Below are positions 1-48,685 of a stretch of 48,685 nucleotides of DNA, one piece after another. The translations under genes were made by a program, and so were the position numbers. Numbering within the stretch: position 1 is the first letter of the stretch; every line of letters starts with the position of its first letter. Origin of the DNA: a virus; IMG/VR virus record IMGVR_UViG_3300000956_000106, positions 1-48,685 of that record. One strand, given 5' to 3'. A model generated the notes under the pieces. The model was not told the origin of the DNA. It did no database searches and worked only from the letters and a program-made list of their open reading frames with translations.

Positions 1-324
1 TAGGCGAGGCTGAGATTAGTGCTTTTCAGACTTTGAGACCGTGAGCGTATTTTTCACCTTTCGGCGTCAATCGACCGGGATGGAATTGCCTCACCAGCGC
101 CCGGCATTAGCTCTACAGTCCGCCGTTCCTACGGGCTTTCAAAGTCGCTCCGCTACTGAGCGCACGTAGTGCGTGATTTTCTAGGTACTCACGACTGAGA
201 AGAACCTTGTTCATTGAACCTGTGGCCTCGCTTTAGCGATTAAAGCCGAACGGTTGTCTATTTACGGAGTTGGGAAGTTGGTAGGCTTATCACTCCGATA
301 ATCAACGAAGTGATCGTAATGCGG

Positions 325-353
325 TGTGCAGATTTAAGTTTTTAGTGTAGAAT
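325..353 (+). promoter_or_regulatory. Weak sigma70-like promoter
   Basis: A TAGAAT -10 element at 348-353 (5 of 6 consensus) is preceded at 17 bp by TGTGCA at 325-330, a poor -35. Transcription would start near 360, about 40 bp before the intrinsic terminator at 398-427 and 124 bp before the first gene. The arrangement could give a short terminated RNA or an antitermination-controlled leader. The poor -35 keeps this tentative. Confidence 0.3.
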
Positions 354-397
354 GTTGACCGTCACGCCTGTACAGTACCGATGATCAACGCATGAAG

Positions 398-427
398 CCC
401 GTCAGTGAAAGCTGGCGGGTTTTGTGT
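398..427 (+). terminator. Intrinsic terminator
   Basis: CCCGTCAG (398-405) and CTGGCGGG (412-419) form an 8-bp stem with one G-T pair and a 6-base loop, followed directly by TTTTGTGTTT. It lies 57 bp upstream of the first gene and reads in the same direction. It therefore either ends incoming transcription from the left or acts as an attenuator for the leftmost operon. Confidence 0.7.
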
Positions 428-483
428 TTCTGAACGTACAGGAAAGTTATCCGCGCGGGTGTTTATAGGAGTAAAATAGAGGC

Positions 484-669
484 ATGACCAAACGCGAAAA
501 GCGGAAGCTGATTCAGTCAGTTTGGGCGTATCTGAATAAAAGAATCAGCGAAGCGTTTGAGGCCAAAGACGAACGCGAGTTTGATTGGTATTCTGACGGA
601 CAAGAGGCTTTTTGGCATATCTTGCGCGAGGAGCCGATTACCATCACGCGGCGCGTTAAGCCCCTGTAG
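484..669 (+). CDS. Small charged protein, unknown
   Basis: This is a 61-residue basic protein, rich in Lys, Arg and Glu and apparently alpha-helical, with no recognisable family. The ATG follows a TAGGAG ribosome site about 13 bases upstream and is the first gene after the terminator at 398-427. The next gene begins 40 bp downstream in the same direction, so the two are probably co-transcribed. No signal peptide or membrane helix is seen. I cannot assign a function. Confidence 0.65.
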   Translation: MTKREKRKLIQSVWAYLNKRISEAFEAKDEREFDWYSDGQEAFWHILREEPITITRRVKPL

Positions 670-709
670 TCCTCTCCGCCAAGGCTGTGGTTATATATGA
701 GGTGAAAGA

Positions 710-964
710 ATGAACTACGCATGGGAAAACGATCCGTGGTATATCGCGCACAAGGCTCGCTGGGATGCGTTGAAAGCGACTGGCTGGCAGTTCCGCGAAC
801 CTTTGCCGTTGACTAACCGCGTGGGAATGACAATCTTCCGCGACAGCGACGAATATACGATGTACGTGGCGCGAACCACGCCACAAGAGATTCACGAAGA
901 ACTGCTTGAGCGGTGCGAATACCACGCCGCGAACTACAAACCGCCACAGGCTGTTGCCGCTTAG
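710..964 (+). CDS. Small phage protein, unknown
   Basis: An 84-residue soluble protein rich in Trp, Tyr and charged residues (it opens MNYAWENDPWYIAHKARWDA). The ATG is preceded by GAGGTGAAAGA, a good ribosome binding site. It sits between another small unknown gene and the lysis-like group. A reverse-strand frame covers the same bases but has no ribosome site or recognisable protein features, so I take the forward frame as the gene. No domain is recognised. Confidence 0.7.
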   Translation: MNYAWENDPWYIAHKARWDALKATGWQFREPLPLTNRVGMTIFRDSDEYTMYVARTTPQEIHEELLERCEYHAANYKPPQAVAA

Positions 965-1009
965 TTCCCCTCTCCGAAATAAACCCTACAAATCGAATAC
1001 CCTGAGTGA

Positions 1010-1258
1010 GTGTCTACCTCATTCACTCGTTCAACTCTGTCTCGTGGGGACACAGGGACAGCCGTAATTGATCTCCAACGTAAGTTAGGAATCTGTGCCG
1101 ATGGCTGCTTCGGGCCGGAGACGGTTCATGCCGTGACTGAATTCCAGTTGCACCACGGGTTGAAAGCGACAGGAGAAGTTGATGAGGTGACGAATTTGGC
1201 GTTGTTTGGTGCCAGTGAAGATCGGCAGACTTGGAGTGAATTCAGGGAGGACGAATAG
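1010..1258 (+). CDS. Stand-alone peptidoglycan-binding domain protein
   Basis: This 82-residue protein is nearly all one PG_binding_1-type domain (residues about 10-68). It shows the family signatures: LSRGDTGTAVIDLQ, DGCFGPET, AVTEFQ, a GL-x-ATGEVD turn, and a closing LALFG. Such domains anchor cell-wall hydrolases to peptidoglycan. No catalytic domain is attached and none follows in the adjacent genes, so it is either a wall-binding subunit of a split lysin or a wall-binding accessory. The start is GTG, within a GAGTGAGTG context. Its stop overlaps the GTG start of the holin-like gene, indicating translational coupling and a role in lysis. Confidence 0.8.
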   Translation: MSTSFTRSTLSRGDTGTAVIDLQRKLGICADGCFGPETVHAVTEFQLHHGLKATGEVDEVTNLALFGASEDRQTWSEFREDE

Positions 1259-1545
1259 TGAACGAGGTTTTAGGAATGCTTAAAGCCCTTGCCACGTCGC
1301 GGAAGTTTATGGCGGCGTTGGTCGGGTTGATTGTCACATTGGCCGCAAAGCATGGCCTCAGTCTCGATCCTCAAACAGTGGCGGAAATCGTTGCGATCAT
1401 CGTTGCCTATCTCATCGGCCAGGGGATTGCTGATTCAGGGAAAGAAGCAGCGAAGATTGCGGCTGTTGCTACCGCGTCACCTGCTATGGCAGAGGCTAAG
1501 AAGGCGGTTAAGAAAGTTTCTAAAGACGTGACGGAGGGAAAATGA
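1258..1545 (+). CDS. Holin-like membrane protein
   Basis: A 95-residue protein with two predicted membrane helices. The first is at about residues 17-34 (FMAALVGLIVTLAAKHGL) and the second at about 40-58 (TVAEIVAIIVAYLIGQGIA). A charged Lys-rich tail follows (residues 63-95). Length, helix number and basic tail match small phage holins, which form pores in the inner membrane to release lysins. It starts with GTG at the stop of the peptidoglycan-binding gene, and its end overlaps the lipoprotein gene by 4 bp. The assignment rests on topology and context rather than on a specific family motif. Confidence 0.7.
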   Translation: MNEVLGMLKALATSRKFMAALVGLIVTLAAKHGLSLDPQTVAEIVAIIVAYLIGQGIADSGKEAAKIAAVATASPAMAEAKKAVKKVSKDVTEGK

Positions 1546-2135
1546 TCAATCGTAGATTTCTAATTGCACCGGCACTGGCTCTTGTTTTAACTCTAACGGC
1601 CTGCTCTGGTGGTCTGCTGACAGGTTTCCGTGTCGGGATGCGGGTAACACTTCCATTCGTCGCCACGCTTGTCACAGAAGGCGTTATTTCGCAGGCGATA
1701 GCCGATGCCGTGACAGGTGATATCAACGACGGGATTGACGCCGCCGTGAACTGCGATCAATGCCTCAAGGCCATTCCTTCCAGTGTGACAGGCGCGGCGA
1801 AACAAGCAGCGAAAGCGAAGTGCTACCTCGGACTCGCAAGTGCCTTACGAAGCATCTTAAATCGTCATCACATTGAGGGCGTCGAGCAGCTAAACCGGAT
1901 TGCGCGGATTATCGAAGCTGGGATCTCGGCATTTGAGGAGTACGCGCGGAACGTAGGGCCGGAGGCGTCCAAGGCCAGAACGGAAAGCATGTCGGCAGAC
2001 CCAGACAAGACGCTGAAGGATGCGATTCAGAAGATGAAAGAAGATCTTCGTGACGCCACGAAATCGGTTGATAAGAAGACTGGGAAGGTTCGCTACGTCA
2101 TTCCGAATGACAGTGGTTTTCTGCTGGCGAAGTAG
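1542..2135 (+). CDS. Phage lipoprotein in lysis cluster
   Basis: A 197-residue protein with a typical lipoprotein signal: an MINRR basic start, a hydrophobic stretch, then the lipobox L-T-A-C with Cys21 as the predicted lipidated residue. The mature part has a Cys-x-x-Cys pair (CDQC, about residue 67-70), a long helical middle and a Lys-rich C-terminus. It overlaps the holin-like gene by ATGA and precedes two proteins with a membrane helix and a coiled coil. That position would suit an outer-membrane spanin partner, but it is longer than usual o-spanins, so the spanin role is only a suggestion. Confidence 0.7.
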   Translation: MINRRFLIAPALALVLTLTACSGGLLTGFRVGMRVTLPFVATLVTEGVISQAIADAVTGDINDGIDAAVNCDQCLKAIPSSVTGAAKQAAKAKCYLGLASALRSILNRHHIEGVEQLNRIARIIEAGISAFEEYARNVGPEASKARTESMSADPDKTLKDAIQKMKEDLRDATKSVDKKTGKVRYVIPNDSGFLLAK

Positions 2136-2152
2136 ATGGTGGGAATCAGTGA

Positions 2153-2572
2153 ATGTCAGGAGAGACAGATGATCGGCGGAGTTCTTGGACAGTAGACACG
2201 CTGAAGGATCATTACGACCAGCGTTTCAACGACCAAGAGCAAGCGGTCAAGAGTGCCCTCACAGCTCAGAAGGAGGCGGTGGCGGCGGCTTTGGCAGCGT
2301 CAGAAAAAGCCGTTGCGGTTGCGGAAACGAACGCCGAGAAGTGGCGGCAGAGCGCGAACGAGTGGCGCGGGGCGATGAACGATCGGGAACGCAACCTGAT
2401 GCCGCGCACCGAAGCTGAAAACGCTTCAAAGGCCAACGCTGAGAAGATCAACGCTTTAGGGACTCGGATTGACAAGAGCGAAGGGCGCACAAGCGGACTA
2501 TTAACAATCTTCGCAATCCTTTCTTCGCTTGGTGTTTTAGTGGCGATCTTCATGGCGATTCGGAGAGGCTGA
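2153..2572 (+). CDS. Coiled-coil protein with C-terminal membrane helix
   Basis: A 139-residue protein of a type often seen in phage lysis regions. It opens with a W-T-V-D-T-L-K-D-H-Y-D-Q-R-F motif, followed by a long Ala/Glu/Lys coiled coil (about residues 25-110) containing the EWRG and M-P-R-T-E-A signatures. A single C-terminal membrane helix (about 115-135) ends in RRG. Its location after the holin-like and lipoprotein genes suggests a membrane-anchored lysis or envelope role. No enzymatic motif is seen. The start ATG has GGTGGG about 14 bases upstream. Confidence 0.7.
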   Translation: MSGETDDRRSSWTVDTLKDHYDQRFNDQEQAVKSALTAQKEAVAAALAASEKAVAVAETNAEKWRQSANEWRGAMNDRERNLMPRTEAENASKANAEKINALGTRIDKSEGRTSGLLTIFAILSSLGVLVAIFMAIRRG

Positions 2573-2601
2573 GAACAATTTTGAGGTAGTACCGATGAAC
2601 G

Positions 2602-2901
2602 ATGTCGCCAGATACGACTCAAATTCTAGCGGGTGGGGCGCTGGCGCTAGTCATAATCGAGAAGGTATTTACGTTTGTTTGGCCGATAATCAGGCCGGCC
2701 AATGGGAACGGCAAGGCAGAGTTAGCAGGGTTTCAGAACAAGAATTACTGGATACTTGAGTTCTCAAGGATCTGCAAAGACGCAGTAATTCCAGTGTGCG
2801 ACATGCTGATACGAATCGAGCAGAACCAGGTTGAGATATTGCGACTGCTGAGAAACCTGCGTGCCGCACAGAAGCGAAATTTTGATGATGAGTTTGAGTA
2901 G
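2602..2901 (+). CDS. Small membrane-anchored helical protein
   Basis: A 99-residue protein with one N-terminal hydrophobic segment (about residues 9-30, LAGGALALVIIEKVFTFVWP), then a charged helical tail with heptad-like spacing near 70-92. It closes the lysis-like group. The ribosome site TTGAGGTAG is about 12 bases upstream of the chosen ATG. An earlier ATG at 2595 opens a different 55-codon frame without features. A role as an i-spanin-like or holin accessory protein is conceivable but unproven. Confidence 0.6.
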   Translation: MSPDTTQILAGGALALVIIEKVFTFVWPIIRPANGNGKAELAGFQNKNYWILEFSRICKDAVIPVCDMLIRIEQNQVEILRLLRNLRAAQKRNFDDEFE

Positions 2902-2937
2902 TTACACTTGAGATGAAACCGTGTAGACAGAATTGAA

Positions 2938-3675
2938 GTGACGCCTTACTACGAAGATGAAGCAGTAACGATTTATCACGGCGATTGCCTTGAGGTGCTG
3001 GCTGGCCTGCCGAGCGCGAGCGTTGACGCTGTTATCACCGACCCGCCGTTTTCCAGTGGCGCACGAACCGACGCAGGAAAGAGCATGCGTGGTGCGATGC
3101 AGCGCGGTGCTCAGTGGCAAGCCGAATGGTTTAGCCATGACAATATGGCGACGCACGGATTTCTCTTTCTAATGCGCCTTGTTGGCATTGACATGCTGCG
3201 AGTCACAAGCGCGGGCGGTTCGGGGCATTTCTTTATTGATTGGCGCATGTATCCGAACCTGTACGGTGCCTTGGAATCTTGTGGTTGGGTGGTTAAAAAC
3301 CTACTCGTCTGGGACAAGGTTCACTTCGGCATGGGGTCAAATTATCGCAACCAACACGAGTTAATTATTTACGCTGAGAAGTCGGGCGATCGAGAGTTTT
3401 CTGATCGCGGCATCGGTAACGTGTTGCGCTCTAGGCGTGCTGACGCAAACTGGCATCCCACCGAAAAGCCGACCGATTTAATTGAAAGAATGATTGGCGC
3501 GGTCACGGTGCGCGAAGGGACGGTTTGCGATCCGTTCATGGGATCGGGCACAACGCTGCGAGCGGCGAAAGATTTAGGGCGTAAGGCAATCGGCATTGAG
3601 ATTGAGGAAAAGTATTGTGAGATCGCAGCAAGGCGAATGAGCCAAGAGGTATTAAGATTTGAAGCAGTAGCATGA
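2938..3675 (+). CDS. DNA N6-adenine methyltransferase, beta class
   Basis: A 245-residue DNA methyltransferase of the N6/N4 family (Pfam N6_N4_Mtase fold). The catalytic motif DPPF is at residues 35-38 and the AdoMet-binding motif DPFMGSGTT at about 198-206. The motif order (catalytic before cofactor site) marks the beta class, and DPPF rather than SPPY favours adenine as the substrate. The region between holds the target recognition part. There is no partner endonuclease nearby, so it is a solitary phage methylase, probably protecting phage DNA or altering regulation. The start is GTG; the stop overlaps a possible 32-codon gene by ATGA. Confidence 0.9.
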   Translation: MTPYYEDEAVTIYHGDCLEVLAGLPSASVDAVITDPPFSSGARTDAGKSMRGAMQRGAQWQAEWFSHDNMATHGFLFLMRLVGIDMLRVTSAGGSGHFFIDWRMYPNLYGALESCGWVVKNLLVWDKVHFGMGSNYRNQHELIIYAEKSGDREFSDRGIGNVLRSRRADANWHPTEKPTDLIERMIGAVTVREGTVCDPFMGSGTTLRAAKDLGRKAIGIEIEEKYCEIAARRMSQEVLRFEAVA

Positions 3676-3770
3676 AACAGGAAGGTGAGGAGGCTCGAAA
3701 GACTCCCCACCGACACCCAGCGCCGCAAGAGTTTACAGCCCTTCAGCGGCGAGAGGGCGAGGCAAGATAA
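3672..3770 (+). CDS. Possible 32-residue peptide
   Basis: A short frame whose ATG overlaps the methyltransferase stop as ATGA, the same coupling used by many genes here. The product is hydrophilic, with clustered Glu, Arg, His and Pro, and no domain. It fills most of the gap before the next gene. It may equally be a chance frame, since there is no independent support besides position and coupling. Confidence 0.3.
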   Translation: MKQEGEEARKTPHRHPAPQEFTALQRREGEAR

Positions 3771-3795
3771 CCCAGCTCGAAGGAAAGTGAAAGCT

Positions 3796-3963
3796 ATGAG
3801 CGACAAAGATCCGAAAGACCCAAACGAGCGGAAGCCGGAAGACGTACCGCCGGTGCGTATTGAGCCGCTTGACGAAGAAGTAATCCCAGGCGAAACACCG
3901 GGGCCACCAGTCCCGCCACCTCCACCGCCAGATCCTCCGCTCCCAGAAGAAGGCGGCGAGTAA
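3796..3963 (+). CDS. Acidic proline-rich small protein
   Basis: A 55-residue protein dominated by Pro, Glu and Asp, with a PPVPPPPPPDPPLPEE segment near the C-terminus; it is probably disordered. The same frame is open further upstream to 3685, but the ATG at 3796 has AAGGAAAGTGAAAGCT before it and starts a cleaner protein. Its stop overlaps the next ATG as TAATG. The function is unknown. A spacer or interaction tail role would fit the composition. Confidence 0.6.
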   Translation: MSDKDPKDPNERKPEDVPPVRIEPLDEEVIPGETPGPPVPPPPPPDPPLPEEGGE

Positions 3964-4403
3964 TGAGGGCTGCGGCTGCGTTAGCAGAGCGTCGGGCGCC
4001 TCCACTTGCTGCGGTTGAAGAAGGGTTTCTGGTCGGCCGGAGACGGCCTATCACTGACTTACCGCCCGAGAAGCAGGCGCAGATCCGGCAGGCTTATGAG
4101 GATACGGCTTTTTGTCCTGACACTGGCCTTGAGTTCTTTGGTTTCTACACCGATCTTCAGGCAGCAGAGAAAGCAGCTGCGCGTTATCCCGGTGGATTGG
4201 TAATGAGTCTTCCTGTGAACGGATGCTTACCTGATGAGCTAGGAAGGTATGGCATTCAGTTATCCAATTCGCCCAACGGGAAACGGCTGGAAGAGACAAG
4301 CCCTGGGTTGTTACAAACGGACAGCTTGAGCAGAGCAGAGGTTAAGGAGCTTAGTCGAGAATTGAAAGCGCACGTTCGAGGATTAGCAGCGATAGCGTCA
4401 TGA
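3963..4403 (+). CDS. Unknown soluble protein
   Basis: A 146-residue protein without a recognised domain. The N-terminus is Ala/Arg rich. The middle holds an aromatic stretch (GLEFFGFYTDLQAAEKAA), and the C-terminal third is a charged helix. There is no signal peptide or membrane helix. It is coupled to the proline-rich gene upstream by TAATG and followed closely by a membrane/coiled-coil gene, so it belongs to the small-gene operon running from 2938 to 6927. Confidence 0.65.
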   Translation: MRAAAALAERRAPPLAAVEEGFLVGRRRPITDLPPEKQAQIRQAYEDTAFCPDTGLEFFGFYTDLQAAEKAAARYPGGLVMSLPVNGCLPDELGRYGIQLSNSPNGKRLEETSPGLLQTDSLSRAEVKELSRELKAHVRGLAAIAS

Positions 4404-4409
4404 CGAGAG

Positions 4410-4799
4410 ATGAACTTACCAAACCCACTCCCTCAGACGCTCAGGGAAGCCGTTTGGCAGTTTCTGCTAGTAATCTTATTTGCTACACGGCTCAAGGACA
4501 TTATTGGATTCTGCCGCAGGCTATGGACAGCTTTTCGGGAATCAAGCTCAACGGCGAGACTGCGAGAAGCAGAGGCGCATAAGACGGATGCTGAAGCGGG
4601 AGCGATTGAGGCAAGCACGGCGATTGGATTACTAAGAGAAATGCGCGTCACGATGAACGAAGCAGCAGAGTTAAGAGACCAGCTTCAATCGAAGATTGCA
4701 TCGAAGGATTCAACGATTGAATTGCTAAAAGTGAAGATCGAAGAAATGGAACGAGCGCACCCTGAAGACGTGCGCGACAACAGTGAGAGCGCAGGATGA
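4410..4799 (+). CDS. Membrane-anchored coiled-coil protein
   Basis: A 129-residue protein with a hydrophobic helix at about residues 14-40 (VWQFLLVILFATRLKDIIGF is its core). A long charged coiled coil runs from about 50 to 118, rich in Glu, Ala and Lys. A competing frame starting at 4400 overlaps its first half but ends early and lacks structure, so I prefer this one. There is no good Shine-Dalgarno site beyond GAGAG adjacent to the ATG. The stop overlaps the next small frame as ATGA. Confidence 0.6.
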   Translation: MNLPNPLPQTLREAVWQFLLVILFATRLKDIIGFCRRLWTAFRESSSTARLREAEAHKTDAEAGAIEASTAIGLLREMRVTMNEAAELRDQLQSKIASKDSTIELLKVKIEEMERAHPEDVRDNSESAG

Positions 4800-4915
4800 G
4801 AACATGGTGGATATGTATCTGTGGGACGTGGTGGATTTATCCAGATCATACATTTTGCCGCTCATGTTTTGGGCTTTCGCCTTGGGGTGAAGTAATTGAA
4901 TTTGTAAAGAGTTAG
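4796..4915 (+). CDS. Cys/Trp-rich 39-residue protein
   Basis: A short frame that overlaps the preceding gene's stop as ATGA. The product carries C-I-C near the N-terminus and C-R-S-C about 14 residues later, which could bind one zinc ion, plus five Trp residues. It has no ribosome site of its own besides GCAGG, so translation would depend on coupling. Too short for a family assignment, but the paired cysteines and tight packing favour a real gene. Confidence 0.45.
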   Translation: MRTWWICICGTWWIYPDHTFCRSCFGLSPWGEVIEFVKS

Positions 4916-4929
4916 ATTGATTAAACGCT

Positions 4930-5298
4930 ATGGCAGGTAAAGGTGGAGCAAGACCGGGTTCAGGAAGAAAGCCTCGTTCATCTGAGCGAGCGTTAATGGT
5001 GTTGCTTGATTCGCGCGTGCCGATTCAGAAACGCGAGGAAATCTTAGATAAACTGGTTGAAGATTGCACTTCGCTGATCTTTCAAGAGCGCCACGAATCG
5101 CGCAAGTTTTTGTTTGCTTATATGTACGGAAAGCCAACCGAGCATATTCAGCACGAGATACTTGATCCGCAGAAGGTTGCGGATGAGACTCTCGAAGATT
5201 TGCGCGAGAAGTTCCCAGAAGTTCCAGCAGAGCAGCTTCAAGCAATTATCAACTCGACCTTTGGCGAGGAAGTAGCAGAGCACGGGCAAATAGGATGA
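4930..5298 (+). CDS. Possible small terminase subunit
   Basis: A 122-residue protein beginning MAGKGGARPGSGRKPRSS. The GGARPGxGRKP element is a basic DNA-binding motif typical of the N-terminus of many phage small terminase subunits and related DNA-binding proteins. The rest is an acidic helical domain (about residues 20-90) and an acidic tail. Small terminases recognise packaging sites and stimulate the large subunit. Here the large subunit gene is nearly 10 kb away, so the call rests mainly on the motif. The alternative is a general phage DNA-binding protein. Confidence 0.55.
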   Translation: MAGKGGARPGSGRKPRSSERALMVLLDSRVPIQKREEILDKLVEDCTSLIFQERHESRKFLFAYMYGKPTEHIQHEILDPQKVADETLEDLREKFPEVPAEQLQAIINSTFGEEVAEHGQIG

Positions 5299-5441
5299 GC
5301 AGGGCGACGAAATATCGCGTATTCACTCTCGATGACTGGGCACTAGGCGCGACGCGCTTGTGTGAAGAGTTCAGCTTCGTTATGTGGGCATTGCTGGTGG
5401 AGTTAGTTGGTTTTTCCGTAGTGCTTTGGTTTATCACATGA
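5295..5441 (+). CDS. 48-residue single-helix membrane protein
   Basis: A small gene sandwiched with ATGA overlaps at both ends (5295-5298 and 5438-5441). The product has a charged N-terminal half followed by a continuous hydrophobic C-terminal helix, about residues 27-47 (FSFVMWALLVELVGFSVVLW), ending at the terminus. The double coupling and clear membrane segment support a real gene. The function is unknown; tail-anchored envelope insertion is the likely topology. Confidence 0.6.
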   Translation: MSRATKYRVFTLDDWALGATRLCEEFSFVMWALLVELVGFSVVLWFIT

Positions 5442-6685
5442 GCATCATTTCACGTCTAAGGCGAACGCATCCCTATCTCACTCCGGGGTTTAATCCTGAG
5501 AGTGAAGACGATCTTGAGCCGCTGAGAAGGCTGATTCAGTCTCCACCTATCTTGCGACGATTGACAACGCCAGAGCCGCCCCATCCTGAGACAAATCTTC
5601 CCGTGGGCGAGCCAAATGTTCCGGTGCTTACTCGTCAGCCCGTAGTTCCAACAAACCCAGAACCTGTTTCGCCTTTGCTTGAATCGTTACGCCGGGAAAT
5701 CCCTCCGGTTGAAGTAGGCTCAGCCCCTCCGATGGTTATCCGAAGGGATGGCCGGCCGACAAACAAATTCATTGGTGATGGCGATCCTCTGGAGAGAGCA
5801 GAAGTTCGCCGCAGAGCGTTAAGTGAGTACGAACCAAAGAAAGAATCAAAGAAGCATTTAGTCTTACGAACATTGCTGAACTTTGTGGGTGGTGGAATAC
5901 CGGGAGCAGCTCAAACACTAATCGGGCCGGGCGGCGTAATGGATCGCAGGGCGTTGGATCGCAACTGGCAACAGAACGAATTAGCCAAGGAGAATGAGTC
6001 AATCCAAGGGCTGAGATTAGATCGTCGCGCAGGAATGCAGGATCGGCTACTTGAATCTCAGGTATTAGAGAATCAGGCGCAAGCACAACGAGCGTTAAGA
6101 GAACCGGCCGCTCCGAGCTTGGTTGACTATGGTGGCTATCAGATTCCTCAGACTGAAGCGGCGCGATTAGCGCAAGCGAGGGCATTAGCAGAGGGCAAGC
6201 CTGTTGCGAAGCGTCGATACACAATAGGAAACCAGATCGTTGAGGAGCAGCCTGACGGCTCGCTGAAACCGGTGTTTACCGGTGCCGATAAGCCGCAGGA
6301 AGATGTTGAATTTGCAAACAGAAGCGTGCAGCAAAATATCTCTGATGCTGAAGGTGAAAAGGCGAAGATTGAAAAGCGGATGTCTGAGATACCTATAACG
6401 ATTCAAGGTGTTAATGCTTACGGTGAACCGACAACCCAGCCTAACCCTGAATATGTTGAGCATAAGAATCGGCGCGACTCGCTCATTGACCAGATCAGAA
6501 AGTGGCGAGCAGATATTAAAGCCCCGAAACTGACGCGGAGTACCCCGCAAGTGGTCAAGCCAGCGCGAGACGGGAAATTTCACTACACGCCTGAGCAGAT
6601 CCGCGCATCACTTCAGCCGGGACAGTCTTACGAAGAGATTTATGCGAAGTTGAAAGCTAATCCGAAGGTGGTAATTCAGGAATGA
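5438..6685 (+). CDS. Putative virion-associated protein
   Basis: A 415-residue protein from the ATG that overlaps the preceding small membrane gene; the frame is open from 5384, but this start is coupled and cleaner. The N-terminal 110 residues are rich in Pro and Glu and probably disordered. A short hydrophobic glycine-rich stretch (LLNFVGGGIPGAAQTLIGPG) lies near residue 148. The rest is helical and charged, with a YTPEQI-R-ASLQPGQSYEEI motif near the end. It lies directly before the giant lysozyme-bearing virion protein, which suggests a particle-associated or ejected partner. No family is recognised. Confidence 0.65.
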   Translation: MSIISRLRRTHPYLTPGFNPESEDDLEPLRRLIQSPPILRRLTTPEPPHPETNLPVGEPNVPVLTRQPVVPTNPEPVSPLLESLRREIPPVEVGSAPPMVIRRDGRPTNKFIGDGDPLERAEVRRRALSEYEPKKESKKHLVLRTLLNFVGGGIPGAAQTLIGPGGVMDRRALDRNWQQNELAKENESIQGLRLDRRAGMQDRLLESQVLENQAQAQRALREPAAPSLVDYGGYQIPQTEAARLAQARALAEGKPVAKRRYTIGNQIVEEQPDGSLKPVFTGADKPQEDVEFANRSVQQNISDAEGEKAKIEKRMSEIPITIQGVNAYGEPTTQPNPEYVEHKNRRDSLIDQIRKWRADIKAPKLTRSTPQVVKPARDGKFHYTPEQIRASLQPGQSYEEIYAKLKANPKVVIQE

Positions 6686-6927
6686 CGGGTCGTTGGGTGA
6701 TTGACAGTGAAGGGCTGAAGCTCCTCTTTTCTAAAGCGGACTTTGATGCTGATATACGCCGCGCGGTTGAATGGCAAGCCGAGTTTGAGCGACGGGTTGC
6801 AAGGTATCGCGCGCGCTACGAAGCGTTCTCAGCGTTGCGGCGAACGGCGTACCGATGGCTTGGCGTTGGGTTAGGCTGGGAAGCATCGCTACGGAGCGTT
6901 AAACATAAAGTCTTGGCCTCGCAATGA
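6682..6927 (+). CDS. Small basic helical protein
   Basis: An 81-residue basic protein with many Arg, Trp and Ala residues, predicted to be helical throughout. Its ATG overlaps the previous stop as ATGA, and the next ATG follows its stop after one base, so it is embedded between two virion-associated genes. No motif is recognised. A chaperone or connector for the giant downstream protein is possible from position only. Confidence 0.6.
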   Translation: MTGRWVIDSEGLKLLFSKADFDADIRRAVEWQAEFERRVARYRARYEAFSALRRTAYRWLGVGLGWEASLRSVKHKVLASQ

Positions 6928-6928
6928 A

Positions 6929-9900
6929 ATGTCCGATGTCCTCGATCCGCTATCCGAACTTACTCGCCCCAGCGATCCCAACCGTGATGCGCTGAATAAT
7001 CCCCGTGTCCGTAAATTCCTCGATCGTATCGGTAAATCAGAAGGTGCAGACTACAACACACTAGTCGGTGGAAGTCGCATTGATGATTTATCTCGGCATC
7101 CAAACAAGGTGGGGTTGCGGACTTCTGCCGGCCCTTCTACTGCATTCGGCAAGTATCAAATTGTCGGCACAACCGATCGTTCAAAGCTCGCTAAGTACCG
7201 CCATCTCGATTACTCGCCAGAGAATCAGGATCTTCGAGCCGTTGAGCTACTGAGACAAACTGGCGCATTAGAAGCGCTGGAAAAGGGTGATGAAGTAACC
7301 GCGATAAAGCGAGCGGCAAAAGAGTGGGCTTCGATGCCGGGAAGTCCGTTGCCGGGAAGAAAGAATTATGCTGCATTCAAAGATTCCGTGGTTCAAGATC
7401 CGCTAACAGAACTGACGCAAGGCACAAGCAAGCCCGAAGTTGATCCGCTAACTGAATTAACACAACCGAGTGAACCGCAATTTACCCCACAGCAAGGCCG
7501 TGTAACTCCTGCACCACGGCCCACCCGCTTTCCACGAGGAGTGACCAAGGGGACAGCCACAAGCCGTAGTCCCGGTTTGATTGCTCCCCAGTTTCCTGAA
7601 GGTTTAACCACTGGGATTGCTACCAGTCGAGATGCGAAGTTGGTAGGCCGTCAACGAACGCCTAGAGTCAGTCCAGCGACTTTGAAGCAAGCAGACGAGA
7701 CGATGGTTAAGGAAATGACCACGACTCGCTCAGAGGGCACGATTCCCCGAGGAGTTGATCCAAGATTGCTGAAGGGTGAGCAACCATCCGATCCGATGGC
7801 CTATGCGAAGGCTCAAGAGCTAGTTGGGCGCACTGAGCCTCAGAGAGAGGTTGGGGGTATTCGCGCAGGCGCAACCGCGATGGGGCCGCGATCATCGTTA
7901 CTGGAGCGTGTAACCGACACGGTGAAAGACTACGCTCCTGGTATTCGCAACCTCGATACTCCAATGGGTGTTAAGACTGACCCGATTCGAGGTGCTGCGA
8001 GTCTTGGTCTGCTCGATCTTCGTCGAACGATTACACCTGAAGAACAGTTGATTGATCCGCAGGCTGAAGCGAAGGCTGAAACCGCTTATCAGATTGGCTC
8101 ATTTGCCCCTGCTGTTGCTCCTTACATGGCTGCTGGGAAGGCAGCGAGTTTAATTCCGGCCTTGAATGCAGCGACAAGAGAGGCGCATATAGCTCGCACC
8201 GCATTGACGTTTGGTGGGGTTGAGTTAGGCCGCGAGCTTGCAAGATCGGCGCAGACGGGTGAACCCCTGAACCCAAAGGAAGTAGCAATCTCAACGGCCA
8301 TTGGAGTAGGGATTGGCGGACTTGCCGGAGTGAATCCGAGCATCAAGCGTCAGGTAGTAGCGTTTATCACGCCGGGAGTCGTAGCTGATGTCGCGCGAGG
8401 CACAGACCCAGAGACAGCGGTAAGCAATGCATTCACTAATCTGTTGTTTGGATTGCATTCTGGCACAGCACCAAGGCCGTTACAGGCGAGAGAATTGAAG
8501 TCTGTATTGGAAAGGAAAGTGAATGAGACAAAACCTAGTCCGACTGCCGAAGCGTATCCGTCGCAGATTAGGCCGAGCGTTGAAGCGCGGCAAGGTGAAG
8601 TTGCAATCGACGTGGCCGCGCCGATTGGTCAACCGCGAGTTGGCGGAGATGTTGCTGACCGACGAATACAAGAGCAAGTCGCAACTGAGGGCGGAGCGCA
8701 AGCGGGGAATGTTCGCGCTGAGATACCACGCCATGTAGATTTGCAGCCCCGCCGTGTTCGAGGTGAAGGCAAAGAGCAATTCAAAGCAGAGAGCCGTGCA
8801 GAGAAAGAAACTCGCAGACAGCAAGTAGAGCAAGGGGGCCAGCCAGAAGCACCCACAGAGCGGCCTATTCAACCGCTTACAGAACCGCTACGAGAACCTG
8901 CTTCAGTCTCACCGATAGAGGAAGGCGTGTCTAAGGGTGCGCCTTCTCCTGCTCCCGGCCCAGCAACCGAGGCTCAGGTTAAAGCCGCTCAAAGTCCCAA
9001 TGGTCCAGAGCCGCATCTCACTGTCCGTCGTTTTCTGGCCTCCGAATACAAGGATCGCATTCTCAAGGAAATCGGCTCGGATGCGGAGGCGTTGAACCCA
9101 ACGGAGTTAGGCGGCATCAAGGCATCAAGCGTTTCATTCCGCAAGCCTGACGGTTCGATTGTCACCATTGCGGACGCCGCGTTCTCCGACTCAAAGCCAA
9201 CTTACGGAGATAAGCGTGATGGGTTTGTAGTGACACGCACGGCGCCGACTGTTTCTGAAGTCGCACCACCGCGACTCGTCGAAGCTACACCTAGAACGAC
9301 CCCTGAACCGAAAGCGCCCGCTGAAAGTGTAGATAGTGTTACGACCGAAGATGGAAAGCAGCACACACTATCGCCCAAACAGCAACGTGAATACGTTGAA
9401 CTGCGCGATGAAGACCCGCGCTATACCACAGCGAAGAGGATGTATGAGGAAGCTGAACCAAAAGACAAATCAACACGGCTGGCGGCATTGAAGGATGCGG
9501 AACGATGGTTTGCAACGCGCTACCTCAACACGCCGGAGGATGTTCTGCCCACCGGCCCTGCGATTGAGCACAACCGTAAGCAGCTTGATAGTCCGAAGTT
9601 CCGCGAAATGCGGATGATGGAAAGCGTCAGCGGCAACGCTGGCCCTGATCGTTTAGCCGTGAATATAGCGGTGGACAAAGAGGGCAGGGTTGTAGCCATT
9701 GGCAACATACAAGATTTAGCACCAAAGACGCAGCAACGAATGCGTAGGGGCGAACTCCACCGAGTTGCGGCTATCGTTCGCTACCCAGACCTTACTATTG
9801 AGCGTTTTGCCGGGGAACGGGTGCCTGAAAGCGTGTTAAAGGTTTTGCGGAAATCCTTAGAAGCAGCATCCACTTCTAAAGGGAAAGCGACCGTTCTCTC

Positions 9901-12685
9901 TCCTGCAAAGGCTGAACCTATCCGACGTGAAGTGAAGCCGCTTGCCGAGGCAGTCAAACCCGAGCCTTCAACAACGAGTGCGCGGAATGAACAATTCGCC
10001 GCCGATAGAGCCGAATTAGACCTGCCTGAGTTGCCCGCGCCCGCGAGAAAGAAGTGGCAAGAATCTTTGGACAACGCCGCCGCGAAGGGAATCCCTGGTC
10101 GTGCGTCTGAAATCGCTGAATCTGTCTTGCGGAAGCCTCGCGCATTGACTGACGAAGAATCCGCCGGCCTGACTCTGCGAGGCCAACAAATCAAGAATCG
10201 TCACGCTGAACTACTCAAAGAGATTGAAGCCGAGCGCGATCCTTCCGTGCTTACCGCTCAACGTGCGGAACTAGAAGCACTCGAATCTCAGTTCGATAAG
10301 ATTTCATCCGCAACGAAGCAGAGCGGAACGGAAGCTGCCCGCGCTCTATCAATCCGGCGAATGGAAATCAACGAGTCCTACGATCTGGTTTCGATGGTGA
10401 GCCGTGCGAAGGCCGCGAAAGGCAGAGACCTGACGCCAAAGGAACGTGCTCGCTATGAGCAAATGTCCGGCGAGATTGAGAACCTTCAGACTCAATTAGC
10501 GCAGGCCCAAGACGCGGTAAAGACTAAGACAATCCAACGTGAAATTGACTTAGCGAAACGACAAGCAAAGCGAAGTGAAACGCGACAAGCAATTGATGCT
10601 GAGTTTGCTGATCTTCGCGCACAGTTCGCGCAGGCCAAGCTAGAAACCCGATCGGGTGTTCAGGGTAGCGGGCTGGCTGGGCTAGACCCTGAAGGGCGAT
10701 TAACCGCCTTAGTCGCTCGCATGGCAAAAAACCGCGTGAAGGCTGGTGTAGTCGAGGCCGAGAAGCTAATTGACGAGGTTTACAGCGTCGTTAAAGAACA
10801 CTTCGACGGGATCAACCGCGAGGACATCCGCGATGCGGTTTTGAACTACGGCCTTGCCGATAAGCAAAACAAGCGGCGACAGACCCAGCTGCTCAAACAG
10901 GAATCAGAGCTGGGACGGCGGATGAGCGAGAAGGACTATTCGCCTGTTTCTAAACGGGAGCCGATTGTTTATTCACGCGAGACAGCGAGATTGCAGAGTC
11001 GAGTTGATCGGTTGAAGGCGGATTTTCAGCGTGACCTGTACGGTGCTACACGCGGAACGTCAGGCAAGATTTGGGATACGGCCGTGGCGTTTACGAATGT
11101 CCCGAAAACTCTCAAGTCGATGGGTGATCTTTCTGCTGTTTTTCGGCAAGGCGGCTATTTTAGTTTTACGCATCCGGTACTCAGTTCTAAAGCCGCAACG
11201 CACATGATTCAAGCCATCTCGCTGAAGGGATTTAAGAACGTCCAGGAAGACATCAAAGCAAATAAAGACTTCGATTTGGCGCGACGCTCAGGCGTTGAGT
11301 TTACCGGAATCGAGAAGGACAACCCGAATCTTTCCAAGCGCGAAGAAGGCTATCTAGGTTCTGATGTTTTGGACTATCTGCCAGGGGTCAAGCAGGTCAA
11401 GAACGTTTCAGAGCAAACCTTTGTGAGCTTCCTTGATAGTCAGAGAATGCAAGTGTTTGAGCGATTCGCGGATCAACTCAGATCGCAGGGAATGACACCG
11501 CAAAGGAACGCCAAAGCGTTTAATGCGCTGGGGCGATTTGTGAATGAGGCCACAGGCAGAGGATCACTGGGCGCAAAGGGAAACCAAGTCGCTCCGTTTT
11601 TGAATGCTTTTATGTTTAGCCCGCGTCTGGTGGCTTCGCGGCTTCAGATTCTCAATAAGATGATGAACCCTGCGGCGATGGCAAAGATGCCTCGTGGTGC
11701 GCGGAAGATAATGATCCGTGACAACGTGAAGTTTGCAGGAACGATTGCCGCCTTCCTCGGCCTCGCTTCTGCGGCGGGCGCAAAGGTGAATTGGGACGAT
11801 CCCGATAGTGCCGATTGGTTGAAGTTTCAGGTTGGCGATACGAAATACGATCTCTTGGCAGGTTTCCAGCAGCCGATGCGGTTTATGTATCGCATGGCGC
11901 GAGCGGTCAAGGCCCAAGCTATTGGTGACGAGACTTACGAAGGCGAGGAGGCGGCCAAACTCGCGTTAGACTTTGCACGATCTAAGGCTTCTCCGGCTGG
12001 CGGCGCAGCTTGGGACGCGCTCGAAGGGAAAAACAGGTTGTCAGGCGAGAAGTTCAGCGCTCGCAATCAAGCTGTTGATCTAATAACGCCGCTTCCATTC
12101 TCTGACTTCTCAGACGCAATTAAAAACGACGGCGTATTGCTCGGCTCGATTAAAACGCTTCCCGCGCTTACCGGTGTTGGCGTTCAAACCTACAAAGGAT
12201 CGCCCGAACCTGCGACGACGAAAGCCGAGAAGCTAACACGCAAGATGATTCGCGCAACGATGCCAGACGATGCCCGTACCGCAGAAGAAATAGAAAAGAG
12301 TCAGAAGGTCTCAGATCTCCGTGCGCGATCCCGCAGAGGCGAAGACGTATCAAAAGAACTTCCGTTGATGCTGACCCGCAGACAAGAGAAGGCCATCACG
12401 GACGCGAAAGGCAAGACTCGACTACAAGAGGATTTCAACCGCCTTAGCTTGCGGAACGCGATTATTGCCTACCGAACTATGACACGAGGCGAGCAAGAGT
12501 CTGTTCGGCCAATTCTGCAAGAGAAGACCACTCGCGTTGATGAGTTGCCGGAAGGTGAGCAGGCCGACATTAGAAAGCGGCTGGAATCAATCGGGATGAA
12601 GCTGGGGCAAGTGCCACGCGGCCCGCGCCCGCCACGCATCACGAGAGAGCGCCGCCGTCCCGTCAGAGAAGGCTATGTGTTTTGA
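6929..12685 (+). CDS. Giant polyvalent virion protein with lysozyme domain
   Basis: A 1918-residue protein. Residues about 27-150 resemble lambda-type phage lysozymes (COG4678): KFLDRIGKSEGADYN with Glu38 as the likely catalytic residue, STAFGKYQI, then ENQDLRAVELL and KEWASMPGSP. A low-complexity Pro/Thr/Glu region follows, then a hydrophobic Gly/Ala patch (about 390-500). Charged coiled coils lie at about 1085-1235, and a GLAGLDPEGRL...REDIRDAVLNYG module typical of large polyvalent phage proteins near 1245-1310. A conserved-looking helical C-terminal part covers about 1350-1900. Such proteins are packaged and ejected, and the lysozyme head would open peptidoglycan during entry. The motif DPL(S/T)ELT occurs three times around the lysozyme domain. 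No tape measure exists elsewhere, so it is probably the main ejection protein of a podovirus-like particle. Confidence 0.85.
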   Translation: MSDVLDPLSELTRPSDPNRDALNNPRVRKFLDRIGKSEGADYNTLVGGSRIDDLSRHPNKVGLRTSAGPSTAFGKYQIVGTTDRSKLAKYRHLDYSPENQDLRAVELLRQTGALEALEKGDEVTAIKRAAKEWASMPGSPLPGRKNYAAFKDSVVQDPLTELTQGTSKPEVDPLTELTQPSEPQFTPQQGRVTPAPRPTRFPRGVTKGTATSRSPGLIAPQFPEGLTTGIATSRDAKLVGRQRTPRVSPATLKQADETMVKEMTTTRSEGTIPRGVDPRLLKGEQPSDPMAYAKAQELVGRTEPQREVGGIRAGATAMGPRSSLLERVTDTVKDYAPGIRNLDTPMGVKTDPIRGAASLGLLDLRRTITPEEQLIDPQAEAKAETAYQIGSFAPAVAPYMAAGKAASLIPALNAATREAHIARTALTFGGVELGRELARSAQTGEPLNPKEVAISTAIGVGIGGLAGVNPSIKRQVVAFITPGVVADVARGTDPETAVSNAFTNLLFGLHSGTAPRPLQARELKSVLERKVNETKPSPTAEAYPSQIRPSVEARQGEVAIDVAAPIGQPRVGGDVADRRIQEQVATEGGAQAGNVRAEIPRHVDLQPRRVRGEGKEQFKAESRAEKETRRQQVEQGGQPEAPTERPIQPLTEPLREPASVSPIEEGVSKGAPSPAPGPATEAQVKAAQSPNGPEPHLTVRRFLASEYKDRILKEIGSDAEALNPTELGGIKASSVSFRKPDGSIVTIADAAFSDSKPTYGDKRDGFVVTRTAPTVSEVAPPRLVEATPRTTPEPKAPAESVDSVTTEDGKQHTLSPKQQREYVELRDEDPRYTTAKRMYEEAEPKDKSTRLAALKDAERWFATRYLNTPEDVLPTGPAIEHNRKQLDSPKFREMRMMESVSGNAGPDRLAVNIAVDKEGRVVAIGNIQDLAPKTQQRMRRGELHRVAAIVRYPDLTIERFAGERVPESVLKVLRKSLEAASTSKGKATVLSPAKAEPIRREVKPLAEAVKPEPSTTSARNEQFAADRAELDLPELPAPARKKWQESLDNAAAKGIPGRASEIAESVLRKPRALTDEESAGLTLRGQQIKNRHAELLKEIEAERDPSVLTAQRAELEALESQFDKISSATKQSGTEAARALSIRRMEINESYDLVSMVSRAKAAKGRDLTPKERARYEQMSGEIENLQTQLAQAQDAVKTKTIQREIDLAKRQAKRSETRQAIDAEFADLRAQFAQAKLETRSGVQGSGLAGLDPEGRLTALVARMAKNRVKAGVVEAEKLIDEVYSVVKEHFDGINREDIRDAVLNYGLADKQNKRRQTQLLKQESELGRRMSEKDYSPVSKREPIVYSRETARLQSRVDRLKADFQRDLYGATRGTSGKIWDTAVAFTNVPKTLKSMGDLSAVFRQGGYFSFTHPVLSSKAATHMIQAISLKGFKNVQEDIKANKDFDLARRSGVEFTGIEKDNPNLSKREEGYLGSDVLDYLPGVKQVKNVSEQTFVSFLDSQRMQVFERFADQLRSQGMTPQRNAKAFNALGRFVNEATGRGSLGAKGNQVAPFLNAFMFSPRLVASRLQILNKMMNPAAMAKMPRGARKIMIRDNVKFAGTIAAFLGLASAAGAKVNWDDPDSADWLKFQVGDTKYDLLAGFQQPMRFMYRMARAVKAQAIGDETYEGEEAAKLALDFARSKASPAGGAAWDALEGKNRLSGEKFSARNQAVDLITPLPFSDFSDAIKNDGVLLGSIKTLPALTGVGVQTYKGSPEPATTKAEKLTRKMIRATMPDDARTAEEIEKSQKVSDLRARSRRGEDVSKELPLMLTRRQEKAITDAKGKTRLQEDFNRLSLRNAIIAYRTMTRGEQESVRPILQEKTTRVDELPEGEQADIRKRLESIGMKLGQVPRGPRPPRITRERRRPVREGYVF

Positions 12686-12954
12686 GTTCGTCTGCCGAGC
12701 GCCATGCGAACGCCGAGTAGAGTTGACGGAAGGATTACGAGCAACGCGCGGAATGCGGTTTCGACTCCAGAGCGATCGGGAACATTGATAGCCAGTCCGA
12801 TTAGAGCAGATGCGGCAATTACCGTTACTACTGCGATGAAGTAGGCCATCGCTCGATTTCCTTTGCGATGGTCGAATGCGTTGTGCGTGATATAGCCGCC
12901 ACCTGCCCACGCCACGAAGGCTACAAAGACAACCAGAAGAATCGTCCCAACCAC
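12673..12954 (-). CDS. Solitary reverse-strand membrane protein
   Basis: A 93-residue protein with three hydrophobic segments, at about residues 2-22, 36-56 and 66-84, separated by short charged loops; it ends RRTQNT. It is the only reverse-strand gene between 1 and 36.8 kb. Its start is GTG, and its end overlaps the giant gene's stop by 13 bp tail to tail. A near-consensus promoter (TTGACA, 17 bp, TACAGT) ends eight bases before the start, so the message would be nearly leaderless. Independent transcription inside a late operon is typical of a moron, for example a superinfection-exclusion membrane protein, but no family was recognised. Confidence 0.7.
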   Translation of the reverse strand: MVGTILLVVFVAFVAWAGGGYITHNAFDHRKGNRAMAYFIAVVTVIAASALIGLAINVPDRSGVETAFRALLVILPSTLLGVRMALGRRTQNT

Positions 12955-12962
12955 GGCTCAAG

Positions 12963-12991
12963 ACTGTATTCTCGCTTCCCTGCTCTGTCAA
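12963..12991 (-). promoter_or_regulatory. Near-consensus sigma70 promoter
   Basis: Reading leftward, TTGACA (12991-12986, perfect) is followed after exactly 17 bp by TACAGT (12968-12963, 4 of 6). The predicted start, about 6-7 bases beyond, falls two to three bases before the GTG of the reverse-strand membrane gene. This is among the best promoters in the window, and it drives a single gene. Confidence 0.7.
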
Positions 12992-12997
12992 ATAAAC

Positions 12998-13027
12998 TGT
13001 GAATCCTGACTGAATCGGGAGTATAAT
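12998..13027 (+). promoter_or_regulatory. Promoter with perfect -10, leaderless geometry
   Basis: TATAAT at 13022-13027 is a perfect -10 hexamer. The best -35 is the weak TGTGAA at 12998-13003 (18-bp spacing). Only seven bases separate the hexamer from the ATG at 13035, so the message would begin at or within a base or two of the start codon. The AGGGG between them may serve as a ribosome site if transcription begins further upstream. It is back to back with the reverse promoter at 12963-12991. Confidence 0.55.
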
Positions 13028-13034
13028 TAGGGGT

Positions 13035-13541
13035 ATGGATTCCAGCCTGATAAGTTCACATTTGAACGCTATGTTCTATGCCCCGCCGCCTGCCGACGAG
13101 GTTACGGTCAACGACAAGTGGGACTACCTCATTACCGTCGATCCGGTAATAAACGGCGAGCGCCACTTCCGCAGGGGACAAGGCGTTCGAGTGCATAAGA
13201 ACCACATTACCCTTCGCCACGTGAGTTACGACTGGATTCCAGACGAACAAGCGATCAACGAGCTAAAGGCGTTGATGACAAAGTGGCGCGAGGCAGGAAT
13301 GGGCGGCTTTGCAGACGCCGTGGAAACGCGTGAAGTGAACGACGGCGAAGAGTACGCCGAGGAATCAATCTACGACTCGTTAGGGCACAGCAAGGAAACC
13401 GTTTCGTATTCCAAAGTCCCGATAAAGAAAGTCAGATTCTTCAAAGAGAAGCCTTATGATCCGAGTCGCGGATTGGCAGAAATCATCCGCGAGCCACGAA
13501 GCAACGCGCGCATTGTCGGATTGAACGTCGCGCCAAATTGA
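13035..13541 (+). CDS. Unknown protein after divergent promoter
   Basis: A 168-residue soluble protein with no recognised domain. It has mixed alpha/beta composition, a Pro-rich start (FYAPPPADEV) and several short charged repeats. It is the first gene after the TATAAT promoter and heads a group of small genes (13035-14682) before the terminase. Shine-Dalgarno-like AGGGG is only about one base from the ATG, consistent with leaderless or unusual initiation. Confidence 0.65.
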   Translation: MDSSLISSHLNAMFYAPPPADEVTVNDKWDYLITVDPVINGERHFRRGQGVRVHKNHITLRHVSYDWIPDEQAINELKALMTKWREAGMGGFADAVETREVNDGEEYAEESIYDSLGHSKETVSYSKVPIKKVRFFKEKPYDPSRGLAEIIREPRSNARIVGLNVAPN

Positions 13542-13573
13542 ATCTACTTACTCAACGCAGAGGTGAGTGAGCA

Positions 13574-13753
13574 ATGAAATATATTCGACGGCTACTCTAC
13601 TGGCTTTACTTGCCTGCTAATCGCGCCCCGTTTGTGATGGTGAATGATGCTTCTCTGTATGGCTATTCCCGTTCCATTGATCGCATGGTGAGAGTGTCTG
13701 ATTTGCGATGGTGGGAACGAGTGATTTTAGGTAGTCCGCGCGACGCAAAGTGA
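13574..13753 (+). CDS. 59-residue basic protein
   Basis: A small gene with a strong GAGGTGA ribosome site. The product begins MKYIRRLLYWLYLPANRAPF, with an amphipathic aromatic N-terminus and a basic tail. No family is recognised. It is the second of the genes led by the repeated initiation block described for 13554-13980. Its size kept it below common ORF cut-offs, but the ribosome site, tight spacing and matching strand support it. Confidence 0.6.
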   Translation: MKYIRRLLYWLYLPANRAPFVMVNDASLYGYSRSIDRMVRVSDLRWWERVILGSPRDAK

Positions 13754-13773
13754 GGCGTCGCAGAGGTGAGTGA

Positions 13774-13977
13774 ATGAGCACAAACACGAATGGATTGCCA
13801 ATCCGATTAAGCGACCTTGATTTAACCACCGAGCAGCTAGAACAGTTGAAGGATGGGCAAACGGTCGAGATTAGACCTGCCCTGCCGGGCGTGCAGTGGA
13901 CGGTAGATGTTCAAGATGGCAGGCTTGTCATCATGGACAACATCTTAGACGCAGAACAGGTCGCAGAGGGTGAGTGA
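13774..13977 (+). CDS. Small acidic protein, unknown
   Basis: A 67-residue acidic protein: a LSDLDLTTEQLEQLKDGQTV helix followed by a beta-rich segment (VQWTVDVQDGRLVIMD). No family is recognised. It has a GAGGTGAGTGA ribosome block before the ATG, and its end carries the third copy of the same block for the next gene, whose ATG follows the stop directly. Confidence 0.65.
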   Translation: MSTNTNGLPIRLSDLDLTTEQLEQLKDGQTVEIRPALPGVQWTVDVQDGRLVIMDNILDAEQVAEGE

Positions 13978-14226
13978 ATGAGCAAACTGGAGACATATAA
14001 CGGCGTTGATATTTACCTGTCTGATAGTCTTCATGCAGAAAGCGTTGGAAGTGCGACTTATCGAGTTGAGAAAGGAGAGTATTTCGCCGTCATAGATGAC
14101 CGTGATCCGTTTACCGAGTTGCCAACTCAGCGATTACTGTACGCAACTGACTTGGAAGCCCTCAAATCCCACATCAAAGCGCAGCACATGCCCACGACTG
14201 GAGCATCTGAGGCGTGGCGGCCGTAA
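13978..14226 (+). CDS. Small protein, unknown
   Basis: An 82-residue soluble protein of mixed alpha/beta composition without a known domain. Its start lies in the third copy of the repeated GAGGGTGAGTGAATGAG block, immediately after the previous stop. It has no membrane segment. It is followed by a 62-bp gap and then a membrane protein gene with its own strong ribosome site. Confidence 0.65.
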   Translation: MSKLETYNGVDIYLSDSLHAESVGSATYRVEKGEYFAVIDDRDPFTELPTQRLLYATDLEALKSHIKAQHMPTTGASEAWRP

Positions 14227-14288
14227 CAAGCCCTAAGAAATAAACGCCCGCCTTCCGTTACCCTTCTACTCTCACGGAGGGGAAAACC

Positions 14289-14513
14289 ATGTTCTTACTA
14301 TTTGCCGGATTAAGTCTTGCCTGCTTACCGAAGCTGCTGATTGGCGCACTAATTGTCGCGCTGTTTTTGTATATCCTTTTCTTAATTGTGAGCAAGGTTG
14401 CGCCAGCGGAATATCAGAGCATTGTGAAGTGGGTCATTTTGGTAGTGCTGCTGATCGTGCTGCTGATCGTGCTAATCCAGATCTACCAGTACGGACTGAA
14501 TTGGGCCTGCTAA
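14289..14513 (+). CDS. Small two-helix membrane protein
   Basis: A 74-residue, extremely hydrophobic protein with one segment at about residues 2-35 and a second at about 45-68, the latter containing a duplicated VLLIVLLIVL run. The DNA shows the matching tandem repeat GTGCTGCTGATC. The ATG has CACGGAGGGGAAAACC before it. The size and topology resemble small holin-like or pinholin-like proteins, but it lies immediately before terminase rather than in the lysis group, so the function stays open. Confidence 0.65.
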   Translation: MFLLFAGLSLACLPKLLIGALIVALFLYILFLIVSKVAPAEYQSIVKWVILVVLLIVLLIVLIQIYQYGLNWAC

Positions 14514-14526
14514 AAAGGAGACTGTC

Positions 14527-14682
14527 ATGGAAAGAGCAATCAACGAACTGCAAATTAAACTTGAGACTTACGAAACGAATGAGCCGATATGGCGCGCAGA
14601 AGGCAACGAAGCGCAAGCGAATCTCTGCAAGGAATCTGCTGAGTCAATCCGCAAGGCGATCAGAGTTTTGGAAGCATCGTAG
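14527..14682 (+). CDS. 51-residue helical protein upstream of terminase
   Basis: A short gene with one of the strongest ribosome sites in the window (AAAAAGGAGACTGTC then ATG). The product is a charged helix (it opens MERAINELQIKLETYETNEP) with Lys/Glu heptads suggesting a coiled coil and one Cys. Its TAG is followed immediately by the GTG of the large terminase, so translation is coupled. It could be a terminase-associated small subunit, but no DNA-binding motif is seen. Confidence 0.65.
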   Translation: MERAINELQIKLETYETNEPIWRAEGNEAQANLCKESAESIRKAIRVLEAS

Positions 14683-16809
14683 GTGTCAGCAAGTCCTGAA
14701 ACTCTAGCTGCTGCGACTGCTTATGCTCGAAAGCGAGCAGCAGAGGCGGGGATTAAGCCTGTTCGTAACCCTGCCAGCCTCGAAGCTAAGGGTTGGCGGG
14801 CCTGGTATGCAACGATCTTTGGGCAAGCCTTTATTGACTCCCTGGACTCTTCTGAAACGGACGACAAGCACCATTCAGAGGCTATAGAGTGGCACTGGAA
14901 CGCTCGGCAGGCTTTGCTAAGAGGCGAGCGCCCGCCCAATGATTTTTTCGCCTACTTCCCAATTTGGTCGCGCGGGAACATGAAAACCACGGTAGCTCGC
15001 CGAATGGCTATCTGTGATGCTTGCCTTTCAACTACTGCCGGGGTCGGTGGGTACGCCTTAATCGTCGGTGGTACGCGGAAAAAGATTGCTCGCACCGCAT
15101 CCTCACTCGAGATTCTACTAACCAGTCCGGCGATCAAAGAGTACTACCCGAAATTGGCCAGGGTCAGACACACAGAGCAAGGCGCGTCGAAGGGCTGGCG
15201 AGCCGACTTTCTAAACACAGAAGCAGGGTATGTGTTTGATTTCGCAGGACTTGATCAGGGGATGGCCGGCGCCAATGAGGCCGATGTTCGCCCTTCTTTC
15301 ATCATGCCGGATGACATTGACACTCGCCATGATTCTCCAGTAGTTGCCGAGTCGAACTTCCTTACATTTACAACCGAAGTTCTTCCGATGCGTCAGGCGG
15401 ATACTTTGGTGTTCTTTGCCCAGAACCTTATCTCTCGATTCTCCGTGATGTATCGGATTCAGACCCAGCAAGTACGGGTCTTAACAAACCGTAAGCCCAC
15501 AGCGCCCGTCCCGGCAGTTAGGAATTTGGTTACAGAAACGCGAACTGTGGGCGGCATCGTGAAGGATGTTTATGTCTCAGGCAAACCAACGTGGAAGGGA
15601 TGGACGAAGCAGCGGATACAAGACGAGATTGACAGTTATGGCTTACCCGCGTTCATGCGCGAATGCCAGCACGATGTTGAGCAAAGTGACGAAGGGTTGG
15701 TTCTAAAGAACTACAACGACGCTGTTCATGTCATAAGCCGCTCAGAATTCGCGGCGGTGTACGGGACGCGGGAATTACCTCAGAAGTGGAACAAGCGAGT
15801 TTTTAACGACTGGGCAAGAACAAAAACGAAGTTCCATGCAAACGTGTTGGGGGTCTTAACGACCGCAAGCCAGAACGCTCCGCTACCTGGTTCGATGTTC
15901 TTATTTCACCCGATGAGTTTTCCGAGCGGCACGGCGGCAGAGGACGTGGCTGCGAGATTATTGACCGCAATCAGCCCCACGGTGAAAACGCCAGAAGGAA
16001 TAGAGTTCACCTGGAGACAGTTAATTACCTCAACTTTGCAAAAGGTGAATCTCGACCATTTGATTTCCGATTTCACCAAGAGAATTGAAGCAGAACGAGA
16101 AGTTCTGGCAGGCGTCATTCCGAAGTTTGTCCAGCCAATTCTCAGAGCGCAACACTTTAACGATTTCAGGGGGAGCCACGAGCAGTCAAAGACAGGCGCG
16201 TTAGCGGTCTACAAGAGAGTGTTTGGGTTGCCGTTTAAACCCGTGAATCCTGGCGGCGATGGCGGGGTGGACACGATCAACCTGATTATGCGAGTTGATT
16301 ATTCCCAGCCTCACGCCTTTCGACCGGGCGTGATGGGGCTGACGAACTTCTACGTTGTAGCGGATGACGATCGCTCAAAGTCATACAAACTCAAAGGGCA
16401 GACGGTCTATTTGCCCGCCCCTTATAACCAATCACTTACACCAGATGATTTACACGACGCGGATCTGTTCCGATACCAAGCGAGTAATTGCCGCTTCCGT
16501 GATCCAGTTTTAACCCCAGCAGGAGAGAAAGACGGTGACATTCTCAAGCTGAACGATGACTTTATAAACGGTCTGATGATGCTCTTCTACGACAGCGTAT
16601 TAGGAGCACTGCCTTTGACCTACGGGGAGCAGGTCGAGGTAGCAACTCCTGAAAAGTATCGCTATGACGCATTACTGGAAGCGTCCCCGCACAACGCAGG
16701 GTTGACGCCTGAGCAAGAACTCACATTTTTGCTGAATAAGAAATTTGCTGAACAGAAGATTACACCGCGTGTTACTCAGTTTAACGAGTACGGCGATCCG
16801 ATTGGATGA
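14683..16809 (+). CDS. terL: Terminase large subunit
   Basis: A 708-residue packaging ATPase/nuclease that drives DNA into the prohead. Residues about 90-110 hold the degenerate Walker A WSRGNMKTT, with Lys101 and Thr102 in the phosphate loop. Walker B with the catalytic acid is FIMPDDID at about 205-212. A coupling-like segment (DTLVFFAQNLISR) follows, and AFMRECQHDVEQ near 325 is typical of the ATPase domain's end. The C-terminal half (about 370-700) would contain the nuclease, but its acidic triad cannot be assigned by eye. The start is GTG, directly after the stop of the 51-residue gene. Portal and capsid genes follow downstream, as expected. Confidence 0.9.
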   Translation: MSASPETLAAATAYARKRAAEAGIKPVRNPASLEAKGWRAWYATIFGQAFIDSLDSSETDDKHHSEAIEWHWNARQALLRGERPPNDFFAYFPIWSRGNMKTTVARRMAICDACLSTTAGVGGYALIVGGTRKKIARTASSLEILLTSPAIKEYYPKLARVRHTEQGASKGWRADFLNTEAGYVFDFAGLDQGMAGANEADVRPSFIMPDDIDTRHDSPVVAESNFLTFTTEVLPMRQADTLVFFAQNLISRFSVMYRIQTQQVRVLTNRKPTAPVPAVRNLVTETRTVGGIVKDVYVSGKPTWKGWTKQRIQDEIDSYGLPAFMRECQHDVEQSDEGLVLKNYNDAVHVISRSEFAAVYGTRELPQKWNKRVFNDWARTKTKFHANVLGVLTTASQNAPLPGSMFLFHPMSFPSGTAAEDVAARLLTAISPTVKTPEGIEFTWRQLITSTLQKVNLDHLISDFTKRIEAEREVLAGVIPKFVQPILRAQHFNDFRGSHEQSKTGALAVYKRVFGLPFKPVNPGGDGGVDTINLIMRVDYSQPHAFRPGVMGLTNFYVVADDDRSKSYKLKGQTVYLPAPYNQSLTPDDLHDADLFRYQASNCRFRDPVLTPAGEKDGDILKLNDDFINGLMMLFYDSVLGALPLTYGEQVEVATPEKYRYDALLEASPHNAGLTPEQELTFLLNKKFAEQKITPRVTQFNEYGDPIG

Positions 16810-16849
16810 GGCAAATAACTAAACCTCGATGTTGTGGTAGTTAATTTCT

Positions 16850-17098
16850 ATGTATCCGCGACGCCGAATTATGCCTATGCCTGAATTCCAGCCGCAGGGA
16901 TTAGACGTTCAGCCGCAGCCTGTTCCTGAAATGATGCCGCTGCCTTCCCTGCCTCCGATGCAGGGAAGCGATCCAAACGATCCAATGGCACAAATAGCGA
17001 ACATGGGAACTAAAAGACTGATGGCGTTACTAATGAAAAAGAAACAGGCAGGCGCGGAAGACGCTCAGGATGCGTGGGAAGAAGGCGGATCACTTTAG
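16850..17098 (+). CDS. Pro/Met-rich small protein
   Basis: An 82-residue protein with a low-complexity first half rich in Pro, Met and Gln, and a second half with a short helix (MGTKRLMALLMKKKQA). There is no good ribosome site at the ATG at 16850; the start at 16871 is possible. It lies between terminase and portal, where head-assembly accessory genes are common. The function is unknown. Confidence 0.55.
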   Translation: MYPRRRIMPMPEFQPQGLDVQPQPVPEMMPLPSLPPMQGSDPNDPMAQIANMGTKRLMALLMKKKQAGAEDAQDAWEEGGSL

Positions 17099-17134
17099 CC
17101 CTCGAACTATCACTTTCTTTCAAGGAGAAAAGGC

Positions 17135-17587
17135 ATGGACATCGAAAAGATTTGGAACAAAGTTAAAGGGGAAGGTGGCGCGGAATATGCGAACGCCGAT
17201 CCTGACTTCACAGCACGGCTAGCTCACGCTGCGCGCGAAGCTCGTCAGGGCCGAGCCACAGGGATCGCAGGTCTTGAGAAGTTTGAGGAAGCCATCGCAA
17301 AAGATGCTGGCGTGGCTCTCAGTCAATCAGGCGTAGACGCGGCGAGCACGCCGGGCAGTCCGTCCGTGGTTGGCGACCAGCCAGAAGACGAACCAAAGGC
17401 CACTAAGAAGGGTAGCAAAGCCAAGGCTCTCAAGGACGCAGAAGCCGCCGGCGAAAGGGTCGAAGCCGACGAAGTAAACAGCCCGGACTTTCCGAGTGCT
17501 GCCCGTCCGTTGGCGGCAGAAGTTCCCGGCACTCATCCTGAGAAGAAAGCAGTCAAGAAGTCGGCCAAGAAATCAGCCAAGAAGTAA
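17135..17587 (+). CDS. Lys/Ala-rich head-region protein
   Basis: A 150-residue protein. The first 60 residues form a folded-looking helical part. The remainder is low complexity, with Lys/Ala repeats and a tail of AKKSAKK units that would bind nucleic acid. The ATG follows CAAGGAGAAAAGGC. Position between terminase and portal suggests a virion or packaging accessory protein. The tail resembles histone H1-like basic tails, which can arise independently. Confidence 0.65.
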   Translation: MDIEKIWNKVKGEGGAEYANADPDFTARLAHAAREARQGRATGIAGLEKFEEAIAKDAGVALSQSGVDAASTPGSPSVVGDQPEDEPKATKKGSKAKALKDAEAAGERVEADEVNSPDFPSAARPLAAEVPGTHPEKKAVKKSAKKSAKK

Positions 17588-17599
17588 CAAGGAGAAACT

Positions 17600-17914
17600 A
17601 TGCACGCAGATCAGCACGGTGCGTCCCGCTTAGTCGGTGACGCCATTCTCAAGGGCGGTGAACTACTGTGGCTTACCACTACAAACGTGGGAACGGCCAC
17701 GACTCCCGCGTCGGTTAAGGCGATCATCACCGCTGGCGCCGCGCACGCAGATCAGCACCCAATGAAGGTTCGCATCAATCGCATGATCGATATTGGGGTT
17801 GATGACGGCACGATTAACGATACCGACATCGGCACTGCAACTACGGTTGTGTCTTTAGCGGCATTGACCGAGGTGGATACGCGCCGAACCTACGGAGCGG
17901 TCGGAGCCGATTAG
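17600..17914 (+). CDS. Small beta-rich putative structural protein
   Basis: A 104-residue protein with Thr/Ala/Val-rich beta-strand character and no membrane or signal segment. The motif H-A-D-Q-H occurs twice, at residues 2-6 and near 49-53. The ribosome site is AACAAGGAGAAACT. The next gene begins directly after its stop. Composition and place next to the portal suggest a head decoration or portal-associated protein, but no family is recognised. Confidence 0.65.
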   Translation: MHADQHGASRLVGDAILKGGELLWLTTTNVGTATTPASVKAIITAGAAHADQHPMKVRINRMIDIGVDDGTINDTDIGTATTVVSLAALTEVDTRRTYGAVGAD

Positions 17915-18304
17915 ATGTGGTTGCCGCAGGCGGCTTTAGGGCGCATTCGAGAACTCGAAGCGCAACTTAGAGACAGCGTACCGAGGGCCGTGTATGACGC
18001 GGCTCTCACGCGCATTTCTGAGCAAGAGAGGCGGATAGACTGGCAGTGCGATATGTTGTTACGTCGCGGCCAGTCTTTACCCTTGCCCCTGCCGCCCGAA
18101 GAGAAGCCGAAGCCTGAACTACAGCCGCAAGTCTCTGAGACCGACCGGGTAAAGGCTCAAGTGGTAATCGACCAAGGCAAGGCTTTGAATCTTCCCGAAA
18201 CAGATATTACCGAGGCAGTAAAGAGCCTTGGGTTAGGCTGGACTGAAGCCGACATCGCCGCTGCAATTCACGCTCCGCAATTTAGCTCGAACGGGTACGG
18301 ATGA
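17915..18304 (+). CDS. Coiled-coil protein before portal
   Basis: A 129-residue protein with a coiled coil at about residues 8-45, a Pro-rich linker (LPLPLPPEEKPKPELQP) and a C-terminal helical unit with a DITEAVKSLGLGWTEADI motif. Its ATG follows the preceding TAG without a gap, and its end overlaps the portal start by ATGA. The function is unknown; a portal-proximal head protein is the simplest reading. Confidence 0.65.
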   Translation: MWLPQAALGRIRELEAQLRDSVPRAVYDAALTRISEQERRIDWQCDMLLRRGQSLPLPLPPEEKPKPELQPQVSETDRVKAQVVIDQGKALNLPETDITEAVKSLGLGWTEADIAAAIHAPQFSSNGYG

Positions 18305-20913
18305 GCGCCACTTCCCTCTCATTACTTCCTTCACATGAAGGCGCGAATCTCGCGCCGATTAAACCCCTATTGAAACTAGGCGAAGGGGACAAGAAGCCTC
18401 AAGCCGCGCTTGATGAAGCGATCAAAGAACGATTTCAGCATTATCTAAAACAAGAACAATCAACTTGGGATGAAATGATCAAGGCGGGCGAAGAAGTCGC
18501 TCACTTCATTTCAGGGAAACAGTTTCTAATGCCGTCGCCGTACTCCACGGGGCCGCGGTGGTTGTCGTATCCCGTCGTTGGTGGCGGTACGCCTTCTGAG
18601 CGTCGAGCACTCAGTCACATGCAGTACCACACCTCGGGGAACCTTGAAAAGTGGCTGAACTCAAATCCCGATGTAAGGGTGAGGCCGGGAGTTGAGTCAG
18701 ACGATGCACACGAAGCCGCAGAAGGCGCAGGAATCGTCGTTGATCACTACGAGCCGAAGTTTTACGGGGCGAGGGTATCCATTGCTGAGTGCCTTGAGGG
18801 TTTAACTTTTGGTTCCTACGTCTGGCGTCTGAAAATTGACCCGACACTGAAATCAATCACTGCTTATCGCCAGATATTCGAGAATCGGGAAGTTAAAATC
18901 GGGCCAGGCTGGGGTAAGTGCGGAGATTGTAATTACGAAGGATCGGCCCAGGACTTTACCGAGGTTCCCGGAGAGGGTATCTACACTTGTCCGAAGTGCC
19001 ACGCAGAGGCTTTGGTTATCCCTCCCGCGTCGGATCAGATTCCAACCCTGAAAAACACTGAGCCGGTTGAGCTAGGCGATTTCAACTTGGAATTACAGTC
19101 ATTCGCTCAATGCCGATGGGATTTGAAATACCACGCCGATGAAAGCCCGTGGATGATCATTCGCAGGCGCGATTCTGAAAGCAGCCTGAAGCAGTTAATC
19201 GGCAACGTGAAAATTCCCGGCGGTGGAACAAGTGATTTAGGGTTAGACGTGGTCGATCGATTGGCTTATTCCGGCCAAGCGAGAGCCGGGAAGTCAGACG
19301 GCTCTTCCAAAAAGACCCTCTACAAAGATCCTGTCACGATTGAAGAATTCTGGATGTCACCCGCTGAGTATGGGGACATCGTTTTACGGCAGACTACTGA
19401 GACGGTTAGCGGCGAAACGATTCCTTCTAATGTTCCGTTAGGTGAGATCGCTAAAGGGCAGAACATTTGTGTTCTTGGCGTCAATGAAATGTCTGCGGTG
19501 TTAGGGATCTTCATCGAAGATCACCGTGATTACATTGTTCAGGGTAAGTGGTACTCAAAGACAGGAACAGGAGCAGGGCGGGGGCTTCAGGACTTAACTG
19601 AGGTTCAGAAGGTATTCAATTCCGATCATCAACAGACCCACACTTACCTTAGAAGCAGTTCAACCCCGGCTATGTTGGTCGCATCCGAAGTGCTGGGAGA
19701 AGAGAACAAGTCTCGGTACATCAACACTCCGGCAACCAACATTCCAGTTTCGATTGCAAACCTCGCGGAAGGTGTCAGTCTGGATCAGTTGGTGAGACCA
19801 GCGTTTCAGCCGACAGGTGTGGCGCCACAATTCTTTGAGTTCACCTATAACCGGCTGTCCGAATACGCGCAGTTTGCTTCTCATTTCATGCCTTTCACTG
19901 GAGGACTGCCGGGGGTCGATAATAAGACGGCCACAGGCGCGAATATCACTCAAGCGGCCACGAATGCTCTTTATACCCCGGTACTGTCGGTGAAGGGCGA
20001 GGTTCGCCGTCTCGTGGCCGAGAAATTAGTTAAACTTTATCCAAAGCACTTTCCTGTTGATCGGTATTTCCCTTTAGGTGGAAAGCATCAGAAGCATTCG
20101 GGTAAGTGGCTCAAGGGCGCAACGCTCGATACTGATCTTCTATTTGAGGTGGTTGCTGATTCATGGAATCCCCGAAACTCGTACATCAAACGGCAGGACT
20201 ATGCGGGATTTGTTCAGTTGTTTGGCGGTGTTGCGGGTTGGATGCAGGCGCGACAACTCGATCCTGAGCGCGTTGGTGACATGGAGCGCACATTTGACCT
20301 TGAACTTGATTCAGAGACGCGAAACGTAGCACAGAGTTTGTGCTTTCGCAGAGTCAGACAAATTCAGCAGGCCGCTTCGATTGTTCAAGACCCAATGCAG
20401 TTAGTAGGAGTTCAGCCCGCTATCGATCCACAGCAGCCAACAGGTTTGACTATCACCGGGCAAGGGGCAATTCAGCCGCCTGTATCTCAAGCAGAACCGG
20501 GCCATGCAATTAAACGCCAATGGCTAATGGAGTGGCTTGATTCGGATGATGGCCTGGAGGCCCCAATGCCGGTAAGAGGTGCCGTAGAGGTACTGATCCA
20601 GCTTCACACCCAACTCGACGGGCAGCACGGAGCGATTCTCGCTAAACAGCAGGGAGAGGTTCAGGTTGCGCAAGCCCAGCCTGGAATGGAAGCGCAACAA
20701 CAGGCTATGCAAGCTGAAGGTCAACAACAGATTGCACAGCAAGAAGCCCAGTTGGAGCTAGGGGCGAAAGAGGCAATGGGTCAGCAGTTAGTCAACCAAG
20801 CAGACATCGAAACCGAAGCCGAAAAGCAGGAATTGGAAGAGTCCCATTTGGCCGCAATGAACCAGCTGAAGGCACAAGATCGGGAGCATCGGATGGTGAC
20901 AAGCAATGCCTGA
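18301..20913 (+). CDS. Portal protein with zinc-ribbon insertion
   Basis: An 870-residue portal, the dodecameric ring at the head vertex through which DNA passes. The N-terminal half has the helical wing region (residues about 40-190). Residues 207-233 contain two Cys-x-x-Cys pairs (C207, C210, C230, C233), a rubredoxin-like zinc ribbon inserted in the fold. A central stem/crown region follows, with MPFTGGLPGVDNKTATGANI near 530-550. The C-terminal 130 residues are a Gln/Glu/Ala-rich coiled coil, likely the barrel. It is large for a portal (P22 about 725), consistent with a podovirus-type long barrel. It lies between terminase and scaffold in the canonical order. Confidence 0.88.
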   Translation: MSATSLSLLPSHEGANLAPIKPLLKLGEGDKKPQAALDEAIKERFQHYLKQEQSTWDEMIKAGEEVAHFISGKQFLMPSPYSTGPRWLSYPVVGGGTPSERRALSHMQYHTSGNLEKWLNSNPDVRVRPGVESDDAHEAAEGAGIVVDHYEPKFYGARVSIAECLEGLTFGSYVWRLKIDPTLKSITAYRQIFENREVKIGPGWGKCGDCNYEGSAQDFTEVPGEGIYTCPKCHAEALVIPPASDQIPTLKNTEPVELGDFNLELQSFAQCRWDLKYHADESPWMIIRRRDSESSLKQLIGNVKIPGGGTSDLGLDVVDRLAYSGQARAGKSDGSSKKTLYKDPVTIEEFWMSPAEYGDIVLRQTTETVSGETIPSNVPLGEIAKGQNICVLGVNEMSAVLGIFIEDHRDYIVQGKWYSKTGTGAGRGLQDLTEVQKVFNSDHQQTHTYLRSSSTPAMLVASEVLGEENKSRYINTPATNIPVSIANLAEGVSLDQLVRPAFQPTGVAPQFFEFTYNRLSEYAQFASHFMPFTGGLPGVDNKTATGANITQAATNALYTPVLSVKGEVRRLVAEKLVKLYPKHFPVDRYFPLGGKHQKHSGKWLKGATLDTDLLFEVVADSWNPRNSYIKRQDYAGFVQLFGGVAGWMQARQLDPERVGDMERTFDLELDSETRNVAQSLCFRRVRQIQQAASIVQDPMQLVGVQPAIDPQQPTGLTITGQGAIQPPVSQAEPGHAIKRQWLMEWLDSDDGLEAPMPVRGAVEVLIQLHTQLDGQHGAILAKQQGEVQVAQAQPGMEAQQQAMQAEGQQQIAQQEAQLELGAKEAMGQQLVNQADIETEAEKQELEESHLAAMNQLKAQDREHRMVTSNA

Positions 20914-21085
20914 CCCTATTCAGCCCGTGCGGGTAATAAAAGCTGACACGTTAAAACCGAAGCGTGATACTATCCCTGCTGACCGTATCGAGTCCGCGTT
21001 AAGGACTCTTGAGCACATCGAAGCTCAAGCGGGAAGATTATTGAAAATGGCGCAAGCAGTACGCGCCGAGTTGACAACCAAATAG
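20906..21085 (+). CDS. 59-residue helical protein overlapping portal end
   Basis: A small gene overlapping the portal stop by 8 bp in another frame. The product starts MPDPIQPVRVIKADTLKPKR and has an amphipathic helix (RIESALRTLEHIEAQAGRLL), with no known family. There is no strong ribosome site, so reinitiation after the portal is likely. Transcription after it meets the strong hairpin at 21115-21176. It may assist head assembly. Confidence 0.55.
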   Translation: MPDPIQPVRVIKADTLKPKRDTIPADRIESALRTLEHIEAQAGRLLKMAQAVRAELTTK

Positions 21086-21094
21086 TGCTGCACA

Positions 21095-21177
21095 GCCGAT
21101 CTTGCAATCGGCCTGCCCAATCAGAATTTGCGTAGCCTTAAAAGGCCCGTGAATTGTGATTGGGCATTTTTGTTTTA
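21095..21177 (+). terminator. Strong terminator between portal and scaffold
   Basis: A first hairpin, GCCGAT...ATCGGC (21095-21112), is followed by a long imperfect stem. Its left arm starts GCCCAATCA at 21115 and its right arm ends TGATTGGGC at 21165, with an inner GCCTT/AAGGC hairpin in the loop. A T-rich run (ATTTTTGTTTT, 21166-21176) follows. The stem pairs 13 of 14 bases. It would separate the terminase/portal transcript from the scaffold/capsid transcript or lower read-through, although no clear promoter is seen before 21191. Confidence 0.7.
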
Positions 21178-21190
21178 GGCCCAACGAAGC

Positions 21191-22696
21191 ATGGAAACAC
21201 CACAGTCAACGGACGTAGGCAACGAGACGGTCGGCGGATCTTCCGTCGAGTCGTTCAATTCTCCGGTTGCCACCTCGGATTCCGAGGCCGCTCCTTCGTC
21301 CGTGAGCCAAGGAGATGTTAGTCAGACTGCTACCGCTGGCGACGTAACCGCCCAGTCTGTGATCGAGGCAAAAGAAGGCGACGAAGCGGGGACTGTTGAC
21401 CCCACTCAAGAACTCGACCCCTTAGAGGGTGTTCCAAGTCTTGAAGAACTAGAGCAGAACAAATCTCAACAGTATGCTCAGGCTTTAATCAACCTTCGCA
21501 CTGCCTATGAAGCGCGTAAAGAGGAGATCGGAAGCCTCAAACCGCTCGAAGCATTGAAAGGGCTCGCGGAATACGGCGAGCCTGAAATGATCAAGAGTCG
21601 GTTGGATGCTTACAACTCGCTTTTTACTCCAGTAGTCGATCCATCCACCCAACAACCACAGTACGACGATAGCGGTCTGCCGAAGATCTCGGCCACTCAG
21701 TTTATTGAACAAGTGGACGGGGACAATCCCGGCATAGCGGAACAGATGCTTAACGATCTGCTTCTCTATGCGCCGGATAACGCAGGCCAGAAAGTCCCAC
21801 TGTGGCAAAGGTTGTTTGAAACGTGGGGACTCGATCCTCGACGCTTGGATGACTACCGGAAGATTGACGCGCTCACGCCGCAATCAACTGGCGAAATCAC
21901 GCCTGAAGAACTGGCAAATGTTCCCGCTGAGTTTCAGGACGCTTATAAGCAGCTTCCCGCCTCTGTGCGTAACGATCTTCAACAGCAAGACGAAGAGACG
22001 CGCAAGTTTAATTTGGAAGCCCATAAAGAGCGTTTTGATGGCCGCATCGCGAAGCAACAAGAGCAGCAGGCCAAAGCTGCTGAGCAGCAGCAGCAGATTG
22101 CTCAAGCACGCGAGCGAATTACTCAAGAACAGGAAACCTATGTCTCCAGTCAGCTTCAGGAAGGTCTCGACACGATCATGGACGAAGTTGCTCGGCAGGT
22201 AACTTTTTCCGCTGATGCAAATGAAAACTCTCAGATGCTCGGCATTACGAGAGCGGTCATTTTCTCTCTACGCGATCCTGACTTCTCTGCTCAGGCAGAA
22301 AAGATGCTCGGAGCATTCGGAACGAAACTCGATCAGGGTTTCTACGAAGCTTTAAGTGTGGCCGATAAGCACATGCGCGATCAGAAAACGTATGAGCTGC
22401 TTGGTCAAAAAGGATTCGCCCAAACCTCCCAGGCAAAAGCCGCCGCAGCCAAGAATCAAGTGTTCGCTAAGATTGCGCCACTTGCGATCAAGGTTGCTAA
22501 AGCACTGGGGGCGCAGGCCGCACAGAGAGCAAATCAGCAGAATCAGTTGCTCGGCCAGGCGACAAGTACTCGCCCAACACCCGGACAAAGCGGAACGCTC
22601 TCCGAGGGTAACGGCTATGGCATTCCGGAAATGCTGCCGAATGATCCTCGGTACGGCGTTGAACTCGCTCGTAAAACTGGGTTGTTGAGCCAATAA
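21191..22696 (+). CDS. Putative scaffolding protein
   Basis: A 501-residue acidic protein. Residues 1-75 are Ser/Glu/Asp/Thr-rich and probably disordered. Residues about 265-320 form a Gln/Glu/Lys coiled coil (KQQEQQAKAAEQQQQ). The C-terminal half is helical with a Gln/Asn/Gly-rich tail. Acidity, disorder and coiled coil, with position immediately before the major capsid protein, match phage scaffold proteins that guide prohead assembly. No protease domain is seen, so scaffold exit may occur without cleavage. The ATG follows a gap containing the 21.1-kb terminator. Confidence 0.75.
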   Translation: METPQSTDVGNETVGGSSVESFNSPVATSDSEAAPSSVSQGDVSQTATAGDVTAQSVIEAKEGDEAGTVDPTQELDPLEGVPSLEELEQNKSQQYAQALINLRTAYEARKEEIGSLKPLEALKGLAEYGEPEMIKSRLDAYNSLFTPVVDPSTQQPQYDDSGLPKISATQFIEQVDGDNPGIAEQMLNDLLLYAPDNAGQKVPLWQRLFETWGLDPRRLDDYRKIDALTPQSTGEITPEELANVPAEFQDAYKQLPASVRNDLQQQDEETRKFNLEAHKERFDGRIAKQQEQQAKAAEQQQQIAQARERITQEQETYVSSQLQEGLDTIMDEVARQVTFSADANENSQMLGITRAVIFSLRDPDFSAQAEKMLGAFGTKLDQGFYEALSVADKHMRDQKTYELLGQKGFAQTSQAKAAAAKNQVFAKIAPLAIKVAKALGAQAAQRANQQNQLLGQATSTRPTPGQSGTLSEGNGYGIPEMLPNDPRYGVELARKTGLLSQ

Positions 22697-22705
22697 GGAG
22701 CAATC

Positions 22706-23977
22706 ATGGCAGTCGCACAGGCAGAGAATTTCACGGACTGGGTACAGCAGAAAACCCGCAGCCTCACGTCGAGCAAGCAACTCTTTGAGTTGAAGGCTCC
22801 GGGCTACAACGCAATCAAGAAAGCTACTCCAACTGAGCCAATCACTCAGAAGGGCTACAAACTTCCGCACTGGTATCAAATGCCAGGCGGTGTAGGTGGG
22901 TTTGTTCCGACAGACTCATCGTTCAACCCCTACGTTCCTCCGTCAAGCCGTTCCATGTACGTCTATCCGACTTACATGGCGCAGCCGATTGTAATGGACG
23001 GTTCGGCAATCCGAATGCTGAAGTCGGGTTCTGAGTCGAACATCAGTTCACTGGATCAGGCGATCAACCTTCACTACGACGTGTTCACCAAACGGATCAA
23101 TCAGATGATCTACGGTGATGGCTCTGGAACGCTTGCGGTCGCTTCTGGCGCCGTGTCCACTCTTGGCACGGGTCAAACGCTGTCAGGCACGACTACTGCC
23201 GCGACGACCGCAGGACAGACCAAGGGGACGCTCAGGCTTCGCAAGGGGCATTACTTCGACGCGATCAATCCTTCCACTGGAGCAGTGCGAGGTACGTTCT
23301 ATGTCGAGACTCCCGGCGCGGCGAGCTGTGTAATCTATCTTCTGAGCGGAACGATCAGCTCAGGCGACTACATCACCGATCCGAATTCCTACAACCGGAT
23401 GCCGCGTGGCCTTGCGCATGTGATTTCCAATGCGTCTCGCATCCTGCAAACGCTCAACACGGCGAATGACACCGATTTGAATTCAGCCGGTGTTGATCTC
23501 GCCGGAGCGTTACCGACGCCTTCGACGGTGGATCGGGCAAAGACTGCGCTAATGATGAGGGCGAACGACGAGGGAGCTGGCAATGGCCTTATGGCGTTTT
23601 GCACTCCGAACTTCTACGCGCTTCTTCGCCGGCAGGGTTGGAATCTCACGATTCAAGACGGAGATGTCACCAAGGGTATTGCCAAGAAGTACCAGGATGG
23701 CGATACGACTTGGGTGCTCGATTCCGACATGGACGAGGATCGTTGTTACTTCGAGAGTGACGCGCTTCGCTTGTTCGAGGAGATGGCCCTTGGGGACTTC
23801 GATCTCGACAAGCAGGAGTGGCGGATGCTGTTGGGCAACAATGGAACTGGGTCGGACTCGTGGCAGCGGGCATTCGGGATTGCTTTCAATCTCGGAAACG
23901 TGATGCCAAGCAAGACGGCGTTTGTTAAGCGCGCACTGATCACTTCCAGCGATACCCAGGTGTCGGTGAATAGCTAA
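22706..23977 (+). CDS. Major capsid protein
   Basis: A 423-residue protein with HK97-type capsid character. It has an N-terminal helix (residues about 7-30), an extended arm with a Gly/Pro-rich GGVGGFVPTD stretch, and a spine-helix region (SSLDQAINLHYDVFTKRINQ, about 113-132). A beta-rich Thr/Gly insertion covers about 145-230. A P-domain-like end has MAFCTPNFYALLRRQGW and, near the C-terminus, WQRAFGIAFNLGNVMPSKTAF. The ribosome site is AATAAGGAGCAATC. Location after the scaffold-like gene and before a GC-rich hairpin supports the call. It is expected to be the most abundant virion protein. Confidence 0.85.
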   Translation: MAVAQAENFTDWVQQKTRSLTSSKQLFELKAPGYNAIKKATPTEPITQKGYKLPHWYQMPGGVGGFVPTDSSFNPYVPPSSRSMYVYPTYMAQPIVMDGSAIRMLKSGSESNISSLDQAINLHYDVFTKRINQMIYGDGSGTLAVASGAVSTLGTGQTLSGTTTAATTAGQTKGTLRLRKGHYFDAINPSTGAVRGTFYVETPGAASCVIYLLSGTISSGDYITDPNSYNRMPRGLAHVISNASRILQTLNTANDTDLNSAGVDLAGALPTPSTVDRAKTALMMRANDEGAGNGLMAFCTPNFYALLRRQGWNLTIQDGDVTKGIAKKYQDGDTTWVLDSDMDEDRCYFESDALRLFEEMALGDFDLDKQEWRMLLGNNGTGSDSWQRAFGIAFNLGNVMPSKTAFVKRALITSSDTQVSVNS

Positions 23978-23986
23978 TTCGTGACT

Positions 23987-24032
23987 GAGGCAGGGGGAGC
24001 AATCCCCCTTCCCTTTGAACGTGCCTCGGCAC
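23987..24032 (+). terminator. Nested hairpins after capsid gene
   Basis: GGGGG (23993-23997) pairs with CCCCC (24004-24008), enclosed by GAGGCA (23987-23992) and TGCCTC (24022-24027). The latter can alternatively form GTGCC/GGCAC (24021-24032). The run after the inner stem is TTCCCTTT, so it is a weak intrinsic terminator or a 3'-stabilising hairpin for capsid mRNA. The next gene's ribosome site follows at once. Confidence 0.5.
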
Positions 24033-24049
24033 GATAAGGAGAATTCAAC

Positions 24050-24316
24050 ATGGCTACGATTACAGGGATTGTCTTTGTGAAGCGCATCCCGCTGACCGCA
24101 GTGGCTGGAGGGCTGGTCATTGAGGTTTGGAAGGTTCCCGCTTCGACCGATGCGGACACTCAGGATTTGGTGCTGCCGCACATTAAGACCGTGCTGGGCA
24201 TTGTCGGACCGCTTGAAATGGTGGCTCAGACCGCCGACAGCGCGATCACGGTCATCACCACGGCGACGATCGACGCGTCGAACTTTACACACGCGCTGAT
24301 TATCGGAACGGAGTAA
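24050..24316 (+). CDS. Small beta-rich capsid-adjacent protein
   Basis: An 88-residue protein, largely beta-strand by composition, with no signal or membrane segment. The ribosome site is ATAAGGAGAATTCAAC. Position straight after the major capsid gene suggests a decoration or head-stabilising protein, but no family motif is visible. It starts MATITGIVFVKRIPLTAVAG. Confidence 0.65.
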   Translation: MATITGIVFVKRIPLTAVAGGLVIEVWKVPASTDADTQDLVLPHIKTVLGIVGPLEMVAQTADSAITVITTATIDASNFTHALIIGTE

Positions 24317-24385
24317 GGCGCACAACACACCTTCTCCTTCGGGGGCTGCGTTACTTAGTTGGGCGCGGCCTCCAAGTCAACTCAA

Positions 24386-25129
24386 ATGATTCACGGATTC
24401 GATCAAGAAAAGTTTCAGGCAGAGATTGACAAGCGTGTCGGCTTAAACCGCGACGGTAAATCAATCATCCGCCTTTCCCATGCTCCCTCAGTGATGACGT
24501 GGGCCTTGGGAGAGGTAGTGCCTCGATATTGGACCAAGAGATGGAAAACAGATCGTGGCTGGAGCTATGAGCAGCCGGATCGATGGGTGCTTGAAAGACG
24601 AATTGAGAAAGAAGCCTATTGGGATGCGCACAGCGCAACCAGATTTCAAGTCCTTGATGCCACGGGCGAAACGGTAGACCTAGGCCCACCCCCAGAAGAC
24701 TTCTATGTTTTCGAGTATCTGATTGCAGCACATGATGGATTCCTCATGAACGGGAAGCCTCAATGCTGTGAGAAGGCGTGGGAGGGCGAAACCCAAACAG
24801 TTCTTAATCACAAACTGGAGATGGTGAACATTCCAGTTGGTGGGAAGAAAAGATGCTGGGGTTATTACCGCGATCCAAATGATTCTGATTTGGCGAAGAT
24901 TGAGCAAGCAGTAAAACGGATGAATGAAAGTCCATACTACTCGCCCTATCTTCCGCTAACCCCAGAGCAACTAGCGGCCATTGAGATCGAAGCAAACATG
25001 GACGCGCAGCGGATGGCTGATGAAGCCAACGATCTCCAAAGATCAATTAACAATGATTTCAACCGGTTGCACGGTTGGAGACTAGACAACACGGACGCTG
25101 GCAAGCGTTCTAAATTCCACGTTCTTTAA
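24386..25129 (+). CDS. Unknown head-region protein
   Basis: A 247-residue soluble protein rich in Trp, Tyr and charged residues, with a CC pair (QCCEKAWEGE). A helical C-terminal region follows (EQLAAIEIEANMDAQRMADEANDL). The frame is open to a TTG at 24359; neither start has a good ribosome site, and I prefer the ATG. It lies between the capsid and fibre-like genes. No domain is recognised, and a connector or virion role is only inferred from location. Confidence 0.6.
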   Translation: MIHGFDQEKFQAEIDKRVGLNRDGKSIIRLSHAPSVMTWALGEVVPRYWTKRWKTDRGWSYEQPDRWVLERRIEKEAYWDAHSATRFQVLDATGETVDLGPPPEDFYVFEYLIAAHDGFLMNGKPQCCEKAWEGETQTVLNHKLEMVNIPVGGKKRCWGYYRDPNDSDLAKIEQAVKRMNESPYYSPYLPLTPEQLAAIEIEANMDAQRMADEANDLQRSINNDFNRLHGWRLDNTDAGKRSKFHVL

Positions 25130-25130
25130 C

Positions 25131-25151
25131 TAGCCGACAAATGGGCGGCTA
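25131..25151 (+). promoter_or_regulatory. Small hairpin before fibre-like gene
   Basis: TAGCCG (25131-25136) and CGGCTA (25146-25151) form a 6-bp perfect stem ending just before the AAGGAG ribosome site of the gene at 25165. It could tune translation or stabilise the message. No T-run follows, so it is not a terminator. Confidence 0.35.
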
Positions 25152-25164
25152 AGGAGATAAACCA

Positions 25165-25845
25165 ATGGCAGGAGCAATTGTATTACTCGACAAATTCGGT
25201 CAGGGACGATCGGCGCTCTTTGACGAGAACGGCAACCTCGACGCTTCCTCGATGCCGTCTGGAAGTTATATCGCGATCGGCGGCGTGCGGTTTTATAACT
25301 TCACAACCGCAATCACGGAGAACTCTACGACCACATCCGCCCCTGCCGGCAGCTATGGATTCACGTCACACACTACTGGCAAGACAAAGATTTTTTACTC
25401 CGACGGGACGAAGTGGCAACTATCGGTAGCTGATGCCGGAGCTGGCGTAGTAGCCACAGCGGACATTGCGGATGATGCCGTTACTTACGCCAAGATTCAG
25501 AATGTCTCAGCAACCGACAAGGTGCTAGGACGCTCAACGGCAGGCGCGGGTGATCCCGAGGAGATTCCCTGTACCGCATCAGGACGAGCAATGATCGCCG
25601 CAGCCACAGCGGCGGCGCAGTTGGCATTGATGACGACTGCCCTGAAAGCCGACTTGGATAAGCTGGCAAGTTCGGGCGCTCACATTCCGAGTGGGACGCA
25701 GCAATCCAGCATCACAGACGCAAGCGTGGCCCATGCCCTGAATGCAACTTTTTCCGATACCGAAGTTGAAGCGGCACTGGACGCATTAGGCGCGACAATC
25801 AACCTTATTCTTGACGCGCTCGATGCATACGGGATCACGCTGTAA
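25165..25845 (+). CDS. Fibre-like virion protein
   Basis: A 226-residue protein. The N-terminal 75 residues are beta-rich, with SGSYIAIGG and FYSDGTKWQL typical of phage fibre head domains. Residues about 95-135 hold the widespread fibre module TADIADDAVTYAKIQ followed by KVLGRSTAGAGD. The C-terminal 60 residues form a helical, coiled-coil-like trimerisation region. It sits among head genes, 5 kb before the tail fibres, so a head fibre or collar whisker is a reasonable alternative to a tail fibre. Confidence 0.65.
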   Translation: MAGAIVLLDKFGQGRSALFDENGNLDASSMPSGSYIAIGGVRFYNFTTAITENSTTTSAPAGSYGFTSHTTGKTKIFYSDGTKWQLSVADAGAGVVATADIADDAVTYAKIQNVSATDKVLGRSTAGAGDPEEIPCTASGRAMIAAATAAAQLALMTTALKADLDKLASSGAHIPSGTQQSSITDASVAHALNATFSDTEVEAALDALGATINLILDALDAYGITL

Positions 25846-25864
25846 CAGCGATAGAAAGGGTTTT

Positions 25865-26872
25865 ATGAGCACTGCTTACGTTAATGTCACTGACCCAACT
25901 CGTGGTCACAACCTAGTTTCGACTCGCTCTGAGAATTTGGAGCAGACTCGCTATCTGTTCTATGCGGGAAATACGCTCGATCCTGATCGTGTTTTCCAGT
26001 TGGAGTACATGCGCAACTCTGGCGGCGGCGAGGAAGTACAAGCGCACTGTCTCCGTCGCTCTGTAAATGGATTTATCCCTCGCGCTCAACTCGTGCCAAT
26101 GGAAGTGTGGGCAGAGGCCATCCCTCCCGTGCTTTTGGGCGAAGGAATTGAGCGCGATACGGTAAGAATCCAAGGCCCAACAACCGCCGAACACCTTGGC
26201 GTGTTTGCTAACAAGCCTGGCGGTCTCGCAGGTGTCGGAGCGGCCTTGGCTCACGTCAAGTTCTACCCTGGCGACGAGCTTGGATCTGTGCTCCGGGCCA
26301 ATGAAGGCAAAGGCATTGTCGAAATCAAGTCCTTGATGGGCCAAGGTTGGTATGAGGACGAGGCGGAGACTAAGCCCGGCCTGGCTCAGTTGCTCAATTT
26401 CGATTTCTTTCCTACTCGCCCTCCAGTTGCTTTGTCGGGACTGCGAGAGATGATCGACAAGAAGCAGGGCAATAGTGACGTTCACCGAAACGTCGCGCGG
26501 GAGATGTTCACTTCCTGCGATCAGTTTGAGCGATACGCCCAAGCACGTCTTGCCGCCGAACACACACTGTTAAGACAGCGGACTTCACCAAACGGTCAAC
26601 ACGTCTATCAGTATTCACCAGTCGCCTATGTGCTGCTTGCGCAATTAGAGATGAAGCCGCAGGACAACATTCTCGACAACATGGGTGGCATCAACGCCGA
26701 GCAGTTGCAACAGATTGTTTCCAGTGTGGGCGGTGGCGGGCAGATCGATCCATCGGTGATTGGTCAAATCGCTGGCGAGGTAGCAAAACAATTCCTGGCC
26801 GCGCAGAAAGCCAGCAACGCGGAGGAGGCTGCCAGTGACAATAACGGAGATGGTGGCAGCGTCGAGAATTGA
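25865..26872 (+). CDS. Unknown structural-region protein
   Basis: A 335-residue protein from the ATG preceded by AAAGGGTTTT; the frame is open from 25811, overlapping the previous gene. It has no recognised domain. A mixed alpha/beta body occupies residues 1-260, and a Gln/Ala-rich helical tail with an acidic Asn/Gly end follows. The 3' end overlaps the next gene by 38 bp. It is likely a virion or assembly protein from its surroundings. Confidence 0.6.
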   Translation: MSTAYVNVTDPTRGHNLVSTRSENLEQTRYLFYAGNTLDPDRVFQLEYMRNSGGGEEVQAHCLRRSVNGFIPRAQLVPMEVWAEAIPPVLLGEGIERDTVRIQGPTTAEHLGVFANKPGGLAGVGAALAHVKFYPGDELGSVLRANEGKGIVEIKSLMGQGWYEDEAETKPGLAQLLNFDFFPTRPPVALSGLREMIDKKQGNSDVHRNVAREMFTSCDQFERYAQARLAAEHTLLRQRTSPNGQHVYQYSPVAYVLLAQLEMKPQDNILDNMGGINAEQLQQIVSSVGGGGQIDPSVIGQIAGEVAKQFLAAQKASNAEEAASDNNGDGGSVEN

Positions 26873-27524
26873 GTTAGCCAGTCCGCGCGCCCAAAAACCC
26901 AGCTATCGGCATCTGCTACACCTTTCGGTGGGAGTCGTTCAGTCGTTCTTTAACCGAATGGCTAACACCGGAAGGGCGTGGACAATCGGTGAAACCGTTC
27001 TCTCCGTTTCATCTGGAACTGACACCTGCACACTGAGCGGGAACATCGGCAAGGTTCTCGATGTTGTTACCTACGATCCAGACAATCAGGAAGGCACTGA
27101 AAGGCAAGTCCCTTTCCATGAATTATCCGACCTCTCAGGCGATTTCCGAGGCTTAGGCGCTTCCATAGCCTTCTACCGGAAAAACGGCCAGGACACGCTG
27201 TACGCGAAAGTCCGGCCTATCCCAACAGAAAACGCGGATTACTACGTGTCCTATTCGGTAGGGGCATGGGCGCAGGACGCTTCATTGGATGACAGCCCGC
27301 TACTCGCTCAGCACCACCATTTACTTGTTTGCCAAATCGCCAGAGATGCACTGCCGGCGGCAGAGTGGTCGAATGATCCCAAGGCTGATGATTACAAACG
27401 ACAGAGCTTAGAGCGGTCACTGTCGCGAAGGATTGAAAGTTACGAGCGGGATTTTGGGCAATACATTGCGGGTCTGAATGTCCCGAGAATTACTTATCGA
27501 GAAGAAGCGTTTGCGATTGAATAA
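26835..27524 (+). CDS. Putative head-tail adaptor protein
   Basis: A 229-residue protein beginning with GTG, with a strong GGAGGAGG ribosome site seven bases upstream inside the preceding gene. An N-terminal helix (VGVVQSFFNRMANTG) is followed by a beta-rich middle with a DVVTYDPDNQ loop. The C-terminal helical part contains HHHLLVCQIARDALPAAEW and a long Arg-rich helix. This pattern of helices around a beta core, placed after capsid and before the nozzle-like gene, resembles phage neck adaptors. The call comes from pattern and location only. Confidence 0.5.
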   Translation: MTITEMVAASRIELASPRAQKPSYRHLLHLSVGVVQSFFNRMANTGRAWTIGETVLSVSSGTDTCTLSGNIGKVLDVVTYDPDNQEGTERQVPFHELSDLSGDFRGLGASIAFYRKNGQDTLYAKVRPIPTENADYYVSYSVGAWAQDASLDDSPLLAQHHHLLVCQIARDALPAAEWSNDPKADDYKRQSLERSLSRRIESYERDFGQYIAGLNVPRITYREEAFAIE

Positions 27525-27527
27525 ATT

Positions 27528-28253
27528 ATGGCTGTTGCGGTTGAAAAGGTTTTGCGGAGCGCGGCGATTCGTATCAACGGGATTGCAGGCACAACTGCGG
27601 CCACGATTGAGGCTGCATACATAACAACACCAATCACAGCAACGCAACTTGACTCACCGGACTTTCCTCTCACTCCACTCAAGGACACGTTTTTGCTTGT
27701 CGAAGAAAAACTGGTCAATGCCGTCGCTGGATTCAAAGTCAAAGAAGTGTCGCCCGCTGGGGTTGTGTCTTATAGGTATCACGAGTGGCGCACCTCGATC
27801 ACAACTCAGACTGACAACATCGCACACTTGGGCGCGATCCCTTCTACGGACGCATCCAGCAACAAAATCGTTGGTGTGTATGGAAGTGTGTTTGACGCGA
27901 CCAGCAATATCGCGTGCGAGGAAATGCCTATTCAGGACATCAGAATCGCGGTTCGCAACGCGAACTCGTGGTTAGTATCTCCCATATACGGGTTTCACGT
28001 AGTAGGCAATCGAATGCACCACACGCGTACAAACGTAAAGATGGACGTATGTACTTATAACCGCTCAACCCGCGCAACCGCGATTGACACACTAACCAAT
28101 CCAATTCTCCTGCCCGACGCAGCAGAGGAGGCGTATGTGTGCGGGATGGTCTCATTACTCGTGCGCGACGATGCCTTTACGGGACAAGCGCAAATTTACC
28201 GAAACTATTTCGAGAACACACTGAACGGACAAGTTCTCGCGCAAGCGGCATGA
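27528..28253 (+). CDS. Unknown neck/tail protein
   Basis: A 241-residue protein with mixed beta/alpha character and Thr/Ala-rich strands, no signal and no membrane helix. Gene order (adaptor-like, this, small neck-like, nozzle-like) suggests a neck or tail completion component. Its stop overlaps the next ATG as ATGA. No family motif is recognised. Confidence 0.55.
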   Translation: MAVAVEKVLRSAAIRINGIAGTTAATIEAAYITTPITATQLDSPDFPLTPLKDTFLLVEEKLVNAVAGFKVKEVSPAGVVSYRYHEWRTSITTQTDNIAHLGAIPSTDASSNKIVGVYGSVFDATSNIACEEMPIQDIRIAVRNANSWLVSPIYGFHVVGNRMHHTRTNVKMDVCTYNRSTRATAIDTLTNPILLPDAAEEAYVCGMVSLLVRDDAFTGQAQIYRNYFENTLNGQVLAQAA

Positions 28254-28798
28254 CCTACCAAGAGTTGATCGACAAGGCAGTGCTTCAGGCTCGTATCGGA
28301 GTCGAGCCGCAGTTATTTTCATCCCGACATGAAGTAGTTGCTAATTCCCTTCTCGCTCAAGTGTTCCAGGACGTTGCTCTAGGGTACGCGGGAAACATTC
28401 GCTCACTTCCTCGATTGACCAAGACGCTGACGTTCACGAACGGGACAGCCACGCTTTCAAGTGACGTGCTAACCGGAACATTTTCAGATGCCGACCTATA
28501 CGACCCCGACGATCCAACGAAGATTTACTCATTCATTTCTGATTGGGATGACTTTATTCGTGTTTACGACGATCGGATTGGTTACTTCACGATCAAGGGC
28601 GGAACGAGTGTTTATGTAATTGAACCCGGTGAGTCCTACGAAGACGGAGACGGGATTGACGACACGCGATTTCTGGTTGTTTCTGGCGTCCCCGCAATTC
28701 CTACTTCCGCAAGTGCAACGATTGATGCGCCGGCAGAGTTTGTTAATGCCGCGCTGAGTCTTTTGGTTGAACGATTGCGAGGGGTCAGTGCCAGTTAG
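28250..28798 (+). CDS. Putative neck protein
   Basis: A 182-residue protein from the ATG that overlaps the previous stop; upstream in-frame codons to 28139 lie inside the preceding gene. An N-terminal helix (MTYQELIDKAVLQARI) precedes a beta-rich part with TKTLTFTNGTATLSSD and a DYDDIR-like acidic region. The end is a short helix (FVNAALSLLVERLRG). Helix, beta-sandwich and helix would fit a stopper or adaptor type protein. It overlaps the nozzle-like gene by 11 bp. Confidence 0.55.
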   Translation: MTYQELIDKAVLQARIGVEPQLFSSRHEVVANSLLAQVFQDVALGYAGNIRSLPRLTKTLTFTNGTATLSSDVLTGTFSDADLYDPDDPTKIYSFISDWDDFIRVYDDRIGYFTIKGGTSVYVIEPGESYEDGDGIDDTRFLVVSGVPAIPTSASATIDAPAEFVNAALSLLVERLRGVSAS

Positions 28799-30869
28799 AA
28801 CGATCAAAGGCGCAACTTACTTTCCTACCTCACCTCGCAGTGGGAATATGGGCGATTTGATCTTTCGGATGTCCAACATCTGGAAGCGGGGTAGCAATGG
28901 AACGTCTTACCATGAATGCGCCGCGTCGCTTCAGGACTTATCCGAGACGATTGCCAACACTGCGCTCACAGGAACGATCGCGCTCACATCCGGCTCTAAA
29001 ACCGTCACAGGAACCGGGACCGCGTTCACTACCGAGTTACATCTAGGCCAGTTCTTTCTGGTTGTTGACACAGTGGGAAGTCAATCGTTCCTCTGTGTTG
29101 TTGAGAGAATTGATTCAACTACGTCTCTGGTGATTTCCCGCGCGCCTTCTGCCTCTGTTTCAGGTAAGACGGGGTATCGCCTTCCAGTTATGTTCGCGGT
29201 CGATACCCAAAGGGGAACGGCGCTTAGAGGGAATGTCGTCAAGCTGGATAAAGGGACTTTGTTCTCTGTGGGAGATGGCACGTTTCGGCTGGACGGGTCT
29301 GCTATCAGTAACACTCTTGCTTTAACTCGCGCTCCGAAGATTTCAATTCTTTCAGGTTCGACCTATTCACATATCACTCTTGGGTTCACGCCTCCTGCTG
29401 CGCCTACCGTTGCGGATATTGCGGGCGGTACAAAAGGAATGCTGGCAGCCCCTTACTCGATTCGCATTACAGAAGAGCATTTAGCGACTCTCGGATTTAG
29501 CAATCCGTCGCTGCCTGTCACGTCCGTCTTAGGAACCACGGGCCACAAGCATGAGATCACATTTCCATCGCCTGGAACGCTAACCGATGCTTTCGGGGTG
29601 TGGGGAACTCGATATGTGGACTCCCAGGATACGTCCGGCCAAAACACCGTCAACGGGCCATGGTTTCGCATCGCCCAGATACCAGTTGCGAGTCTTACGG
29701 CGAGCAAGTATTCGTTTGAATGGCTTGACGGGGAAATCGAAACACAAGGAGCTGGACTAGGCGGCTCGCTTCTTACTTTTGATAACGACGCTGCTCCTAA
29801 TGCGGAGTTCGTCACGTTGTTTAACGGCGTACCTGTGTGGGTTAGTTGCAATGGGCCGGGAGATACGTCGCCAGGGCCGTGGATTCGCCCCGCAAAGCCT
29901 TCAAATGTAGAAGCTGCCCCTGCCGGTCTGGGATACCCGACTTCCCCGCCCGAATTGATTCTGGGTGTTGTTCCAAGCGAAGCAAGACTGTATCTCTTAA
30001 CCACCAATCATCTTCAGATCGCCCAACCAACATCTAGCGAATTAGTCCCTGTTCGGATCAGTCCGTTTTGGAAAACCGGGTTCAAAAATCCTTATCAGTT
30101 AGTTTTCATTAACGGGGTTTTGTATGGAGCAACCAACTCCGGCCCGGTCAGATCGTCAGGAGACGGTGATGAGCAGGAAACACAAAACACGTTCGCCGCT
30201 CCGATTGCCGAATTTTATAAGTCCTGGGTTAGGGGTCACACAACCGTTGCTCACGATCCGTTGAATGATTGCGTCGTGTATTTCCACTCAGCCCATTCTC
30301 TTAACTCGTCAGGTTTTTGGACAACGCGATGGTGGGCGTTTGGTCTTACTGCTCAAGAGTGGATTGGGGAAGGATTATTCACCTCGACCACTCAAGACAT
30401 GATTGTGACCGGCCATGCAACAGTAGGAAGCAATCTGGATCTTCTAATTGGCGGCCGAAAGTCTGACAACTCAGTAGAAGTAAAAACCTATCGTTTCGAT
30501 ACTGGAACAGGTTCGGTTGACTACTACCTCGCTCCTCAGTTTTCCGACTCCGGAGAGGAGTTACGAGCAAAATGCGTGGGGCCGTTTCGAGTAACTGGGA
30601 AAGTCACTTCTGCGGGAACCGTGAAGGTGTACGGCGCGGCTCCGGGTTCGGCTATCCCTGTATCCGATCTTGAGGCGGGGACGAATTCATTGGCTTCGCT
30701 GGCTCTTTCAAATCCCACAAATGTTACTGAGGGTGCCTTGCTAAAGGGCAAGGTTAAGAATTTGAAGCAACACACCGTAAGAGTCTCAGGAACATGGGAT
30801 GGATCGGGTGATCGCGATCGCATTGACGAAATTGTTTATGAGCACTCGATAGTGGGGGCGCGAAGATGA
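28788..30869 (+). CDS. Putative tail nozzle protein
   Basis: A 693-residue, almost all-beta protein, starting at a GTG with GCGAGGGGTCA just before it; a TTG at 28767 is less likely. Repeats of T-V-T-G-T-G-T-A-F-T type, followed by a FLVVDTVGS strand, begin near residue 65. A long central region has the NGVPVWVS and INGVLYGAT blade-like turns of a propeller. The end, SGTWDGSGDRDRIDEIVYEHS, matches the closing motif common in phage tail nozzle or hub proteins (T7 gp12, P22 gp10 class). It would extend the portal/adaptor channel and close the tail tip. Confidence 0.65.
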   Translation: MPVRTIKGATYFPTSPRSGNMGDLIFRMSNIWKRGSNGTSYHECAASLQDLSETIANTALTGTIALTSGSKTVTGTGTAFTTELHLGQFFLVVDTVGSQSFLCVVERIDSTTSLVISRAPSASVSGKTGYRLPVMFAVDTQRGTALRGNVVKLDKGTLFSVGDGTFRLDGSAISNTLALTRAPKISILSGSTYSHITLGFTPPAAPTVADIAGGTKGMLAAPYSIRITEEHLATLGFSNPSLPVTSVLGTTGHKHEITFPSPGTLTDAFGVWGTRYVDSQDTSGQNTVNGPWFRIAQIPVASLTASKYSFEWLDGEIETQGAGLGGSLLTFDNDAAPNAEFVTLFNGVPVWVSCNGPGDTSPGPWIRPAKPSNVEAAPAGLGYPTSPPELILGVVPSEARLYLLTTNHLQIAQPTSSELVPVRISPFWKTGFKNPYQLVFINGVLYGATNSGPVRSSGDGDEQETQNTFAAPIAEFYKSWVRGHTTVAHDPLNDCVVYFHSAHSLNSSGFWTTRWWAFGLTAQEWIGEGLFTSTTQDMIVTGHATVGSNLDLLIGGRKSDNSVEVKTYRFDTGTGSVDYYLAPQFSDSGEELRAKCVGPFRVTGKVTSAGTVKVYGAAPGSAIPVSDLEAGTNSLASLALSNPTNVTEGALLKGKVKNLKQHTVRVSGTWDGSGDRDRIDEIVYEHSIVGARR

Positions 30870-31387
30870 GAGACGATCTCAATCTCGATTCTACGTTCGT
30901 GTATGAGTCCACGGGGCAGGCGGGCCAGTCCGAGGCGCTGCCCGTCACGTTGCCAATGGGGACAATCTTCGTTTCTGGTATTAACGGACTCTCAGGAAGT
31001 ATCACAAACGCTGGTGGATCGTCGGGGTTTAGTTATTCAGCCGCCGGCTCAACGCTTACGCTGGTTTCCCCTTTAACCACCAAAGGCGATCTTTACACGC
31101 ACAACGGCACAAATGGCATCCGACGCGCCGTGGGCGCAGACGACGCGATGTTGGTGGCGGATGCCACACAAGCCTCTGGATTGAATTGGATTGCGGCGTC
31201 AACTGGGTGGAATGCGCCAACCGGGACGCTGGCTCGTGGCACCTACGCCGCTTATGTCGGTCAAACCGTTAGCAACCCACCTACTCAGGCGGAGATGCAG
31301 GCACTCGATGATGCGGTGAAGTTAATGAGTCAAACCTTAGCTGCCGCGCTTACCGATCTGCGCACTCAGAAACGATTCAAGGCGTAA
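30866..31387 (+). CDS. Small tail fibre-like protein
   Basis: A 173-residue protein overlapping the nozzle-like gene by ATGA. It contains the widespread phage fibre motif SPLTTKGDLYTHNGTNGIRR, continued by VGADDAMLVADATQASGLNW (about residues 68-110). A helical C-terminus follows (AEMQALDDAVKLMSQTLAAALTDL). The motif appears in tail fibres of many phages. This protein may be a short fibre or a fibre-attachment subunit. Confidence 0.7.
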   Translation: MRDDLNLDSTFVYESTGQAGQSEALPVTLPMGTIFVSGINGLSGSITNAGGSSGFSYSAAGSTLTLVSPLTTKGDLYTHNGTNGIRRAVGADDAMLVADATQASGLNWIAASTGWNAPTGTLARGTYAAYVGQTVSNPPTQAEMQALDDAVKLMSQTLAAALTDLRTQKRFKA

Positions 31388-31866
31388 TGGAATTACGGCG
31401 ATTAGATCCGGAACGTGATGAAGCCTTAATACGCGAGGCGGTTGGATGGTTGGACGATCAGCCATTGTTCTTCCGTAACTGTGACGCAGTGTGGGGAACT
31501 GAAGACGCAGATGCTTATTTGGCGCAAATGAAAACAGATCCGCAAGCAGATTTTGGAGTTTGGGACGGCCGAGAATTTATCGCCGTCATTACTGTTAGTC
31601 TTGCAGGTCATAGGGTGTACAACTCTCACTTGATGGCAAAGCGTTCTGCCGATGTTGAGGTGCTGAAAGTAGCGATTGCCAGCGTCCTAAATCAGATGAT
31701 TGAGAATGGAATGAGAGAGGGCTGGATGTGGCTAGCAAGGAAGAATTACGGCGTGCGACGAATCCTTGAGATCGTAGGAATGCGCAGAGACGGCGTAACG
31801 CGGATCAAAGGACAGTCACACGGGAAACCGATCGAGTGGGTGCGTTACAGCGTGAGGACGGCATGA
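31387..31866 (+). CDS. GNAT-type acetyltransferase-like protein
   Basis: A 159-residue protein resembling the GNAT fold. A beta strand and helix (ELRRLDPERDEALIREAVGW) are followed by central strands (GREFIAVITVSLAG), a helix (LKVAIASVLNQMIENGMREG) and a C-terminal strand (RILEIVGMRRDGV). The usual Q/RxxGxG/A loop is not clear, so catalytic activity is uncertain. GNAT-like proteins occur in podovirus tail regions, for example T7 gp13, which helps assembly rather than catalysing acetylation. It starts in a TAATG overlap with the fibre gene. Confidence 0.6.
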   Translation: MELRRLDPERDEALIREAVGWLDDQPLFFRNCDAVWGTEDADAYLAQMKTDPQADFGVWDGREFIAVITVSLAGHRVYNSHLMAKRSADVEVLKVAIASVLNQMIENGMREGWMWLARKNYGVRRILEIVGMRRDGVTRIKGQSHGKPIEWVRYSVRTA

Positions 31867-32336
31867 CGAAAAAAAAGCAGCAGACCCAGCAAACTCAGAA
31901 CACGAGTTACAACAATACAAACACGTATGGCTGGCAGACGCCTCCTGAATCTGCTGACGTGCAGGCTGTTCGCGACTTCAAATTCTCTGCCGATCCTCGC
32001 ATTGGATACACCTACGGAAATGCTCGTAACCAAGCCGCTAACTCATTCAACAATCCGCTCGGGGGAGTGTACTCACCTCAGATTCGCGATCAGATTAGCC
32101 GTTCCATGATCTCGGACTTAGGCCAGAAAGAAGCTCAGGCATATTCGGAAGCCAACCAGGGGCTACAGGGTCAGCAGTTAGCGCAGAAGTCACTTGTGGC
32201 CGGTCTGACACAACCACGCATGGTTCAGACTGGAGGCAGTGGTACAGGGACGATGGCGGGAAATGCAACCCAAACTCAATCAGGCGGCTTGTTGGAAGGT
32301 TTGTTGTTGGGTGGCGCAACAGGTGCCGCGTCGTAA
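31863..32336 (+). CDS. Small virion-associated protein, Gln/Gly-rich
   Basis: A 157-residue protein from the ATG that overlaps the GNAT-like gene. The N-terminus is polar (MTKKKQQTQQTQNTSYNNTN), followed by DVQAVRDFKFSADPRIGY-type sequence common to phage tail-region proteins. The middle is a Gln-rich helix and the end is a Gly-rich hydrophobic stretch (GLLEGLLLGGATGAAS) resembling a membrane-inserting tail. That end suggests an ejected or tail-tip protein. No formal family is assigned. Confidence 0.6.
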   Translation: MTKKKQQTQQTQNTSYNNTNTYGWQTPPESADVQAVRDFKFSADPRIGYTYGNARNQAANSFNNPLGGVYSPQIRDQISRSMISDLGQKEAQAYSEANQGLQGQQLAQKSLVAGLTQPRMVQTGGSGTGTMAGNATQTQSGGLLEGLLLGGATGAAS

Positions 32337-33068
32337 ATGGAAACCGCAAGAACAAAGATTCGAGAAGCGTTATGCAAAGCAGAGTTTCCCGCTGTTCTCT
32401 GGTCGGGCGGTAAGGATAGTCAGCTTCTTTTGACTTTGGCGCGCGAGATAAACCCGGCGATTCCTGTGATTTGGTTTCGCTCAAGCGGAAGAGAAACTTT
32501 CGCCCGACGGATGATCATGGAATTGCATTTAGACGTGTGGAACTGGGAACCTTCGGATGTGTATGTCCTGCCAAATGATAGTGGTCTGAGTCTTGTTCGC
32601 GAGCAGTCTTTTGGGAATCAACGGTTTCCTGTCGTCTTGGATGTAGAGCAAGGCGAGCGTTGCATCGGAGACGTTTTACCTAGCAGGACACTTCAACTCT
32701 TTCCGCACTTCGACACACTGTTACTTGGCTATAAAGATTCTGATTATCACTGGACGCTCGGAGGGTCAGGATTTTGCCCTGCTGATGGATGGCAACTCGG
32801 CAAGGCAAAAGTCTTTGCTCCATTAAGGCACCTTTCGGACGAAGAAGTTTGGAGCGCGATCAAGACAATGGGAGTGCCCTATGACATTGAGCGATATGAA
32901 GGCGGTGGAAGCGATCCCGATTGCATGAGCGCGTGTACTCAATGTCTTCAGCCGGGAATCGGGAAAGTTTTTTGTCCTAAACAGCAAGCAGAAATAGATC
33001 GGGTGGCATGGAGTCCTCGCGACAGCTTACAGGCATTTAGAATTAGATTTGGATTTAGGGAGAACTGA
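32337..33068 (+). CDS. PP-loop PAPS reductase-like protein
   Basis: A 243-residue member of the PP-loop ATP pyrophosphatase/PAPS-reductase group. SGGKDS is at residues 23-28 in WSGGKDSQLLLTLAREI. The downstream part has an RSSGRETF segment and FAPLRHLSDEEVWSAI near 160. A cysteine cluster follows, C196, C200 and C203 with a fourth Cys near 213 (VFCPKQ), which could bind an iron-sulfur or zinc site. Known relatives transfer sulfur or reduce activated sulfate. The substrate is unknown here; DNA or tRNA modification and sulfur metabolism are both possible. Its place between virion genes is unusual. Confidence 0.8.
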   Translation: METARTKIREALCKAEFPAVLWSGGKDSQLLLTLAREINPAIPVIWFRSSGRETFARRMIMELHLDVWNWEPSDVYVLPNDSGLSLVREQSFGNQRFPVVLDVEQGERCIGDVLPSRTLQLFPHFDTLLLGYKDSDYHWTLGGSGFCPADGWQLGKAKVFAPLRHLSDEEVWSAIKTMGVPYDIERYEGGGSDPDCMSACTQCLQPGIGKVFCPKQQAEIDRVAWSPRDSLQAFRIRFGFREN

Positions 33069-33070
33069 AC

Positions 33071-33349
33071 ATGGCTGATCTTTCCGGTTCAATTACTTCA
33101 GGCGGCACCGCTCAGGTGGCGGCAGTTGCGGATGTAAACCGCACTTCACTTATCGGACAAAACACTTCGGACACTGATATGTGGATTGCCTTTGGTGCGA
33201 CTGCCGTAGCGGATACGCCCTCAATCCTGATTTCAGCAGGAGATAACTTCTCATTCGGGCCTGAGTACCGTGAACTGATCACGAAAGCAGTCTCAGTAAT
33301 CGGTGCTACTACGGGTAAAAAGTTTTCGATGTTCGACACCAAGGGGTAA
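33071..33349 (+). CDS. Small beta-rich virion-type protein
   Basis: A 92-residue Ser/Thr/Ala/Gly-rich beta protein starting MADLSGSITSGGTAQVAAVA, with DMWIAFG and SILISAGDNFSFGP strands. Similar short proteins appear beside tail fibre genes in many phages. The ATG lies two bases after the previous stop, and its own stop overlaps the tailspike ATG (TAATG). It may be a tail decoration or adaptor for the spike. Confidence 0.65.
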   Translation: MADLSGSITSGGTAQVAAVADVNRTSLIGQNTSDTDMWIAFGATAVADTPSILISAGDNFSFGPEYRELITKAVSVIGATTGKKFSMFDTKG

Positions 33350-35460
33350 TGGCAACTCGCACTCTTTCAGCGTTTGATATCAAGAGTAACTGGCCGTCTG
33401 CTTGGGGCGCGTCGGGGAAGCTCGTCATCACGCTAAGTCGGACGGTGGTGTCAGAGGATGGTGTGAGTCACCCCGCGTCAGCCAAAGATGGCAGTAAGCT
33501 GTCCGCCGTGGGGTTTCATTGGGAAGCCGCAATCACCGTTGCCAGCGGTGTCGGCACGACCGCTTCCTTGCCCGGTCTTATCAATACCGACACTGCCACT
33601 CCTGATCACGTCGCCACCTACAACATTTACATCTACGACGCTCGCGGCAAGATGCGGGAGAAGTTAAATTCCAAACCGTACTACATCCACGAAAGTCTGA
33701 ATGGGAATGCCGCCACGTTTACATGGGAGCAGTGGGTCAACGCGATGGAGTTTGTGCAGTTTCGCGGTGACAATGTTTTCATTGGTGATCGGGCAACTGT
33801 TCAGGGCATGATCGATGCCCTGCCGAATGTAAAAGCAAACACTTCGCCCACCTACGGCAGCACATCCCTTTCAGTTGCCCCGGCATCGGCTTCTGATCCA
33901 ATAGCAGTAGGAGATAACGATCTTCGCGTTACCGCAGACCAAGCCGCAAACGCAGCGTCAATTCGCACTCTTGGTACAGGCGCGTTACAAGCAGCCGCAG
34001 GCAATGATTCCAGGTTCTCGGCAGCGACAGTTTCCACCCTTGCTGACTTACCTGCTGCGGGTACTGAAGGCAGACTGCGGAAACTCACCGACTCAACCCG
34101 TGCTCTCGTGGTTGATACAGGCACACAGTGGGCGGGTTTAGTGCCAATGTTCAATGTGAGGCTCTTTGGGGCCATAGGAGACGGCACAACTGACGACACC
34201 GCAGCGCTCAATCTGGCTATAGCAGCCTTCAACGCGATGGGACGCGGACGACTTCACTTCCCCGCAGGCACTTACAAAATAACCGCCGCGCTAACCACGA
34301 TCACTGCGCAGGGTGTCATCTCCGGCGATGGTATGAGCATTGGCACCACCACGAAGATGCCGCTGGCTGAGGAGGCCAATAACTTCGGAACGAAGATTAC
34401 CTGCACTTCAGCCACGGCTGATGTGTTTACCGTTACCGCACAGGCTCTTAAGTTTCAGGATCTTGTGATTGTAAACACGGCGGCGACGACTCCTTCAGCC
34501 GGATCAGGTATTAAAGTTGCCGGAACACACTCCAATCAAAAAGTTGACTTTGAATCGGTGGGCGTCGAAGGGTTTTATATCAACTTTGATGTTCAAGTGG
34601 GCTACACATGGACTATGCACAACTGCTCAGTTATGTCTCCCGTGCTGTATGGGGTGCGGATAAATAACTCAGTCACGGTTGATGCTGGGGATTGGGCCAT
34701 TAGCGACACGTCGCTCTTTCAGGGCTACTACGATTCCAGTGAAGCTATCCGTGTCGAGGGCGCGGGCGGCGGGAAAATCGTCAACGTAAAAATTAACTCC
34801 TACCTGTTTACGTTTGATGATGGCATCAAGGTTGTTCCTGCCAACACCGTCATCATGGCGATTAGCAACACATCGATTGAGAATGTTCGTGGCTATGGAA
34901 TCAACATAGCAGCATCATCGCTTGGCTGGTGGCGCAACGTCCATATTTCCAATGTGGAAATCTACCTTACCCCGACCGTCGCAGACACCAAGACCGCAAT
35001 TTTCCTGACCAACATTCGGGACGCCTCTATTTCTGCCGTCAGCGCGACGGCTGAGACTAGCTCAGGCGCGCCCATGATCCTATTGGACGGTTGCTCGAAC
35101 ATTGGCATTGACGATCAAACTGTGATTAACCAGACAGCAGCGGGATTTGGCCGCTTGGTACAGGCAACAAATGGCTACAGCGGCGTGTTGCTACCAACCG
35201 AGGACACCGTAGCCTTGACGATTTCCAGCAACACAATTACCCCGCTATTCCAGACGAGTCACGTTGGGGCTGGGCTGATCAAAACCATTACCGTGCCGGA
35301 CTCGGCTTCGCGGCGTGCTTCTGTGGTCACGGTCATTCCCGATGCGGCTTTTACCTACGACAACACCGGAAACATTGTAGGAAGCGGAACCGCCACAGTT
35401 GGAAGGGCTATGACCTTTACTTATACACCGACGACATCTAAGTGGTATCCCAGCTACTAA
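33349..35460 (+). CDS. Tailspike with pectate-lyase-like beta-helix
   Basis: A 703-residue receptor-binding protein. The N-terminal 140 residues form the particle-binding domain (YIYDARGKMREKLNSKPYYI inside). A fibre-like linker follows (AQAANAASIRTLGTG). From about residue 268, the signature FNVRLFGAIGDGTTDD, then LHFPAGTYKI, marks a Pectate_lyase_3-type right-handed beta-helix running to about 600. The last 80 residues are a beta-rich C-terminal domain. Such spikes bind and usually cleave surface polysaccharide; the active site cannot be located by eye. It is the best candidate for the host-range determinant. Confidence 0.85.
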   Translation: MATRTLSAFDIKSNWPSAWGASGKLVITLSRTVVSEDGVSHPASAKDGSKLSAVGFHWEAAITVASGVGTTASLPGLINTDTATPDHVATYNIYIYDARGKMREKLNSKPYYIHESLNGNAATFTWEQWVNAMEFVQFRGDNVFIGDRATVQGMIDALPNVKANTSPTYGSTSLSVAPASASDPIAVGDNDLRVTADQAANAASIRTLGTGALQAAAGNDSRFSAATVSTLADLPAAGTEGRLRKLTDSTRALVVDTGTQWAGLVPMFNVRLFGAIGDGTTDDTAALNLAIAAFNAMGRGRLHFPAGTYKITAALTTITAQGVISGDGMSIGTTTKMPLAEEANNFGTKITCTSATADVFTVTAQALKFQDLVIVNTAATTPSAGSGIKVAGTHSNQKVDFESVGVEGFYINFDVQVGYTWTMHNCSVMSPVLYGVRINNSVTVDAGDWAISDTSLFQGYYDSSEAIRVEGAGGGKIVNVKINSYLFTFDDGIKVVPANTVIMAISNTSIENVRGYGINIAASSLGWWRNVHISNVEIYLTPTVADTKTAIFLTNIRDASISAVSATAETSSGAPMILLDGCSNIGIDDQTVINQTAAGFGRLVQATNGYSGVLLPTEDTVALTISSNTITPLFQTSHVGAGLIKTITVPDSASRRASVVTVIPDAAFTYDNTGNIVGSGTATVGRAMTFTYTPTTSKWYPSY

Positions 35461-35479
35461 GGAATAAAGGAATGAAGCA

Positions 35480-36334
35480 ATGATATCCAGTCCATTTGCT
35501 CGCAAAACCCGTAGAGGTGCCACGCTTCCATCTTCTCCCTCGGTGGGGGATGTCTGGACTAAGACGGGGGCTAACGCTGGTTTGTACAACTGCTCTAGCG
35601 CGGGCGTCTGGACAGGGCCGTTTAGCGAAGGCGACGGTACAGGCACAGTCACATCTCTTTCCGCATCAGGCGGGACAGAAACTACTACCGGATCTCCAAT
35701 CACAACCACAGGCACAATTCGCGGCGTTGAATTGGTTGACGCACGAACCTCCACCACTGAAGCCCTTCTCGACGCAACACGCGGAAAATTAGTTACTTTC
35801 GGGAATGCTGGAGCTACAGCAGTCTCTATTGCTCAAGCAGGTACAGCAGGTAACTTCGCATCAGGATGGTATGTCGATGTCAAAGTCGTTGGCACGGGTA
35901 CAGTCACAATCACGCCCACAACTTCCACGATTGATGGCGCAGCAACGCTCGTTCTGACGCAAGGACAAACAGCAAGAATCCAATCCAACGGCTCGAATTA
36001 TGTTACAGGGTTGCAAGGGTCGTTAGCGGCGAGTGGGTCGAGCTACCTTGTTTACACTGCACTACTTAGTCAGTCAGGAACAGATGCGCCAGTAGCAACG
36101 GTCATTGAAAACACCTTGAGCGGCGCGATTGAATGGGGGCGCGAAGACACGGGAGTGTATTTCGGAACATTGGTTGGTGCGTTTACGGCAAATAAAACAA
36201 CCGTTCTCCTGACTAATGGCGGCTCAACGTATGCAGGGGGGAGACGTTCAGACAACAGCACTGTCGGCGTTGGCACGGGTGCCAGCGACAGTCAGTTGAT
36301 TGATGCAACCATCGAAATCCGCGTTTATCCGTAA
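35480..36334 (+). CDS. Tail fibre protein
   Basis: A 284-residue beta-rich protein. Its early part has the fibre-type turn SPSVGDVWTKTGANAGLYNC, then Thr/Gly-rich strands (GTGTVTSLSASGGTETTTGS). The middle resembles a beta-sandwich (ASGWYVDVKVVGTGTVTITP). The C-terminal 90 residues (TVIENTLSGAIEWGREDTGV, and later strands ending IEIRVYP) form a module seen at the ends of other phage fibres. It lies after the tailspike and probably encodes a second receptor-binding or capping fibre. Confidence 0.7.
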   Translation: MISSPFARKTRRGATLPSSPSVGDVWTKTGANAGLYNCSSAGVWTGPFSEGDGTGTVTSLSASGGTETTTGSPITTTGTIRGVELVDARTSTTEALLDATRGKLVTFGNAGATAVSIAQAGTAGNFASGWYVDVKVVGTGTVTITPTTSTIDGAATLVLTQGQTARIQSNGSNYVTGLQGSLAASGSSYLVYTALLSQSGTDAPVATVIENTLSGAIEWGREDTGVYFGTLVGAFTANKTTVLLTNGGSTYAGGRRSDNSTVGVGTGASDSQLIDATIEIRVYP

Positions 36335-36346
36335 GAGGGAAGTAAA

Positions 36347-36787
36347 ATGCAAAGACGACGATTCACATTGCTGGGTTTTCTTGCTCCGCTGATAGCACTC
36401 CTTCCACGTTCGGTGGCTGCTGCGCCTGCTATTACCGATTACTTCCAGACCGCCCCAAGCAGCTTTGTGCCCATAGTTAAAGACTCGCTTGGAAATAACG
36501 TCTTGATTGCTTTAGAAGGAAATTACGATTCCTCAAAGGGTCGCGGGCAAATTCAGTTGATATATGACGCGGGAGTCCAATTCGGAATAGACGAAGACGG
36601 TAAAAGTGTAAATATTTATGCTGAAAACGGAATTCGTAACTCCCATGGGTACTACATCCAAGACCAACTCGTTTGCGGGCCAAGAGGCGATGCGATTGCA
36701 AACGCAGACGGATCGTTAGCAGACGCAACACGTGCAATTAACGCCATTCTTGCTCAAATGAGAGCAGACGGAAAGATTGCTACTTAA
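36347..36787 (+). CDS. Tail-region protein with twin-arginine-like signal
   Basis: A 146-residue protein whose first 27 residues look like an export signal: QRRRFTLLGFLAPLIALLP followed by RSVAAA with an AxA-type cleavage site. RRRFTLL fits the twin-arginine pattern (RRxFL-like). The mature part is beta-rich. Its C-terminal segment (DGSLADATRAINAILAQMRA) matches sequence common at the ends of phage fibre proteins. Export of a late phage protein is unusual. Alternatively, the hydrophobic N-terminus is a membrane or virion anchor. It is the last rightward gene before the reverse cluster. Confidence 0.7.
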   Translation: MQRRRFTLLGFLAPLIALLPRSVAAAPAITDYFQTAPSSFVPIVKDSLGNNVLIALEGNYDSSKGRGQIQLIYDAGVQFGIDEDGKSVNIYAENGIRNSHGYYIQDQLVCGPRGDAIANADGSLADATRAINAILAQMRADGKIAT

Positions 36788-36830
36788 AATGCCCTACACC
36801 TCCATCTTTCAAGCCTGAAGCAAGGATAGC

Positions 36831-36857
36831 AGTAGCAGCCTAAGCTACTCTTAGAGC
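36831..36857. terminator. Possible bidirectional terminator
   Basis: This is where the late rightward and early leftward transcripts converge. Two overlapping hairpins are possible: AGTAGC/GCTACT (36831-36849) and CTAAG/CTTAG (36840-36854). They are weak, with no proper T-run, so termination is inferred mostly from the convergent gene arrangement. Confidence 0.3.
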
Positions 36858-36865
36858 TTCATTCA

Positions 36866-37048
36866 TTAGTTTTCGCTTCCTTTCTCAGAGCTGACAGACA
36901 CGCTTACCCCTCTGTCACCAAGTTCTTTAAGCAGGAGATCGAACCCTTCTGAGCACTCAGGGCAGAGAGGATCGCCTAATACGGTTGGCGGCGAAAACTC
37001 GCTCTCGAATGTCCGGCCACAGTCAGGATCGCAGCATTTGTATTTCAT
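36866..37048 (-). CDS. Zinc-ribbon small protein
   Basis: A 60-residue protein with cysteines at the start (MKYKCCDPDCGRTF) and a CPEC pair about 20 residues later, the layout of a small zinc ribbon. The C-terminus is Ser/Val/Glu-rich. It is the last gene of the leftward early operon and ends near the convergent junction. Only a weak GGTAGAACA ribosome site is seen. A nucleic-acid or protein binding role is typical of such ribbons. Confidence 0.6.
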   Translation of the reverse strand: MKYKCCDPDCGRTFESEFSPPTVLGDPLCPECSEGFDLLLKELGDRGVSVSVSSEKGSEN

Positions 37049-37052
37049 TGTT

Positions 37053-37277
37053 CTACCGTTCTACCTCGTTAGTTGCAATTCTATTGATGCGAACTTTTTC
37101 TATTGGCTCGTTCCAGATGATGTACCAACTACAACCGCCTAATCTTTCGAGAGTGCAGTGCGCACAGATGCGTCCCACGTTCTTCTTGAGCTGTTCTTCA
37201 CCTACAACCTTACGCCAGTGCTCATCGTTGACGTAGAAGGCATAGGTCATTTGGCGGTCGCAAAAACCGCAGTTCAT
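37053..37277 (-). CDS. Zinc-binding small protein
   Basis: A 74-residue protein with CGFC near residue 3-6 and CAHC near residue 38-41, which would coordinate one zinc ion. The middle is aromatic and charged (YAFYVNDEHWRKVVGEEQLK). Its start overlaps the stop of the upstream gene as ATGA. No family name can be given. Confidence 0.65.
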   Translation of the reverse strand: MNCGFCDRQMTYAFYVNDEHWRKVVGEEQLKKNVGRICAHCTLERLGGCSWYIIWNEPIEKVRINRIATNEVER

Positions 37278-37552
37278 CCATTCGTCCTTTCAATTTCCTC
37301 TAAGATGTCATCAGGATCACGGGGCGTCACGCCGCTGAGTACCAATGGGCGGCAAGGGCATGCTTGTGTATTCGTGTGCTCCACGGGGAGTCCGCGGTGC
37401 ACAGTCAGAGTCCCGCCACCTGCCTCAGCAATGCCGTCCAAAGCCCGCTCAAACAATTCTCGAAATGAACCTTCGGATTCCTGCTTAAGGTCGTCAAGCA
37501 ATACAAGTTCGTCGCTCTGGCTGCTATCTAAGTTCACTAGTACGTGTGGCAT
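37274..37552 (-). CDS. Small acidic early protein
   Basis: A 92-residue acidic protein with a helical N-terminal half (SFRELFERALDGIAEAGGG) and a small CPC motif later. No domain is recognised. The ribosome site is AAGGGAGTTGAAGCC before the ATG, and the gene overlaps the next one downstream by ATGA, typical of the early operon. Confidence 0.65.
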   Translation of the reverse strand: MPHVLVNLDSSQSDELVLLDDLKQESEGSFRELFERALDGIAEAGGGTLTVHRGLPVEHTNTQACPCRPLVLSGVTPRDPDDILEEIERTNG

Positions 37553-37572
37553 GGCTTCAACTCCCTTGTTTT

Positions 37573-37947
37573 TCAGCGGTGCCGTGATCGCTTGTTGATA
37601 ACATCAGGCGCTACGCTCCAAGTCGTAATCAAACCGCCCTGCTCTGCTAGTTTTACGAAGCACACAGGGCAGAGAATACCTGGCTCGCCTTGGTCGCGGA
37701 CGTACCTGTTCCATAGATCGTTCGGCGCAAACCAGACGATGTTCGGCCGACCACACTTCTTACACGAGTCTTCCGGGTGCTCGTCAGCAAATGGAGTAGT
37801 GGCGGCTTCACTGCTCACAGGCGTCCATGTTGCTACGGGAAAATCTGTGTCTGGTTGTGGCGCGGGATCGTGTCCGTTAGGGCAGACTCCCGCTTCTAGT
37901 TCAGTACCACAGAAACACTCTGCGGGTTGTGGTGGCTTAGTAGTCAT
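37573..37947 (-). CDS. Double zinc-ribbon early protein
   Basis: A 124-residue protein from the ATG that overlaps the preceding small gene. It has an N-terminal C-F-C...C pattern (AECFCGTELEAGVCPNGH), a Pro-rich linker, then CKKC and CPVC pairs that could form a second zinc ribbon. The frame is open upstream, but that part lies in the neighbouring gene. Function unknown; Cys-rich adaptor proteins recur throughout this operon. Confidence 0.65.
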   Translation of the reverse strand: MTTKPPQPAECFCGTELEAGVCPNGHDPAPQPDTDFPVATWTPVSSEAATTPFADEHPEDSCKKCGRPNIVWFAPNDLWNRYVRDQGEPGILCPVCFVKLAEQGGLITTWSVAPDVINKRSRHR

Positions 37948-38093
37948 CGTAGTTTTCCCCTTCGCCCTGTCCGACCGCTCAGTGCTGCGCATGGGCCTAA
38001 TAACCCAATGCCGGCCTTGCGACACTTCACGCAGCGATAGATCAAACTATTGTCGAGATGTCTATTGCCTACGATTTCAACCTCGTGAGTCAT
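37944..38093 (-). CDS. 49-residue early protein
   Basis: A small gene with an excellent ribosome site (AAGGAGAACG before the ATG). The product has one CVKC pair, a further Cys and a very basic end (GRTGRRGKLR). The ATG lies inside the 3' end of the Lar-like gene, and its stop overlaps the next start as ATGA. The basic tail and single Cys pair fit a small nucleic-acid binding protein, without proof. Confidence 0.65.
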   Translation of the reverse strand: MTHEVEIVGNRHLDNSLIYRCVKCRKAGIGLLGPCAALSGRTGRRGKLR

Positions 38094-38460
38094 CGTTCTC
38101 CTTCTCTCCAATACGCGCTCGAATAGCATCTTCAGCTTGGCTGGCGATGTCGCCCTTTTCCTCTGAATAGTAGTGGCAAATCTGCGCCGCTTCCTCAAGT
38201 GTGAAGTCTCGGTCGATTGATAGCGAAGAAAGCTCGGCGGTAGCGCGAGTATTCCATGCCTCGATAGCACGATCCTCGTTTTCTGTTACGTTGCCACTTC
38301 CATACAGCGTTCCTCGGCTTCCGCACTTGCCGCATTCAACTGCCCGCGTGCTCAACCGCTCAAAGTCTCCAAAGACAAACGGATCGCCGCCATCCGGACA
38401 GAACGGACACCGCTTTAGCTTCCCTGCCGCCCGTCTTGCTGCTACTTCAATATCGGTCAT
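38077..38460 (-). CDS. Lar-like zinc-ribbon protein (restriction alleviation type)
   Basis: A 127-residue protein with the Lar-family arrangement: KRCPFC at about residues 17-22, CGKCGSRG at about 43-50, then AIEAWNTRA about 20 residues on. The C-terminal half is helical and acidic. In phage Rac, Lar lowers host type I restriction by stimulating methylation. Whether this relative does so is unknown. It is one of three clear Lar-like genes in this operon. Confidence 0.75.
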   Translation of the reverse strand: MTDIEVAARRAAGKLKRCPFCPDGGDPFVFGDFERLSTRAVECGKCGSRGTLYGSGNVTENEDRAIEAWNTRATAELSSLSIDRDFTLEEAAQICHYYSEEKGDIASQAEDAIRARIGEKENDDSRG

Positions 38461-38741
38461 TTCTGTCTCTCCTCGCGCCGATTAAACTTCCGGCGATAAC
38501 ATCTCACGCTTTTGTTCTGAACCACGCAATCAACCTGTGTTGACCACCAATCTGACTTTTTGCACCAGCGACAACTCATCTTTGGCATCGTCAGTCTTAG
38601 AGCCTCCTGCAAGGCTGCCGAGACTAGCTGGCTTGACCCTTGGGCTTTTACCTCGATAACAGTTCCGTCTCCCAGCCATCGCACAGTAACAGGGATCTCA
38701 CTCTGAAAAAGCAGGACCGCAAAAAGCAAAGCCTTGCTCAT
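38457..38741 (-). CDS. Small Cys-rich protein with hydrophobic N-terminus
   Basis: A 94-residue protein. Its start is hydrophobic (MSKALLFAVLLFQSEIPVTV), the middle is beta/helical, and the end is basic with cysteines (CRWC, C, C) that could bind zinc. Its start overlaps the stop of the 341-residue gene as ATGA. The hydrophobic start is too short for a confident export signal. Confidence 0.6.
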   Translation of the reverse strand: MSKALLFAVLLFQSEIPVTVRWLGDGTVIEVKAQGSSQLVSAALQEALRLTMPKMSCRWCKKSDWWSTQVDCVVQNKSVRCYRRKFNRREERQK

Positions 38742-39763
38742 GGTTGGTTTTCCTTGGTACTCATTGACTGCTTGATCTTGTCCGCTAGCTGAATCGCTCT
38801 GCGTCCCGCGTTATACGCATCGCAGTGTTCAAGCCACTCCTGCTGACCCTCAGAGAATGCCCGGCTGGCCAACGTTTCAACTTGGCTCATCAGGAAATGT
38901 ATCGTCGATCTAAACTGCTCAAGAGCAAGGTGAGTCAACGGCTCCACGCTAGGCGTTGCGGGTGCTCCGCGACGCAACCACGCTTCCATTGACATCCAGC
39001 CGTGGCTCTCGACGGGACACCTGTTATTCCTACAGCACACAGCGTCAGGCGTCGCGCTAACAAACGGCGGCTTACCGCACCATGCGCACGGCGGTAGTTG
39101 TTCGTCCTTCTGAGGCGCGGGTTGTGACTCCACTGGTGGGGTGGCTGGATCGGTTGCTACAATTCGCAATCCTTCTGCGTCCAAAGTCGGGCATGGGACA
39201 TAGCGATGCACGCGGCAACCTTTATTACCTTCGGTTCCGTAAATATCGCACGGCGGTTCAGCAGGTGCGTGTAGAGCCTTGTGCTGACGTTCAAGGGACG
39301 CTTTCAGTTGAGTATGAAATGCTGTCCAGTTTGTTTCCGCGCCTTCCCGCTCGGCAATTTGATAGGCGGAACGACAAAGATCGTTGGCGTCCTTTAAGGC
39401 TGTCTCAAACCGTAGCCTGTCGCGCAGAAGTCGTTCAATGAATGCGTTTGAAACGTCCTTCGGGTCGATGAAATCGTGAGCACGTAGGTAGGCCTCAGCC
39501 TCTTCAAGAGTCGGGTTGTCGCTGATGTCAGCAGCGTGCTTACTTCGCAGTTCAGCCAATCGCTTGCAATCAGCAGCGTGATTCGGATAGTCAGCAGAGC
39601 AGCACCACCAAGCGCTCTCATGCCGCTCTACTCGTTCACTGGCACAGCCATCGTGATGCAGCCCGCGCTTACAGCCTTCTGTGCAAACGCTTCCTTGGTG
39701 GCATACACAGACGGGCCGTTCAAATTCCATTGTTGTTGCTTCGGTTGGATCGTTCATGGTCAT
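38738..39763 (-). CDS. Cys-rich mosaic early protein
   Basis: A 341-residue protein, the largest of the early operon. An N-terminal cysteine/histidine cluster (residues about 18-66) is followed by a helical region with ...NPTLEEAEAYLRAHDF. A second Cys/His group lies near 170-190. A Lar-like segment (CAWCG, then CCRNNRCP and WMSMEAWLRR) covers about 225-265, and a helical tail follows. GGAGTAATCC precedes the ATG. It appears to be a multi-module zinc protein, with no catalytic motif recognised. Confidence 0.65.
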   Translation of the reverse strand: MTMNDPTEATTMEFERPVCVCHQGSVCTEGCKRGLHHDGCASERVERHESAWWCCSADYPNHAADCKRLAELRSKHAADISDNPTLEEAEAYLRAHDFIDPKDVSNAFIERLLRDRLRFETALKDANDLCRSAYQIAEREGAETNWTAFHTQLKASLERQHKALHAPAEPPCDIYGTEGNKGCRVHRYVPCPTLDAEGLRIVATDPATPPVESQPAPQKDEQLPPCAWCGKPPFVSATPDAVCCRNNRCPVESHGWMSMEAWLRRGAPATPSVEPLTHLALEQFRSTIHFLMSQVETLASRAFSEGQQEWLEHCDAYNAGRRAIQLADKIKQSMSTKENQP

Positions 39764-39775
39764 GGATTACTCCTG

Positions 39776-39922
39776 TTACTTCCACGTATTGCGATCACGG
39801 CCTGCCCATGAAACGAACAAACAGGCGAACGTAGCAACTGCCATCCATCCTTTGCTCTGAGTTAAGTTACCCACGCCTATTACGATGCAACCACCAAGCA
39901 CGATGCTGACCACCCTAGCCAT
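39776..39922 (-). CDS. 48-residue membrane protein
   Basis: A small gene whose ATG follows directly after the upstream stop (TAG ATG). The product has two hydrophobic stretches, about residues 2-19 (ARVVSIVLGGCIVIGVGN) and 26-40 (WMAVATFACLFVSWA), with a short polar end. A two-helix hairpin is likely. It was found by direct reading, being below common size limits. Confidence 0.55.
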   Translation of the reverse strand: MARVVSIVLGGCIVIGVGNLTQSKGWMAVATFACLFVSWAGRDRNTWK

Positions 39923-40432
39923 CTACTTAACCTCCAGTTGCCCACCGCAGAAAGGACATTGCTTCCATCCGTGATCTTCTGGATCGCCATCTTCAAACCA
40001 CCATCCTTGGTTGCACTCAGAATCCCAGTCGCCCTTGTTGCGGCCTGCGCTCCATTCGCACGTCTCGACTCGGCGGTATTCGATGTCGCGCGGGTCAACA
40101 CGGACAGTTGTGTACGGTCGCTGAGAGAAGTTAAACGGCTCATCAGGGCCACGTAGCCAGATCGTCTCCGGCACTTCACCCTGCTGACTCTCTGCCTCTC
40201 GTTCGGTATCGAGTACGCGCGACTTGCGTCCGTGGAATAACGAGCACGACATCGCATGGTAATCAAGCTCTCCGCACTCTCGGCACCCGCGCTGCTGCCG
40301 TTCGGCTGCTTGCTTCTGGCAGACGTAACATCCACCGAGGCTCGTGTAACCGGAGCCTCCGCACGCACCGCAATTTGGATCAGTCCACGATGGAACGCAT
40401 CCGCGCTGCTGTGGTTGTTTATCTGGATTCAT
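39923..40432 (-). CDS. Multi-zinc-finger early protein
   Basis: A 169-residue protein rich in Cys, Trp and Arg. The motif QQRGC occurs twice (about residues 8-12 and 46-50). CGACGGSGY and CYVC near the start resemble a DnaJ-type zinc element, and the end has CPFCGGQL. The middle is charged with aromatic residues. It has a GGAGGCAGCAGCC ribosome site and overlaps the upstream gene. It may act as a binding protein, but no family is certain. Confidence 0.65.
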   Translation of the reverse strand: MNPDKQPQQRGCVPSWTDPNCGACGGSGYTSLGGCYVCQKQAAERQQRGCRECGELDYHAMSCSLFHGRKSRVLDTEREAESQQGEVPETIWLRGPDEPFNFSQRPYTTVRVDPRDIEYRRVETCEWSAGRNKGDWDSECNQGWWFEDGDPEDHGWKQCPFCGGQLEVK

Positions 40433-40653
40433 GGCTGCTGCCTCCGCTTTGGAACAACGTGCCCCATGTCGTATCCGTACCGTGTAAGGGTTGAGCCGTT
40501 GATTCCGTCACCGCCTGTAATGGTCAATTCCCGAAAACTCGTGGTGCGGCTAATTTCTGAATCCCCGCAGTTGCATTGCCGGCACCGACCTGGATCGTGA
40601 GCGACATGCGAGCACTCAGAACAATTCTGTTCTACTACCTTTTCATCCTTCAC
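40429..40653 (-). CDS. Small Cys-rich early protein
   Basis: A 74-residue protein starting with GTG. A cysteine group (NCSECSHVAHDPGRCRQCNCG, of which CSEC and CRQC are the likely zinc ligands) occupies residues 10-30. The rest is Thr/Gly-rich, with RELTITGGDGINGSTLTRYG. Its end overlaps the next gene as ATGA. Function unknown. Confidence 0.65.
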   Translation of the reverse strand: MKDEKVVEQNCSECSHVAHDPGRCRQCNCGDSEISRTTSFRELTITGGDGINGSTLTRYGYDMGHVVPKRRQQP

Positions 40654-40656
40654 AAT

Positions 40657-40860
40657 TCACGCCCCCCGCTTTCCAAAATCCGTTGGCACTACATCAACTA
40701 CCTGAAACTGCTTCTCCCAAAGCACCGTTGCGCCCTTCACGGCGCCGACAACAATGGTTTCAACTTCGTTCTTCTCGATTGCGCGAATTAAGGATTGAAC
40801 CGAGTCGCCAATCCCGAATTGCTTAGTTGTCCCATCTTCCATTTTCAATATCAGAATCAT
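40657..40860 (-). CDS. Small alpha/beta early protein
   Basis: A 67-residue protein with strands at both ends (MILILKMEDGTTKQFGIGDS and later VVGAVKGATVLW) around one helix (VQSLIRAIEKNEVETIVV). It resembles small DNA-mimic or fold-stabilising phage proteins in size only. The ribosome site is GAGGTGAATTGAA. No Cys cluster, unlike its neighbours. Confidence 0.65.
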   Translation of the reverse strand: MILILKMEDGTTKQFGIGDSVQSLIRAIEKNEVETIVVGAVKGATVLWEKQFQVVDVVPTDFGKRGA

Positions 40861-40861
40861 T

Positions 40862-41092
40862 TCAATTCACCTCTCGTTTTCTGGTTGACTGGCGAGGCTT
40901 TCTTTGCTTTTTGTTCATTGCTCGCGCCACTTGCGAAACCAAATCCCAAGTGTCGTCTGATAGAAAGGCTTCTGTCGCGCCCTCCGGCCAGCGAACCGCG
41001 TAGCGATATTTAGGCGCGTCAGGGTGGTAGCGAGCGTGTCGCTGAACGTATCGACTGGCGCGATCCACAACCTCGTTTTTAATTCCTCGCAT
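40862..41092 (-). CDS. Small basic early protein
   Basis: A 76-residue basic protein from the ATG following GGGGAGAAGGGGA; the frame is open slightly further. It has a RYAVRWPEGATEAFLSDDTW core and a highly basic tail (KKQRKPRQSTRKREVN), which suggests nucleic-acid contact. No family is recognised. Confidence 0.65.
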   Translation of the reverse strand: MRGIKNEVVDRASRYVQRHARYHPDAPKYRYAVRWPEGATEAFLSDDTWDLVSQVARAMNKKQRKPRQSTRKREVN

Positions 41093-41134
41093 TCCCCTTC
41101 TCCCCTCACTGAGCGGCAACCCTCTTAGCCGTGA

Positions 41135-41353
41135 CTAGTCTTTTTCTCCGATCAGGTAGCGGCACGCCTCATCTTCGTTTTCCGTTTGAACTAAAACACG
41201 CGGATACTTCTGCCTGCGGCGTTGCTCGCGCACCGTAAAACAAACACCCGCAGCGTCACGTTCAGCGCAGAGCCATCTTTCCCCGCAACTGACCCGCACG
41301 TGCGCCCATACACCCTCGCGTATCTCACCTATCAATGCGTCAATAATTGTCAT
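41135..41353 (-). CDS. Small early protein, unknown
   Basis: A 72-residue protein of mixed composition (MTIIDALIGEIREGVWAHVR at the start) with three Cys residues scattered and a basic region (REQRRRQKYPRVLV). The ribosome site is GGGAAGTAGCCA. No recognised domain. It precedes a run of overlapping small genes. Confidence 0.6.
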   Translation of the reverse strand: MTIIDALIGEIREGVWAHVRVSCGERWLCAERDAAGVCFTVREQRRRQKYPRVLVQTENEDEACRYLIGEKD

Positions 41354-41356
41354 TGG

Positions 41357-41578
41357 CTACTTCCCTTCGTAGGCGGCTATTGCTGCGCGGAGTTGATCTT
41401 CTGCAACTTGCGCTTCGTCAACAGCCCAGCGCGAAGTCTCGATATATGCGAGTGCCGCCTTCGCCGCCTCATACAAATCATCGGCTGATGCGTGACACGG
41501 GCAGAGTTCAATGCAAACACCTATCACCCCCGAAACTATCGGACGGCACTCCCCGCATGTCTTTGGTTGTGGTGTCAT
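41357..41578 (-). CDS. Small Cys-rich helical protein
   Basis: A 73-residue protein with four to five cysteines in the first 30 residues (CGEC, C, C-P-C), then a long Ala/Glu helix (DLYEAAKAALAYIETSRWAV and beyond). Its ATG overlaps the upstream Lar-like gene's stop as ATGA. The Cys part may bind a metal. Function unknown. Confidence 0.65.
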   Translation of the reverse strand: MTPQPKTCGECRPIVSGVIGVCIELCPCHASADDLYEAAKAALAYIETSRWAVDEAQVAEDQLRAAIAAYEGK

Positions 41579-42024
41579 TGGTCAGCCTCTAGCGATGGCA
41601 ACGGTGCGTTCGGATCGCAACGCGGATCACGCTCGAATAAGACCCCATTCGTAAAGCATGCGCAGCCGTCAACGTGGTATTGCAGCGCAGCGCGAGCGAC
41701 TTCTACGCTGCCCGGCTCGTCAAATAATGAGTAGCTTCCTGTTCGCTCAAGGTGTTCAGAGGCGTCTTTGTCGTTGAATGAAGCTATCTCCCGCAACGCT
41801 CCCTCTAGCCTCTCGATGCGCTGGGAGGTGGGGCGGGTGTTCCAGCTAGTTATCGCGTCGTTCTTGTTCTCGACTCTGACGGTAATATGCGGGATAAACA
41901 TGCAGACTTGAGCATCACATCGAATCTCAAAGATTTCTATCAAATCAGAATTGCGCCGCGTTTTAACATCAGGCGGATTACCACAGAACGGACACGGTTC
42001 CAGCTTCACTTCTACTTCAGTCAT
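41575..42024 (-). CDS. Lar-like protein with helical extension
   Basis: A 149-residue protein. Its N-terminal 65 residues are Lar-like: LEPCPFCGNPPDVKTRR, a second Cys pair region (CDAQVCMF) and AITSWNTRP. A helical part (QRIERLEGALREIASF) follows, then a Cys-containing tail. The ribosome site GGAGGAAAGCTA is part of a 22-bp repeat shared with the next gene upstream. It is one of three clear Lar-type paralogues here. Confidence 0.75.
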   Translation of the reverse strand: MTEVEVKLEPCPFCGNPPDVKTRRNSDLIEIFEIRCDAQVCMFIPHITVRVENKNDAITSWNTRPTSQRIERLEGALREIASFNDKDASEHLERTGSYSLFDEPGSVEVARAALQYHVDGCACFTNGVLFERDPRCDPNAPLPSLEADQ

Positions 42025-42220
42025 TAGCTTTCCTCCTCTGCGCCTCCCGTCGGATCTTCATTCGCTCGCGACCTTCAGGATTCATCGTTTCAAATCCAGT
42101 AGAACAAGCCCACTCTTCGTAACAGGCTTGACACTTACAGTCGTGTCCGTGTTCGCTGCTACCTTTTGGAGAAGTAACGCGCTTCATTTCTTCGTAGTAC
42201 GCTCGGTCAGCGTTAGTCAT
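42017..42220 (-). CDS. Small charged Cys-containing protein
   Basis: A 67-residue highly charged protein. A CKCQAC group in the middle, followed later by WACSTGF, may bind zinc, and the end is basic (RERMKIRREAQRRKAND). Its start region (GGAGGAAAGCTAATGACT) is identical to that of the neighbouring Lar-like gene. Function unknown. Confidence 0.65.
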   Translation of the reverse strand: MTNADRAYYEEMKRVTSPKGSSEHGHDCKCQACYEEWACSTGFETMNPEGRERMKIRREAQRRKAND

Positions 42221-42236
42221 TAGCTTTCCTCCTCTG
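42019..42236 (-). repeat. 22-bp direct repeat at two start sites
   Basis: The 22 bp at 42019-42040 and at 42215-42236 are identical. Read on the coding strand, each contains GGAGGAAAGCTAATGACT, which is the ribosome site and first codons of a gene. The copies are 196 bp apart, at the starts of two consecutive, unrelated-looking genes. They could mediate deletion or exchange of the intervening gene. Confidence 0.75.
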
Positions 42237-42525
42237 AGAGCAACCTGCGAGCTTCAGCAAGCGCATCTCTATCAACCTGCATTGAAACGTAACTGATACG
42301 CGGATCGTCAAAGTCAATCGCAGAGTTCGCGATTTCGCCCAACGCTTCCCGCAGCGCAGCCAGTTGCTTTTGGGTTGCGTCGTATGAGTTGACGGCGGTG
42401 ACAATTAGATTGTCATCATTCTTATTGAACGTACTCCCCACGAATTGCCCATCCGCACCGAAGATTTGATAACCGTCAATGCGCCACGGACGCGGTGTTA
42501 CTTCTGCTGTTGGTGTGTCAGGCAT
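42220..42525 (-). CDS. Early protein with TPRPW motif
   Basis: A 101-residue protein, starting at the ATG after GGAGTAATC. It shows T-P-R-P-W-R near the start, a YQIFGADG strand, NKNDDNLIVTAVNSYD (about residues 43-58) and a helical end. Small proteins with the TP(R/G)PW...N...IV.AVN pattern are common in phage early regions, but their role is unknown. The gene at 45683 shares this pattern, suggesting paralogy. Confidence 0.65.
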   Translation of the reverse strand: MPDTPTAEVTPRPWRIDGYQIFGADGQFVGSTFNKNDDNLIVTAVNSYDATQKQLAALREALGEIANSAIDFDDPRISYVSMQVDRDALAEARRLLSEEES

Positions 42526-42527
42526 GA

Positions 42528-42674
42528 TTACTCCGTCCATCCTCCCTCGCACTTACAACCCTCGACTTCGCAGTTGCCCCAGCCGTGTTGCTCTGGCTCG
42601 TGATCGCAAGTACAGTCTTCCATGTGAACCAAGTCCTCTGGAAGAACGTCATCATCGTCAGTTTCACTTGCCAT
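42528..42674 (-). CDS. 48-residue acidic Cys-rich protein
   Basis: A small gene read directly, below usual size cut-offs. The product is acidic (ASETDDDDVLPEDL), then Cys-rich: CTC, then HEPEQHGWGNC, and C-K-C near the end, plausibly one zinc site. The preferred start has AGAGGGGAATCA before it. Spacing to its neighbours is tight and on the same strand. Function unknown. Confidence 0.6.
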   Translation of the reverse strand: MASETDDDDVLPEDLVHMEDCTCDHEPEQHGWGNCEVEGCKCEGGWTE

Positions 42675-42704
42675 TGATTCCCCTCTCTACGCTGCCCCTG
42701 CTAA

Positions 42705-42923
42705 CTAATCGGCTGAGTCTTTCGCGTCGGTGACAATTCGCACGTCGCCATAGTGGTTAATCGTCGGCCACCACAGCCAGTCTGTTGAGCCAGAATCATC
42801 AACAAGAAGATTGCGGCCTCGCTTCTCGATTATGCGAGCGCGGCGCATCAGCGATCCGCGATTGTCCCGATGTCGCGTCCACTCAATCGTGACGGGCGGC
42901 TTGATGTCTTTAAGTGCTAACAC
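42705..42923 (-). CDS. Small basic early protein
   Basis: A 72-residue protein starting with GTG after GGAGGAGAGTGAGCA. It has a basic middle (RRARIIEKRGRNLLVDDSGS) and a Trp-rich segment (DWLWWP). It resembles a small beta-barrel in composition. No family is recognised. Confidence 0.65.
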   Translation of the reverse strand: MLALKDIKPPVTIEWTRHRDNRGSLMRRARIIEKRGRNLLVDDSGSTDWLWWPTINHYGDVRIVTDAKDSAD

Positions 42924-42926
42924 TGC

Positions 42927-43034
42927 TCACTCTCCTCCTGCTAACCCCACCGCTAAAATCGAAATTAGAATTGCCCAGGCCCAAGCCATTGCGCCTAGCG
43001 CCGCAGACTTTAATGGTTCAGTGCGAGTGGTCAT
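42927..43034 (-). CDS. 35-residue single-helix membrane protein
   Basis: A tiny gene: the product has a polar start (MTTRTEPLKSAALGA) and one clear membrane helix (about residues 15-32, AMAWAWAILISILAVGLA). A longer in-frame reading exists to 43163, but it would overlap the upstream gene. Ribosome site AAAGCGA is weak. It may be a small membrane effector, as is common in phage early regions. Confidence 0.5.
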   Translation of the reverse strand: MTTRTEPLKSAALGAMAWAWAILISILAVGLAGGE

Positions 43035-43059
43035 TGCTGATCGCTTTCGGTTATGGAAA

Positions 43060-43332
43060 CTATCCGCAGTTGCCGCATTGTGCTTTGCCGGGGCGCACAA
43101 TTTCCATTGACTGCTGTTTACATTCGGGGCAAGTAATCGACCAAGTATTGCCAAAGCCATCATCGATAGTACTGTTGCTTAAGTCGCCGAACGGCAAACC
43201 CTCCGCCGCCCGTTTTATCTGTGCAATGCCGTTAAAGAACGCGGAGATTCGCGCAGGCTCCCATTCGCGCATTTCAGCGGCGGTCACTTTAAGATCAACA
43301 TGAAGCACCGTGACGCCCATGATTTCACTCAT
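43060..43332 (-). CDS. Small protein with C-terminal zinc ribbon
   Basis: A 90-residue protein. Its N-terminal part is helical and acidic (AAEMREWEPARISAFFNGIA). The C-terminal end has CPEC and CGNCG, a one-zinc ribbon ending at the last residues. The preferred ATG has GGGGAGAGAAGAGAG upstream. A second ATG four codons in is possible. Function unknown. Confidence 0.65.
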   Translation of the reverse strand: MSEIMGVTVLHVDLKVTAAEMREWEPARISAFFNGIAQIKRAAEGLPFGDLSNSTIDDGFGNTWSITCPECKQQSMEIVRPGKAQCGNCG

Positions 43333-43372
43333 CTCTCTTCTCTCCCCTGCGCATATACGCGCTCAAAACTGG

Positions 43373-43597
43373 TTACTTAATCTCCGTGTTCATTACGGCG
43401 GCGTGTGCTGCATCTTTATCGATCATCCACGGATTGTTTGAGTCGCCTTCAACGGCCATCGTCGCTTCCGCGCAAGCGTGTCGTTGATCGCGGGCGACTT
43501 CGAGAAGCGTAAGGCGATAGTTGACAATTAGAACCGCGTGCTTCGTTCCTGCGTGTAATGTGCGCGTAAAAAGATCAACTCGTTCATCAATCGTCAT
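43373..43597 (-). CDS. Small helical early protein
   Basis: A 74-residue helical protein from the ATG after AAGGAGAGACG; the frame is open six codons further. It contains LIVNYRLTLLEVARDQRHAC and a Trp/Met motif near the end. No domain is recognised. Gaps of about 40-70 bp lie on either side, larger than usual for this operon. Confidence 0.65.
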   Translation of the reverse strand: MTIDERVDLFTRTLHAGTKHAVLIVNYRLTLLEVARDQRHACAEATMAVEGDSNNPWMIDKDAAHAAVMNTEIK

Positions 43598-43665
43598 CGT
43601 CTCTCCTTCACCCATTCATCAATTAATAAACTCCACCGCTATGCCGATCTCACGGAACTTGGCGG

Positions 43666-43902
43666 TTAGCTGGCGTTCGCGTGAAATTTAGGCCGAAGAT
43701 GTAATCCGCAACTCATTGCGGCAGACGCGGAACGGTATAGCTGTTCACAGTCATCGTCGGGACAGATATACATACCGTTAGTGCTGACACCATCGAGCGT
43801 AATGCGGCATGGTTCTCCGGCGCGCGCGTCACAGTGATCACACTGTTCCAAGAGCAAGCGGAGTCGTTGCGAGCCAGTGTTAAGTGCGACGTGGGTACTC
43901 AT
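43666..43902 (-). CDS. Cys-rich small early protein
   Basis: A 78-residue protein from the ATG after GGAGGCAGAA. CDHCDARAGEPCR resembles a short zinc-binding motif common in phage proteins. A second group (CPDDDC) follows about 20 residues later. The end is basic/His-rich. Function unknown. Confidence 0.65.
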   Translation of the reverse strand: MSTHVALNTGSQRLRLLLEQCDHCDARAGEPCRITLDGVSTNGMYICPDDDCEQLYRSASAAMSCGLHLRPKFHANAS

Positions 43903-43939
43903 TTCTGCCTCCTCCAAATCCCCTCACACGTTTGTGCGA

Positions 43940-44497
43940 TCACGATTGCGCCTCTTTTGATTTGGTGTCACGGGCGGCTTCGATTCGCTGTTTGACGCCG
44001 CGCAGTACCGCCTCAATCTCAGGGTATCCCCACGTACCGCCCTTGGATTTCAATACCGCGTCAGGGCCGGTCAGCAGCGAATCGAGCCAGCTTGTCGGAA
44101 CGAGCGCAGCGGTTTCATCGAATGCGTTACGGCGGGCGTCTTCCAGCTCACGTTCCGCTTTACGCCATCGCTGCATGTAGCCGTTACTTTCAAAGGCATG
44201 TCTGTTAGCGAGGCTTGCTGCGTAAACGATTTCTTCCCTCTGTCGCTCAATCTCCCGCTCCTGCTCCTCAATGATGGAGAGAAGGCGGTGCGCATCATCC
44301 AGTGCGGCGATGTAGAATTCCGTGTCGCCCCGGTTGTAAGAATCGAGAATCAGAATTGGTCCGCCATTACTTTCAACCCACATCCTGCCGCCACCGTGTT
44401 CGTAAATAACCCGATGCGTATTGTTGCCAGGTAGCGGCGTTGCCGCCTCAACTCGCCTCTTGATCGCCTCTAACTCTGCTCTAGTTGCGTCGTCCAT
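43940..44497 (-). CDS. Ea22-like early protein
   Basis: A 185-residue protein. Its first 75 residues match a common phage early type: ELEAIKRRVEAATPLPG, a GGRMWVESNGGPI strand, then FYIAALDDAHRLL. A long charged coiled coil (about 75-125) follows, and a basic C-terminal part. The type is often annotated as Ea22-like or simply hypothetical. No biochemical role is established. The ribosome site is GAGGTGAAGTAA. Confidence 0.65.
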   Translation of the reverse strand: MDDATRAELEAIKRRVEAATPLPGNNTHRVIYEHGGGRMWVESNGGPILILDSYNRGDTEFYIAALDDAHRLLSIIEEQEREIERQREEIVYAASLANRHAFESNGYMQRWRKAERELEDARRNAFDETAALVPTSWLDSLLTGPDAVLKSKGGTWGYPEIEAVLRGVKQRIEAARDTKSKEAQS

Positions 44498-44722
44498 TTA
44501 CTTCACCTCAAGCTTGCTTAGTAGCGCACGGGCGCGATTGCAGGAGTCCTTGTGGTCGTCTTCTTCGCCCGCATCGCACCAGCAATCGAGCAAGTGCTGA
44601 TGGCGCAATCCGGCCAGCACTTCCCGAACCTCTTGCAACTCGGCATCAATAATCGCTGGAGCAAGTTCAGGTGTGCGCCCGCCTATGACACGCTCAATCT
44701 TTTCTGCCAATTCACTTGCCAT
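44498..44722 (-). CDS. Small acidic helical protein
   Basis: A 74-residue acidic helical protein with two Cys residues spaced CWC and one more near the end. The ribosome site is GGAGGCGTGAA. Its stop is adjacent to the next ATG. No family is recognised; it could be a small binding or anti-host protein like others in this operon. Confidence 0.65.
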   Translation of the reverse strand: MASELAEKIERVIGGRTPELAPAIIDAELQEVREVLAGLRHQHLLDCWCDAGEEDDHKDSCNRARALLSKLEVK

Positions 44723-44764
44723 TTCACGCCTCCAAACTTTCAGTTAAATCCACCGCTCCGCAGT

Positions 44765-44950
44765 TCAATCATCCAACTTCTGCTCATCCATGAAGTCTTC
44801 CCACGCGCGTTGAACGTCGTCGGCAAGCTCCCACGTTAAATCTTCTCGAATGTCATCACGCAGAGCTTTGAACTTGTTTGAAGTGTTCAGCATCTCATTT
44901 GCGAAATCGTAACTGCGCGGGTCAACTAATGGTCTTTGCTTGCTCATCAT
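44765..44950 (-). CDS. Small acidic early protein
   Basis: A 61-residue acidic helical protein, with a strong AAGGAGAA ribosome site. Sequence such as LRDDIREDLTWELADDVQRA suggests two acidic helices. A second Met follows immediately, so the start may be three bases later. Its acidic character would suit a DNA mimic, but this is speculative. Confidence 0.65.
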   Translation of the reverse strand: MMSKQRPLVDPRSYDFANEMLNTSNKFKALRDDIREDLTWELADDVQRAWEDFMDEQKLDD

Positions 44951-44976
44951 TTCTCCTTTACTTGCCTGTTAATTTC

Positions 44977-45249
44977 CTAGCTTGCCGTTACATACTTCCG
45001 TCGAAACGCATTTAGCCCAACTCCATCTTCACCGAGGGCTGGGTTAGTAAGGTGCAAGTTTGCAAACCACACAACGCAAGGCGGACAATCCTCTTTGTGC
45101 GGGGCCACTGTTGCTTGGTCAGCCACGTCAAATTCGTCATAGTCGGCCTCTGTATCTGCAAGCCACGTTGAACTGCATGATTCACAGCGACGCGCCCTCT
45201 TCCCTGCTGCTTCTACTTCTCTTGAACTGAGATAGATCGTTGCGTTCAT
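44977..45249 (-). CDS. Cys-rich early protein
   Basis: A 90-residue protein with CESC and a later C-P-P-C group, likely zinc ligands, separated by an acidic stretch (ADTEADYDEFDVADQATV). The ribosome site is GAGGAGATCAA. The start overlaps the stop of the Lar/DUF551-like gene as ATGA. Function unknown. Confidence 0.65.
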   Translation of the reverse strand: MNATIYLSSREVEAAGKRARRCESCSSTWLADTEADYDEFDVADQATVAPHKEDCPPCVVWFANLHLTNPALGEDGVGLNAFRRKYVTAS

Positions 45250-45686
45250 TTGATCTCCTCTGGCTGTGAAGCAAGCGCAGGCGGGGCGGGGGTTGGAAGG
45301 TAGAGCGACGGCTGAGGGTCTAAAGGTAAGCCGCCCCTGTCGCTATCAACCCAGCCTGCAAAATGTTGCGGCGCTCCGGCTGTAACTTTCTTTAACTGCT
45401 CTTCCGTGAGATGCCATTCGGTGTAGTAACTGAACTGCTTGAATCCGTTCCAGACCAGCACTTCTGTTCCATCCTTCGGCGCACTCTCGATTGGTTGCCA
45501 CGCAGAGGCGCGAGTGTTCCAAGTCGTAGCAGCCTCAGAAATACTGCCGTGGTATTTAGTTCCGACTTCGCAGATTCCGCACTCGATCCACCAAATGGGC
45601 AACGCGCCGTGCGCCTTCGTTTCACGAACTGCTGCCGCGTTCGCACAAAACGGACAAGGCTTTAACTCAACTTCTTTACTTGTCAT
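45246..45686 (-). CDS. Lar-like and DUF551-like fusion protein
   Basis: A 146-residue protein starting at the ATG after CAGGAGGCGAA; the frame is open for 27 further codons. Residues 8-62 are Lar-like: LKPCPFCANAAAV, CGIC and AATTWNTRA. Residues about 63-130 match the DUF551 pattern: AWQPIESAPKDGTEVLVWNG, then a Trp-rich region. A Lar plus DUF551 fusion is recurrent in phage genomes. Restriction relief is known only for classical Lar. Confidence 0.75.
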   Translation of the reverse strand: MTSKEVELKPCPFCANAAAVRETKAHGALPIWWIECGICEVGTKYHGSISEAATTWNTRASAWQPIESAPKDGTEVLVWNGFKQFSYYTEWHLTEEQLKKVTAGAPQHFAGWVDSDRGGLPLDPQPSLYLPTPAPPALASQPEEIK

Positions 45687-46033
45687 TTCGCCTCCTGAGC
45701 GAGCGCAAGGGCGGCTCTTAATTTGTCCCAAGCGGTCAGGGTTGAAATTCGGCGTATGTGATCCCATGTGTCAGGAGATTCATCGCGCATTCGCCGAAAC
45801 TCGGTCAGTGCGTCTCTTGCCGCCTCTACCAGCGCATCGTGAGCATTCACCGCTCGCACAATTAGTTGGGCGTTGGCTTCAGCTTCAGGACGCTTTCGTA
45901 TCCACGCTGATTCAGGAATTGCGAGAGTTGCGGCCACGGCAGCAAGATCGTTCGCGCGCGTAATCAGTCCACCAACGCAGTCCCACGGTCGGGGCGTCGC
46001 CAACTCAACTTCATCCATGCTTTGTTTGCTCAT
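45683..46033 (-). CDS. Early protein with TPRPW motif
   Basis: A 116-residue protein from the ATG after AAGGGGAGCAAGT. It has ATPRPWDCVGG near residue 12, AEANAQLIVRAVNAHDALVEA (of which LIVRAVNAH is the key part) and a helical end. It matches the gene at 42220 in pattern and is probably a paralogue. The role is unknown. The open frame upstream overlaps another small gene and is not needed. Confidence 0.65.
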   Translation of the reverse strand: MSKQSMDEVELATPRPWDCVGGLITRANDLAAVAATLAIPESAWIRKRPEAEANAQLIVRAVNAHDALVEAARDALTEFRRMRDESPDTWDHIRRISTLTAWDKLRAALALAQEAK

Positions 46034-46053
46034 ACTTGCTCCCCTTGGAAGGG

Positions 46054-46188
46054 CTAGACTCTTACTCGCAACCTCGGACTCATCTTCTGGCCGGCCAAGG
46101 AGATCCAAAACGCACCTAAGCGTTCAACGCTTGTGACCCTCCGTGGCTTCCTGCTTCGAGCTTTCGTACCAAGTGTTTTGTGTTGCAT
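46054..46188 (-). CDS. 44-residue basic peptide
   Basis: A small gene with a strong AAGGAGACGCTAT ribosome site. The product is very basic: MQHKTLGTKARSRKPRRVTS at the start and RLRVRV at the end. No Cys is present. The highly basic character suggests nucleic-acid binding. It occupies nearly all of the otherwise empty 46034-46208 interval. Confidence 0.55.
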   Translation of the reverse strand: MQHKTLGTKARSRKPRRVTSVERLGAFWISLAGQKMSPRLRVRV

Positions 46189-46208
46189 ATAGCGTCTCCT
46201 TATGGTGG

Positions 46209-46577
46209 CTAGTTGTCCGTCTGTTTTGCTGCAACCGCTTTCGCAAGCGTCCCTTTTGGGTGATAGCTGCCAAGCGGCGATTTGTCCCATTCTTGAACGC
46301 CGAACTTTTGTGACGCCCACCTGAGAGCTTCCAGCCGGACGGGTTCTTTGTGTTCCCGGCCTCTGACGGTGAAGGTTTTGCTGCCGTGATCTTGCCAATG
46401 CCCGCTAGGGTCAACGGCCTTTCCTACGCGCCACACACTCCAATGGGCATACCGAGCCATGCGACCGTTTTCAGCCGGAGAGTACGAGACAACGAGCATC
46501 AGCCCACCAGCCGCCTTGGCAAGATCATGAGCATTGATAATGTTCATTTCGCGTAATTTGGCTTTAGTTAGTCTCAT
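46209..46577 (-). CDS. Unknown early protein
   Basis: A 122-residue basic protein without Cys clusters. It has SYSPAENGRMARYAHWSVWR and a WQDHGSKTFTVRGREHK region with aromatic and basic residues, then a helical basic end. It overlaps the preceding gene's stop as ATGA. Its composition differs from the zinc-rich neighbours. Function unknown. Confidence 0.65.
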   Translation of the reverse strand: MRLTKAKLREMNIINAHDLAKAAGGLMLVVSYSPAENGRMARYAHWSVWRVGKAVDPSGHWQDHGSKTFTVRGREHKEPVRLEALRWASQKFGVQEWDKSPLGSYHPKGTLAKAVAAKQTDN

Positions 46578-46822
46578 AGCTCAAACTCCATTTCCTCACG
46601 ATCATCCTCTGCTTGCTCTGCTGCTGCGCTTTGCTCGCAACGGGGACAGCAACCATCTACTAAGCCAGCCCCGTCAACGTCACAGTAGAGTGATGGCTCG
46701 GGCGAGTACTTGATATCTGCAAACGCCCGATAGTGATCGCCAACTTCTGTGCCGTGTGCTTCGTCGGCTGCTGCGCCGGCCGCGTATAAAGCGTGTCGTA
46801 AAAGATCGTCAATTAGGTTCAT
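46574..46822 (-). CDS. Small acidic protein with Cys pair
   Basis: An 82-residue acidic helical protein. GAGLVDGCCPRCEQ (about residues 51-64) has CCPRC, possibly half of a metal site, and the end is Glu-rich. The ATG follows GAAAGAGGCCAGCA; the frame is open 15 codons further. It overlaps the first gene of the operon as ATGA. Confidence 0.65.
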   Translation of the reverse strand: MNLIDDLLRHALYAAGAAADEAHGTEVGDHYRAFADIKYSPEPSLYCDVDGAGLVDGCCPRCEQSAAAEQAEDDREEMEFEL

Positions 46823-47082
46823 TGCTGGCCTCTTTCGTCGTCCAAATGGATCGTTGCGGCCATGCAATCACCTGAGGCGTATTCATCTGGAATTCTCGCG
46901 CACGCCGCTCCTTCTCTTGCGGTAAGCAGTGTGACGGCAGTAAGTAGCTCGCGCTGCGCGTGGAACCTATCAACCAGTGAAACGCGCCCGAGTTGGAATG
47001 TTGACATCCACGCTTTCGCTGCGGCCACCACTTCCCGCTCGGCAATCTTTACTAAATCAGTTTCAGGTATTGGTTGGGTCAT
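46819..47082 (-). CDS. First gene of early leftward operon
   Basis: An 87-residue helical protein with AEREVVAAAKAWMSTFQLGR and RFHAQRELLTAVTLLTAREG. It is the first gene after the leftward promoter at 47116-47145, and its ribosome site is AAAGGGAGACAGTCA. The earliest gene of such an operon often modifies host function or antagonises the repressor, but no motif shows that here. Confidence 0.65.
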   Translation of the reverse strand: MTQPIPETDLVKIAEREVVAAAKAWMSTFQLGRVSLVDRFHAQRELLTAVTLLTAREGAACARIPDEYASGDCMAATIHLDDERGQQ

Positions 47083-47115
47083 TGACTGTCTCCCTTTGCG
47101 GTTTCGACGGAATTA

Positions 47116-47145
47116 TTTGTACCGCGAAAGGTACGCCGGTGTCAA
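47116..47145 (-). promoter_or_regulatory. Early leftward promoter PL-like
   Basis: Reading leftward: TTGACA (47145-47140, perfect) with an 18-bp spacer, then TACAAA (47121-47116, 4 of 6; TACAAAT continues). The spacer and part of the -10 contain the 16-bp operator at 47119-47134, so a bound repressor would block polymerase. It would drive the reverse-strand cluster beginning at 47082. Confidence 0.75.
47119..47134. promoter_or_regulatory. Operator 1 (palindromic)
   Basis: GTACCGCGAAAGGTAC: the half-sites GTACC and GGTAC are perfect inverted repeats separated by GCGAAA. It is located between the -35 and -10 elements of the early leftward promoter. It matches operator 2 at 14 of 16 positions. 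It is the presumed binding site of the XRE-type protein encoded at 47258. Confidence 0.75.
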
Positions 47146-47196
47146 GATAAATCCGCTGGGTTGCATGATTTTTCTGTTACTGTTGATTCTAAAGGC

Positions 47197-47212
47197 GTTC
47201 CGCGAACGGTAC
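47197..47212. promoter_or_regulatory. Operator 2 (near-palindromic)
   Basis: GTTCCGCGAACGGTAC is identical to operator 1 at 14 of 16 bases, 78 bp away. It is followed by AAAT in the forward direction, so TACAAAT (47210-47216) could be a -10 for rightward transcription of the repressor gene, mirroring operator 1 on the other strand. A matching -35 is poor. TTGATT at 47183-47188 is 21 bp away. Confidence 0.7.
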
Positions 47213-47221
47213 AAATAGTTA

Positions 47222-47251
47222 TTGCGGCTAAAACTAAAAGCGGGTTACAGT
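47222..47251 (+). promoter_or_regulatory. Possible leaderless promoter of repressor
   Basis: TTGCGG (47222-47227), 18 bp, then TACAGT (47246-47251), and six bases later the ATG of the repressor gene. If used, the message would begin at or next to the start codon, like lambda cI from PRM. The block TACAGTAGGGGCATG resembles the TATAATTAGGGGTATG start at 13022-13037. Both hexamers are imperfect, so this is a tentative call. Confidence 0.4.
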
Positions 47252-47257
47252 AGGGGC

Positions 47258-47506
47258 ATGACGAAGGACATTCGACTGACTATTAAGCAGGCTGCGCGGA
47301 GCCGAGAGATTGAAAACCCAAGCCAACTTGCGACAGAGGCGAAGATAAGCCGCTCAATGGCGACAGCGGCATGGAATGAGACACGCGATCCCGACCTGCG
47401 CACTCTCTGGAAGATCGCGAAGGCGTTGAACTGTGATTTAAGCGATCTCGTCCGCTTTGTCGGAACGAAAAACGGGACTAAGGCTTCGCGGTCAAGCCAG
47501 TCGTAA
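47258..47506 (+). CDS. XRE-type repressor
   Basis: An 82-residue DNA-binding protein. A helix-turn-helix of the Xre/Cro class covers about residues 6-70: IKQAARSREIENPSQLATEA, then ISRSMATAAWNETRDPDLRT, then LWKIAKALNCDLSDLVRFVG. The second stretch is the likely recognition helix. There is no dimerisation/protease domain, so it is Cro-sized. It stands divergent to the early operon with two operators between, so it is probably the switch repressor. The ATG at 47258 is preferred over the upstream in-frame codon at 47222. Its end overlaps the reverse-strand peptide gene by 29 bp. Confidence 0.85.
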   Translation: MTKDIRLTIKQAARSREIENPSQLATEAKISRSMATAAWNETRDPDLRTLWKIAKALNCDLSDLVRFVGTKNGTKASRSSQS

Positions 47507-47654
47507 TCACGCTAATCAGCAATGGCGCTGAAGATGATTGTGACGAGCAGGGCGGGCTAAGAGTATCGCCACAGGGCGGGCTTAATGTATCGCCAGCGAG
47601 TGATGGGGTTGAAAGGGCAAATAAAAGCAGTAGAGAGAAGAAATAGCGTTTCAT
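47478..47654 (-). CDS. Secreted peptide precursor with GDTLSPPC repeats
   Basis: A 58-residue protein. The first 20 residues (MKRYFFSLLLLFALSTPSLA) are an ideal Sec signal peptide with SLA cleavage. The mature part starts with two tandem copies of GDTLSPPC (residues 21-28 and 29-36), then a Ser-rich linker and a hydrophobic end. The ribosome site GGAGGT lies seven bases before the ATG, which is the best in the region. The two repeats differ at four bases, all synonymous, so the peptide sequence is under selection. It runs antisense to the repressor's end, and its start overlaps that of the TPR gene. A secreted signal peptide is plausible; an envelope-stress or toxic peptide is an alternative. 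Confidence 0.75.
   Translation of the reverse strand: MKRYFFSLLLLFALSTPSLAGDTLSPPCGDTLSPPCSSQSSSAPLLISVITTGLTAKP
47548..47595. repeat. Tandem 24-bp repeat with only synonymous changes
   Basis: Two adjacent 24-bp units inside the peptide gene encode the same octapeptide GDTLSPPC. On the coding strand the codons differ at Thr (ACA/ACT), Leu (TTA/CTT) and Cys (TGT/TGC), four base changes in total, with no amino acid change. The divergence shows the duplication is not very recent. Confidence 0.85.
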
Positions 47655-48685
47655 GGTAGAGACCTCCACCGCTGAATTTACCGACTCTCTGGCCTTTACG
47701 ATTTGCAGAGCTTTCGAGCTGTGCGAGATTGCCGAATACGATCAAGCCGGGGAGTCTCTTCCCTTTCCCGATCAAGAATCCTCTGACGGTGAATTGTTAT
47801 TCGTTTGGGGCGTGATCGCGTCAGGCCAGGGACGGCAAGAACAGGCAAAGGATCTGCTTAGTAAGGCAGCTCGTATTCTGAAACCCGCTCTCGCTGAGCT
47901 GGCGAGGGTTTATCTATCGGTTTGCTATTGGCGATTAGGTGAGGACTCTTCGGCATCAATTCTGCTCGACATTGAACCTTCAGATTTACAAGCCAAATTC
48001 TGCTGGCTGATGGTCCGAATGATGATCGAAGCAGAACAACGGAACTGGAACGAAGCCTTGGCGTTATTAGAAAAAGCAGAACCATTCGTCGAGCGCGTTT
48101 CAATTCCGAACCAGGGGAAATTCTTTAATCATCGGGGATTGGCATTTCGCAATCTCGGGGAATACGACCGTGCGCTTATTGACTTTGAATCCGCGTGTAG
48201 TCACTGGCAAGACGCTCCTAAACTTCGAGCACTTGCTTTGAACAACACGGGGCGTTTGTACTCGCTTACGGGAGAATTGGATAAGGCTTTAGCGTGTGTT
48301 GATGAGGCAATTTCACTGGTAGATAGCAGACAGCTATTAGGACAATTTTATGATCAACGATCGATTATCCTGCTTGAACATGGGCTTACCGAGCAAGCCG
48401 AAATAGAGTCTAGAAAAGCGATATCATACTTAGCTAAAAGTGAGCGAGTTGATTACCTGAATGAGGCACTAGAAACTTGTAATCGCGCCGCAAAACAAAC
48501 CCATTGTCAGATGTCAGAATCCGTGCTATCTAGTTCATCCCCTGAGCAATTTCGATCCCAAAGAGGAGGTTGTGAACCTCTGACCCTCGAACGGGCCACA
48601 CAACTGATCGATGCCATTACGACAGAAAACGACGGAGAGCACGCTTGGGAAATTATTGAGCTATTAGCCAAGACCGCTGACCCGA
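47653..48685 (+). CDS. TPR repeat protein, partial at right edge
   Basis: At least 344 residues, open to the window end. The sequence is a chain of tetratricopeptide repeats: GVIASGQGRQEQAKDLLSKA (about 58), RVYLSVCYWRLGEDSSASIL (about 86), NRGLAFRNLGEYDRALIDFE-type (about 160), NNTGRLYSLTGELDKALACV (about 200) and QRSIILLEHGLTEQAEIESR (about 240). TPR domains bind peptides or proteins, and peptide receptors such as Rap and AimR are TPR proteins. The N-terminus shows no helix-turn-helix. The ATG overlaps the peptide gene's start on the other strand; GAGAGAAG, 12-14 bases upstream, is a modest ribosome site. If the molecule is circular, it would end at position 44 (358 residues). Confidence 0.8.
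   Translation, partial: MVETSTAEFTDSLAFTICRAFELCEIAEYDQAGESLPFPDQESSDGELLFVWGVIASGQGRQEQAKDLLSKAARILKPALAELARVYLSVCYWRLGEDSSASILLDIEPSDLQAKFCWLMVRMMIEAEQRNWNEALALLEKAEPFVERVSIPNQGKFFNHRGLAFRNLGEYDRALIDFESACSHWQDAPKLRALALNNTGRLYSLTGELDKALACVDEAISLVDSRQLLGQFYDQRSIILLEHGLTEQAEIESRKAISYLAKSERVDYLNEALETCNRAAKQTHCQMSESVLSSSSPEQFRSQRGGCEPLTLERATQLIDAITTENDGEHAWEIIELLAKTADP

Follow-up and report, generated by a model that had tools for sequence, protein, structure and literature searches.

Gene organization at the right end of the window

The window, by which we mean the whole stretch of DNA that was analysed (48,685 nt), is an incomplete linear virus record, IMGVR_UViG_3300000956_000106. In its gene map, the late genes run rightward, the early genes run leftward from 46.9 kb, and an XRE gene and a TPR gene run rightward. 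The XRE gene (47258..47506, plus strand, ATG start) encodes a small repressor of 82 aa that matches Pfam HTH_26 (E=4e-9) and consists of a single HTH domain without a C-terminal cleavage domain; PADLOC returned generic HTH matches only for this protein. Two candidate XRE operators were found on the plus strand, operator 1 at 47116..47137 with the core GTACCGCGAAAGGTAC (47119-47134) and operator 2 at 47194..47216 with the core GTTCCGCGAACGGTAC (47197-47212), which places them 78 bp apart. The initial annotation had described a repressor and its operators in front of the peptide gene. The repressor is indeed there, but the operators are located upstream of the XRE gene and not between the XRE and peptide genes.

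The gap between the XRE and TPR genes is filled by an antisense gene for a predicted exported peptide precursor (47478..47654, minus strand, 58 aa), in which the signal peptide MKRYFFSLLLLFALSTPSLA is followed by the mature part GDTLSPPCGDTLSPPCSSQSSSAPLLISVITTGLTAKP. We confirmed the Sec-type precursor with tandem GDTLSPPC units that had been noticed earlier, on the minus strand with its stop at 47478. The two GDTLSPPC codon octets (47547..47594, minus strand) form a tandem repeat of 24 bp x 2 with a score of 75 that is unique in the window, and shuffled versions of the window predict 0 occurrences of the pattern. The repeats begin exactly at the predicted signal peptidase I site (S-L-A), and the candidate forms of the peptide are GDTLSPPC, GDTLSPPCGDTLSPPC, and the 38-mer. 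The GTG at 47669, previously suggested as the start codon, is less likely than the ATG at 47654 because the GTG sits within the strong Shine-Dalgarno sequence of that ATG (GGTGGAGGTCTCTACC-ATG). No consensus promoter for the peptide gene was seen in the window. The peptide and TPR genes stand head to head with overlapping starts, as initially described, their start codons sharing the CATG at 47652-47655. On the other side, the peptide and XRE genes share 29 bases at their 3' ends, so that the peptide gene spans the entire XRE-TPR gap on the opposite strand.

The repeat is under constraint at the amino-acid level: 4 base differences, some of them in a TTA/CTT pair, distinguish its two copies without changing any amino acid, while 4 random differences were all silent in ~0.3% of trials (chance ~0.003). 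A tblastn search with the window peptide found no relative in phages and plasmids (IMG/VR, INPHARED, and PLSDB). The repeat had no match in viruses as a strict DNA pattern and 4 unrelated matches as a loose pattern, and its 15 matches in bacterial genomes were all unrelated on reading. Separately, we observed that DNA repeats of 20-30 bp in unrelated bacterial loci (L010, L011, L012, L016, and L019) spell GDTxSP-like words in one frame; a repeat of this kind should therefore be tested at its silent sites before it is read as a peptide.

The phage itself appears, from its sequence, to belong to a very divergent tailed phage lineage. Its capsid, portal, and terminase-region proteins (for example those at 14683-16809 and 18301-20913) had no INPHARED match and no Pfam family, and a phosphoadenosine-phosphosulfate-reductase-like protein (32337-33068; PAPS_reduct, E=3e-6) is encoded amid the tail genes. 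A holin-like gene and a lipoprotein-like ORF are found in the lysis region, and our impression is that the signal peptides resemble those of diderm bacteria. When the XRE profile was searched in 966 genomes from four sampled phyla, we found no close relative and two weak matches of ~31 bits, both in the phylum of a cyanobacterial MAG.

A second phage with the same gene layout

The only match derived from the XRE protein was IMGVR_UViG_3300035112_000009 (63,048 bases), in which the locus is referred to as L023 and the whole record as G001; a profile search and a motif search returned this same single contig. It contains an XRE gene, an antisense gene for a signal-peptide precursor in the gap, and a TPR gene in the same layout, so that the check for conservation of the trio called for in the initial annotation comes out positive, with two examples (n=2, the window and this relative). 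The TPR gene is the phage's own rather than part of a host locus, which had been a concern. In the relative, the XRE gene (L023 6001-6276) lies upstream of the TPR gene (L023 6455-7411), and its product is 67% identical to that of the window. The two 16-bp operator cores are upstream of the XRE gene in both phages. The first, GTACCGCGAAAGGTAC, is identical and at the same place, and the second, GTTCCGC(G/A)AACGGTAC, has one mismatch; the spacing in the relative is 79 bp, and the operator pair was found nowhere else in either genome.

The peptide precursor of the relative (L023 6440-6273, minus strand, 55 aa) consists of MKKLLFALTIVCVIALSVIA and then QEPPVCIPGSIPTPPGCAEPSSFMDDVLCAVGFCF, with QEPPVCIPGSIPTPPGC as a candidate mature form, and its stop codon overlaps that of the XRE gene. 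It has no clear Shine-Dalgarno sequence, and the gap contains no 24-bp DNA repeat. The relative lacks GDTLSPPC and encodes another mature peptide; therefore, the claim for this specific octapeptide applies to the window only. The two mature peptides aligned no better than shuffles (p ~0.18). Two PP(x)C motifs are present near the start of each mature peptide, an arrangement seen in 1.2% of L023 shuffles and 0.08% of window shuffles in a post hoc comparison. The difference between the mature peptides fits rapidly diverging pheromones.

We also estimated how often such a precursor gene would arise by chance. In dinucleotide shuffles, we asked how often the minus strand would carry an ATG ORF of 50 aa or more that spans the XRE-TPR gap and satisfies a signal-peptide filter. 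This was so in 0.045% of shuffles for the window, a post hoc figure, and in 0.04% for the L023 gap, which is an independent figure because this locus was found via its repressor and not via its peptide. The filter is a crude rule of our own and not SignalP; it asks for a basic N-terminus, a hydrophobic core, and small residues at -3/-1, and is passed by ~1.6-1.8% of all small ORFs in the genomes of the two phages. At 58 and 55 aa and beside TPR genes, both precursors also fall within the rule of RRNPP_detector for an adjacent Sec propeptide of 10-100 aa (PMC10075063), with export called by our crude rule. Judged from sequence, the peptide is very probably a real gene product of the exported type.

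G001 is collinear with the window, and the shared proteins are 21-68% identical. Beyond its TPR gene, it carries a CI-like gene (L023 7413-7874, minus strand), which is tail to tail with the TPR gene, and a Cro-like gene (L023 7914-8183, plus strand), with 39 bases between the starts of the two; the HTH assignments of both are weak. The relative may thus have two linked switches. A TnpB-like ORF with a zinc-finger C-terminus (recognized by eye) lies at L023 8262-9332, between the Cro-like gene and the replication genes. Further on are an ERF recombinase, a YqaJ exonuclease, a DnaB helicase, and a tyrosine integrase. The tyrosine integrase gene (L025 5777-7098) is beside an apparent tRNA-Lys 3' end, TGAGCCGAGCAGGACTCGAACCTGCGACCCACTGGTTAAAAG, which was read by eye, and ARAGORN found no whole tRNA at this stretch, which is probably the attP site. 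Because the integrase adjoins the tRNA-Lys fragment, a temperate lifestyle is very probable for the relative, whose probable lysogeny switch is adjacent to the trio. Another related contig, L021, which we reached via a 433-aa protein, was set aside as a fragment without the switch region.

We also considered reading the window as a complete circle, in which the TPR frame would continue across both ends. This reading was rejected because the window has no end repeat and because the collinear relative carries CI/Cro, replication, and integrase genes that are absent from the window; the continuing frame is a coincidental join.

Structure models of the TPR protein

The TPR gene of the window (47653..48685, plus strand, ATG start) is cut by the contig end and encodes 343+ aa (Pfam TPR_2, E=4e-13); by comparison with the 318-aa protein of the relative, ~45 aa are missing from the C-terminus. 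The two proteins are 33% identical over residues 111-339. Residues 1-110 of the window protein are without a counterpart in L023, and an open frame of that length is expected by chance at ~0.5%. Both proteins have Pfam TPR matches, and their lengths fit the size of the superhelix receptors of RRNPPA (~250-500 aa). Neither protein contains an HTH, which is encoded by a separate gene. With the RNPP_C profile, the window protein scored 13.9 bits (E=0.038), below the cut-off of 26.5, and the L023 protein gave no match at E<=0.01. As a sequence query, the TPR protein found no relatives in IMG/VR or INPHARED and generic TPR matches only in the PLSDB plasmids.

The structure models, which were built from two-sequence alignments, are superhelices with a mean pLDDT of 72-73 (72 for the window protein), and their central TPR helices score well over 80. 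They align at Z 18-21 with Rap proteins, among them RappLS20 and, with pheromone, the phage Rap of Phi105 and of phi3T. The eukaryotic LGN aligns at Z 20-23, LGN and the other TPR proteins together span Z 18-23, and designed TPRs score as high as Rap or higher. The modeled fold is thus compatible with a peptide receptor and is a nonspecific match. A search of a viral structure library with the TPR model was uninformative, its top matches being mostly giant-virus TPR proteins.

Comparison with known systems

By its components, the trio corresponds to the Rap-Phr-Rco conjugation switch of the Bacillus plasmid pLS20. In that switch, Rco is a repressor with two nearby sites, the TPR protein Rap acts as its antirepressor by direct binding, and Rco is set free again by the Phr peptide (PMC7430634). 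From reading of the genes, its three traits are all present here, namely a separate HTH-free TPR protein, a separate repressor with two nearby sites, and a peptide of the exported type. RappLS20 matches the TPR models with a Foldseek E of ~5e-5, and the Z score (VIA) is ~18 for the L023 model. In contrast to pLS20, the peptide gene here is antisense between the repressor and TPR genes, there is no sequence similarity, and the XRE protein is a single 82-aa HTH domain.

The Rap-Phr systems of phi3T and Phi105 (PMC11343458, PMC8027211) are likewise encoded by temperate phages, and their receptors align with our models at Z 19-20. They also have repeated-pheromone precursors, repeats of the pheromone within one precursor being known from Phr105 and Phr3T (PMC11343458). 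Unlike the peptides described here, the Phr pheromones are of the Gram-positive hexapeptide type, and no small XRE gene with an antisense peptide gene is adjacent. In phi3T and Phi105, the peptide gene follows rap in the same direction.

A phage TPR receptor and a secreted peptide beside the lysogeny switch are also features of the arbitrium system AimR-AimP-AimX of the SPbeta-group phages (PMC6458997). In both phages described here, however, the TPR protein has no fused HTH, and the peptide gene lies on the opposite strand, upstream of the TPR gene. AimR itself binds DNA as an HTH-TPR protein, and AimP and AimX are encoded downstream of it, with aimP directly behind aimR on the same strand. 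The trio is not an arbitrium system.

Another likeness is found in the XRE/TF-smORF prophage induction modules, in which an XRE-type factor and a counter-oriented, previously unannotated small ORF control the lysis switch (PMC10432266). The small proteins of these modules act inside the cell on CI, and neither a TPR partner nor a signal peptide is mentioned for them, whereas both small proteins here carry signal-peptide features, which speaks against cytoplasmic action to the extent that export is predicted. In summary, membership in RRNPPA is not assignable by sequence, and the trio would at most work like Rap-Phr. In a limited search of open-access papers, we found no description of a trio of this kind.

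Alternative explanations

The peptide ORF could be open by chance, with the 24-bp repeat acting as a DNA element such as binding sites or a decayed transposon end, and GDTxSP-like repeats of 20-30 bp elsewhere can be non-coding, as judged by eye for those upstream of an IstA-like ORF in L010. Here, however, the copies differ silently only, an independent signal-peptide ORF is present at the same place in the repeat-free L023, and the window gene has a strong Shine-Dalgarno sequence, which leaves this explanation with a very small chance of being correct. Transposon-end or iteron DNA was rejected on account of the silent-only differences together with the repeat-free L023 counterpart. A real gene product could still act within the producing cell or its membrane as an antirepressor, a toxin, or a factor for lysis timing, similarly to the TF-smORF modules or to type I toxin-antitoxin systems, with the XRE-TPR mRNA as the antisense RNA and the signal peptide as a membrane anchor. 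In both phages, the gene runs antisense to the XRE-TPR transcript over its full length, and in prophages of Gram-negative bacteria CI is controlled by counter-oriented small ORFs next to factors of the XRE type (PMC10432266), both of which would suit such a role. On the other hand, both N-termini have small residues at -3/-1, the repeats start right after the predicted cut, and a GDTLSPPC repeat is unexpected for a pore or membrane toxin, so that an intracellular function seems improbable to us.

If the peptide is exported, it might act on the envelope instead of on a receptor. We envisage a prophage factor for superinfection exclusion or a small periplasmic or secreted effector that is under XRE-TPR control, with the TPR protein regulating the repressor without a peptide ligand. 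Such a factor would suit the signal peptide and the Cys-rich mature parts with possible disulphides, as well as the position of the gene in the immunity region, and the mature peptides are wholly different between the phages, as superinfection-exclusion factors can be. It would, however, need neither the tandem short repeat nor the conserved position beside a TPR protein of the peptide-receptor type, and we regard an envelope factor as rather unlikely.

A proposed peptide-sensing switch

We propose, with a nearly even chance of being right, that the three phage genes form a regulatory switch which senses a peptide and works like the Rap-Phr-Rco system of pLS20. Peptide communication had been suggested in the initial annotation; the trio, the presence of a peptide, and the layout are conserved as that idea would have it, but the sequence of the octapeptide is not kept in the relative. 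Communication is the most economical reading of the genes at these two loci, and we put its chances at about even. It starts from the genes and their layout, the operators kept in both phages, the same layout in a relative that is very probably temperate, and the amino-acid constraint on the repeat.

In the proposed switch, the XRE protein would bind the two operators ~78 bp apart and would repress its own operon, the early genes that run leftward, or both. The TPR protein, presumably co-transcribed with XRE, would serve as a soluble receptor and modulate repressor activity, most likely as an antirepressor. The antisense gene would yield a Sec-exported, Cys/Pro-rich precursor, which would be trimmed outside the cytoplasm, re-enter cells, bind to the TPR superhelix, and reset the repressor. 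We infer secretion, processing, re-uptake, the binding of the TPR protein to the peptide and to XRE, and the effect on lysogeny. With the whole peptide gene lying opposite the XRE-TPR transcript, expression of the peptide and of the receptor would probably be mutually exclusive. In a host with an outer membrane, re-uptake of the peptide would be one more presumed step.

RRNPP-type peptide communication has been described in Firmicutes and in their phages and plasmids (PMC10075063, PMC12700828). The broader picture, which we offer tentatively and think somewhat short of an even chance, is a communication switch of temperate phages that has no detectable sequence relation to RRNPPA, carries an antisense pheromone gene within the repressor-receptor operon, possibly operates in non-Firmicute (outer-membrane) soil bacteria, and has pheromones that diverge completely under a constant repressor and constant operators. 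Further cases could be searched for with the rule of a small XRE gene, an antisense Sec peptide that fills the gap, and a TPR gene. Judged from its genes, the three-gene unit shared by these two distantly related phages could be a new phage signalling switch. If this is true, the unrelated receptor, the antisense layout, and the fast-changing peptides would mean that switches of this type either have more than one origin or have spread far more widely.
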